From positions 1 through 50,262 of the forward strand of contig CALQFT020000006.1 in assembly GCA_943329925.2 (NCBI GenBank): 50,262 nucleotides of DNA, written 5' to 3'. The DNA is from Opitutus sp. GAS368 (GTDB lineage Bacteria > Verrucomicrobiota > Verrucomicrobiia > Chthoniobacterales > Chthoniobacteraceae). Position 1 is the first letter of the stretch. Each line of letters begins with the position of its first letter. A program made the position numbers and the translations under genes. Below are positions 1 through 50,262 of the stretch, one piece after another. The notes beneath the pieces were generated by a model, which had not been told where the DNA came from, made no database searches, and worked only from the letters and a program-made list of their open reading frames with translations.

Positions 1-1
1 C

Positions 2-211
2 GGTCGAGTCGAGTCCGCAGGCGCTGCCGCTTTCTTAGGAGCGCCGGATTCGATGGCGGGCGATTATGTGCAGGGTGATGCTGCTTTGGCATGGGATGCG
101 GATCTCGTGAATCAGTTGCAGGGAATGGTAGACTATGATTCTGTTGTTGAATACGTGAATGCGTATCTTGCGCCTCAAGCCGCCCAGCAGGCGTCTGCTC
201 TTGGCGATTAA
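2..211 (+). CDS. C-terminal fragment of a protein of unknown function (5' end outside window)
   Basis: Open frame from window start to TAA at 209-211, reading ...GAPDSMAGDYVQGDAALAWDADLVNQLQGMVDYDSVVEYVNAYLAPQAAQQASALGD*; no family recognised. Confidence 0.5.
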   Translation, partial: GRVESAGAAAFLGAPDSMAGDYVQGDAALAWDADLVNQLQGMVDYDSVVEYVNAYLAPQAAQQASALGD

Positions 212-393
212 GCAATTTCTTTCCGCAGATTTCGTTATCTTTGATCGAGTGAACCTGGGCTAAGGGAGCAGCAGGCGCACTAAGGCTGTATAACAAGGCG
301 TAATGCGCCGTAGTGATTCAGCCACTCTTCCATTTGTAAAATCCAAGCTTGGGTATTTGACAGCCTCGGGGCGGCGGCCTTTGAATCGGCCGC

Positions 394-1671
394 ATGAAAC
401 GGGTACTCTTCTGCATCACTCTTCTCGGTGTCTCCGTTTCGCTTCCGGCGCAGGTGCCGCTCTGGGATCTGGCGAAGGATACGATCCCCGCAGAGCTCAA
501 CCACGGCGCCACCCGCGCCGCAGATGGCTCCATGACCGTCGGCGGTGACAACTACTTCGGGGTGCCGGCCACGGCCTTTCCAGACCAGAAAAACCTCACT
601 GTCCAGATCACCGTTTCCTTCCCTGAGCTCTCCGAAGACACCAGTCTCAACGTTCTGCTTAAACAACGTAGTGACGGCGAGGATACCGGCCTCGGCCTTA
701 CCTGCATCTACAACCCTAACTGGAAGGTCTATCGTCCGATCATCAACGGGATGCACATCGGGGGGCTGCGCACGAATTTTCAACCGAACACCCCCTACAC
801 TTTCACCGTCGCCGTCCGTCGCGGCAGCGCCTCATATTACCTAAACGATGCGCCGGGTGGTCAGTATTTCACGATGCTACTTCCCAATGACGAGCCGATG
901 TGGGTGGGTAAAAAGCTCTTACCGAAGGAAAAACCATTTAGCTCGGTGAAGATTTCAGAGCTGAAGGTTTACGGGCCTGACTTCTCCTATAAGTCGCCGA
1001 AGGAAAAAGTGACAGCCGAGCCGCGCGGAGCCATAGCCGGCAAGAACTGGATGATCGATGCTCCCACCGTCCTCGACCCAGTCCGTCCAAAACTGCTCTT
1101 CTACGGAGACTCCATTTCCGGCGGCTACCGTCAATATCTGCTTCCTGCGCTGGAGGGCGGGGTCTACGCCTACCACTGGACTGGCTTCGTGGGAGGCATC
1201 GATCCGAAGGTGGATGCGCTGATCAAGCAAGGGGCCGCCAGCGCCGACTTTAAACTCATCTTTTTTAACAACGGGCTGCACTCGTTGTCCTGGACTCCGG
1301 AGAAGGCCACCGACGAGCAAATCATCGACACCACGCGCGCCATTGTACGCGGCTTCAAAGCCGGGGCGCCCCAAGCCAGACTGTTCTGGATCGCCACGAC
1401 ACCGCACACAGCTCGCCGCAGCGAGCCCGGCAAACCGGTCGACGCGTTGGGCGAAAAGAATCCCGTCGTGCTGCGCATCAACCGCCTTGCCGAAAAGGTG
1501 ATGAAGGAGGAAGGGGTCGAGATCATCGATATGTATACCCCGCTGGCCGCCAAGCTGGAACTCGCCGCTGGCGACGAATACCACTGGTCCGGCCCAGCCT
1601 ATAAGATGATTTCCGATGCCATCGTGGCTAAGACCAATGAAGTGCTGAAGCTAAACAGCGCAAGCAAGTAA
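394..1671 (+). CDS. Secreted SGNH/GDSL-type hydrolase with N-terminal LamG-like region
   Basis: 425 aa; signal peptide MKRVLFCITLLGVSVSLPAQ; FYGDSISGGY block I-like motif; DEYHWSGPAY C-terminal His/Asp-like motif. Confidence 0.75.
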   Translation: MKRVLFCITLLGVSVSLPAQVPLWDLAKDTIPAELNHGATRAADGSMTVGGDNYFGVPATAFPDQKNLTVQITVSFPELSEDTSLNVLLKQRSDGEDTGLGLTCIYNPNWKVYRPIINGMHIGGLRTNFQPNTPYTFTVAVRRGSASYYLNDAPGGQYFTMLLPNDEPMWVGKKLLPKEKPFSSVKISELKVYGPDFSYKSPKEKVTAEPRGAIAGKNWMIDAPTVLDPVRPKLLFYGDSISGGYRQYLLPALEGGVYAYHWTGFVGGIDPKVDALIKQGAASADFKLIFFNNGLHSLSWTPEKATDEQIIDTTRAIVRGFKAGAPQARLFWIATTPHTARRSEPGKPVDALGEKNPVVLRINRLAEKVMKEEGVEIIDMYTPLAAKLELAAGDEYHWSGPAYKMISDAIVAKTNEVLKLNSASK

Positions 1672-1806
1672 GGGTGCTGGCGAATACAGGAATAGACCTG
1701 CTGTCTGTAACATGGGATCGGCATCCCTCCACTAAACCTCTGATGGGTTAAACGCCCCGCGCCTGACTTGCAAAGCGCCGGTTGGGTGGGTGCAAAGCAG
1801 ATTTTG

Positions 1807-2937
1807 TTAAAGAAGTTTTTCCCCGCCAGTGTAATTGCCCAAAGCAACAGGATCCAACTCGAGCCCAAGGCCGGGTTTGGATGGGATCGCGAGGAAGCCC
1901 TCGGAGTCGATGTGCCAGCCGCCGAGGGTGATTTCATCAATAAAAGGAGAACCAGTGAGGTACTCGACAAGGTCTGTGTTTGGGAAGGCCGAGGCAAGTT
2001 GAAGGTCGGCGGCCAGCCCGACGGCGGTGTTCCAGCCGTGCGGGATGAACTGTACCCCATGTTCTTGGGCCATCCAAGCGATGCGCCGCTCCTCGCTGAT
2101 ACCACCAACTTTGGTGACGTCGGGTTGGATGATGTCGAAAGCGCGCGCCTCAAGGAAAGGCTGGAAGGCTTGGCGACGAGTGAGGACTTCACCACCGGAA
2201 ATTGGCACCGGAGAATGTTCGCGCAGTTTGACGTAGTCTTCGAGGGCATCCGGAGGGAGGGCTTCCTCGAACCAGTGCACGTCGTAGTTGGCGAGCATTT
2301 TTGAGGCGTTGAGGGCCCACTTGTAGCCATTGGGCCAGAAGGCGTCACTGCCACCGGCGTCGACCATGAGCTTGGACTCAGGCCCTACGGCATCACGGGC
2401 GGCTTTGACGATGGCCTCGTCTGTGGCGGCGCTGCGGCGGCCGAAGGGGCCCCAGCCAATTTTAAATGCCCGGAAACCCTGAGCTTTTACGGAGAGAAGA
2501 TGTTCGCGTAGCTTCGCAGGCTCGTCCATGAGCAGGGAAGCGTATGGCTGCACGCGTTCGCGATAGCGTCCTCCCAAAAGCCGGCCGATGGGTTGGCCCG
2601 TCGCCTTGCCCAAAAGATCCCATAACGCAATGTCGATGCCACTAATGGCGTGGGTGAGCGAGCCACCCCGTCCAAGCCAGAACATATTCTGGTGGAGTTT
2701 TTCGCTCACGCGCTCCGGTTCGAGGGCGTTCTCACCCCGGTACAGCGGCTCTAACAGGGCAAGGGAGGCGCGCACCAAAGCGTCGTTTGTGAATACGGAT
2801 CCGAGCCCGACATCTCCGGTATCGGTGTGGACGGCTACCAGCGTGTGGACGCAATCGTCGGGTTTAAGTTCATTGCTCCAACCGCCTTCTGGAGTGGCTC
2901 CGCGCAAACCTGCGCAACGGATTTCAGTTATTTTCAT
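1807..2937 (-). CDS. Mandelate racemase/muconate lactonizing enzyme family protein (enolase superfamily, probably MR subgroup acid-sugar dehydratase-like)
   Basis: 376 aa; metal-ligand-like blocks VDAGGSD, WFEEAL, ISGGE, QPDVTKVGG and PHGWNTAVG (His of a His-Asp dyad). Confidence 0.85.
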   Translation of the reverse strand: MKITEIRCAGLRGATPEGGWSNELKPDDCVHTLVAVHTDTGDVGLGSVFTNDALVRASLALLEPLYRGENALEPERVSEKLHQNMFWLGRGGSLTHAISGIDIALWDLLGKATGQPIGRLLGGRYRERVQPYASLLMDEPAKLREHLLSVKAQGFRAFKIGWGPFGRRSAATDEAIVKAARDAVGPESKLMVDAGGSDAFWPNGYKWALNASKMLANYDVHWFEEALPPDALEDYVKLREHSPVPISGGEVLTRRQAFQPFLEARAFDIIQPDVTKVGGISEERRIAWMAQEHGVQFIPHGWNTAVGLAADLQLASAFPNTDLVEYLTGSPFIDEITLGGWHIDSEGFLAIPSKPGLGLELDPVALGNYTGGEKLL

Positions 2938-3009
2938 ATGAGTTGATTGTTTGGAAAAAGTGAGGAGACAAGGTTAGATCGCTCAAAGAACAGCCGAGTC
3001 CGGAGATCA

Positions 3010-4506
3010 TCAAGCCCGACTAAAAAGCTTCGGAACGGGGGTGAATTTGACGCCGGGATCCAGAGGGAAAATGGGGCGCGGGCACCGGGTGTGGCCGAGG
3101 TAAGGCAGGTTGGCGCTGGAGGAGCCGGGGGCGTCGACGTTGACCATTTCAACACACCAGTCGGCATACATGTGTTGCTGGCAGTGCGGAGATTTTACCA
3201 CGACGGCGTCGAAATTCTTGGGGTTTTGGCCATGGGAGAAAAAGAAGGACCGATCGTAAAGATTTACGGGGCGGCTCCCGACGACGAACGTCATGTTGTC
3301 CGCCTCGAGAACAGCGGTTGGGCCTGCATCCCAAATTTCGCCAAAGGATTCGCTGCGGAAACGGCCCTCAGCGAGCAGGCGCACCCTTGCCCGAACGGAT
3401 AGAGGCTGAAAGCGCGCTGGATCGAGTGTGCCGCCAAGATGGGTTTGGATAGTGGCGCCGACGCCAGCCTGAAGGGCCATTTTGACGGCAGGGGCGTCGA
3501 CTATGGGCAGAAGCGTTCTGCCATTATATCCGGAGGCGAGAAGTGCTCGTGCGACGGCATTGCTGTCACCGGAGGCCCCCGAACTGGTCGCGTCGGCGGC
3601 GTCAACAATCGCGACGGTCCCAAGTGTGTGTCCTGAGACAATACGCGTCATTTCCTCAAGACTGACCAAGGGAACTTGCATGGCCGAGTGGTTTGCCCAG
3701 AAACTTTCCGCAATGCGTATGGCTTCGCGTTGGGCCAGTGCAGGGTCTCCGTCGGTTACGACGAAGCTGTAAGTTTGGAGGGCTGGGACGTCTGTAAAGG
3801 GGTTGCCGATGAACATTCCGGCGGAAAGTCCAAGCGGACCATTCTCCACTTCTTGGGCGATGCGAATGCTTTGACCAAAGAGACCCGTGGCGGTAATGAG
3901 CTCATCCCCGCGCACGAGGGCGGGAATGGCGACCTTTGCGGTGACCGGCCGCACCCCGCCGGCGAGAATACGCAGAAGCAGCCGAGCCGCACGCTGGCCT
4001 GTTTGGAAAAAATCCACATGGGGGTAGGTGTGGTAGGCCACGATGGCGTCGCTGTGCTGGAGCATGCGATCGCTCAGGACGCCATGGAGATCCAGCGACA
4101 CGACAATTGGAATGTGAGCCCCTAGAATTTTACGAGTCTCCCCCAGTAGCCAACCTTCGGGGTCGAGTTCCCCGGGGCTGGCCATGGCCCCGTGCATACA
4201 AAAATACACGCCGTCCACTGGGGGCGCGGCGCGGATGGAGTCCAGAAATTCTGTGGCAATACGTTCCCAAGCTGCTTTTTCAAGAGGGCCTCCTGAGGTG
4301 ATAAAAAAGGCACTGTAGGCGGGTGCAATGCTTACAGTGAAGTCCGCATCAAAAACACTCAGGGCGCCGCCGACTTCGTTGCGGATGCTCCTGTGGTAGC
4401 GGAGGAGCTCCTCTCCTATGCGGATTCCAAAGTCTTCATAGCCACTTTGTTGCGGATTGAATGTGGAGACCTCCTGCTTGCATTCAGCGATAAGAATTCT
4501 GGGCAT
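3010..4506 (-). CDS. M81 family metallopeptidase (MlrC / microcystinase C-like)
   Basis: 498 aa; N-terminus MPRILIAECKQEVSTFNP, HGAMASPGELDPEGWLL, SLDLHGVLSDRML and AYHTYPHVDFFQTG are characteristic of the MlrC/DUF1485 family. Confidence 0.85.
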   Translation of the reverse strand: MPRILIAECKQEVSTFNPQQSGYEDFGIRIGEELLRYHRSIRNEVGGALSVFDADFTVSIAPAYSAFFITSGGPLEKAAWERIATEFLDSIRAAPPVDGVYFCMHGAMASPGELDPEGWLLGETRKILGAHIPIVVSLDLHGVLSDRMLQHSDAIVAYHTYPHVDFFQTGQRAARLLLRILAGGVRPVTAKVAIPALVRGDELITATGLFGQSIRIAQEVENGPLGLSAGMFIGNPFTDVPALQTYSFVVTDGDPALAQREAIRIAESFWANHSAMQVPLVSLEEMTRIVSGHTLGTVAIVDAADATSSGASGDSNAVARALLASGYNGRTLLPIVDAPAVKMALQAGVGATIQTHLGGTLDPARFQPLSVRARVRLLAEGRFRSESFGEIWDAGPTAVLEADNMTFVVGSRPVNLYDRSFFFSHGQNPKNFDAVVVKSPHCQQHMYADWCVEMVNVDAPGSSSANLPYLGHTRCPRPIFPLDPGVKFTPVPKLFSRA

Positions 4507-4517
4507 AAAACTCGGGA

Positions 4518-6518
4518 CTAAGGGTTAACGGTGTAGGCATTGTTCCAGGTCTCGTCAAAATATCCGGCACGCAGAACCTCCTCAGGAAAGGGCTCATTGG
4601 AGGGCTGCCACTGCGCGGCTTCTGGAGAGACTCGTAGTAGTGCCCAGTCTCCGAGTCGTGGAAAGAGCAGGTAATTAAAAGCGGCAAAGTCCTTTTCGTG
4701 GAAGGTGTGGCCACTGTTAACCACAATGTAGCGCTCGGGCGCAAGTGGGTTTCGGCAGATCAAGACAGGAGCGTATTGCTTTGCAGATTGGGGTTCGCCG
4801 CCAAGAAGCACTTCCGCGGGAGTCCACTTCAGGGGTAAATTTTGGAGCACTTTTGCAAGCAACGAATTGCTGCCGGGGTCACCAAAAACAACGAGGTGCT
4901 TGTCCTTGATGTCGGCTTCTGTGACGTCTGTATCGCGCTTGATCTGGAGCGTTCCACGCATGTAGCGGGACCACTCGTACTCAAAGCGGCGCAGGCTGGC
5001 GTCCGCCCAGTTTTGAATATCCTGATTCCACGGTTTTCCGGTGCCGCGTACGCAGAGAAACGGAGTGGCAAATGCATCATCAATGGGGCCTTGGAGACCG
5101 GGGCGTTTACCGGTAAGCGATGTTGGCTGAAGGGGGCCCACGCATTTCCAAGTGCTCTTTTCCTGGGTGAATACAAGCGCATCGCCGGGGGTGTGCGGGG
5201 GAAGCGTGACGTTCGCACCCAAAATCACTACCTTGCTCAAGGGCCGATGCAGGGCGAAGCTGTGGATGTTCGTGGCGAGGGTGATCTCCACTGCGTCATC
5301 ACCAGTGGCTTGGGCGATGAACTCTGTGCGGGAATAGTGTTTATCGAGGGCCAGCAACTCGGTCCAGTGGCAACGGCTGTATTTGAGCGTCCAAGTGACA
5401 AAACGAAGTGCTTTTGGCGAATGGTCGAGTCCTTTGCTTGAGTACTCCTCGACACGTTGCATTTGTTCGCGATGCGTAACGGGATCCACAACGTGGCCGG
5501 TACCTTTTGAAATGAGGTTTACCATTTCCAAGCCCTCTTTTGCAAAAGCTTCGCCCATATGAACATGAGATTGAAAAAAAGTGTCCTTGTCACCGATGGC
5601 CGCAATTGCGGGAACAACCCCAGCGTTGGCGGCGTAGTCGACCGAATCGAGCATGTGCAACCCGAATTCCTGATGTGGAGGAAGCGGGCCAACTTTGATA
5701 AAGCCGGGAATGGGAGTCTCGGAAAAGCGGTGCGTGTCGACGTAGCCGCAGTACGGGGCAATGGCAACAAAACGGTCCGGGTACTTGAGGCCGAGATGCC
5801 AGGTGCCGGAGGCTCCCATGGACATCCCGCGCAAAACGATGCGATTCCTGTCGATGTTGTAGTTGCGGCAAACGGCCTCAATCGCCTCAAACACATCAGT
5901 CTCGCCAGCCCAGCGGTAGCAGTTCTCCACGCGCCCAAGCGGATGAAGTTCGATGAAATTAGCCTCTGGTGCTGTTTTCGCGGTGGAATCACCCTCATCG
6001 AAACGAGAGATGAAGCGCAGCTCGCTCATGCCATGAGGCTTTGAACTTCCGTGCAGCACGACGTCCAGTCGGATTGGTTGGGCGTCTGTGTATCCCTGGG
6101 GAATAATGAGACCGTAAGGTTGAGTGGACCCGTCTACTGCTGAGACGAAACCGCGGAGGACTTTTCCTTTTTTTGTGGTCCAGTCGGATTTGCCAGCGGA
6201 GAGGCTTGTGGCACGTTCGTGTCCGCGGGTGAGACCCTTTTTTATGAGGAGCACGTCTGTCGGCGTGGGGGTGTCGTAGCGCAGCGCCCAGCTAATTCCT
6301 TTCTCGAAAATGTCGGCATCGGCCTTGAGATCTGGGCTGGAAGTTTTTAGCGACGCAAGTTTTTCGTGCAGTTGCAGTGCCTCGCCAGCAAGCGCGGCGG
6401 ATTCGTCCTTTGTCGGAAATTGAAGCGCGGGTGGCTCTGCGGCCCGGAGCCGATCGGACCAGCAAAGAAGGGCGCAGGCAGTAGCGAGAATGGTTTTCAG
6501 AGCGGCAAGGAACTTCAT
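4518..6518 (-). CDS. Exported alpha/beta-hydrolase (prolyl oligopeptidase/esterase-like)
   Basis: 666 aa; signal peptide; nucleophile elbow RGMSMGASGTWHLGLKYPDRF; HGSSKPHG oxyanion region. Confidence 0.75.
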   Translation of the reverse strand: MKFLAALKTILATACALLCWSDRLRAAEPPALQFPTKDESAALAGEALQLHEKLASLKTSSPDLKADADIFEKGISWALRYDTPTPTDVLLIKKGLTRGHERATSLSAGKSDWTTKKGKVLRGFVSAVDGSTQPYGLIIPQGYTDAQPIRLDVVLHGSSKPHGMSELRFISRFDEGDSTAKTAPEANFIELHPLGRVENCYRWAGETDVFEAIEAVCRNYNIDRNRIVLRGMSMGASGTWHLGLKYPDRFVAIAPYCGYVDTHRFSETPIPGFIKVGPLPPHQEFGLHMLDSVDYAANAGVVPAIAAIGDKDTFFQSHVHMGEAFAKEGLEMVNLISKGTGHVVDPVTHREQMQRVEEYSSKGLDHSPKALRFVTWTLKYSRCHWTELLALDKHYSRTEFIAQATGDDAVEITLATNIHSFALHRPLSKVVILGANVTLPPHTPGDALVFTQEKSTWKCVGPLQPTSLTGKRPGLQGPIDDAFATPFLCVRGTGKPWNQDIQNWADASLRRFEYEWSRYMRGTLQIKRDTDVTEADIKDKHLVVFGDPGSNSLLAKVLQNLPLKWTPAEVLLGGEPQSAKQYAPVLICRNPLAPERYIVVNSGHTFHEKDFAAFNYLLFPRLGDWALLRVSPEAAQWQPSNEPFPEEVLRAGYFDETWNNAYTVNP

Positions 6519-7774
6519 GGGAGGGGGGCTGTCAGGGCGTTATTCAGCTCAAAATCTTTCGGGAAGAGTTTTTTGATGCCGAAGATCAGAACGAGTGCGG
6601 CTGCGGTGTAGGCCAGTGCGGTGAGGGAAAGTAAACGGCCTATGCCCAAAGATTGTTTCCAGACGCCACCAAAAAGAGTGGCGAAGCCAGACATGATTGC
6701 TGCACAGAAGTTGAGGATTCCTACGGCGGATGCGCGCGTTTGGGTGGGAACGACATCGAAGGCTGCGGGGAAGATGTTGCCCATGAGCAGGCCGCTGAAG
6801 AGCCCAAAGCCGGCGGCTGCGAAGCGTGTACTTAGGAGCGTATCGCTGTTGCCGAGGACGTGGAGGCAGGGAGCGCAAAGGACTAGACTTGCGCACATAA
6901 GCCACAGGCGGGAAGCCTTTGTATGGCGGTAGAGGCTATCCGCTAAGGTGCCGCCGCCAAGCAGGCCGATTGCGGTAGTGACTTGTACAAAGATCGTAGC
7001 GTTATAGGCGGCCTCGGATTGGGTGAGAGAAAATTTATCGTGCAAAAAGGTGGGTAGCCAACCGTAGAGCAGCCAGAGCCCGAAGACGAAAACAGGAAAG
7101 ATCACACAAAGGATCCGGAAAGAATTTACCCTGAGCAAAACCAGAGCGGCCAGAGGTGCTTCGGTCGTGTTGGATTTGGTCTGGGTCTCTTCGGGGACGG
7201 AGTGGAGAAACCAAAAATAGGGAACCGCATAGAGCAGTCCGACGGCTCCGAGAATAAAGAAAGCTGTGCGCCAGTGGCCGCGGTCTGCCATCCATCCGCC
7301 AAACCAGCTTCCCGCAACGGTGCCGGCGATTTGGGCAGTGGTGAGGACGGAGATGGCTCTGGAGCGGAGGGCTGGCGGATGGGCATTGGCCGTGAGTGCG
7401 ATGGCCGTTGGCATGAAGAGGGACTCTGAAATGCCCATCGCCGCGCGCAGGGAAAGGAGTATGAGGGCAGAATTGGCCAGACCAGTGGCGACGGTGACGA
7501 CGCTCCAAAGTGCGAGGCTGAAAACAACCAGCCGGCGTTTGGAAAAACGGTCCGCAATGTGGCCTGCAATGGGACAGCCAAAAGCGTAAACCCAGAGGAA
7601 CATGGCGCCTGTGAGGCCGAGTTGTTTGTCGGACATTCCAAGATCGGCCTTCAAAGAAGGGAACATTGCGAAGACGGCCTGTCTGTCGCAGTAGTTAAGC
7701 AGATAGGCAACCCACATGAAGCCGACCAGAAGAGTTGCCTGCCGGGCGGGCATTGGGGGAACGGCGGCACTCAT
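6515..7774 (-). CDS. Major facilitator superfamily transporter
   Basis: 419 aa, multiple hydrophobic helices; GHIADRFSKRRLVVF MFS loop motif; overlaps both neighbours by 4 nt. Confidence 0.85.
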   Translation of the reverse strand: MSAAVPPMPARQATLLVGFMWVAYLLNYCDRQAVFAMFPSLKADLGMSDKQLGLTGAMFLWVYAFGCPIAGHIADRFSKRRLVVFSLALWSVVTVATGLANSALILLSLRAAMGISESLFMPTAIALTANAHPPALRSRAISVLTTAQIAGTVAGSWFGGWMADRGHWRTAFFILGAVGLLYAVPYFWFLHSVPEETQTKSNTTEAPLAALVLLRVNSFRILCVIFPVFVFGLWLLYGWLPTFLHDKFSLTQSEAAYNATIFVQVTTAIGLLGGGTLADSLYRHTKASRLWLMCASLVLCAPCLHVLGNSDTLLSTRFAAAGFGLFSGLLMGNIFPAAFDVVPTQTRASAVGILNFCAAIMSGFATLFGGVWKQSLGIGRLLSLTALAYTAAALVLIFGIKKLFPKDFELNNALTAPLP

Positions 7775-8790
7775 GCGTTGAGGACTTGGCGGGCCGTGAC
7801 TCGTTTGGCAATGACCGCCACGCAGTCGCCCTGCTGCGTGAGGCAGGGCGCGCGCATCGTGATGAGGTAGCCCGCGCTTTGAGCGATGATCGGCTCTGGT
7901 GGCCGATCGGGGCGTTCCAAATGATGAATGTAGCCAACGGCCTGTCCGCGTTTGACCATTGCGCCAAGATCGACGCTGATTTCAAACACGCCCGATTCAG
8001 GGGCGAGTAGATAGTCCTCGCGGTTGAGCGCCTGAGTCAGAATTGTGGGAGACTTGCCTTGGGCCGCGCGCGTCTTCTCGCGACCCTTCAACACGCCGAC
8101 GTGTACAAGCACGTTTCTCAGCCCGCTCCGGGCAATCCGGTGCACCGCGGCTGGGATCGCCTCTCCTCCGCCGAGTTCAGTCGTGACAACGAGTTTGCCC
8201 TGGTTCTCCGCCTCCACTGGCAAGAGGCCGGTCCCCGCGATGTCGGCGTATAAGAACGCAAAATCGGTGCCCCAAGCGAGCATCGCAGCAAACATCCGCG
8301 CACGCTGTTCACGGTCCGGAACTAGGTGCATATGCGAGCAAGGGACAAACTCCATGCTGCGGCCGCCAGAGTGGATGTCGATGACGACGTCGCTAAGCGG
8401 GAAAAGTTGAGTTCTTAAAAAATGGGCGATTTGGCTGGTGACGGGGCCCTCGGAATCGCCGGGAAAGGCGCGGTTGAGGTTCAGTCCATCCAATGGCGAG
8501 AGGCGTGTGGCCGTGCGGGCCGCAGGGAAGTTTAGGGAGGGAATGAGGATGATGCGGCCCGAGAGCATTTCCGGCGTGAGTTCGCGCGCCAAGTTCATGG
8601 CGGCGATCTGTCCCTGATATTCATCTCCATGGTTGCCTCCGAGAATAAGGACCGTGGGGCCCTTTCCCGCAGCGACGACGGTGATGGGAATCATTACATT
8701 CGCCCAGCCGCCAAGATTATGGGAGTAAGGGATTTGAAGAAAGCCCTGTTGTTTGCCGGCTTTTTCGAAGTTGAGCGAGGTGATGATCAT
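7771..8790 (-). CDS. M14-type succinylglutamate desuccinylase/aspartoacylase family protein (AstE/DoeB-like deacylase)
   Basis: 339 aa; GGNHGDEYQGQ zinc motif, NLNRAFPG, DIHSGG and TTELGGG. Confidence 0.85.
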   Translation of the reverse strand: MIITSLNFEKAGKQQGFLQIPYSHNLGGWANVMIPITVVAAGKGPTVLILGGNHGDEYQGQIAAMNLARELTPEMLSGRIILIPSLNFPAARTATRLSPLDGLNLNRAFPGDSEGPVTSQIAHFLRTQLFPLSDVVIDIHSGGRSMEFVPCSHMHLVPDREQRARMFAAMLAWGTDFAFLYADIAGTGLLPVEAENQGKLVVTTELGGGEAIPAAVHRIARSGLRNVLVHVGVLKGREKTRAAQGKSPTILTQALNREDYLLAPESGVFEISVDLGAMVKRGQAVGYIHHLERPDRPPEPIIAQSAGYLITMRAPCLTQQGDCVAVIAKRVTARQVLNA

Positions 8791-8829
8791 GGGGCGGATG
8801 TGTGGAGAAATGAAGGGGAGTAAGACCTC

Positions 8830-10218
8830 TCAGGCGAGGATGTCATGGAGGACTTCGCCCTCCACGTCGGTGAGGCGGAAGTCTCGGCCGGAGTAGCGGT
8901 AAGTGAGCCGTTCGTGATCGAGTCCCATGAGGTGGAGGATGGTCGCGTGCAAGTCGTGGACGCTTGCGGGGTTTTCGGCGGCAGCGAACCCGAACTCGTC
9001 GGTGCTACCGTATACTGTGCCGCCTTTGATGCCGCCTCCAGCCATCCAGACGCTGAAGCCGTAGTGGTTATGGTCGCGCCCTAGTTTGGAGGTAGCCCCT
9101 GACATTTCCACTGTGGGCGTGCGACCGAATTCACCGCCCCAGAGGACAAGGGTGTCTTCGAGCATCCCACGTTGTTTTAGATCGGCGAGGAGGGCGGCGA
9201 TGGGTTGATCGATTTCGGCCGCCAGTTTGCGGTGGTTGATCTCGATTTTTTCGTGGTTATCCCAAGGCTGTCCGGCTCCGTGCCAGAGCTGGACGAAACG
9301 CACCCCGCGTTCTAAAAGACGGCGGCCGATGAGTGTCTGGCGACCGTGGATAGTATCTCCATAGAGGTCGCGCATGGACTGGGGTTCGCGGGTGACATCG
9401 AAGGCGTCGGCCGCCTCGGTCTGCATGCGGAAGGCGAGTTCAAAGGATTGGATTCGCGCTTCCAATCGCGGGTCGGTACGTTCACGAAGATGGGCCTGAT
9501 TCAGGGTGCGCAGCAGGTCCAATTGGCGCTGTTGCGCGTTCGGGGAGCCGCTCGCATTACGGATGTTTTCCAAGAGCTTTTCGACCGAGGTGTTTTTGGA
9601 ATCGATGTACGTCCCCTGCATCGCGCCGGGGAGAAAGGCCGACTGCCAATTTTCGGCTCCTTTGATAGGATGTCCTCCCGGACACATGGCGACGAAACCG
9701 GGGAGGTTGGCGTTCTCGGAGCCCAGTCCGTACATAAGCCACGCGCCCAGACTGGGCCGTGTTTGAATGGAGTCACCGCAGTTCATGAGCATGAGGGAGG
9801 GCTCATGGTTGGGCACCTGTGCCTGCATGGAGCGCACCACGGCAATGTCATCTATATGTTGGGCGGTGAGGGCAAAGAGTTCGCTCACTTCGATCCCGCT
9901 TTTGCCGTAGCGCTTGAAGGCGAAAGGAGAAGGGAAGGCGGCGCCGGTTTTGCGTTCTGTTATGAAGGTGCGAGGCAGGGCCTGTCCGGCGTATTTTTGT
10001 AAGGCGGGTTTTGGGTCGAAGGTGTCGACATGGGAGGGGCCGCCATTGAGGAAAAAGTGGATTATCCGCTTCGCCTTGGGCGCGAATTGGCGGGCCCGGG
10101 CGAGTGCGGCGTTTGTCGGAGAGGGCGCCAGCAGGTCGGCGAGACCGAGGGCGGCAAGGCCGGTGCCAGCGCGTGAGAGAAAGTCACGCCGGTTGAGGGG
10201 AGGCTGAGGGAGGTGCAT
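8830..10218 (-). CDS. DUF1501 domain-containing protein with Tat-like signal
   Basis: 462 aa; NRRDFLSRAGTGLAALGLADLL Tat signal; HFFLNGGPSHVDTFDPKP; WGGEFGRTPTVE; GRDHNHYGFSVWMAGGGIKGG. Confidence 0.85.
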   Translation of the reverse strand: MHLPQPPLNRRDFLSRAGTGLAALGLADLLAPSPTNAALARARQFAPKAKRIIHFFLNGGPSHVDTFDPKPALQKYAGQALPRTFITERKTGAAFPSPFAFKRYGKSGIEVSELFALTAQHIDDIAVVRSMQAQVPNHEPSLMLMNCGDSIQTRPSLGAWLMYGLGSENANLPGFVAMCPGGHPIKGAENWQSAFLPGAMQGTYIDSKNTSVEKLLENIRNASGSPNAQQRQLDLLRTLNQAHLRERTDPRLEARIQSFELAFRMQTEAADAFDVTREPQSMRDLYGDTIHGRQTLIGRRLLERGVRFVQLWHGAGQPWDNHEKIEINHRKLAAEIDQPIAALLADLKQRGMLEDTLVLWGGEFGRTPTVEMSGATSKLGRDHNHYGFSVWMAGGGIKGGTVYGSTDEFGFAAAENPASVHDLHATILHLMGLDHERLTYRYSGRDFRLTDVEGEVLHDILA

Positions 10219-10227
10219 TGGCGGTTA

Positions 10228-13041
10228 TTAGTCCACGAAGAGAAACTCGTTTGTGAGCATCAGGGCCTGGGCAAGTTGCGCCCAAGGGTCGGGCTCGGTG
10301 TTTGGCGGGGCAGGCAGCCGAGGAGGGACGACTTGCAGCGAAGCCTCCTCTTCTTCGCGGGTTGGCGGGCGTTGGAAGAGAGCGGAGTAAATTAGTGCTA
10401 GGCGTTTGGAGGGATCGTTGCCGGCTCGTTGGGCGAGTCGCACCAGCGCCTTGGCGTGGGTGATGATGAAGGGATGGTTCATCGTGAAAAGGGCTTGCTG
10501 GGGCACCACTGTATCCGTCCGCTGTGGAATGGAGAGGTCGGGGTTTGCGAAATCAAAGACACGGAGCACGTCGGGGAGGCGTTCCCGGTCAATGTAGGTG
10601 TAGAGAGTGCGGCGTGTGTTTTGTGCGGCAAACAACTCAAGCGGTTTACCTCCGCATTTGAGGTCAATTTCACCGGTGGCACTCAGCCAGCCATCACGCA
10701 TTTCTTCGAAGCTGAGCCGGTAGGGGTTCATGCGCCAAAGGAGGCGGTTCTCAGGATCCTTTTCAAGCGCACGCACGACGAGATCGGAAGGTTGCGTGCG
10801 GGAGGTTTGCTGGTAGGTGGCAGACAGCATGATATCGCGGTGGAGTTGCTTGAGGCTCCAACCACTTTCAATAAAGCGACGCGCCAGCCAGTCTAGCAAC
10901 TCGGGGTGGCTTGGAGGTTCCGCGCGGCTACCGAAGTCGCTCGGGGTGGCGACTAATCCGCGGCCAAAGTGGTGCTGCCACACCCGGTTGACCATGACCC
11001 GCGCCGTGAGTGGATTGGCGGGGGAAGCGATCGCACGCGCCAGTTCGAGTCGACCGCTGCCTAGTTGAAAAGGGACTGCTGGAGTCGGAGAGAGCACCTC
11101 AAGGAATTGGCGAGGAACCGTCTCTCCTTTTTGAAGCGGGTTGCCCCGTTTGAAAATACGAGGGGAGGAAGGCTTCTGTCTGTCTACAAGAATGGTTGCA
11201 TGACCTGGCGCTTCGGTTGACTGGATGAGCAGGCGATCCACTTCCCCTTGGAGCTTCCAGACCTCGACGACAACACCGTTGGGGAAAAAGTTTTCGATAT
11301 TTGAAATGTGTTCGTCCGGGACAAAACACGGGCTCTCACGACTGTAGAGGATCAGCCGGAGTGCTTCAGCAGAGGGTTCTGAAAGGCCGCGCGAATGCGG
11401 GTTTTGTTTCAGCAGTTCTTTCCACTGTTTCTGGACTGTTCCGAAAATTGCACCGTAACGCTGGGCGACATCCTGAATGCTTGCCGGAGCCGTGAGGAAG
11501 GCCTTAGCCACAGTTGGCTCCTGGGCACCGGAAGGGAGTTCTTGAAGACGTTTTGTCACCAAGGGCGCTTGGCTTGCAAAGTCCTTGGCGGGAATTTTGG
11601 AGAATTCGCGCCAGGCTAAAAAGATGCCATCGTTGCTGAGGCCAGCAGCGAAGAGAAAGGCCTGCCAGCGGCGAACGAACTCCGGATTGATGTCGGCTGA
11701 TCCAAGCAATTGGCCGAAGGTTTCCTCTGGATATTTCTCCAATTCAAGCTGGGCGAGGAGATGCGCGGCCACGCTGGAGCGGATGCGTTCGGACTGCTCC
11801 TCGCGGCGTTGGGTGAGGATGGTTTGGAGTTTATTGAGACGCTCTGCCAGTTCGTTAACGAAGGCTGGAGGCAGGTTAACCCCCTCTCCGCATGGCACAA
11901 GCTGTTCGGCGCAGCTTTGAAAAATACCGTAAAGGCTGTAATAGTCGCGGGTGGGAATGGGATCAAATTTATGGTCGTGGCAGCGGGCGCAGGCGACGGT
12001 GAGACCCTGTGTTCCCCGCATGAGGACGTCGATGCGGTCGTCAATGATGTCGTGCGTGACGCCAAGAAAACGTCGACCAAGGGTAAGGAATCCCAGCGCG
12101 GCTAAGTCAGGTGAGTTGGGTGGGGCGATTTGGTCGGCGGCGATTTGAAGGAGGAGAAAGTCGTTGTATGGCAGATCGGTATTCAGTGCGCGCACAACCC
12201 AGTCGCGGTAGGGCCAGGCATGGACGAAGCGCTTTTCCTCCCTGGCGTAGACGTAGCCCTTGGTGTCGGAGTAGCGGGCGACATCAAGCCAGTGGCGCGC
12301 CCAACGTTCGCCGTAATGAGGGGAGGCGAGAAGGCGGTCGAGCACTTTGGCAAAGGCGTCCGGCGCGAGGTCGGCTTCAAAGGCGTCAACCTCGCTTTGG
12401 GACGGAGGCAGTCCGAGCAGATCAAAGCTGGCCCGTCGAAGCAGAGTGCGTTTGTCGGCGGGCGCGCTGGGTTTGAGGCTGGCCTTTTCTAAACGCTCGA
12501 AGATGAAACGATCCAGATCGGTTTTGCTCCATTGGTCTGCGGTGATCGCTGGGGGCATTGAAGTTGAGAGCGGCAAAAAGGCCCAGTGCTTGCGGCCTTC
12601 TACGATGTTTGGTGCCTTCAGAGCGGCTTTTGCTGGCAGGCTTGTGCGTGGATCTGGGGCACCCATTTTTACCCATTGCTCCAAAGCGGCAACCTCCTCT
12701 TGGGACAGCGGGTGTTTTGGGGGCATTTGAAGCTCCTTATCCACGCGGCGCACGGCCTTAATGAGCAGGCTAGCTTCCGGGTCGCCTGGCACGAGGGCCG
12801 TTCCAGTATCGCCGCCCTTTTGCCACGCGGTTCGCGAGTCCAGGCGCAGGCCGCCCTTTTGCTTTTTCTCACTGTGACATTCCACACAACGCTCCACGAG
12901 AAGAGGGCGGATCTTGGACTCGAAAAAGGCTTCACCAGCAGGTTCGGCGGCGCGTGCTGGAACACAAGGCGCGGCAAAAACTGCGGCGCATATTAAGAGT
13001 GCAAAGAGGCGTTCCATTTGGGGATGGGAGTAGAAAGGCAA
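10228..13041 (-). CDS. PSCyt1/DUF1549/DUF1553 (PSD1-type) c-type cytochrome-domain protein
   Basis: 937 aa; signal peptide; CVECHSEKKQKGGLRLDS heme motif; CARCHDHKFDPIPTRDYY second CxxCH; HHFGRGLVATPSDFGSRAEPPSHPELLDWLA. Confidence 0.85.
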   Translation of the reverse strand: MPFYSHPQMERLFALLICAAVFAAPCVPARAAEPAGEAFFESKIRPLLVERCVECHSEKKQKGGLRLDSRTAWQKGGDTGTALVPGDPEASLLIKAVRRVDKELQMPPKHPLSQEEVAALEQWVKMGAPDPRTSLPAKAALKAPNIVEGRKHWAFLPLSTSMPPAITADQWSKTDLDRFIFERLEKASLKPSAPADKRTLLRRASFDLLGLPPSQSEVDAFEADLAPDAFAKVLDRLLASPHYGERWARHWLDVARYSDTKGYVYAREEKRFVHAWPYRDWVVRALNTDLPYNDFLLLQIAADQIAPPNSPDLAALGFLTLGRRFLGVTHDIIDDRIDVLMRGTQGLTVACARCHDHKFDPIPTRDYYSLYGIFQSCAEQLVPCGEGVNLPPAFVNELAERLNKLQTILTQRREEQSERIRSSVAAHLLAQLELEKYPEETFGQLLGSADINPEFVRRWQAFLFAAGLSNDGIFLAWREFSKIPAKDFASQAPLVTKRLQELPSGAQEPTVAKAFLTAPASIQDVAQRYGAIFGTVQKQWKELLKQNPHSRGLSEPSAEALRLILYSRESPCFVPDEHISNIENFFPNGVVVEVWKLQGEVDRLLIQSTEAPGHATILVDRQKPSSPRIFKRGNPLQKGETVPRQFLEVLSPTPAVPFQLGSGRLELARAIASPANPLTARVMVNRVWQHHFGRGLVATPSDFGSRAEPPSHPELLDWLARRFIESGWSLKQLHRDIMLSATYQQTSRTQPSDLVVRALEKDPENRLLWRMNPYRLSFEEMRDGWLSATGEIDLKCGGKPLELFAAQNTRRTLYTYIDRERLPDVLRVFDFANPDLSIPQRTDTVVPQQALFTMNHPFIITHAKALVRLAQRAGNDPSKRLALIYSALFQRPPTREEEEASLQVVPPRLPAPPNTEPDPWAQLAQALMLTNEFLFVD

Positions 13042-13058
13042 ACTGTCGGTCGCCTTGG

Positions 13059-14453
13059 TCAGGCCAGGATTTCTTTGACCACGTTGCCCTCCACGTCGGT
13101 GAGTCGGAAATCGCGGCCGGCGTAACGGAAGGTGAGCCGCTCGTGGTCGAGACCGAGGAGGTGGAGGATGGTGGCGTGGAGGTCGTGGGTGTGTACGGCG
13201 CCCGAATGCGGGAGAATGCCGTATTCATCGGATTGGCCGTGGACGTGGCCTCCCTTCACACCCCCTCCAGCCATCCAGGAAGAGAAACACAGGTTGTGGT
13301 GTTCGCGGCCGGCGTGGTTTGCCTCTTTGTGAAAAGGAGTCCGGCCGAACTCTGTGGTCCATACGACCAAGGTGCTTTCGAGCATGCCGCGTTGCTTGAG
13401 ATCGGCGAGGAGGCCTGCGATGGGTTGGTCGATCGCACGAGCGAGGCGTTCGTGGTCGCCCATGTTGCCGTGGGAATCCCAGTTGGCGCTGGAGCCGACG
13501 TCGATGAGTTCGAGAAAGCGCACACCACGTTCTGCGAGTCGCCGAGCCACGAGACATTGCCAGCCGAAACCGGAAGTCGCACCGCGCTTCATTCCGTAGA
13601 GATCAAGCGTGGCGTCGGTTTCGGCGGAGAGATCGAACGCCTCGGGGGCCTCACGTTGCATGCCGAATGCAGTTTCAAAGGAGCGGATGCGGGCATCCAA
13701 GGACTGGTCCGCGGCGCGCTGCTGGAGGTGGTTGTGGTTCAATTTCCCAAGAAGACCCAACTCGAGGAGTTGCAGTTCCGTGCTCGGCGCGCCTGGGTGC
13801 AGGTTTGGGAGCGGCTCATTTCCTGGGATGATGTGGGTGCCTTGATGGCAGGCAGGGAGAAAATCGCTTCCCCAAGTTTGAGCGCCCGCGTACGGCGCGG
13901 CTGGAGCGAGCACCATGAAGGAAGGTAGATTGCGGTTTTCGGTCCCCAATCCGTAGCTAGTCCAGGCGCCGATGCTTGGTCGAGCAAGCTGTACGCCGGT
14001 GTGGGCCGCGAGCGTGGCTTTGTCGTGGCCGTCGCTCTCGCAATGCATTGCATTGAGCACGCATACGTCGTCGATAACTGAGCCGATATGGGGGAACAGG
14101 TCGCTCACCCAGAGGCCACTTTTACCGTACTGCTTGAAATCCCAGCGCGGTTTAATGAGGAAACGTTCGAATTTCCCAGGTTTGTTGAGCCAGCGCGTGG
14201 CCGTCATGGTCTTGCCATGGTCGCGGACCAGATTTGGTTTGCGATCAAAGGTGTCCACCTGTGAGACGCCACCTGTGGAAAAGATGAAAATAACGCGGTC
14301 CGCTTTTGCCGGAAAGTGTGGCGGCCGCGAGGCGAGCGGGTCTGTGTCGGCCGCGTTGGATTCGTTTAAGAGCCCGGCCAAGGCGAGGGCGCCAAAGCCT
14401 CCGGAGGCGCGGCTTAAAAACTCGCGGCGTGTGGGATGAAGGGGAGAGTCCAT
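13059..14453 (-). CDS. DUF1501 domain-containing protein with Tat-like signal
   Basis: The supplied ORF runs to 14723, but the Tat signal MDSPLHPTRREFLSRASGGFGALALAGLL starts at 14453, just after the preceding PSD1 stop; contains WTTEFGRTPFHKEANHAGREHHNLCFSSWMAGGGVKGG. Confidence 0.85.
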   Translation of the reverse strand: MDSPLHPTRREFLSRASGGFGALALAGLLNESNAADTDPLASRPPHFPAKADRVIFIFSTGGVSQVDTFDRKPNLVRDHGKTMTATRWLNKPGKFERFLIKPRWDFKQYGKSGLWVSDLFPHIGSVIDDVCVLNAMHCESDGHDKATLAAHTGVQLARPSIGAWTSYGLGTENRNLPSFMVLAPAAPYAGAQTWGSDFLPACHQGTHIIPGNEPLPNLHPGAPSTELQLLELGLLGKLNHNHLQQRAADQSLDARIRSFETAFGMQREAPEAFDLSAETDATLDLYGMKRGATSGFGWQCLVARRLAERGVRFLELIDVGSSANWDSHGNMGDHERLARAIDQPIAGLLADLKQRGMLESTLVVWTTEFGRTPFHKEANHAGREHHNLCFSSWMAGGGVKGGHVHGQSDEYGILPHSGAVHTHDLHATILHLLGLDHERLTFRYAGRDFRLTDVEGNVVKEILA

Positions 14454-14460
14454 GGGGGCC

Positions 14461-17400
14461 TTAGTCGATGTAAAGAAAGGCATTGCTGGTGAGGAGCACG
14501 CGGGTGAGTCCGGCCCATGCGGCCACTTGAGGCTCTGAAGGCGGCTTCTGGAGGGTGGTAAGTTTTTGGGAGTAGGCGGCGATAAACGCGAGGACGTCGG
14601 CGACTTCGCCTGGGGCGGGCTCGCGAGTGTGCGCGGCCTCGAAAGCGAGTCGGACCCTGTCCTCATTATCTCCTGGGGAGGCGAGTAGACGGCGCGCCAA
14701 GGCCTCCGCCTGCTCCAAAACAAAGGGTGAGTTCAGCAAGTAGAGTGACTGGGTGGGCGTGGTGGTGGGCAGGCGTTGAGGCACGCTTGCGTTTGGATCC
14801 GCCGCGTCGAACAACGCTAGAAACGGATGGCGCCTGTTGCGCTGGACCATGAGGTAGACGCTCCTGTGTTTGGATTCGTAGACTTCGTGAAAGGGCCGGT
14901 GAATCGTGAACGCCCAAGTCTGCACCGCGGGAAAGGGGTGGATGCCCGGCACGGATCGGTCCAGAAGGCCGCCAATGGCGAGCATGCTGTCCCGGATGGA
15001 TTCGGCGTCGAGGGGGCGGCGTGTGTGGCGCCAGAGGCAGCGATTGGCGGGGTCCTTTTTGAGGTTGGCCGTCTCATCCGCGCTGGAGCGCTGATAGGTT
15101 TCGGAGCGCACGATGAGCCTGTGAAGGGTCTTCAGCGACCAGCCCGAGGCGACAAACTCCGAGGCGAGCCAGTCCAAGAGTTCCGGGTGACTGGGCGCCT
15201 CGCCGCGCAGGCCAAAGTCGCTGGCGGTGCTCACCAACCCCTGACCAAAATGCCATTGCCAAACTCTGTTCACAAAAACTCGCGCTGTAAGAGGGTTGGC
15301 GGGGCGCGTAATCCATTCGGCCAGTTCGAGCCGGCCGCTGCCCTTGTTTGCGTCTTGGAGGGAGTCGCCTCCCAGCGCTGCGAGGAAGCGGCGAGGGACT
15401 TCCTCGCGTAGTTTTTCGGGCTCGCCCCTGTGCTGGATGCGGGCGTTGACTGGAGTGCCCTCGCTCACCCCATAGGCCACTGGATAGGGGAAGTCGGCGG
15501 CAAGGCTGTCGCGCTCCTTGGTGAGTTGCGCGATATTCGCATCGATTGTTTTTAAGCGCCCGGCGAGGTCGCTCGGCAGCACGGGTGCAACCATGGGGCC
15601 GCTGCCTGGAGCCCCAAAGGGGATCTCCTGAAGCCCCAGATTATCGAGATCCCGCGTCGGCACCGTGCCTTTGAGATGGCCGTTACCATCGCAGATAAAG
15701 GTGTCTGCCACTCCATCCCAGTTTGCCCCCAAAGTCTTGTTTTCAAAGGTCGTGAGATTTCCGGGCGTGCCGACAATTCCCGAGTAAGTTTTTTGCCTAG
15801 GATCCAATGTCAGGCGCAGCGTATTCCATTGCCCGGGCGCGAGCGTGCGAACCACTTCCCATTGAGTGCCATTACGGATGGCAATCTCCGTGGCGCTGAC
15901 ACTCACCTCCACCGCGAGGGACTGAATAACGCCGCGCCCGAGATAGAAGCGATAGGAGCCAGCTTTTTCTGTGGATTGGGCGGTGCGAAAATCGACGGTG
16001 AACTCCATCTGTTTGCCGGCGGTGGCTCGCAGGCCTTTGGCGAAGACATAGCGGACGCCATCGTTTGGAACGCTGCTGCCGATGCGGATGCCGAGTTTGC
16101 CAGGAGGGTGGACATGGGCAAAAGGACTTTGAGCCTCGGCCTGGACGAGGTTGGGGCCTGCGGAAAGCCAGGGTGGGCCAGGAGGTTTACCAATAGCCTG
16201 CCCCTCAAAGGCGAGGTCGATCCCGCCCGCAAAGGAGAGGCCTTCGAAATTTGCGCGTTCCTTTTTGGTTTGCGCCAGTTTCTCGTCCAAACGGGCGATG
16301 GCGGCCGTCTTGATTGCGTCGAGGCCGGTAGCCTCCGCGGGGGGGATGAGCGGGGGAAAGTGTGAGGGGCGTTTCTGTTCTTCGCCGCCGGGGAACGCCC
16401 ACTGCGTGCTCTGAAAAATGCCATACATTCCGTAATAATCAGCAACGCTGACTGGATCAAACTTGTGGTCGTGGCAGCGAGCACAGCCGAGGGAAAGACC
16501 GAGCAGGGAGCGGCCTACGGAATCAATGGCGTCTGCAAAATCGAGGTGTTGGAAGTCTGGGGAGGGTTTGTATCCGTAGCGTTTGCCAATGGCGAGAAAA
16601 CCGGTGGCGGTGACTTGCTTGGCGAAGTTTTCCGGTGGGCCCTTCAGCGCGAGAATGTCGCCGGCGAGTTGTTCTCGAAGGAACTGGTTGTAAGGCTGGT
16701 CGGCATTGAATGACTGAATGACCCAGTCCCTGTATTTGATGGCCTCGCGCACTGGATAGTCCGCGCCATCACCAGCAGTATCTGCGTAACGAGCAACATC
16801 GAGCCAATGCCTGCCCCAGCGCTCTCCATAGGCTGAACTGGCTAGCAACCGCTCCACCACTCGTTCAAATGCCCCGGAGGCCGTATCTTGTAAAAAGGCG
16901 CGAGTTTCCTCAGGGGTCGGGGGCAAGCCAGTTAAGTCATAGGTAACACGGCGCAGGAGAGTTCGTGGATCTGCAACGGGGTTGGGAGCGAGGCCCTCCT
17001 GTTGTAAGCGAACGGAAACGAAAGCGTCGAGGGGTTGGAGGGAACGCTCGGAAATGGCAGGCACCTGCGGGCGGTGAACAGGTTGAAATGCCCAGTGCTT
17101 GGCCGCAGCTTCCACGTTGAGGGCGGGGGTGAGGGTTGCGGTTCCTTCGCGTGGATCGGGCGCGCCCATTTTGACCCATTGCTCGAGCAGCGCGACTTCT
17201 GCGGGAGAGAGTTGGTGCTTAGGGGGCATCTGCAACTCCTTGTCGGTGTAGCGAACCGCCTTGATGAGGAGACTCGTTTCCGGATCCCCAGGCGCGATGA
17301 CAGCGCCGGTATCGCCGCCCTTTGTCCATGCGGCCTTGGAGTCTAGCCGCAGGCCACCCTTCTGCTTTTTTTCGCTGTGACATTCTGCGCAGCGCTCCAA

Positions 17401-17526
17401 AAGCAGCGGGCGAATGTTGATCTCAAAAAAAGCTGTATCCTGCACTTCAGCGGCGTGTGTCGCGCCGGAAGAAAAGAGCACAATCCAAACGAGAATGCCT
17501 GCAAAGCGAGCGAGGGGGCGGTCCAT
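14461..17526 (-). CDS. PSCyt1/DUF1549/DUF1553 (PSD1-type) protein with an internal LamG-like region
   Basis: 1021 aa; CAECHSEKKQKGGLRLDS; CARCHDHKFDPVSVADYYGMYGIFQ; DUF1553 C-terminal region WHFGQGLVSTASDFGLRGEAPSHPELLDWLA. Confidence 0.85.
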   Translation of the reverse strand: MDRPLARFAGILVWIVLFSSGATHAAEVQDTAFFEINIRPLLLERCAECHSEKKQKGGLRLDSKAAWTKGGDTGAVIAPGDPETSLLIKAVRYTDKELQMPPKHQLSPAEVALLEQWVKMGAPDPREGTATLTPALNVEAAAKHWAFQPVHRPQVPAISERSLQPLDAFVSVRLQQEGLAPNPVADPRTLLRRVTYDLTGLPPTPEETRAFLQDTASGAFERVVERLLASSAYGERWGRHWLDVARYADTAGDGADYPVREAIKYRDWVIQSFNADQPYNQFLREQLAGDILALKGPPENFAKQVTATGFLAIGKRYGYKPSPDFQHLDFADAIDSVGRSLLGLSLGCARCHDHKFDPVSVADYYGMYGIFQSTQWAFPGGEEQKRPSHFPPLIPPAEATGLDAIKTAAIARLDEKLAQTKKERANFEGLSFAGGIDLAFEGQAIGKPPGPPWLSAGPNLVQAEAQSPFAHVHPPGKLGIRIGSSVPNDGVRYVFAKGLRATAGKQMEFTVDFRTAQSTEKAGSYRFYLGRGVIQSLAVEVSVSATEIAIRNGTQWEVVRTLAPGQWNTLRLTLDPRQKTYSGIVGTPGNLTTFENKTLGANWDGVADTFICDGNGHLKGTVPTRDLDNLGLQEIPFGAPGSGPMVAPVLPSDLAGRLKTIDANIAQLTKERDSLAADFPYPVAYGVSEGTPVNARIQHRGEPEKLREEVPRRFLAALGGDSLQDANKGSGRLELAEWITRPANPLTARVFVNRVWQWHFGQGLVSTASDFGLRGEAPSHPELLDWLASEFVASGWSLKTLHRLIVRSETYQRSSADETANLKKDPANRCLWRHTRRPLDAESIRDSMLAIGGLLDRSVPGIHPFPAVQTWAFTIHRPFHEVYESKHRSVYLMVQRNRRHPFLALFDAADPNASVPQRLPTTTPTQSLYLLNSPFVLEQAEALARRLLASPGDNEDRVRLAFEAAHTREPAPGEVADVLAFIAAYSQKLTTLQKPPSEPQVAAWAGLTRVLLTSNAFLYID

Positions 17527-17541
17527 CGGGGGAATCCGGTT

Positions 17542-18207
17542 TTAGGCGGGCAACCACTCGCGCCAGGTGGCCATTTCCAGGCGCATGGCGTTCTCTGCCT
17601 TTAATTCGCTTCCGCTACAAAGGTCAGCGAGCAGGCGCCGATGGCCGGGGACGGTCAATTCGACGGAGGAGAGGTGTCTGGCGGCCTGCGCGCGATGGGC
17701 TCGTGCCAGCCAGAATTCGATTTGGGAACGGATTGTTTTCCAACAAACCGCCAGAGCGCGATGGCAGGCCACTTGGATGATGTGTCCGTGAAAGGCGACG
17801 TCCAACAGGCTCAGTTCGGTGAGGTTCTCCGTTGCCTGCTGTCCCTCGATCATAGTCTCCAATATTTCCACATCGGCACTGGTTATCCGCTTGGCCACCA
17901 GACGCGCCGCCATCACTTCGAGCGTGCAGCGCATGGAAAAGAGTTCCTCAAAGTCTTCCTCCGAAAAAGTCCGGACCCGGCTTCTTCCCCGGCGATCAAA
18001 TTCCACAAGCCCTTCCTGCTCCATTTCCATTAGAGCCTCGCGGATGGGTACGCGGCTTACGGCGAGTTGCTCGGCAAGCCCGGTCTCGGGCAGGGGCGAG
18101 CCCGGGGCGAGTTCACCGGAGATGATGGCGCGACGAATTCTGGAAGTGGCGTCTTCAGAGAGGCTTTGGCGGGCGAGAGGCGAGAGATGAAGTTTGGCGG
18201 GATTCAC
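17542..18207 (-). CDS. GntR family transcriptional regulator, FadR/FCD subfamily
   Basis: 221 aa; wHTH RRAIISGELAPGSPLPETGLAEQLAVSRVPIREALMEMEQEGLVEFDRRGRSRV followed by helical FCD-like domain. Confidence 0.9.
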   Translation of the reverse strand: MNPAKLHLSPLARQSLSEDATSRIRRAIISGELAPGSPLPETGLAEQLAVSRVPIREALMEMEQEGLVEFDRRGRSRVRTFSEEDFEELFSMRCTLEVMAARLVAKRITSADVEILETMIEGQQATENLTELSLLDVAFHGHIIQVACHRALAVCWKTIRSQIEFWLARAHRAQAARHLSSVELTVPGHRRLLADLCSGSELKAENAMRLEMATWREWLPA

Positions 18208-18235
18208 AGGAGAGAAGCGGAAGGAGGATTCGCCG

Positions 18236-18247
18236 ACTGTATACAGT
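18236..18247. promoter_or_regulatory. Putative GntR/FCD operator (perfect 12-bp palindrome ACTGTATACAGT)
   Basis: Perfect palindrome 29 nt upstream of the gntR start codon and downstream of a candidate -10 box; tGTatACa core fits FadR-subfamily half-site style. Confidence 0.55.
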
Positions 18248-18273
18248 GGACAAATGGCCGCAATAATTAAACG

Positions 18274-18302
18274 ATTAAATCTCCACGAGTTCCGTAGTTC
18301 AA
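18274..18302 (-). promoter_or_regulatory. Candidate sigma70-type promoter for the gntR-led operon
   Basis: Minus strand TTGAAC-N17-TTTAAT (-35 18297-18302, -10 18274-18279), upstream of the ACTGTATACAGT palindrome. Confidence 0.4.
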
Positions 18303-18481
18303 AAAGTTTAAACGCTTATTTCAAACACTTTGCGCCATTTTTAGGCCGCTCTGCTCCACTGCATTTTGCTCCGCTTTCGAGCAGAACGGCACACCCACAA
18401 ATTGCCGCGACAGCACCGCTGCCTGATTTTTTCTGGAAATTCTTTCCCCTCAAACATCCTCCTTGCCATCCTCTGCCTCGC

Positions 18482-19588
18482 ATGAAACTCCTCCCCATCC
18501 CTGCCGCTTTCGCCTTCCTGCTCCTTTCGCTTGTTTCCCAAACCCAGACGCTTTGCGCCGCCGGTTGGCGGATTGAAACATTTGCCGGTAATGGCAAGCA
18601 GGGCTTTAGCGGGGACGGCGGTCCCGCCACCCAAGCCCAAGTCGACAATCCCTTTGGCGTCGTCAGAGGCCCCGACGGGGCAATCTGGTTCTGCGAATAT
18701 ACCGGTCAACGCATCCGCAGAGTCGCTCCCGATGGAACCATTTCCACAGTGGCTGGCTCGGGTAAAAAAGGCTATTCGGGAGACGGTGGTCCCGCCTTGG
18801 AGGCCACCTTCAACCTGCCTCATGAAATCCGGTTTGACCGCAACGGCAACATTTACGTCGTCGACATGGGCAACAACGCCGTTCGCAAAATTGACATCAA
18901 AACCAAGGTAATCACCACCTTCGCCGGCGGTGGAAGCGCGGGTTACTCCGGCGATGGCGGCCCCGCCTCCGCAGCCCAGCTCAAACAACCACACAGCATC
19001 CAGTTCGGCCCCGACGGAAGCCTGTACATTTGCGACATCGGCAACCACACCATCCGGAAGGTGGACATGAAGACCGCGGTGATCTCCACTTTTGCAGGCA
19101 CCGGAACCCCGGGGCCCACACCCGAGGGCTCCCCCATCGCGGGCACTACACTCAAGGGGCCTCGTTCCATCGATTTTGACGCTGAGGGCAACCTTTGGCT
19201 CGCCACTCGCGAAGGCAATCAAGTGTTCAAATTTGATCTGACGACCAACCGCATTTCTCACGTCGCAGGAACTGGTGCAAGCGGCTTCACTGGCAACGGC
19301 GCTCCAGCGCGAACCGCGACACTGAAGGGCCCAAAGGGTATATCCATCGATAAGGCCGGCAACGCCTGGCTCGCCGACACGGAGAGCCATTCTGTGCGGA
19401 TGATCCAAAAATCCACAGGCAACCTCGAACTGATGGCCGGCACCGGAGAAAAAGGAGACGGCCCCGATGGCAACCCTCTCGCCTGCCCGATGGCCAGGCT
19501 CCACGGCATATTCGTGGATGCGGACGGCTCGGTGTTTATCGGTGACAGCGAAGCGCACAAAGTGCGAGTGCTACGTCAAATCCCGTAA
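18482..19588 (+). CDS. NHL-repeat beta-propeller secreted protein
   Basis: Signal peptide MKLLPIPAAFAFLLLSLVSQ at 18482 (ORF track start 18194 is probably too far upstream); repeated FAGNGKQGFSGDGGPA / VAGSGKKGYSGDGGPA / NTIRKVD-type NHL units. Confidence 0.85.
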   Translation: MKLLPIPAAFAFLLLSLVSQTQTLCAAGWRIETFAGNGKQGFSGDGGPATQAQVDNPFGVVRGPDGAIWFCEYTGQRIRRVAPDGTISTVAGSGKKGYSGDGGPALEATFNLPHEIRFDRNGNIYVVDMGNNAVRKIDIKTKVITTFAGGGSAGYSGDGGPASAAQLKQPHSIQFGPDGSLYICDIGNHTIRKVDMKTAVISTFAGTGTPGPTPEGSPIAGTTLKGPRSIDFDAEGNLWLATREGNQVFKFDLTTNRISHVAGTGASGFTGNGAPARTATLKGPKGISIDKAGNAWLADTESHSVRMIQKSTGNLELMAGTGEKGDGPDGNPLACPMARLHGIFVDADGSVFIGDSEAHKVRVLRQIP

Positions 19589-19678
19589 CCTGCCGGCCAC
19601 CGCTGGTTTTCCAAACGCAACTCCGCTCGATTTTATACCATCTCTTTTAGCTTTATGGATGATTAAAAGACCTCAGCA

Positions 19679-19762
19679 CCTGGGGCCGCGGAGCCCCAGC
19701 TCCGCAATGAGTGTCTGAGTTTTTGGAGCGTCTAAGCAGAGCTGGGGCTCCGCGATCCCGGG
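19679..19762. repeat. Long imperfect inverted repeat between convergent genes (possible bidirectional terminator or REP/MITE-like element)
   Basis: Perfect 16-nt arms CGCGGAGCCCCAGCTC (19687-19702) and GAGCTGGGGCTCCGCG (19739-19754), extendable to ~24 nt with one mismatch and G:U pairs; 36-nt loop. Confidence 0.7.
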
Positions 19763-19794
19763 AGAGAAGGACCAGTTTTCTTCAAGATTTGGTA

Positions 19795-21720
<1,926 letters not shown>

Positions 21721-21784
21721 GGATTTAAAAGAGACGATCGTTAAGATCCGCCAGACTTGGCGTATCCGCAACCGTCCCTAACTT

Positions 21785-23287
21785 TCAGTGAGCGGCCGCT
21801 GCGACGCTCGGCGCACTGGTGCGCAGGGCTGAGAGGACAGGGTTAGGGTTGATACCGAAGTAGAAAATAGAGGCGATGAGCAGGCTGATGGTGATTTTAC
21901 TCAGCGGAGCCACCGTGATGGGGGTGGTCTCCAGCGGATCATGCCAGTACATGGCGGCCACCACGCGGAAGTAGTAATAGAAGCCCGCTCCCACGGTGAT
22001 CACCCCTAGGGCGAGCAGCCCCCATTGATGGGCTTGAATGATCTGTGCGAAGACGAGAAATTTGCCGTAGAACCCCGCCGTCAAGGGGACGCCTGCCAAG
22101 GAGGACATCGCCACCACCATGGCGAAAGCGAGAAACGGGGAGCGCTTCGAAAGTCCATTGAAGTGCTGGATTTCTTCGCCCTTGGAATTCACCGAAACCA
22201 AGGTGAGCACAGCAAACGCCAAAAGCGTCATGAGCATGTAGGCGAACAAATAGTAGCCGACAGTCGTGCCGACTCCGAGGAGCAAACTGCCTCCCGCGCC
22301 AATGCAGGCAATGGCTGTGAGCAGGTAACCGGCGTGGCCGATGCTCGAGTAGGCCAGAAGCCGCTTGAGGCTGTTTTGGGGCAGGGCTGCGAGGTTGCCA
22401 AAAATCAGCGTCGCCCCCGCGACAATGGCTAGCACCTGCAGGACTTTGGGCAAAATGGATTCCACACCGAGGAAGGGTTCCAGTACGCGGAGAAACAGCA
22501 GGAAGCTTGCCGCCTTGGATCCCACAGAAAGAAACGCAGTCACAGGCGTCGGGGCACCTTCATACACATCTGGGACCCAGCTTTGGAAGGGAACAGCGGC
22601 TACCTTGAAACCGAGGCCTACGAGAACCAGCAGGAAAGCAAAGAGAATCGCGGTGTCGTCCCCTCGTAAGTGGGCGAGTTTTTCGGCTACCTTGGTGAAA
22701 TGAGTTTCGCCCGTCAGGCCGAAAATCCAAGTGATACCGTACACGATAAAACCCGTGGAAAGCGCTCCCAGAATGAGGTATTTCACACCGGCTTCGAGGG
22801 AGGCGTGGCTACGGCGAGCGTAGGCAACCAGTACGTAGAAGGAGATGGTGACTAGCTCCAAGGCGGCGAAGGCCATCACTAAATCTACGGCAGACGCCAT
22901 TAACATGAGCCCTGTGCACGTAAAAAGCGGTAGAATGTAGAATTCGCCGGTTCCCGCACCTTTGTGGGCGGAGGGGAGGAGTTTTGCCAAGGTCGACTCG
23001 TAATCCAGAGCCAGCACGAGAACCGCAATAGTCGTCAGTAGCGCAATCCGCTTGAAAACTAAGGAGACGCCGTCTCCTGAGTAAAAGTTCCAGTAACTCC
23101 CAGGCGCCAGCGTTGCTGGGGCTGATGCGGTGAAGAAACTAATCGCAAAGATCCAGCCGAGGCAGAAAATAGCGATGTGCGCCAGACCACGCTTGTTTGT
23201 GCTGTTAGAGAAGGACTCCGCCAGCAACAGAATGAAGCCGAGGGCCAGAACCAGTATTTCGAGTGAGATGGGCGGAAACATGGGCAC
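21785..23287 (-). CDS. nuoN: NADH-quinone oxidoreductase subunit N
   Basis: 500 aa antiporter-like membrane subunit; position at end of nuo cluster; SSIGHAGYLL, FYVLVAYARRSHASLEAGVKYLILGA. Confidence 0.9.
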   Translation of the reverse strand: MPMFPPISLEILVLALGFILLLAESFSNSTNKRGLAHIAIFCLGWIFAISFFTASAPATLAPGSYWNFYSGDGVSLVFKRIALLTTIAVLVLALDYESTLAKLLPSAHKGAGTGEFYILPLFTCTGLMLMASAVDLVMAFAALELVTISFYVLVAYARRSHASLEAGVKYLILGALSTGFIVYGITWIFGLTGETHFTKVAEKLAHLRGDDTAILFAFLLVLVGLGFKVAAVPFQSWVPDVYEGAPTPVTAFLSVGSKAASFLLFLRVLEPFLGVESILPKVLQVLAIVAGATLIFGNLAALPQNSLKRLLAYSSIGHAGYLLTAIACIGAGGSLLLGVGTTVGYYLFAYMLMTLLAFAVLTLVSVNSKGEEIQHFNGLSKRSPFLAFAMVVAMSSLAGVPLTAGFYGKFLVFAQIIQAHQWGLLALGVITVGAGFYYYFRVVAAMYWHDPLETTPITVAPLSKITISLLIASIFYFGINPNPVLSALRTSAPSVAAAAH

Positions 23288-24769
23288 TTAGCGGAGAGCC
23301 GCCTCCAGAGTGGGTTTGAGGTAGCCGAGGAAGTAGCGAGGAAAAACTCCCCCTAGCAGCAGGGTGAGGGGCAATAGGGCGAGTGCGAAGCGTGCGCTTC
23401 CAGCGAGGTCGGTCCACTTGGCGGAAGTCGCGGTGGGTTGGCCGAGGAAAACGGCCTTGTAGGCCCGTAACATATAGACTGCAGAAATTACCACGCCCCA
23501 CAACGCGAGGATGGTTGCTGTCTTTTGAAAGGAGGTGGCGCCGGGACTGAATCCTCCGAAAAAGACCATGGTTTCGCTGGCGAAATTGGCGAAACCAGGC
23601 AGACCGATGGATGCAAAGGCCGCCATTGCGAAACAAATTCCCAAAAAGGGAACACTTTTGGAGGCGCCGCCGAGCCTGTCGAATCTCAACGATCCTTCAT
23701 GGTCACGAATCGTGCCGCTCACTGCAAAGAGGGCGGCTACCGAAAGGCCGTGGGCAAACATGAGCAGGCACGCGCCAGAGAGGCCAGCCAGGTTTAGGGA
23801 AGCGAGGCCGAGGAATATGTACCCCATGTGCATTACGCTGGAGTAGCCGATCATAAAGTCCAGCTTGCGTTGGGAGATCGTCACAAGGCCCACGTACAGA
23901 ATGTTGCCTAAAAGCGCAACCAACAGAAGGTCTTGAGCCGTGTAGCTACCCCAAACCGGTTGGTGAAAGGCATCCGGCAGAAACGGCAAAACCAAACGGA
24001 CCATTCCGTAGAGACCAAACTTTTTAAGCACCCCAGAGTGTAACATCGCCACTGGAGTCGGGGCTGATGCATAGGCCGGGGCAGCCCAAGAGTGGAACGG
24101 AAACAGGGAAATCAGGATCCCGAAACCGATGGTGAGCAAAAACCAAGGACGAATTTGAGCCGCGGCCGGGATCATGTGGGCTGCACCGAGTTGCTGCAGC
24201 GCTTGAAGGTCAAATGTCCGACTGGAGACCGGAAGCGCCATGAGCAAATCCACCAATCCTGCAAGGAGCACAATGCTCCCAACGCCGAGGTAAATGGTGA
24301 TCTTCCAAGCTGCCGCCTGCCGCTCGCCGGTGCCCCAGAGCCCGATGAGCAGAAAGGTTGGCACTAGCGCTAATTCATGGAATGCGTAGAAGAAAAAGAG
24401 ATCCTTGGCCAGGAAGGCCCCGGTGGCGCCCGCGCTAATGAGCAGCACTGAGCCGTCGAACAGGTTGGCCCGCTTTTCCAAGTTGGGCAGGAACCAGACT
24501 GCAGTGACCGTGACTAGCGCTGTAAGCAGCAACATCACAAGGCTCAATCCGTCTACGCCAACAGAGTACCGGAGATCCACGCCCGGGAATAGGGGATTGG
24601 TTTCGAAAACGAATTGATAGCCGGCTTTGGCTTGGTTATAGCGGAACCACAGGGCAAGCGTGAGAGCCAGCTGCAAAAGGGCTGAACCTTTCGCCCAAGT
24701 GCGGTTGCCGAACCCCAAAAATAGGGCCGCTGCGGTGACGATGGGAATGAGAAGCAGGGTGGTAAGCAC
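23288..24769 (-). CDS. nuoM: NADH-quinone oxidoreductase subunit M
   Basis: 493 aa; YSVGVDGLSL, FYAFHELALVPTFLLIGLWG, LDFMIGYSSVMHMGYIFLG. Confidence 0.93.
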   Translation of the reverse strand: MLTTLLLIPIVTAAALFLGFGNRTWAKGSALLQLALTLALWFRYNQAKAGYQFVFETNPLFPGVDLRYSVGVDGLSLVMLLLTALVTVTAVWFLPNLEKRANLFDGSVLLISAGATGAFLAKDLFFFYAFHELALVPTFLLIGLWGTGERQAAAWKITIYLGVGSIVLLAGLVDLLMALPVSSRTFDLQALQQLGAAHMIPAAAQIRPWFLLTIGFGILISLFPFHSWAAPAYASAPTPVAMLHSGVLKKFGLYGMVRLVLPFLPDAFHQPVWGSYTAQDLLLVALLGNILYVGLVTISQRKLDFMIGYSSVMHMGYIFLGLASLNLAGLSGACLLMFAHGLSVAALFAVSGTIRDHEGSLRFDRLGGASKSVPFLGICFAMAAFASIGLPGFANFASETMVFFGGFSPGATSFQKTATILALWGVVISAVYMLRAYKAVFLGQPTATSAKWTDLAGSARFALALLPLTLLLGGVFPRYFLGYLKPTLEAALR

Positions 24770-24784
24770 GGTCGCGATCCCTCG

Positions 24785-26635
24785 TTATTTGGTGAGAATG
24801 TAAAGCAGGACGACGACGCCAGCGCCAAAGAAGAAGGCGTAGCCCTGCAAGTTGCCGAATTGTAGGAGACGCAGGGTGTAGCCCGCGCCCCAGGTGATCG
24901 CGCAGATGCCGCGCACGATGACCCCGTCGAGAATGAAATGGTCAAACCAGCCGAGGAACCCAGCCAGCATATCTTGAGTCCCGGCGACAAGCGCACTGTA
25001 GATCTCGTCAATGTAGAATTTATTGGCAAAAAGCGGGATTCGTACTGGATCTTTAATCCGGTATGCATCCTTGAAAATCGCCGGATCCTTAATTGCTGGA
25101 TGGTAGAGCATCCACGCGCCCACCGTTCCTAGCACAAAGGCGCCCACCGCGAGCGCGGGAACCAAGGTGACGGCTGCCGCTGCATGGACGTGGTGGAACA
25201 GTTCCTTTCCAAAAATTGCCTCGGCGAACCCAGCGTACCCTGCAATCGCGGAAAGCACTGCGAGAATCAGGAGAGGAACGGTCATTCCCGCGGGGCAATC
25301 GTGGCCATGGCTGGCGGCGTCGGTCCTAGGGTGTCCAAAGAAGGCGACCACCACAAGGCGGGTCATATAGAAGGCAGTCAGCAGGGAGGTGAGCAGACCG
25401 GCGGCGAAGACGGGCATGCTCTTGTGCCAGGCGGCCAGCAGAATGGCTTCTTTGGAGAAAAAGCCAGCGAGGAAAGGCATCCCAGTCAGTGCGAGCGTCC
25501 CAATGGCGAAGGTGAGGAACGTCTTGGGCATGGTCTTGCGCAGGCCGCCCATTTTCCAGATGTCCTGTTCGTGGTGCAGTGCGTGAATGACCGCGCCGGA
25601 ACCAAGGAAGAGAAGGGCCTTGAAGAAGGCGTGCGTAAAGAGGTGGAACATCGAGGCACCCCAAGCGCCGACGCCGATGCCTGCGACCATTAAGCCAAGT
25701 TGGGAAAGCGTCGAGTAAGCGAGGATACGCTTAATGTCGTTCTGTTGTGTCGCCATGAGGGCGGCCATCAGGGCGGTGATTGCCCCAACTGTTGCGATCA
25801 CCCCTAACGCTGTGGCGGAGGGTTCCAAAATGAAGAAAATCCGGGCAAGCATGTAGACGCCTGCAGCGACCATTGTTGCCGCATGGATTAATGCTGAAAC
25901 TGGCGTGGGGCCTTCCATGGCGTCCGGTAACCAGACGTGGAGGGGCATTTGAGCCGACTTGCCCACCGCTCCGCAGAATAGGCAAAGCCCCGCAAGCGTA
26001 AGGAAAGTGGGATTCGCTGTGAGCTTGGCGAGGTTTTCCTGGATGCCTGCAAATTCCACGGTGCCGACGGTGGACCAAACCAGCAGAATGCCGGACATGA
26101 AGCCGAAGTCGCCGATGCGGTTTGTCAAAAACGCTTTGTTTGCAGCTTTGGCGGCAGATTCTTTGGTAAACCAGTGGCCGATGAGCAGGAAACTGCTCAC
26201 ACCAACCAATTCCCAAAAAATGAACATCATTGCTAGGTTGTCGGCGAGAACGATCCCGAGCATGGAAAACATGAATAAGGAAAGCGCTCCGAAAAAGCGG
26301 GATTTGCCTTCATCTTCGGCCATGTAAACCGTCGAGTAGACATGGACCAATGTTCCCACCCCGGTAACAACCAAAAGCATTACCCGAGTGAGGGCGTCTA
26401 CTTTCAAGCCAATACCCAGTTTAAGGGCCGGCCCCAGATCAATCCACGGAATGGCGGTGAGCACATCCGTGGCGTTTTTTACCAGAAGAAGTGAGGCTCC
26501 GAGGGCAACGAATACGGCGCTCAGAGAGAGCAGTACGCTCAAGGCTTTTGAGCGGTGGGCAAACAGCAAAATCAGCGAGGCACTAGCCAGCGGGCTGAGC
26601 AGGATGAGCCAGGGTAAGGTGGATTCCATGGGCAA
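24785..26635 (-). CDS. nuoL: NADH-quinone oxidoreductase subunit L
   Basis: 616 aa; FIFWELVGVSSFLLIGHW, LPDAMEGPTPVSALIHAATMVAAGVYML, long C-terminal region. Confidence 0.95.
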   Translation of the reverse strand: MPMESTLPWLILLSPLASASLILLFAHRSKALSVLLSLSAVFVALGASLLLVKNATDVLTAIPWIDLGPALKLGIGLKVDALTRVMLLVVTGVGTLVHVYSTVYMAEDEGKSRFFGALSLFMFSMLGIVLADNLAMMFIFWELVGVSSFLLIGHWFTKESAAKAANKAFLTNRIGDFGFMSGILLVWSTVGTVEFAGIQENLAKLTANPTFLTLAGLCLFCGAVGKSAQMPLHVWLPDAMEGPTPVSALIHAATMVAAGVYMLARIFFILEPSATALGVIATVGAITALMAALMATQQNDIKRILAYSTLSQLGLMVAGIGVGAWGASMFHLFTHAFFKALLFLGSGAVIHALHHEQDIWKMGGLRKTMPKTFLTFAIGTLALTGMPFLAGFFSKEAILLAAWHKSMPVFAAGLLTSLLTAFYMTRLVVVAFFGHPRTDAASHGHDCPAGMTVPLLILAVLSAIAGYAGFAEAIFGKELFHHVHAAAAVTLVPALAVGAFVLGTVGAWMLYHPAIKDPAIFKDAYRIKDPVRIPLFANKFYIDEIYSALVAGTQDMLAGFLGWFDHFILDGVIVRGICAITWGAGYTLRLLQFGNLQGYAFFFGAGVVVLLYILTK

Positions 26636-26643
26636 GCGACTGG

Positions 26644-26970
26644 TTAGAACTTCAGAGACACGAGGTCTTCAACGTGGGTGGTTTGCCTCGCTCGGTAAAG
26701 CGCCACGATGATGGCCAGCCCCACGGCGACCTCCGCCGCAGCAACAGCGATGATGAAAAACACCAGCACTTGGGCGTTGTAATTGGGTAGACCGTCCGCG
26801 CCGACGTGGTAGCGGGAGAAGGCGACGAGGGACAAATTGGCGGCGTTGAGCATCAGCTCAAGGCACATGAAAATCGTGATAATGTTGCGCCGCAACAAGA
26901 CCCCAGCAAAGCCAATGGAAAACAGCAGCCCGCTTGCGAGCAGATAATGATTGAGCGTCAGAGGATTCAC
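26644..26970 (-). CDS. nuoK: NADH-quinone oxidoreductase subunit K
   Basis: 108 aa; [48 protein letters not shown]. Confidence 0.95.
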
Positions 26971-26982
26971 AGTGGGCGCAGG

Positions 26983-27486
26983 TTACTTGAGTTCACGACG
27001 GGAGAGGACGATGACCCCAACGGAGGCCACCAGAACGAGGACGCCGACTGTCTGGAAGGGTAAATTAAACTGAGTGAACAGGGTAATGCCGACTTGGCGG
27101 ACGTCATCGAGTCGAGCGACTCCTAGGGGAGGAAAGGGATTCTTCCCTATGGAAAACGAGTTCAAAACATGGAGGAGTTCAAACATGAATCCCACTGCCA
27201 CGGCGCCGCCTCCAGCGAGAGACAGTCTGTTGAACTGGCGGCGCTGCTCAGCTTTAAGGTCCAGTAGCATGATGATGAAGAGAAACAGCACCATCACCGC
27301 TCCGGCGTAGACGAGAATCTGAATGACTCCGATAAAGAAGGCGTCCAGGCCAACAAACAAGGCAGACAAACAAAGAAAAGATGCCACCAAACTCAACGCG
27401 CTGGCCACGGGATCCCGGTTGAGGACCACCGAAGTTCCGAACGCCAACATCAGGGCTGTGAATAACCAAAAGAGAATGGGAGACAT
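26983..27486 (-). CDS. nuoJ: NADH-quinone oxidoreductase subunit J
   Basis: 167 aa; DAFFIGVIQILVYAGAVMVLFLFIIMLLDL. Confidence 0.93.
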   Translation of the reverse strand: MSPILFWLFTALMLAFGTSVVLNRDPVASALSLVASFLCLSALFVGLDAFFIGVIQILVYAGAVMVLFLFIIMLLDLKAEQRRQFNRLSLAGGGAVAVGFMFELLHVLNSFSIGKNPFPPLGVARLDDVRQVGITLFTQFNLPFQTVGVLVLVASVGVIVLSRRELK

Positions 27487-27501
27487 GCGAAAGGGCTCTG
27501 T

Positions 27502-28032
27502 TTATTTCTCTGGATTCCACTTGTGCACGAGATCTGGCATGGTTCCGCCTAGCTCGTACAATTTCTTCTTGTGATGCACCATGTCGGCGCGACTTTCACC
27601 TGTAACCGCGTAATCCTTGCGCAAGAAAATGGCTTGTTCGGGGCAGACCTCTTCACAAAGGCCGCAGTAGATGCAGCGTGCCATGTCGATGTCGAAGGCT
27701 TCCGGGGCCTTTTCCGCTTTGGCAAATTGGCTGCTATCTGGAACTGATCCCGGCGTGATCCTTATGGCGCGCGGGGGGCAGATAAATTCACATAACTGGC
27801 AGGAGACGCACTTTTCACGGCCATGCTCGTCCATCACCAAGGTGGGGGCTCCACGGTAGTATTCAGGCAGGTGCGCATCCCACTTTTCCTCGGGATACTG
27901 CATGACGATTTTGGTTTCGCCAGCGAGCATCTTACGGAGATGCTTAAAGGTGATAGCGAGACCAGCCACGATGTTTGGGAGATACAGTTTCTCCCAGAAA
28001 GTAAGGTTTGGCCGACGTACGGTATATGCCAT
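27502..28032 (-). CDS. nuoI: NADH-quinone oxidoreductase subunit I (2x 4Fe-4S ferredoxin)
   Basis: 176 aa; CVSCQLCEFICP and CIYCGLCEEVCP. Confidence 0.95.
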   Translation of the reverse strand: MAYTVRRPNLTFWEKLYLPNIVAGLAITFKHLRKMLAGETKIVMQYPEEKWDAHLPEYYRGAPTLVMDEHGREKCVSCQLCEFICPPRAIRITPGSVPDSSQFAKAEKAPEAFDIDMARCIYCGLCEEVCPEQAIFLRKDYAVTGESRADMVHHKKKLYELGGTMPDLVHKWNPEK

Positions 28033-28059
28033 GGTCGTAAGTGTTTTAAGCTGCTTTGA

Positions 28060-29205
28060 CTATTTTACGAATGCAATCACCGCAGCGGTGATGAAAATGT
28101 TGACTAACGCGATTTCAAATAGATAGAGCCAGCCCAATTTCATCAATTGGTCGAAACGAAAACGCGGCAAAGTCCAGCGCACCCAGATGAAGCAAAGGAG
28201 AAGTACAACCACCTTGGCAAAAAAGACGGTTATATGAATCAGCCCCAGCAGGCCGCCCGCTAGAGTGAGAGACGTTTCCGCTGTGTTTACCGGCAAAAAT
28301 GGAAGATGCCATCCGCCCAGAAAGAGCACGACGATGAGCGAGGAACCCGCGATCATGGCCGCGTATTCGCCTAGGAAGAAGAGCGCGAATTTCATCGAGG
28401 AATACTCGGTGTGGTACCCCGCGACCAGTTCCGTTTCGGATTCGGGCAAGTCGAACGGCAGGCGGTTTGTTTCCGCAAACATCGAGATGGTAAATACAAC
28501 GAAGGAAACGAATACAGGGAACCACAAAAGAACTTCGCGGAGGGTTAATTTTCCATCCGTAAAGGGAAGCAGGAGCCAGCCGTTCTCGACTTGATAACGG
28601 ATTGCTTCCGAAAGGTTCAGATCGCCAATAATCATCAAAACCGGAACTGCGCTCAATCCCAAGGAGAGTTCATAACTGATCATTTGGGAGGTGGAGCGGA
28701 TCCCTCCGAGGAACGGATACTTTGAATTCGAAGACCATCCCGCTAGAACGATTCCATAAACGCCGACTGAAGCGATGGCGAAGACGTAAAGGATTCCGAC
28801 GTTCACATCAGCCACAACCATTTTTTGGCCGAACATGTAATTGCCAAATGGCAAAACAGCTAACGTTGAAAGGGCTGGAACCATTGCCAGCACTGGAGCC
28901 ATCCAGAAGTAGAATTTATTGACGTGGCCCGGAGTGAACTCCTCTTTGAGTAGGAACTTCACGGCGTCGGCGATGGGCTGACCGAGTCCGCCCAAGTAGA
29001 GCTGAAGGTCACTCTTGAAGCCCAACAGCGAAGTTGGAAAGCCGGTCCGGTTGGGGCCCAGACGGTCTTGAATGAGGGCGCTGACCCTTCGCTCCGCGTA
29101 CACTGTGTACGAGACAAGCGGCAGCACAACGAGGAAGATCAGGAACAGCGTTTTGGCGACTGAACTGAGCATCAACAGCCAGGGAATGTCATTGAGGAAA
29201 TCCAT
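28060..29205 (-). CDS. nuoH: NADH-quinone oxidoreductase subunit H
   Basis: 381 aa; YAERRVSALIQDRLGPNRTGF; AETNRLPFDLPESETELVAGYHTEYSSMKFALFFLGEY. Confidence 0.97.
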   Translation of the reverse strand: MDFLNDIPWLLMLSSVAKTLFLIFLVVLPLVSYTVYAERRVSALIQDRLGPNRTGFPTSLLGFKSDLQLYLGGLGQPIADAVKFLLKEEFTPGHVNKFYFWMAPVLAMVPALSTLAVLPFGNYMFGQKMVVADVNVGILYVFAIASVGVYGIVLAGWSSNSKYPFLGGIRSTSQMISYELSLGLSAVPVLMIIGDLNLSEAIRYQVENGWLLLPFTDGKLTLREVLLWFPVFVSFVVFTISMFAETNRLPFDLPESETELVAGYHTEYSSMKFALFFLGEYAAMIAGSSLIVVLFLGGWHLPFLPVNTAETSLTLAGGLLGLIHITVFFAKVVVLLLCFIWVRWTLPRFRFDQLMKLGWLYLFEIALVNIFITAAVIAFVK

Positions 29206-29215
29206 GGTTTAAAAA

Positions 29216-30862
29216 TCAGGCGGTTGGAGCGGCTGTCTCACCTTTTGGGAGTAATTGAATCCCGAGGTCGCCAATTTTCCCGAGGTTCAAGCCGTTGAAT
29301 TGCGCAACGTCTTGGGAAAGGGCCCGGAAAACGTCCTCAATAGAGTGCAGCGACAGGGTGGACCCAGCGCCTGTGAGTAGTGCGGCCAAAATTTCCCAGT
29401 CGTCCTTGGCGTGTCCGGCGGGTTCGACTGCTTTGTTCAACCGCTGGAGCCGGCCGTGGATGTTGATCATGGAGCCCCGTTTTTCTGCCCATGCCGCACC
29501 TGGAAGGACAACGTGCGCCGCCTTCGTTGTCGCACTTGAATGCATTGAGGTGGTCACCAAAACTTTCAGTTTTGAAAAGTCTTCCGGTGAAAACCCGCAC
29601 TCGGTGAGATCTTCGCCAAGGCTGATGACTCCTTGAATGCTGCCATTTCGTACCGCTTCGAGGAGTTCAGGAAGGGTTGTTCCCGGAGTCTCGCCTGTGA
29701 GGCCGAGCAGTTTTGCTCCCGCGGTATTCGGATTGCGGTCTTCTGGAATGAGGATTCCGTCTGGCTTGCCCTTGCGGGGAACTACATCGTGAACTGTGAT
29801 ATTCAGCGCCTTTGCGAGGTGGTGCGCGAGATAAAGCTCTTCGTTGGTGAGGCGTGCGGAAGCGACCATGGCGAGCTTGCCCGCGGCCTTGAGGCTGCTG
29901 AGGGCAACCGCCGTTGCCTCGGACCATTCCACGGGCTTTCCGTCCACGGAGGGCTGGGTGAGGCGATCTTCGCTGTGGATCGCCTTGTAGGCAAGGCGGT
30001 GCGAATCCGGCATCCAGCACTGATTCACATCATTGTTTTCGCGTGGTGTAATCCGGAAGATTTTCTCTTCACGGCTACCGATCAAAATATTGCAACCCAG
30101 ACCGTCGCTGACGTCGATGGTCATGGTTTCTTTGAGGAACCAGACGCGCATCTTGAAGCGGAAGTCGGTGGAAGTCAGCGCGCCCACGGGGCAGATGTCG
30201 ACGGTGTTGAGCGAGTAATTGCTTTCCAGCGTTTTGTCCGGATGGCAGGCAATGGTGGAGAAACCGCCGCGATCAACGAAGCCGAGGACGTCGTCATGGG
30301 CGACTTCCTTCATGAAGCGGATGCACCGTGAGCACAGCACACAGCGTTCGGCGTCCAAAGTGACGCGCGGCCCAAGTTCGACGTTCTTTGGTTTTTTGAC
30401 TTTCCGTTCCAGAAAGCGAGACTCTGCATTGCCATACTCGACGGAGAACTCCTGAAGGCGGCATTCTCCGGCTTGGTCGCATATGGGGCAATCCAAGGGG
30501 TGATTGATGAGGAGGAACTCCATGACGCCCTTGCGGCATTCCTGAACCATCGGCGAATCAGTGCGGACGCCCATTCCTTCGACGATGTCTTGTGCACAGG
30601 AGATCTGGGCTCTGGGAATCCAGCCGATTTCGGCGTGACCATCTGTTCCCATGATCGGTTTGCGATCCGGGCCCATTTTGGGCATGCCCATTTCGATTAA
30701 ACACATCCGGCAATTGCCGGGAATGGAAAGCTTTGGATGATAGCAATAATGCGGGATAAACTTACCGGCCTTATTGCAAGCATCGATGAGCTTGGTTCCT
30801 TTGGGAAACTGCATCCATACACCATCAACTTGGACATTTAGCAGTGGGACTTCGGTGCTCAT
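29216..30862 (-). CDS. nuoG: NADH-quinone oxidoreductase subunit G (short form)
   Basis: 548 aa; N-terminal 2Fe-2S, HPLDCPICDQAGEC, CVLCSRCIRF, CPVGALTSTDFRFKMRVW; reduced molybdopterin-like region. Confidence 0.92.
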   Translation of the reverse strand: MSTEVPLLNVQVDGVWMQFPKGTKLIDACNKAGKFIPHYCYHPKLSIPGNCRMCLIEMGMPKMGPDRKPIMGTDGHAEIGWIPRAQISCAQDIVEGMGVRTDSPMVQECRKGVMEFLLINHPLDCPICDQAGECRLQEFSVEYGNAESRFLERKVKKPKNVELGPRVTLDAERCVLCSRCIRFMKEVAHDDVLGFVDRGGFSTIACHPDKTLESNYSLNTVDICPVGALTSTDFRFKMRVWFLKETMTIDVSDGLGCNILIGSREEKIFRITPRENNDVNQCWMPDSHRLAYKAIHSEDRLTQPSVDGKPVEWSEATAVALSSLKAAGKLAMVASARLTNEELYLAHHLAKALNITVHDVVPRKGKPDGILIPEDRNPNTAGAKLLGLTGETPGTTLPELLEAVRNGSIQGVISLGEDLTECGFSPEDFSKLKVLVTTSMHSSATTKAAHVVLPGAAWAEKRGSMINIHGRLQRLNKAVEPAGHAKDDWEILAALLTGAGSTLSLHSIEDVFRALSQDVAQFNGLNLGKIGDLGIQLLPKGETAAPTA

Positions 30863-30889
30863 CTAAAAAATTACTAAAATGATAAATGA

Positions 30890-32917
30890 TTAACGTGTGG
30901 CGGCCGGTGCCATGATTTCGTGGCCGTTGCCTCGGGGCGCACGCACCGCCGGGATCACGTCATGTGCGACCAACTCGTCGCGTGTGTATTCGGGGGGCAT
31001 GGGCGGCGGAATCGGTTTGAGGGACTTCGCGCTGAACTCCTCTTTGAACTTCGCCAGAAAGCTTTGAGTGGGCCAGGAACACGCTTCTCCGAAGGCGCAA
31101 ATCGTCTTGCCCGCGATGTTGTCCGCAACGTTTTTGAGTGTTGCGGGATCCGTCTCCACCCCGCCGCCAGCCACAATGCGGTCGGTGATCTTCTTCATCC
31201 ACTGGGCGCCTTCGCGGCAGGGGGTGCATTGTCCACAGGATTCGTGGGCATAGAACTCGTTGATGTTGTTGAGAATCTCCACCATGTTGCGGGTGTCATC
31301 CATCACGATGACTCCGCCGGAACCAGCCATGGAGCCGGCGGCCGCCAAGGAATCAAAATCCATCGGGAGATCCTCCAAAGCGACTTCCTGGTCCTTGATT
31401 TTAAACTTCTCTCCGGCGCGCAGAACCTTTGCTGAACTCCCGCCTGGGATAACCCCCTTGAGGGAACGTCCCGGCTTCATGCCGCCGCAGACGTCGTTGA
31501 TTAATTCCCCGAGGGTGATCGAGCCGACGGCAACTTCGTAATAACCCGGCTTTTGAACGTCACCGGATACGCACAGGATGCGAGTGCCGGTATTGTTGGG
31601 ACGCCCAATTTTTGCGTAAGCTTCACCACCCATTTCCACGATATGCTTAACGTGGCAAAGCGTTTCGACGTTATTCACAATGGTAGGGCATTGATAAAGG
31701 CCCAATACCGCAGGAAAATAAGGCGGTTTAATGCGGGGATAAGGCCGTTTGCCTTCCAAGGATTCGATAAGGCCGGTTTCTTCGCCGCAAATGTACGCTC
31801 CGGCACCGCGATGTACGTACAATTCTAAATCAAAACCAGATCCTAAAATATTTTTACCGATGAGGCCCTTGGCGCGCGCATCTGCTAACGCTTTTTCTAA
31901 AATTTCCGCCCCTTCCGGAAATTCGCCGCGGATGTATAAATAAGCGAGATTCGCTCCGACGGTAAAACAGGAGATAATCATCCCCTCGATCAATTGATGA
32001 GGATCTTGGTGGATGATGTAACGATCCTTGAATGTTCCTGGTTCGGATTCGTCGGCGTTACAAATGAGATAAGTGGGTTTGGGGCCTCCGCGTTTAATGA
32101 AACTCCACTTGGTCCCGCAGGGAAAGCCGGCGCCGCCGCGTCCGCGCAGGCCGCTTTTTTTGACTTCTTCGAGAAGGTCTTCAGGCTTGGAGGCCAGGGC
32201 TTTTTTTAACGCTTCGTAGCCGCCTTCTGCGAGATAGGTTTTGAGATCGTTGGCGCGACCGGGCTTGTCGATATTCTTGAAAATGAGCCGGTGCTCGCGG
32301 GGGTGTGGAGCGGTGGTTAAAGCCCGCGTGGCTTGGGAAGTTTTAGTGTTCCAGAGAGCTGCCGCGTCCGCGATCTTGATGTTCTCCTGAAACAGGTCGT
32401 TCACCATTACAACTGGGGCTGAGCCGCAGGAAGCGAGGCACTCCACGAATTCGATGGAAAACTTGCCATCGGGACTAACCGCAATGGGGTTGCCGTGACC
32501 GGGGTTGTGGACGGCGTGGCCGGTGAGTTTTTTGGGAGAATGGTCGTGGCTGTTGTCCCCGTGGGCATGGCCTTGCATGTGCTCATTCCACGTTTTGATA
32601 TCGATGTTAGCCGAGGCGGCTAGGGCATCGCGCAACTGATAACTTCCGGCCATGGAGCAGGAAAGCGTGCGGCAGACTCGAATATGAGTCTTGCCGGCAG
32701 GTTGCCTGCGGAACATGGGGTAGAAGGTGACCAGTTCAAGGACGTTAATGGGCTGAAGCTCGAGCTTCGCCGCGATCCAAGAGACGGCCGCATCGGAAAT
32801 GAAGCCGAAATGCTCCTGCCAGAGATGGAGCAGGGGCAGTGAGGCGCTCCGTTTGGAGACGGGATAATGGGAGATCGCCTCTTCAATTTGGGCTAAAAGT
32901 GCCGCTGGGATGGTCAT
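30890..32917 (-). CDS. nuoEF: Fused NADH-quinone oxidoreductase subunits E and F
   Basis: 675 aa; NuoE thioredoxin-like 2Fe-2S (CRTLSC...CLASC) joined to NuoF (GLRGRGGAGFPCGTKW, SCGQCTPCREG, ICAFGEAC). Confidence 0.95.
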   Translation of the reverse strand: MTIPAALLAQIEEAISHYPVSKRSASLPLLHLWQEHFGFISDAAVSWIAAKLELQPINVLELVTFYPMFRRQPAGKTHIRVCRTLSCSMAGSYQLRDALAASANIDIKTWNEHMQGHAHGDNSHDHSPKKLTGHAVHNPGHGNPIAVSPDGKFSIEFVECLASCGSAPVVMVNDLFQENIKIADAAALWNTKTSQATRALTTAPHPREHRLIFKNIDKPGRANDLKTYLAEGGYEALKKALASKPEDLLEEVKKSGLRGRGGAGFPCGTKWSFIKRGGPKPTYLICNADESEPGTFKDRYIIHQDPHQLIEGMIISCFTVGANLAYLYIRGEFPEGAEILEKALADARAKGLIGKNILGSGFDLELYVHRGAGAYICGEETGLIESLEGKRPYPRIKPPYFPAVLGLYQCPTIVNNVETLCHVKHIVEMGGEAYAKIGRPNNTGTRILCVSGDVQKPGYYEVAVGSITLGELINDVCGGMKPGRSLKGVIPGGSSAKVLRAGEKFKIKDQEVALEDLPMDFDSLAAAGSMAGSGGVIVMDDTRNMVEILNNINEFYAHESCGQCTPCREGAQWMKKITDRIVAGGGVETDPATLKNVADNIAGKTICAFGEACSWPTQSFLAKFKEEFSAKSLKPIPPPMPPEYTRDELVAHDVIPAVRAPRGNGHEIMAPAATR

Positions 32918-33276
32918 GGCTTTTGCGGTTCCGGTTCTGGCGTTTTGGAGAAGGCGGGGACTCGATTGATCAACTTGTTATCAAAAAAATGGAGCTCGGT
33001 CGTCTGGCCGTCTTGGTCGTAGTAGTAACGGGTTACGGGCACCTGTTTTTTCTGCGTCTCAAGTTCTAATGTGGCGTTTTCAATGCGATCAGGCTGTCCG
33101 AGAATGGATTCGACTTCTTTTGGGGATAAATATTTCTTTGCTGTACCTAGTTTATCAAAGCGCTGATTCACTGCGCTGATATTTGATTCGGAAATCTCCG
33201 GTTTGCAGCCTATCGCTCCAAATGATGAAGTGATAATTAGCAAAAACGTATTTTTCCAGCTCATGAATTTTGGCAA
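32914..33276 (-). CDS. Small putative lipoprotein, BamE/SmpA-like fold candidate
   Basis: 120 aa; hydrophobic N-terminus ending AIGC; LSPKEVESILGQPDRIE...YYYDQDGQTTELHFFDNKLINRV resembles BamE/SmpA-type repeats; 4-nt overlap with nuoEF. Confidence 0.6.
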   Translation of the reverse strand: MPKFMSWKNTFLLIITSSFGAIGCKPEISESNISAVNQRFDKLGTAKKYLSPKEVESILGQPDRIENATLELETQKKQVPVTRYYYDQDGQTTELHFFDNKLINRVPAFSKTPEPEPQKP

Positions 33277-33299
33277 TGCTCTTAACCGTGAATGTTCCC

Positions 33300-34577
33300 T
33301 TACCGGTCGCTTTCACCCATTACAAAATCCAAGGATCCAAGAATAGCGACCACATCGCTCATCAAATGACCCGGTAAAATTTTGGGAAGAATGCTCAGGT
33401 TGACAAACGAGGGGGCACGGATTTTCAAGCGGTGCGGTACGCCTCCGCCCTTTGATTGGATGTAAAAGCCCAATTCACCTTTTGGATTTTCGGCGCTGAA
33501 ATACACTTCGCCCACGGGGGCATCCAATCCCTCGGTGTGAAGAATAAAATGATGGATCAGCTCCTCCATTTTAGTCATCACCGCAGTCTTGGAGGGGGGT
33601 AAGTTTTTGGGATCCGAAACCGTGATGGGGCCGCGGGGCAGGGTGTCCAGCACTTGGTGAAGAATTTTCACTGACTGACGCATTTCCTCTACCCGGCAAA
33701 GGTAGCGATCATAGCAATCGCCAGCGGAACCAATGGGAACGTCGAAGTCGTACTTTTCGTATCCAAGATAGGGGTGGCGCTTGCGCAAATCATGATCCAC
33801 GCCGGAGCCGCGCAAATTGGGCCCGCTCAAGCCGTAGGAAATGGCGTCTTCCTTGGTGATAACCCCGACGTCCTTGGTGCGATCAACGAAAATTCGATTT
33901 CTCGAGAGCAGCGCATCGACTTCGTTCAGCGAGGGCGGGAACTCCTCCAAGAACTTGTGGACCATGGGGAAGAACGCATCGTTAAGGTCGCGCGTCATTC
34001 CGCCAATGCGGGTGTAGCTGGTGGTAAAGCGCGCCCCGGAAATGACTTCACACAGATTATAAATCTTTTCGCGCTCGGTGAAGGTGTAGAGGAAAACCGT
34101 CATCGCTCCGGTGTCCATGGCGAAGGCGCCTAGACCGAGCAAATGGGAGGAGATGCGCGCCAATTCACAGCAGATTACGCGGATAGCTTGGCCGCGGGGA
34201 GGGAGTTCCCACCCCATGAGCTTTTCCACCGCCATGGCGTAGGCCACGTTGTTGGCCAAAGGCGCGAGATAGTCCAATCGGTCCGTGTAAGGGACGAATT
34301 GGTTGTAAGTCATGTTCTCGGCGATTTTTTCATCTCCGCGGTGGAGATAACCGAGATCTGGAGTAGCCTTGGTGATGGTTTCGCCATCCATCTCCAGCAC
34401 CAAGCGTAGGACGCCGTGGGTGGCAGGGTGGGACGGCCCCATGTTGAGGATGAGCTTCTCGCCTAGAAGATCGGTCGCTACACCTGCAACGGGGCTGCCA
34501 GTTGCGATATGTTGAAGGCCAGCCTGTGTTTTTGCTAGAGTATCAGGCTGCTCAAACTGCTGGGTGGTAACGGCCAT
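33300..34577 (-). CDS. nuoD: NADH-quinone oxidoreductase subunit D
   Basis: 425 aa; NMGPSHPATHGVLRLVLEMDGE, GYLHRGDEKIAENMTYNQ, C-terminal DFVMGESDR. Confidence 0.96.
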   Translation of the reverse strand: MAVTTQQFEQPDTLAKTQAGLQHIATGSPVAGVATDLLGEKLILNMGPSHPATHGVLRLVLEMDGETITKATPDLGYLHRGDEKIAENMTYNQFVPYTDRLDYLAPLANNVAYAMAVEKLMGWELPPRGQAIRVICCELARISSHLLGLGAFAMDTGAMTVFLYTFTEREKIYNLCEVISGARFTTSYTRIGGMTRDLNDAFFPMVHKFLEEFPPSLNEVDALLSRNRIFVDRTKDVGVITKEDAISYGLSGPNLRGSGVDHDLRKRHPYLGYEKYDFDVPIGSAGDCYDRYLCRVEEMRQSVKILHQVLDTLPRGPITVSDPKNLPPSKTAVMTKMEELIHHFILHTEGLDAPVGEVYFSAENPKGELGFYIQSKGGGVPHRLKIRAPSFVNLSILPKILPGHLMSDVVAILGSLDFVMGESDR

Positions 34578-34650
34578 AGAAGAAGGAAAATCCGGTGTAA
34601 ATCAGACTGGGAGAACTTAGGGAGGGAGGGAATGAGCCAGCAAGCCGAAT

Positions 34651-34668
34651 TTGTGAAATGTTTCACAA
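34651..34668. promoter_or_regulatory. Rex- or CRP-type operator candidate upstream of nuoD: TTGTGAAATGTTTCACAA
   Basis: 8-nt perfect inverted arms TTGTGAAA/TTTCACAA with 2-nt spacer; matches TTGTGAA-N4-TTCACAA (Rex) and also TGTGA-N6-TCACA (CRP); 73 nt separate it from the nuoD start. Confidence 0.6.
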
Positions 34669-34856
34669 TCTCGACAACTCCCTATGGCTCCTCGGCTCAC
34701 TAATGTCGTAATCTGTGATGGCTGTCCGTTAATTCAAAAAAAATACTCGTTGACAAGCTTCCTCATGCATTCGAAAAGTTCTTCCGGAGCATGTGTTTGC
34801 GCTATCAATTGCGTTGATGTCGGTGGCGCTTTTGTTCGCGTGCTTTTTTTAATGTT

Positions 34857-35675
34857 ATGATTTCGCGACGTACATTTTTAGGGACTTCCTTAGTGGCGTT
34901 GTTGGGAGAAGGTGGGTATTCCGCATTTGTGGAGACCCAACAGCTTCAGCATGAGCGGATTGTGGTGCCAGTGGCAGGGCTCCCATCGGCGTTGGAGGGG
35001 TTGCGTATTGTGGCGCTCACGGATTTTCATCTTCAGCCGTTTACGCAATTAACATTTTTAAAGAAGGCGGTGGCTGCTGCAAACGCCTTAAAGCCAGACG
35101 TGGTGGTGCTTTTGGGGGATTTTGTGGATGCGACCCTCTCTGCGATGGATGATCTTGCTCCTTTGCTTGGCACGTTGCAGGCGCAAGTAGAAGTGCTGGC
35201 GGTTCTTGGAAATCACGATCACCGCAAAGGGGCGGGGTACGTCGAGGCCTCGCTTAAGCGTGAGGGGATTACCGTCCTGCGCAATCGTGGAGTGGTGCTG
35301 CCGGTTGGGGGGGCGGAAGTGCACTTTGCGGGGACGGATTCGTTGTCTGGGCAATTTGACTTATCCGGGGCGTTGACGGGCTGCCGCTTGGGGTTGCCCA
35401 GCGTGCTTTTGGCCCATGAGCCGGATGTGGCTGACGTGGTGTCCCAGGACGGGCGCGTGGCTCTGCAACTTTCGGGGCACAGTCATGGTGGACAGGTGCG
35501 GTTGCCCGGGATGGAGTGGGCTTCGCTGCCGCTTGGTGCGAGAAAGTATCCGTTTGGATCGTATCAGGTTGGAAAAATGTTCCTACACACCAGTAGAGGT
35601 CTTGGGACGACTGGATTGCCTATTCGCTTTGGCAGCCCGCCTGAGTTGACGGAGGTGCTTTTAACCGGCGTTTGA
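34857..35675 (+). CDS. Metallophosphoesterase (YkuE-like, calcineurin-type) with Tat-like N-terminus
   Basis: 272 aa; MISRRTFLG; LTDFHLQP, LLGDFVDA, LGNHDHRKG, LSGHSHGGQVRLPG. Confidence 0.9.
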   Translation: MISRRTFLGTSLVALLGEGGYSAFVETQQLQHERIVVPVAGLPSALEGLRIVALTDFHLQPFTQLTFLKKAVAAANALKPDVVVLLGDFVDATLSAMDDLAPLLGTLQAQVEVLAVLGNHDHRKGAGYVEASLKREGITVLRNRGVVLPVGGAEVHFAGTDSLSGQFDLSGALTGCRLGLPSVLLAHEPDVADVVSQDGRVALQLSGHSHGGQVRLPGMEWASLPLGARKYPFGSYQVGKMFLHTSRGLGTTGLPIRFGSPPELTEVLLTGV

Positions 35676-35715
35676 GACGGGGGCAGGCCCCTTCATGCCC
35701 CCTTCTTTACTCGTA

Positions 35716-37095
35716 CTACTTGGCTGCTGGAGCTGCTGGAGCTGCTTTGACTTCGCCAAAGGGTTTACCTCCATCGGCTAGCAAAAACGCCTGCACTTTC
35801 CCGTTCCAGTCCCCGGCCATGACGGTGTCCCCAGAAAGGACTGCGCGCAGAGCGATTTCGGTGAGTGGCTGGGTGGTCAGCAGTGCTTTGCCTGATTGGT
35901 CCCAGACCTTGGCCACCTTATCCCGTCCGCAAGTCACGATGCGGCCGTCAGCGGTAAAATCAACGAATTCACAGCCGCCGGCGTGGGCGGTCCATTTTTT
36001 GCGTTCTTTACCCTCCGCAATATCCCAGAGGACCACCGTTCCGTCTTGGCCTGCCGAGACCAGCAGTCCGGGAAGAAAGGCCAGCGCGTTGACCGCAGTT
36101 TTGTGCCCCGGCAGGGTTAGGGCTTCCGAACCTGAGGCGCTTTCCCACACAGTGATTCCGCCGGCTCGGTCTGCGCTGGCGACGTAGGCACCGTCTGCAG
36201 AATAGGCCAGCGCAGTGACCCAGTCTGTGTGTTTTTTGATGGTACGAATCAGCTTGCCGTCGGTTGTGCTGAAAAATTTAAGCAGACGATTTGGGCCGCC
36301 TAATACCACTGTGGTTTGATCTGGACTGAGGTCAGCAGCAAAGACTTGATCCACCTCGTTACCCAGGGTTGCAATGCGCTCGCCTGTGGTGATTTTCCAG
36401 AGCACGACCTTGCCGGATTTGGCGCCTACGCCTCCGCCTGCGAGTAGGAGTTCTCCGTTTCGCGAAAAGCGCAGAATGGTGGGAAGTCCTTCCGGAAATG
36501 GAAGCACGCCGAGGAGTTCAAGGGTGTCTGCGTGATAGAGTAGTACCTGCTTCTGGCCGCCTACGGCCATTAGCGGCGCCCACGGACTGGCCGCGAGTGC
36601 GATCAATGCGTTGGAGCGGGTTGTGTCAATCACTGGGCCCGTTGGGAGATTTCCAGGCATTGGCGGCGGGCCTGAGGGGCGGGCCAGACTGACGGCAGCG
36701 GCCGCGACATTATTGGCCACGGGTGCACCCTTGCTGTTAAGGGATTCCAGAGCGCGCGTCGCGATCCAGCGTTCAAGAATGGCAATATCGTTGGCGTTGA
36801 GTCTGTCGCCCTTTGGGGGCATGAAGGGCTCTTCAGTGCCCTTGACGCACTTCAAAAGGAGGCTTGCTGCTGCGTCTCCCGGCAGAACAACCTTCCCGCC
36901 ATCGGAGCCCAAGAGCGCTCCGCCATAGGTGGTGAGGTCGAGTCCCGCCTTCTTTTTGTCAGGATTGTGGCAGTTGTTGCACGCATTCTGCAGGATGGGC
37001 AGTACGTGGTCCTCGTAGGTGACTTTTTCCGGGATGGCGGCAGCCGCATGAAGCACGAAGGCGGCACTGCCAAGAAGTAAAAGTGGGGTGCGCAT
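35716..37095 (-). CDS. Planctomycete-type cytochrome c (PSCyt1) plus WD40 repeat protein
   Basis: 459 aa; CNNCHNPDKKKAGLDLTTYGG; WD-like VWESASGSEALTLPGHKTAVNALAF, DGTVVLWDIAEGKERKKWTAH. Confidence 0.85.
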   Translation of the reverse strand: MRTPLLLLGSAAFVLHAAAAIPEKVTYEDHVLPILQNACNNCHNPDKKKAGLDLTTYGGALLGSDGGKVVLPGDAAASLLLKCVKGTEEPFMPPKGDRLNANDIAILERWIATRALESLNSKGAPVANNVAAAAVSLARPSGPPPMPGNLPTGPVIDTTRSNALIALAASPWAPLMAVGGQKQVLLYHADTLELLGVLPFPEGLPTILRFSRNGELLLAGGGVGAKSGKVVLWKITTGERIATLGNEVDQVFAADLSPDQTTVVLGGPNRLLKFFSTTDGKLIRTIKKHTDWVTALAYSADGAYVASADRAGGITVWESASGSEALTLPGHKTAVNALAFLPGLLVSAGQDGTVVLWDIAEGKERKKWTAHAGGCEFVDFTADGRIVTCGRDKVAKVWDQSGKALLTTQPLTEIALRAVLSGDTVMAGDWNGKVQAFLLADGGKPFGEVKAAPAAPAAK

Positions 37096-37110
37096 GTGTA
37101 GATTGTGCGA

Positions 37111-39525
37111 CTAGTGATTAAAAATGAACTCTTTGGAGTTCAGGAGCGCCCACTGGATGTCTTCCAGTGTAGCCTTGGTTTGCTCCTTATCACTAAAAAG
37201 GGCTTGGAGTGAGGCGGATTCCTCCTCAGTGGGGGGGCGACCGATGACACGCAGGTACAGTTCGGTCATAATTTCCGCGGGGGTCTTGCCTGCGGAGAGC
37301 TCTTTGGTCACCAAGTTTCCACCTGTAATATTGGATTCTACAGTAGTGCCGGTGAGCAAATGGAGGGCCTGAGAAAGGGTCGGATTACATTCGTCTCGAG
37401 CGCAAACATTGGTGCGAGTGGAGCGGCCGAAGGTTGTGAGGAAGTAATTGGTCTTATTCGCGTCGGCGACTTCAACCGCCCGCATTCCTTGTGGCAGCGA
37501 TGTGTGCTTGGCGGAGTTGCCCGAAGCGTCAGCGATGGCGTCCAGCAAGACTTCGGCGCGCATCCGGCGGATGGTGCCTTTGGCGTAATTGCGGGAATCA
37601 AGTTCGTTGGTCTCGTTGGCCCGGGTAGCGCGCTGGTAGGTTTCTGAGAGGCAGATTTCCCTGGCGAGCTTGCGGATGTCGAAATTGACTTCAACCATGC
37701 GTTTGGCGAGATACTCCAAGAGCTGCGGGTTGGACGGCGGGTTGGAAATGCGAATATCATCGACGGGATTGACGATTCCGACGCCGGTCAACTGAGCCCA
37801 CACTAGGTTGGCCATGTGTTTTGCGAACCAAGGATTTTGGGGATCTGCCAACCACTGGGCGAGGACTTCGCGGCGGTCCTTACCTTTGACGTCAGGCTCT
37901 TCCCCACCGGGGAATTTTGGGGGCACTGGCTTGTTGCCTACGGGATGAAGTGCCTCGCCGCCGCCGGAGTTGAATATGATTTTCTCGCGGGGATCCTCGC
38001 CGGGCTTTCTGCCTACTTGCGTGAAAAACGCCATCAAACCGCGGTAGTCACTCATCGACCAGCGGTCAAACGGATGGTTGTGGCACTGCGCGCATTGAAT
38101 GCGAATGCCGAGCATCGCCTGTGCGGCGTCTTCGGTGACGCGGATGGGATCTACTTCCAAGGAGTAGAAGGTGGCCGCTGGGTTTTCCAAGTTGGAACCA
38201 GAGGCCGTCAATAGTTTTGCGGCAAGTTGGTTCAGAGGGACGCCAGCCTGCATTTCGTCGCGCACCCAGTTGTGATACATCTGAATGTTCTTGTTATAAG
38301 CGACATTGTTGATGGTTCGTATTTGGAGTAAATCCGCCCATTTCAAGGTCCACAAATCAATGAATTCTGGGCGCTTGAGAAGTTCGTCGATCAACTTTAC
38401 GCGTTTTTCGGGATCCGGATCTTTACCGAAGGCGGTGACGCGATCCAAGGGGGGGAGGGTGCCTGTAATGTCAATGAAGGCGCGGCGTAGAAATGTGAGG
38501 TCGTCGCAAGCTGGGCTTGGCGTCATGCGCAAGTTCTTGAGCTTTACGTTTACCAGTTTGTCGATTTCGTTGTTCTCTTTGGTGTTAGGCCATTCGTACT
38601 TAACGTCTTTTGGCAAGACGATGACTTGTGTGCCAACGGTGAATGCGCCAAAGCGGGCCATCACAAAGGCTTCTCCGCGGATGCCAGTGGTTAGGGTGCC
38701 ATCGGGAGCCACCTTTGCGGTGCCCTCGTTGTTTGAGAGGAAGAGAGCCGTGGTGGTGACGTCTCGGGTGGTGCCGTCGGAATACTTCGCGCGGACGTTG
38801 AGTCGGAAGGATTGGCCGGGCCCCTCCATCACTAGGGAACCGGGCATGAGATCCACCCCTTTAAGCTGCACCAAGTCCTTGGGATCTTCCAGCGCCCCGG
38901 CTTTGAGCCAGCGCAGCATGGTTTGATACATTGGACTGTTTTTTTCGAAGCGTTTGCCTCCGGTATGGGAGGCTTCGCCGTCTGCTTTGGTTAGCAAAAG
39001 GGATTCCTCGGGAACGGCAAGGTTTACGCGGCGACCTGGCTGCTCGCGGGTGATTCGGAAATAGTCTGTATCAGGATCAAAACCCCAAAGGGAAAGTTTG
39101 AAGCCGTCTTGACCTCGGGCGGCGCCGTGGCAACGGTTGCACTCCGCCTTCATGAAGACGGGCATCACGTCGAGTCGGAAGGAAACAGAGGGCTCCGCAT
39201 CGGGCTTTTCCACGGTAATGGGAACGGAGGCGGTGAGGCCTTTCCATTCAACCTTGAGCTTAGTGGATCCAGCGGCTTTGGGGAGGAGGAGGTTTTTGTC
39301 TAAGGACGCCTTTGATGTATCTTCAATGGTTAGCTTTGCCTCGTTGGTGACGTCCAGATGGATTCCGTTGTCTTGAATGACGCGTACGGCAAATGATTGG
39401 CGATCCAATCGGTGGTAGAGGTGCGCGTCTGGGGGAAAAACATCCAGCACCGGAGCGGCGTGGGTGAGTAATGGAAGGGCTAGGAATAAGCCGGCTTTAA
39501 AGAGCAGTGTAGCGGGAGAATTCAT
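37111..39525 (-). CDS. DUF1549/DUF1553 domain protein with CxxCH motifs and N-terminal Ig-like (BIG2-type) region
   Basis: 804 aa; CNRCHGAARGQDGFKLSLWGFDP; IQCAQCHNHPFDRWS; DUF1553-like C-terminal region. Confidence 0.85.
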   Translation of the reverse strand: MNSPATLLFKAGLFLALPLLTHAAPVLDVFPPDAHLYHRLDRQSFAVRVIQDNGIHLDVTNEAKLTIEDTSKASLDKNLLLPKAAGSTKLKVEWKGLTASVPITVEKPDAEPSVSFRLDVMPVFMKAECNRCHGAARGQDGFKLSLWGFDPDTDYFRITREQPGRRVNLAVPEESLLLTKADGEASHTGGKRFEKNSPMYQTMLRWLKAGALEDPKDLVQLKGVDLMPGSLVMEGPGQSFRLNVRAKYSDGTTRDVTTTALFLSNNEGTAKVAPDGTLTTGIRGEAFVMARFGAFTVGTQVIVLPKDVKYEWPNTKENNEIDKLVNVKLKNLRMTPSPACDDLTFLRRAFIDITGTLPPLDRVTAFGKDPDPEKRVKLIDELLKRPEFIDLWTLKWADLLQIRTINNVAYNKNIQMYHNWVRDEMQAGVPLNQLAAKLLTASGSNLENPAATFYSLEVDPIRVTEDAAQAMLGIRIQCAQCHNHPFDRWSMSDYRGLMAFFTQVGRKPGEDPREKIIFNSGGGEALHPVGNKPVPPKFPGGEEPDVKGKDRREVLAQWLADPQNPWFAKHMANLVWAQLTGVGIVNPVDDIRISNPPSNPQLLEYLAKRMVEVNFDIRKLAREICLSETYQRATRANETNELDSRNYAKGTIRRMRAEVLLDAIADASGNSAKHTSLPQGMRAVEVADANKTNYFLTTFGRSTRTNVCARDECNPTLSQALHLLTGTTVESNITGGNLVTKELSAGKTPAEIMTELYLRVIGRPPTEEESASLQALFSDKEQTKATLEDIQWALLNSKEFIFNH

Positions 39526-42500
39526 TTTGCGACTGGGGCTGAAGCAGCTTGGGGCTGAGTCGAAGCGGCTGTTACAGAGGGAGCTGCGGGTGGTGCCGTG
39601 GCGGCTGCTGCGGGTGCTGGCTTGGCTTTGGTTGGTTCTGGAGTGGCAGCGGCTGCCGGTTTAGGGGCCAACGCCGGAGCGGGCTCGGGTGGCTTGGGTG
39701 ACGCTGCAGCAGGAACGGGCGTTGCAGCTGGAGCAGTTGGTGTTTGTGGTTTGGGAGCAGCGGCTACGGGAGCGGTTGCGACAGGCGCGGGCGTGGCAGC
39801 AACTGGGGCCGCTGGTGGCTGCGGTTTGGGAGTCGCGGTTACGGGAGCGGTTGCGACAGGCGCAGGAGCGGCAGCAACTGGGGCTGCTGGTGGCTGTGGT
39901 TTGGGAGCAGCGGCGGCTTTTGCGTCCGGATCCGCACGGTCGACGCGAATCAATCCACCTGCAGCGCAATTGGCGGTAAGCTGTTGGCCGTTTTTCACAA
40001 TCGTGAACTGCGCGGTTACTTGCTTTTGAATGCCGAGGGCGGCATCGGGTTTCGCTGTGATTGTGAAGAGGGCCTCTTTGGACTGGGAATCAATCTCCAG
40101 AGATTGGGCTGAAACGCCGTTGGGGAGGCCCAGGAGCTCAATTTTCGCTTTTCCTTCGAAATCTGTTTTTTGCTCTAGCTTCAGCCTGATTTGACTGGTG
40201 CCACCCTGAGGAATTGAGGACCGCACTAGGGTGCCAGTGAAGGGGGCTTCCGCTATTTCAAAGTCGAATAGTTCAGAGCTAAACCACGTGATGCCTTTGC
40301 CGAAATCAGCATTCGCAGCGACGCAAAGCTTCCACTTTTTGAGGGGCGCCTCCGCATTCACGCTTAGGTTGAAGGTGCCTTCTATGGCATCTGCCGGGAT
40401 TCTGACCGCCCCGCCCGTGGCGACTCCGGGGGGCGCAAACAGGAGGAAGAGCTCCATCGGCCCCTTGAATTCGGGCTTCCGAGTGATTCGGATTTTTAGC
40501 GGGAACGTGCCACCTCGCAGCGCGGCCGCGGTTGGCGCAACGACATCAATTTGTGCTGGAATCGCATCGGTGACTGCCAGGGCGAAGGTGGTCTCCTTGA
40601 CTGTGTAGTACGGCTTTTGGTTGCCGTTTTCGCAAATGTTGACGAAGTGTTCAACCTGGAAAGCTGGTGCTGTGGCTTCTCCAAGATCCAATGCGGTGCC
40701 CGTCATTGAAATGAAGCGTTCGGTCAGCGGTGCGTTTTCTTCCGCGTGGAACACCATGGGGATGGAGTCGACCGTTTTGTCCAGAGGGCCGGAATTGGCT
40801 TGCACATTGGGCGGCAGATTGAGGGGTTCGAGACTGACGGCCCCAGCGAAGTCTTCTCGTTTGATCCGCACCAAGGTTGCGAAACGGTTTCCACGAGGCA
40901 CGACGATTGCGCGGCGGTCCTGATTGTTGTTTTGGACCACTTCCGGCAGGTACATTTTAACTCGAGGAGTGGCTTGGGTGATTTCGACGCGGTACGTGAA
41001 GAGCGGCCCACCACGTTGCAAATGGTCGTGGATGCCCAAGACAAACTCAGCGTCAGCGGGGGCCGTCCAGCGCAGGAAGCTGTCAGGGGAGGCGTTGTCG
41101 TCATTGCCGCCGATACGATTGCCCTTGGCGTCGAAAACATCGATGACGCTGTCAATTGGGGAGCGCACGACGCGGCCCCGGACGTTGAATTCGTATATGG
41201 AACCTTTTTTCGCGGAGAACCGGAAGTAATCGGTCTCTTTGCTGGCGGAGAGCACTCCGTTGAATGCAGCAGGCAAAGGAGTGGCCGGGCCCGCAGCTTG
41301 GGCTGGACCGGCCGCCTGGGAGCCTCCTTCAAGTACATTGGGGAGGTTGCTCACCCTGACTGACACGGGGGTGGGTGTTGGAGCGACGCCTTCGTTCAGC
41401 GGGAAAATCCCACCCATCGAATCCTGTGTGTTGCCGGGGTTCGCCGTTACTTTAATCGGCCCCTTAGAGTCCCCTAACAGAGTGAATGCAGTGGCTTTTC
41501 CTGCGGGTCCTCCACTGGGAATTGAGGCGACTGGGCGGGCAAAGTCTCCCACGTGCATGACGTATTGGCAGTCACCGGCCCCAGAGCGAGTAGAGTCCCG
41601 GATGGTGATAGTGAACATGCCCGCTTCGGGTGCTTCTAAAGAAAAAACAGGATTACCCCGTCCAAAAGTGGTTCCCGTGACGGTTTTAATCACCGCTCCA
41701 GCAGGGTTGCGCAGAATGACTTCAGGATCGTAGGGGGCCTGGGTTTGGAGCTGAAGGCCGACGACCTCGACGCTAAGGCGATGGCCTTTTTGAAGTTCCA
41801 CGGCGTAGATGTCGGTGTCCTCCCCTTGGGTGCGCCCGTAGACGGTGGTGTTTAACTCGATGAGTTGGGGGATTGACCCGTTGGGAGCAGTCAAGGCGAC
41901 GGGGGCCGCCGGCTTGGCTGCAGGTGCGACTGGCGCAGGGGCAGCCGCAGCCGCTACGGCAGGTGTTGGCGTGGCAGGAGCAGGAGTCGCTGGAGCTGCT
42001 GGAGCTGCTGGAGCTGCTGGAGCTGCTGGAGCTGCTGGCTTGGCCGCCGCTGTTTTTGCTGCTTCCTTTGCTTCTGCTGCCAGTTTTGCAACTCGGGCGG
42101 CCTCTATCTTTGCGGCTCTAAGTTCCTTTGCTGCTTCCAATGCGGCCACACGCGCTGGGGTCTTAGGATCACTTTCCTGCACTACCGGGAATGGTGTGAC
42201 TAAAAATACACGCAAGTCGGCTATGCCAGATCCCGTCACTACTCGGCAATGGTGTTCTCCCAATTCGGCGTCCGCTGGCACCCGGATTTTGACCGTGAAG
42301 CGGTTGGTTTCCTTTTTAACCGGGGTTACCTCAAAGCCGGGAGTGTCAAACAGGACCGTGCGAGCGTCCAAGAGTCCCGAACCAGTGAAGACAACGTCTT
42401 GCTCGGTACCGCGTTGTGCCACGCCTGGAAAAGCGGTGAGCACGCGAGGCGTTCCCGCACGGGCGGGTACGTTCATGCACGGCAGACCCGCGGCGAGCAC

Positions 42501-42581
42501 TGTGGTGATGGCTACTGCCAAGACAGAAGGCCGAGCGAGGAAGGAGCGGAGGGTGGGGCCTGTGGGAGAACGGTCCTGCAT
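39522..42581 (-). CDS. Large exported protein with PPC-like (pre-peptidase C-terminal) beta domains and Ala/Pro-rich linkers
   Basis: 1019 aa; IYAVELQKGHRLSVEVVG...YDPEVILRNPAGAVI and DYFRFSAKKGSIYEFNVRGR...DSVIDVFDAKGNRIGGNDDN; 4-nt overlap with next gene. Confidence 0.7.
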   Translation of the reverse strand: MQDRSPTGPTLRSFLARPSVLAVAITTVLAAGLPCMNVPARAGTPRVLTAFPGVAQRGTEQDVVFTGSGLLDARTVLFDTPGFEVTPVKKETNRFTVKIRVPADAELGEHHCRVVTGSGIADLRVFLVTPFPVVQESDPKTPARVAALEAAKELRAAKIEAARVAKLAAEAKEAAKTAAAKPAAPAAPAAPAAPAAPATPAPATPTPAVAAAAAPAPVAPAAKPAAPVALTAPNGSIPQLIELNTTVYGRTQGEDTDIYAVELQKGHRLSVEVVGLQLQTQAPYDPEVILRNPAGAVIKTVTGTTFGRGNPVFSLEAPEAGMFTITIRDSTRSGAGDCQYVMHVGDFARPVASIPSGGPAGKATAFTLLGDSKGPIKVTANPGNTQDSMGGIFPLNEGVAPTPTPVSVRVSNLPNVLEGGSQAAGPAQAAGPATPLPAAFNGVLSASKETDYFRFSAKKGSIYEFNVRGRVVRSPIDSVIDVFDAKGNRIGGNDDNASPDSFLRWTAPADAEFVLGIHDHLQRGGPLFTYRVEITQATPRVKMYLPEVVQNNNQDRRAIVVPRGNRFATLVRIKREDFAGAVSLEPLNLPPNVQANSGPLDKTVDSIPMVFHAEENAPLTERFISMTGTALDLGEATAPAFQVEHFVNICENGNQKPYYTVKETTFALAVTDAIPAQIDVVAPTAAALRGGTFPLKIRITRKPEFKGPMELFLLFAPPGVATGGAVRIPADAIEGTFNLSVNAEAPLKKWKLCVAANADFGKGITWFSSELFDFEIAEAPFTGTLVRSSIPQGGTSQIRLKLEQKTDFEGKAKIELLGLPNGVSAQSLEIDSQSKEALFTITAKPDAALGIQKQVTAQFTIVKNGQQLTANCAAGGLIRVDRADPDAKAAAAPKPQPPAAPVAAAPAPVATAPVTATPKPQPPAAPVAATPAPVATAPVAAAPKPQTPTAPAATPVPAAASPKPPEPAPALAPKPAAAATPEPTKAKPAPAAAATAPPAAPSVTAASTQPQAASAPVAK
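39748..39913. repeat. 75-bp coding tandem repeat (2 units plus partial third)
   Basis: ggtttgggag... units start at 39748, 39823 and 39898; encode xPKPQPPAAPVAAxPAPVATAPVxA. Confidence 0.85.
41991..42036. repeat. 9-bp coding tandem repeat (GGAGCTGCT)x5
   Basis: Five exact copies 41992-42036; encodes APAAPAAPAAPA tract on minus strand. Confidence 0.9.
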
Positions 42582-42822
42582 AAGGTACGGTTTAAGAGGT
42601 GATCTGAAGACGCAGATTATTGTGGGAATCCCTATGGGTTCCTCAGGGGGGAACTCCGTTGGCTATTGCTTGAGCAAATAAACCAAACGCAGAGCGGGTT
42701 TTGGAGTGAATATACGGAGACGCGAGGGCTGGGAGAAGTTGTGACAAATGGCTTAAGCCAAGCGCTTATTAAATCTCCTCACCCTCTCGTGAGGTCCTGT
42801 CTTTTTCGGGCGATCTTGGCGT

Positions 42823-44145
42823 TTAGGCGATAAGGTCGCTCATGACTTGACCGTCTTTGACGATCATCACGGGCCGTCCGCCGGGGGCGGAGAGGTAGGA
42901 ATTGGGGCGAATTCCGAGCTGGTTGAACACCGTTGCGGCCATGTTTTCCACAGTCAAGGGGTTGGACTCTGGTTCTGCGCCTGTGGCGTCGGAGGCGCCG
43001 TAAATCAGGCCTCTCTTGAAGCCGCCGCCTGCGAAGGCCACGGAGAATACACGCGGCCAGTGATCGCGGCCGGCGTCCTTGTTGATCTTGGGCGTGCGTC
43101 CGAATTCGGAGCTGACCATGACGAGGGTGCGCTCTAGCATGCCGCGTTGATCCAAGTCGGTAATGAGAGCGGCGAAGGCTTGGTCAAACGGCGTGGCGTT
43201 TCTTTCTATTTCTCTCGCTATGTTTGTGTGATGATCCCAGCCACCGAAGGTCACCGAGACTGTGCGCACTCCAGCTTCCACCAGGCGGCGTGCCATGAGT
43301 AGTCGCTGACCTGCGACGTTCCGGCCGTAGGAGTCCTTGAGGGCGGCGGGTTCAGTTGCCAAATTGAACGCTTCGCGGGCTTTGGGCGAACTGATCATCG
43401 CGTAGGCCGCTTCGTAGAAGGAGTCCATCGAACGCAGTGCGTCGGATTGTTCAAGATAGCGGAAATGGGAATCCACCGTGTCCAAGATGGAACGACGACG
43501 GTCGAAGCGCTCTGGGGAAACCGTCGTTGGGAGCGAAAGATCGCGCACCTTGAAGGCGGCGTCAGAAGGCTCACTGCCGAGGGCGAAGGGGCCGAAGGCC
43601 GTGGAAAGGTAGCCTGTGCCAGCGAATTCGTTGGCGACGTTGGGTACGCAAACATAGGGCGGCAACTGATTGCGCGAGCCCAGTTCATGCGAAACAACCG
43701 ACCCGATGGAAGGGTATTGTAAGGCGGGGGAGGGGCGGTACCCCGTGAACATGTTGTGGGTGCCGCGTTCGTGGGCAGCTTCTCCGTGGGTCATGGAACG
43801 CACCACGGTGAGGCGGTCGGCGATTTTCGCCGTGTTCTTCATGTACTGCGAAAACTTGATGCCGGGAATGGATGTGTCAACGGTGCTAAGCGGGCCGCGG
43901 TACTCCATGGGCGCCAACGGCTTGGGATCCCACGTTTCCTGCGCCGCGCAGCCACCCGGGAGATAAATGTGGATCAGCGAGTCCGCCTTGGCGATGAGAG
44001 GTGCGTCCTCTTTGGCCTCAGCAGCGCGCAATTTAAGAAGGTCGCCCATGGTCAGTCCAAGGCCACCGGCGAGTCCTGCGTACAGAAATTCGCGGCGGGA
44101 GGGCTTTGCAAAAGGCGTCGAATGGGGAGATGTTTTCGAGTCCAT
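42823..44145 (-). CDS. DUF1501 domain-containing protein with Tat-like signal
   Basis: 440 aa; SRREFLYAGLAGGLGLTMGDLL; HIYLPGGCAAQETWDPKP; SSEFGRTPKINKDAGRDHWPRVFSVAFAGGGFKRG. Confidence 0.85.
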   Translation of the reverse strand: MDSKTSPHSTPFAKPSRREFLYAGLAGGLGLTMGDLLKLRAAEAKEDAPLIAKADSLIHIYLPGGCAAQETWDPKPLAPMEYRGPLSTVDTSIPGIKFSQYMKNTAKIADRLTVVRSMTHGEAAHERGTHNMFTGYRPSPALQYPSIGSVVSHELGSRNQLPPYVCVPNVANEFAGTGYLSTAFGPFALGSEPSDAAFKVRDLSLPTTVSPERFDRRRSILDTVDSHFRYLEQSDALRSMDSFYEAAYAMISSPKAREAFNLATEPAALKDSYGRNVAGQRLLMARRLVEAGVRTVSVTFGGWDHHTNIAREIERNATPFDQAFAALITDLDQRGMLERTLVMVSSEFGRTPKINKDAGRDHWPRVFSVAFAGGGFKRGLIYGASDATGAEPESNPLTVENMAATVFNQLGIRPNSYLSAPGGRPVMIVKDGQVMSDLIA

Positions 44146-44378
44146 AGATATCGGATTATTTAGAAGCGTGGTTGCTGGCGTAACTAGTGGTTATATGTGA
44201 GAAATCTTTTCTAAGTGAGTTTGTTAGTAGTTAACTTCATCTTTTTTGAAAAATTTGTCAGATGGTGCGCGCGGCATTTTCTGGCGGTGTTATTATCTTT
44301 CTGCGTCGTGCTTGCAAAGGCCCCTTTTTGCAAGGCCGTCCGTCTCGTAGCTTTTTTACTATAAGCAGCCCGTTTCCT

Positions 44379-45722
44379 ATGCAGCCTTCTTCACTCGATC
44401 GACTTTTTGAATTCCTGCGCTTTCCCAGCGTCTCCACGGACCCGTCTCGTACCGAGGCTGTGCGTGCCTGCGCGGAGTGGTTGTCCCGCCACCTCCAGTC
44501 CATGGGGCTTCAATCCCAGATCCGACCGACGGGGGGCCATCCGGTTGTCCTAGCCAAAAATGAACATCGTCCTGGACGTCCCACGGTCCTCATTTACGGC
44601 CATTACGACGTCCAGCCCGAGGATCCAGCGGCAGCATGGAACACGCCGCCCTTTGAGCCGACTATCCGCAATTCGGTCATCTATGCTCGCGGCGCCGCCG
44701 ACAACAAGGGACAGATTTTTTCCCACATAGAGGGGGTCTCTTCGGTTTTGTCAGAAAAGGGCGATTTGCCGGTGAACCTGATTTTTCTGGTGGAAGGCGA
44801 GGAGGAAATTGGCAGTCCGCATTTGGAGGCGTTTCTTTTGGAGCACAGGGCGGAGCTGAAGTGCGATGTGATCGCTATTTCGGATACGGGGATGGTCGCT
44901 CCTGGAATGCCCACGCTCACCTATGGGTTGAGGGGCATTGCCGCGATGGAAGTCAGGGTGAAGGGGCCCACGGTGGATCTGCACTCTGGAATTTACGGTG
45001 GGGCAGTGCGCAATCCTGCCACTGTTTTGGCTCGGCTTCTGGCCACCCTTCATGACGACGCGGGGCGTGTGGCGGTCGCTAATTTTTACGAGGGGGTGCG
45101 CCCACTGGAGTCATGGGAACGGGCCGCTTGGGCTAAAGTTCCTTTTGGAGATGCGCAAATTGAGGCGGTGACTGGCGTCGCGGCGCTGGGGGGCGAGGTC
45201 GAGTATTCGGCCCTAGAGCGGATCTGGGGGCGGCCGACGGCAGAAATCAACGGCTTTGGGGGCGGATTTCAAGGGGAGGGGACTAAGACGATTATTCCCA
45301 AAGAAGCCTTTGCGAAGCTGACCTTCCGGCTGGTGCCCGGCCAGCAACCGGAAACCGTTTTGGAATATGTTCGCCTGCATTTGGAGGCGAATTGTCCGGA
45401 TGGGGTGCGACTCGAGGTGGAGCTCGGTCATAGTGGTGAAGCGTATTTAACCGATCCCCATTCGGATTTCGGCAAAGCGGCTCAGCGTGCGCTCTCCCAG
45501 GTCATGCCGGGGCGGGAAATCTCGCTGATTCGTGAGGGCGGCAGCATTCCGATAGTAAACACATTCCAGCGCGTGCTTGGAGTGGAGACGTTGCTGCTGG
45601 GGCTCGCGCTTCCAGACTGTCGGGCACACGCCCCAGATGAAAACTTTCCGGTGGCCAACTTTGAAGCCGGCATTGCTTTGAACAGGGCCTTGTTGGAAGA
45701 GCTGGCGCAATCGCCTGGTTAA
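44379..45722 (+). CDS. M20 family dipeptidase/metallopeptidase
   Basis: LIYGHYDVQPEDPAAAWNTPPFEP, YARGAADNKGQ, EGEEEIGSP; internal ATG at 44379 (MQPSSLDRL) preferred to ORF start 44262. Confidence 0.9.
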   Translation: MQPSSLDRLFEFLRFPSVSTDPSRTEAVRACAEWLSRHLQSMGLQSQIRPTGGHPVVLAKNEHRPGRPTVLIYGHYDVQPEDPAAAWNTPPFEPTIRNSVIYARGAADNKGQIFSHIEGVSSVLSEKGDLPVNLIFLVEGEEEIGSPHLEAFLLEHRAELKCDVIAISDTGMVAPGMPTLTYGLRGIAAMEVRVKGPTVDLHSGIYGGAVRNPATVLARLLATLHDDAGRVAVANFYEGVRPLESWERAAWAKVPFGDAQIEAVTGVAALGGEVEYSALERIWGRPTAEINGFGGGFQGEGTKTIIPKEAFAKLTFRLVPGQQPETVLEYVRLHLEANCPDGVRLEVELGHSGEAYLTDPHSDFGKAAQRALSQVMPGREISLIREGGSIPIVNTFQRVLGVETLLLGLALPDCRAHAPDENFPVANFEAGIALNRALLEELAQSPG

Positions 45723-46642
45723 GGCTTGCCGTGGAGGGGGATCGGGACAGTTTTGGTTGCCTTGACTGGGTCTGGGGGACTGACGAGAGCGCCGCCGGAG
45801 GTCAGGGCGCGCTCAAGGGCTTTGTCTAGTTCGGAGGCGCGCAGGGCGGTGAGCAATTGGGCGTCTGAGGCGGCGGCGAGCACTTTGGGATTGCGGATAA
45901 TATTCCAAAGATCTCCAGATTGGAGTGAGTCCAAGAGGGCTGGGTCGGATTGCAGGGCGAGGAGTTTGGAGTTTTTGGAAAGCGGCGCGAGAATTGGATC
46001 CGCCATGAAGCGCTCTTTGGCCTTCGGGTTAGTGAGCAGTTGCGCAACTTTTTGAAGGCGGGGATAAAAGTTTTTGGGCAGGGGGTCGAGTTTGTTGAGC
46101 AAATCGCCGACGGGGGAATGGTCGAGCGCTTTTTTCAAAGAGACCAGCGGGGCAGACTCTCGCTCCTGAGGTTGCGGTGTTTTGCCGTGTTGTCCTTTAG
46201 CGGGAGTGGGTTGCAGCCCTTCTGCAAAACTGCCGAAGCAGCGCACTCCCCATGCTCCGAGGCACAGCATTGCCACCGCCGAAAGTAGGCCCAAGGCCGC
46301 CCCCGAGATTCCATAGAAAAAGCGAATGAGCCCAAAATCCTGCTCTTCGGTTTTGCGGAAGATGATGGAGGAGAAGATCATCACGCCGCCCCAAGCCAGC
46401 ATTCCCAGAACAGCTCCGCCGAGCACCGGTTTGAGAAACGCGGGAAATCCAAACGCGGGCACTGCGGGGGCTAGAAAAGGGCCGGCCCAAAAACCGAGAT
46501 ACATCCCAAGGAGAATTCCCATGAGGGAAGCGGCCTCTCGCACCAAGCCGCGGCGCCAGCCCAACCAGATACTTCCCAGCAGGTAAAACCCTGCGCACGC
46601 CGGAACCCAAGTGGGAAGGTCGGCGGGAAAAGAGGAAGGCAT
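45719..46642 (-). CDS. CvpA family-like membrane protein
   Basis: Four N-terminal hydrophobic segments; GWRRGLVREAASLMGILLGMYLGFWAG resembles CvpA; likely start MPSSFPADL at 46642. Confidence 0.6.
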   Translation of the reverse strand: MPSSFPADLPTWVPACAGFYLLGSIWLGWRRGLVREAASLMGILLGMYLGFWAGPFLAPAVPAFGFPAFLKPVLGGAVLGMLAWGGVMIFSSIIFRKTEEQDFGLIRFFYGISGAALGLLSAVAMLCLGAWGVRCFGSFAEGLQPTPAKGQHGKTPQPQERESAPLVSLKKALDHSPVGDLLNKLDPLPKNFYPRLQKVAQLLTNPKAKERFMADPILAPLSKNSKLLALQSDPALLDSLQSGDLWNIIRNPKVLAAASDAQLLTALRASELDKALERALTSGGALVSPPDPVKATKTVPIPLHGKP

Positions 46643-46901
46643 GGCAGACGAAACAATTGGGTAATTGGGATTTCTCGCAGACCCACACAATCAAGTCACC
46701 ACTGTTTCATTGGAAAACACAAACACTAGGAGAGCTGCGGAGTGGTGTTTGTGTAAAAAAATGCGTAGTTAGTGCCATTTCCTTATCAAGATCAACGCCT
46801 TGCAAATCTTGAAGAGGAGTAGAAACGTGAGGCGGTGTTTGTTTGCTGGGGGTGATATTGTGGTAAATCTGTAAAAATGTAGAGTTAGTGCGTACTGAGG
46901 A

Positions 46902-46929
46902 TTGACATAGATGCCACCACTTCTATGAT
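46902..46929 (+). promoter_or_regulatory. Sigma70-type promoter for rpmH
   Basis: TTGACA (46902-46907) - N16 - TATGAT (46924-46929), 40 nt before rpmH ATG. Confidence 0.7.
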
Positions 46930-46969
46930 CCCGCTCCCCTTTTTACGTCCACCCTGAAGAGTTTGAGTT

Positions 46970-47242
46970 ATGAAACGCACTTACCAGCCCTCCAAGCGCA
47001 CCCGGAAACAACAATTTGGCTTTCGTACCCGTATGAAAACCAAGAACGGCCGCGCGATTTTGTCCCGCCGCCGCCAACAGGGCCGCAAGCGCTTGCTCCC
47101 CAAGGGCGTGGAAATTCACTTTGAGCGTCAGATGGACCAGCACAATAATGCGGCCAAGGCGTTGGCGTTGCGCAAGCAGCGTAGGGCGACTTTGCGTGCT
47201 GCGACGAAAGTAGTGCGCGCAGCGGCCCACAAGGTGGCCTAG
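46970..47242 (+). CDS. rpmH: 50S ribosomal protein L34 (bL34) with C-terminal extension
   Basis: [44 protein letters not shown] core plus ~46-aa basic extension; followed by rnpA. Confidence 0.93.
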
Positions 47243-47413
47243 TCTGCAACCCGGAGCCGCCTGCCAAGTCGCAGGCCGTAGCGCCGGGTGCCATTGAGTT
47301 TAGATGGGTGAGCGGGCGATTTTCGCCCCTCTCTCTTTGCTCTGTCTTAGAGGTTCAAGCTCAACGGGTTCTTCCCACAGTATTTAGCTGGTTTACCTCT
47401 GCCGCCTCGGCCC

Positions 47414-47782
47414 ATGGAATGCGCTCCCCAAAAACCCGCGAGGTTGAAGCGTTCTGGCGACTTTCGCAGGGTGCGTGAGCAGGGCGCTTCTTTTAGTGGC
47501 CGCTGGCTGGTGTTGGGCGTTTGGCGGCCGGTAGATCCCGAGTACGCAGGGCCGATGGAACCTCGCTTTGGCGTGGTGACCTCTCGCAAGGTCGGCGGCG
47601 CGGTGGTGCGCAACCGAGTTCGCCGCCGCATCCGGCACATTCAGCAAGCGCAATACCCTCTTGTACGCGGAACTTTTTGGTGCGTGACTGTGGCGCGTTT
47701 TAGGGCGGCGAGCGCCTCTTTTGCGGAATTAGACGCGGAGTGGCGCAAACTGGCGAAACGGGCGGGGGTGTTGCAGGCATGA
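47414..47782 (+). CDS. rnpA: Ribonuclease P protein component
   Basis: 122 aa; RLKRSGDFRRVREQG, SRKVGGAVVRNRVRRRIRH RNR motif; synteny. Confidence 0.9.
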   Translation: MECAPQKPARLKRSGDFRRVREQGASFSGRWLVLGVWRPVDPEYAGPMEPRFGVVTSRKVGGAVVRNRVRRRIRHIQQAQYPLVRGTFWCVTVARFRAASASFAELDAEWRKLAKRAGVLQA

Positions 47783-48060
47783 GGACGTTTCTGTGCACGT
47801 TGATTAAGGCGGCCCTCCGCAGTTATCAGGTGGTGATTTCTCCGCTTTTACATTGGATCGGCGGCCCTGGAAGCGGGTGTCGCTTTGAACCCAGCTGCTC
47901 GCGATACTGTCTGGATGCTGTGGAGCAACACGGTGCACGGCATGGCCTTTACTTGGGGGCGCGGCGCTTGGTGCGTTGCCATCCCTGGGGCGGCTCGGGG
48001 CTGGATCCTGTGCCAGGGGCGGGAACTCCTTCGGGAAATGTTGGCTCAAAGGCTCGTTAA
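47779..48060 (+). CDS. yidD: Membrane protein insertion efficiency factor
   Basis: LIKAALRSYQVVISPLLHWIGGPGSGCRFEPSCSRYCLDAVEQHG; ATG at 47779 overlaps rnpA stop. Confidence 0.92.
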   Translation: MRTFLCTLIKAALRSYQVVISPLLHWIGGPGSGCRFEPSCSRYCLDAVEQHGARHGLYLGARRLVRCHPWGGSGLDPVPGAGTPSGNVGSKAR

Positions 48061-48081
48061 CTTACATTCTACATTTTTATT

Positions 48082-49830
48082 ATGGATCGAACTGGAAAAA
48101 TTGGGATCGCCTTGTCGATTGTCGTCTTGGTGGTATGGCAGGTGTTTTACTCCAAACAAATGGAGCAAGCACTTGTGGTGCAGGAGCATGCGGCTCAGGT
48201 GGCCGCCGCGAATAACGCAACTTCCCCCGTCGAAGGGAAGGCTGCACCCATCCTCCCGGCAACTCCGCCAGTTGCCGTCATAACGCCTTCCGTACCAGTT
48301 GTTCAGATTGCGCCTTCGGCAACTGCAATTCCCAAGGTGTTGGAGAAATTCAAAAGCAAGGAAGTCGAGTGGACTTTCTCCAATCTGGGCGGCGGAGTGG
48401 AGCGCGCTGAGCTCCTCAATCATCGGGCCGAGGGGGAAAAGTGCGTTGTGCTCAACGAATTCGGCGGCATCCCTATCGGGGCTCTCACTGAGACCTTTGA
48501 GGTGGCGGTGCTGGAACCTTTTGAGACGGAAGTCGCACAGGATCGCAAAAGCATCACCTTCCGCCGGACGGACAACCGGCAGTTCACCATCGAAAAGCGC
48601 TTCCTCCTTCCGCAAGCCGAGCAGAAGGGCGCTGCAGGCTTCCAGCTTGAACTGGAAGTCCGCTTCAAGAACAACGGTTCGGCGCCCCTCACCGTGCCCT
48701 CCTACGCCATTCGCGCAGGCTCCGCCTCGCCGTTGCACCTCAATGACCAGCCTCTTTACACCGGATTCAACCGCTCCAATGCCGGTGATACTAAGTACAC
48801 GGACATCAACTGGTTTGAAGGTGGCGGCTTTCTCGGCATTGGTAAGAGTGCGCGCCCGACGTATTCCGAATCCGGTCAGATTAATTGGGTGGGTGTCACC
48901 AGCCAGTATTACAGCACGTTACTCACGCCGCTGGGGGATGTTGCCTCTGAAGCGTTGGCCCGGCGCTTTCTGGTTCCCGTCGCCGACTGGGAATCCAGCG
49001 GTCGGGTAGGTGCTGGGGTTGTCCCGTTTGCCATCGACGGGGCGCTGCGTTTTCCTGCCAGCGTGCTGGAGCCGGGTAAGGAAGTGATACGCAAGTTTTC
49101 AGTGTACGCCGGTCCGCGGGAGTTTGATATGCTTAAGGAGTTGGGAGCCGGCCAAGAGCAGCTGTTGGACTTCGGTATGTTTGGATTTGTGAGTAAGATC
49201 CTGTTGGCCTCGATGTTGTGGTTGCACGGAATTCTCGGTTCGTACGCCGGGGCGATTATCGTACTCACGCTGGTGATTAAGTCCCTTCTGTGGCCGTTGC
49301 AAAATAAGTCCACAGCATCGATGAAAAAAATGCAGGCGTTGCAGCCCAAGATGACCGTACTCAAGGAGAAGTACAGCGACGATCCGCAGCGCATGAATCA
49401 GGAGTTGATGGCCTTGTACAAAAAGCACGGGGTCAATCCCATGGCTGGTTGCCTGCCTATGTTTGTTCAAATCCCGATCTTTTTCGGCTTCTACAACATG
49501 CTGGGCAAAGCGGTGGAGCTGCGTAACAGTCCGTTTTTGTGGGTGCACGATCTTTCCCAGCCCGACACGGTGGCCATCTTCGCGGGTTATCCGGTCAACG
49601 TGCTGCCCTTGATCATGGCGGTTACCATGTTCCTGCAAATGCAGCTCTCGCCCAAGACTGGGGATCCCATGCAGCAGCGGCTTTTCATGTTCATGCCGTT
49701 AATTTTCGTGATGTTCTGTTACAACCAAGCCTCCGGGTTGGCCTTGTATTGGACCGTGCAGAACATATTCACCATCGCCCAGTTGCTGATCACCAATCGC
49801 AAGCAGCGCGAAGGCTTGCAGGCGAGCTAA
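48082..49830 (+). CDS. yidC: Membrane protein insertase YidC
   Basis: 582 aa; periplasmic domain; NKSTASMKKMQALQPKMTVLKEKYSDDPQRMNQELMALYKKHGVNPMAGCLPMFVQIPIFFGFYNML. Confidence 0.96.
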   Translation: MDRTGKIGIALSIVVLVVWQVFYSKQMEQALVVQEHAAQVAAANNATSPVEGKAAPILPATPPVAVITPSVPVVQIAPSATAIPKVLEKFKSKEVEWTFSNLGGGVERAELLNHRAEGEKCVVLNEFGGIPIGALTETFEVAVLEPFETEVAQDRKSITFRRTDNRQFTIEKRFLLPQAEQKGAAGFQLELEVRFKNNGSAPLTVPSYAIRAGSASPLHLNDQPLYTGFNRSNAGDTKYTDINWFEGGGFLGIGKSARPTYSESGQINWVGVTSQYYSTLLTPLGDVASEALARRFLVPVADWESSGRVGAGVVPFAIDGALRFPASVLEPGKEVIRKFSVYAGPREFDMLKELGAGQEQLLDFGMFGFVSKILLASMLWLHGILGSYAGAIIVLTLVIKSLLWPLQNKSTASMKKMQALQPKMTVLKEKYSDDPQRMNQELMALYKKHGVNPMAGCLPMFVQIPIFFGFYNMLGKAVELRNSPFLWVHDLSQPDTVAIFAGYPVNVLPLIMAVTMFLQMQLSPKTGDPMQQRLFMFMPLIFVMFCYNQASGLALYWTVQNIFTIAQLLITNRKQREGLQAS

Positions 49831-49873
49831 CTTCGGCGCAATCATACGTCGACGTGGAAAGGCGTCTGCATTT

Positions 49874-50262
49874 ATGAATTTGGACCCTCGAGAAACCTTG
49901 GAAACGATGCTCAGCTTGCTGGGTTTCTTTTGTCAGGTGGAAGAAACCCGGACGGAGAACTCTATTACACTGCAAGTGTATAGCGCGGAGAAGGATCGTC
50001 TCATCGGACGGGACGGACACGTGCTGGAGGAAATTCAAATCCTGCTCAACCGCATGCTGCAGGCTCAGGAAAACGACGCCCCAAAAATCCAAGTGGACGT
50101 TGAACATTACCGGGCCATGCAGGAGCACGAGTTGGTCGCGCGCATCCGAAATTTAGCCGATACCGTCCGCCGCACAGGCACTCCCTTGGAGCTGGAGCCC
50201 ATGAATGCCTACGAGCGGCGCCTGATCCATAACGCGTTCGCCGAGGATCCCGAAATCACCAC
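49874..50262 (+). CDS. jag: Jag/KhpB-like KH-R3H RNA-binding protein (3' end outside window)
   Basis: MNLDPRETLETMLSLLGF...LIGRDGHVLEEIQILLNRM (KH GxxG) ... MNAYERRLIHNAF (R3H-like); downstream of yidC. Confidence 0.85.
   Translation, partial: MNLDPRETLETMLSLLGFFCQVEETRTENSITLQVYSAEKDRLIGRDGHVLEEIQILLNRMLQAQENDAPKIQVDVEHYRAMQEHELVARIRNLADTVRRTGTPLELEPMNAYERRLIHNAFAEDPEIT

Follow-up and report, generated by a model that had tools for sequence, protein, structure and literature searches.

The closest described systems are the Rex regulators of Gram-positive bacteria. Rex of Streptomyces avermitilis binds the motif found here at the nuo and atp operons and represses both (PMC5355995). Known Rex biochemistry predicts that NAD+-loaded Rex binds and that NADH brings about its release (PMC5355995, PMC8063818, PMC2883068, PMC8836258), and the characterised Rex proteins are mainly repressors (PMC5355995, PMC8063818). 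For Rex of Thermotoga maritima, conserved DNA-contact residues have been listed, with Glu34 and Ser52 called variable (PMC8836258). Because control of nuo and atp by Rex is already known from Streptomyces, the locus described below represents a new lineage for a known principle.

The window, i.e., the whole stretch of 50,262 nucleotides that was analysed, belongs to a 3.8-Mb Chthoniobacteraceae MAG (assembly about 94% complete) of a lake-dwelling verrucomicrobial bacterium. The features of the complex I operon and of its upstream region are collated in Table 1.

Table 1. Operator, predicted promoter boxes and complex I genes (positions in the window).
Feature	Position	Strand	Basis or remark
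Predicted Rex operator TTGTGAAACATTTCACAA (minus-strand reading)	34651..34668	-	exact consensus match; kept before nuoD in relatives
Predicted -35 box TTGCTG of nuoD promoter, 7 nt after operator	34638..34643	-	comparative alignment
Predicted -10 box TAAGTT, 18-nt spacer	34614..34619	-	information peak 23-28 nt after TTG
nuoD, first gene of complex I operon	33300..34577	-	PF00346 Complex1_49kDa, E=1.5e-115
120-aa ORF between nuoD and nuoEF	32914..33276	-	no Pfam match
nuoE-nuoF fusion gene	30890..32917	-	PF01257 and PF01512 in a single 675-aa protein
nuoG	29216..30862	-	Pfam domains
nuoH	28060..29205	-	PF00146
nuoI-like ferredoxin subunit	27502..28032	-	4Fe-4S domains and operon position
nuoJ	26983..27486	-	PF00499
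nuoK	26644..26970	-	PF00420
nuoL	24785..26635	-	PF00361 and PF00662
Two more antiporter-like subunits, nuoM and nuoN by position	21785..24769	-	PF00361 in both

Operator sites and promoter geometry

Operator sequence and count: The initial annotation had placed a perfect palindrome 73 nt before nuoD. The 18-mer TTGTGAAATGTTTCACAA was found at exactly the position given (34651-34668), upstream of nuoD and 73 nt from its start codon, and it fits TTGTGAAN4TTCACAA with zero mismatches, as had been claimed. The palindrome is perfect for the two 8-bp arms (TTGTGAAA/TTTCACAA) only; the two central bases (TG) are unpaired, and the original wording does not extend to them. The site is the sole exact match to TTGTGAAN4TTCACAA in the window. 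Scanning of the 3.8-Mb genome with both motifs named in the annotation gave three exact Rex-type sites, situated before the operons of nuoD, actA (alternative complex III) and atpB (ATP synthase), and four matches to TGTGAN6TCACA, three of which are the same full Rex operators. About 0.005 exact Rex-type matches were expected from the base composition (P(>=3) about 2e-8), and across the order sample (117 genomes) the reversed control pattern was not matched once. With up to two mismatches, 15 matches were obtained in this genome versus 8 for the reversed control, and its two one-mismatch sites had no counterpart in the seven same-genus genomes, so the weak sites are probably mostly due to chance. 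No exact operator was found near or before the rex gene itself in the genome scan.

Neighbouring genes: The second exact site precedes atpB, in the operon for F1Fo ATP synthase. The third precedes a multihaem cytochrome gene, which is followed by genes for a molybdopterin-like/Fe-S protein and membrane subunits; cytochrome oxidase genes lie further downstream on the same strand. By gene order and domains, this operon has the layout of an alternative complex III (act); with NCBIfam, the act genes returned only related complexes (Qrc, Dsr), below the cut-offs. Homologues of the 120-aa ORF of the complex I operon stand directly after an operator in some relatives (tblastn neighbours of sites). 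On the other side of the nuoD operator, a divergent metallophosphoesterase gene (34857, + strand) begins 189 nt from the site, a distance that varies in relatives, and control of this gene by the site is not favoured. A protein encoded at 35716-37095 of the window carries WD40 repeats together with a cytochrome c domain of the Planctomycete type.

Promoter geometry: The predicted -35 and -10 boxes are both weak and were derived from comparative alignment, since a generic sigma-70 scan found no promoter here. Transcription is predicted to start some 30 nt ahead of nuoD. Of 82 dereplicated nuo/atp/act promoters, 81 had a TTG in the 32 nt that follow the operator (98%, versus 17% in shuffles); the search motif (CTTG or TTGAC) was picked after the sequences had been inspected, and the 98% is therefore descriptive and not a test. 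At these promoters the operator comes first and the predicted -35 box follows it. The gap from the operator end to the TTG measures 5-8 nt in 72 of the 81 promoters, 15-17 nt in nine and 9-14 nt in none, the two classes being one helical turn apart; the long gap was counted, by our own reading of the alignment, in some five lineages. The -10-like peak keeps a fixed distance from the TTG, not from the operator. In relatives, nuoD upstream regions devoid of the operator often retain a CTTGC -35 box, and these promoters thus seem to work without Rex.

Regulon in relatives: Sites that did not adjoin nuo, atp or act in the first pass were assigned from neighbouring ORFs, representatives being scanned with NCBIfam and the remaining members of the groups being assigned by common sequence motifs. 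MqnE, NuoB and ATP synthase subunit A scored above the cut-off near sites; polyprenyl-diphosphate synthase (chain length unspecified) and a relative of cytochrome bd subunit I were further NCBIfam-scanned targets. The cyd, mqnE and polyprenyl-diphosphate synthase genes are thereby added in relatives, and some sites have no clear target. In one relative, an operator (L204, 2501-2518) is situated at the start of a flavoprotein gene whose product is taken, from sequence and without family assignment, for an NDH-2-like enzyme. In six loci (L097, L099, L103, L176, L177, L181) the operator separates mqnE (menaquinone synthesis) from a divergently oriented gene of the sigma-70 family (ECF-type). The targets (nuo, act and atp here; cyd, mqnE and polyprenyl synthase in relatives) belong to energy metabolism or oxidise NADH, and the regulon is broader than could be seen in the initial annotation. 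The operator of polyprenyl synthase, and less clearly that of mqnE, occupies the -10/start region: it follows a -10-like box, from which about 4 nt separate it, and overlaps a GTG, possibly the start codon. This arrangement (L142, L154, L178, L206 and others) suggests a leaderless, Rex-repressed polyprenyl-diphosphate synthase transcript.

Rex gene and its co-occurrence with the operator

Regulator: The search for a Rex homologue that the initial annotation had called for yielded a single canonical, full-length rex gene (contig C89, 206-aa protein). Its product combines the winged-helix and Rossmann domains (PF06971 and PF02629) and is matched by the NCBIfam Rex models and by PDB Rex entries (E about 1e-37). 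The DNA-contact residues listed as conserved for T. maritima Rex are kept as R13, S34, K44, Q47, R49, K50, G59, R61, G62 and Y65 (own numbering, alignment read by eye), and the positions called variable (Glu34, Ser52) differ here. Likewise kept, as matched by eye in the alignment, are the NAD-pocket residues Ala and Tyr (PMC8063818).

Conservation: Three exact sites, before nuoD, atpB and actA, were found in all seven same-genus genomes, and many related genomes have an exact match 45-105 nt upstream of nuoD. The best match before nuoD in relatives is mostly perfect or else poor. Rex-bearing relatives keep the site before nuoD, and the sampled nuoD upstream regions of Rex-less relatives are without it, so that the lack of conservation named in the initial annotation as a possible refutation was not encountered. 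Many genomes titled Verrucomicrobiales or Akkermansiaceae also have a perfect nuoD site (the site alone was examined there).

Co-occurrence: Within the order sample (117 genomes), 44 genomes had both Rex and site, three Rex only, six the site only and 64 neither, i.e., nine were discordant (Fisher 6e-22 with genomes as units, kinship being addressed only by the genus-level table). The genus-level counts were 18/1/1/18 in the same order of categories. For the rest of the class sample the counts of genomes were 31/17/3/107, the 17 being Rex-bearing genomes without an exact site. Two of the three order genomes with Rex only (G014, G053) carry a one-mismatch site before nuoD. Of the six with a site and Rex undetected, G021, G046 and G052 are 89-92% complete, and rex may be missing from these assemblies for that reason; G063 and G086, however, are 93-95% complete, and the site of G006 looks like a chance occurrence. 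Two divergent Rex-like genes lie a few hundred bases apart in each of G098 (contig C124) and G177 (contig C21), G098 being without an exact operator.

Proposed control and alternative readings

Identity of the binding protein: The palindrome is very probably a Rex operator. Points against this reading are the position of the operator ahead of the predicted -35 box, with a one-turn spacing that would suit an activator as well, the six order genomes with a site and Rex undetected, the 17 Rex-bearing genomes of the rest of the class that have no exact site, and the lack of an exact operator before rex. The initial annotation had left the regulator ambiguous between Rex and CRP. The CRP half-sites are indeed matched through TGTGAN6TCACA, and binding by a cAMP- or oxygen-responsive member of the CRP/FNR family could be imagined; the ambiguity nevertheless resolves to Rex, whose gene is present. 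No HTH_Crp_2 domain above the family cut-off and no CRP/FNR protein (cNMP-type sensor plus HTH_Crp) passing the cut-offs were found in the genome (about 94% complete), and every cNMP-binding domain sits in an open frame of 527-794 aa, which exceeds the length of a CRP/FNR protein. With the N6 motifs being nearly all Rex operators and with site presence following Rex across the order, a CRP/FNR regulator is very unlikely and was rejected. A functionless chance palindrome is even less credible: the motif is short, and nothing else speaks for chance; the excess of exact sites, all of them before oxidative-phosphorylation operons, stands against it, and its conservation before nuoD in many relatives refutes it.

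Proposed mechanism: Knowledge of the Rex family leads to the following scheme of NADH feedback. At a low NADH/NAD+ ratio, an NAD+-loaded Rex homodimer would bind the operator and hold down transcription of the nuoD-N operon; on a rise of NADH, NAD+ would be displaced by NADH, Rex would be released and complex I would be made. Alternative complex III and ATP synthase would be made along with it, their operons carrying the same operator. As the genes of ATP synthase and alternative complex III are preceded by this site as well, the respiratory chain as a whole appears to be tuned to the NADH level.

Sign of control: Repression is considered reasonably probable as the sign at the nuo/atp/act promoters. 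It is preferred throughout the regulon because characterised Rex proteins are mainly repressors, because the operators of the quinone genes lie on the -10/start region and because operator-less nuoD promoters keep their -35 box. The alternative has the Rex identity in common with this reading and differs from it in sign, so that the confidences in the two are not exclusive. According to it, NAD+-Rex activates nuo, act and atp by sitting on one helix face just upstream of the -35 box and aiding RNA polymerase, rising NADH then lowering these operons, and it represses mqnE and polyprenyl synthase from the sites within their promoters. The stepped gaps, with the long one in several separate lineages, are what same-face protein contact predicts, and the weakness of both boxes also fits. 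Occlusion from the same face could, however, produce the spacing equally well, the retained CTTGC box and the repressor character of Rex elsewhere count against activation, and it would be odd for a single respiratory regulon to be controlled with both signs; activation is thus possible, though unlikely. Regarded as slightly more doubtful still is the general proposal that Verrucomicrobiota Rex acts as a helical-phase-dependent regulator of dual sign, which would bind just ahead of the -35 box and activate the oxidative-phosphorylation operons at low NADH, and would repress quinone-synthesis genes from sites that overlap their promoters, thereby setting the whole respiratory chain.

Significance and comparison with known systems

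Rex would provide a concrete redox control of complex I, alternative complex III and ATP synthase jointly, through a compact regulon of three operons, in a phylum for which few regulators have been characterised. Natural comparisons are offered by the lineages that have neither Rex nor operator, and the upstream operator position, stepped by one turn, raises the question of whether Rex can act by contacting polymerase. No earlier report of Rex in Verrucomicrobiota or Akkermansia was found in an incomplete literature search; within the literature searched, what appears to be new is the lineage, the targeting of alternative complex III and of quinone synthesis, and the placement of the operator.

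The operator consensus is the same as that of Rex in S. avermitilis and Streptomyces coelicolor, where nuo and atp are directly controlled (PMC5355995). In Streptomyces, the nuo/atp operators contain mismatches and overlap the region from -35 to -10, whereas those described here are exact and lie upstream of the predicted -35 box. Streptomyces targets include cyd, rex-hem and ndh2; here alternative complex III is a target, and in relatives mqnE and polyprenyl-diphosphate synthase are. The consensus of Staphylococcus aureus Rex, TTGTGAAW4TTCACAA (PMC2883068), also resembles the present operator, and S. aureus Rex does not bind before its own gene, just as rex has no exact site before it here; its targets are mainly fermentation and anaerobic genes, in contrast to the oxidative-phosphorylation operons of this genome. 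CRP/FNR regulons have the half-sites TGTGA/TCACA in common with the sites described, but here these extend to the full Rex motif, in a genome in which no CRP/FNR protein was detected.
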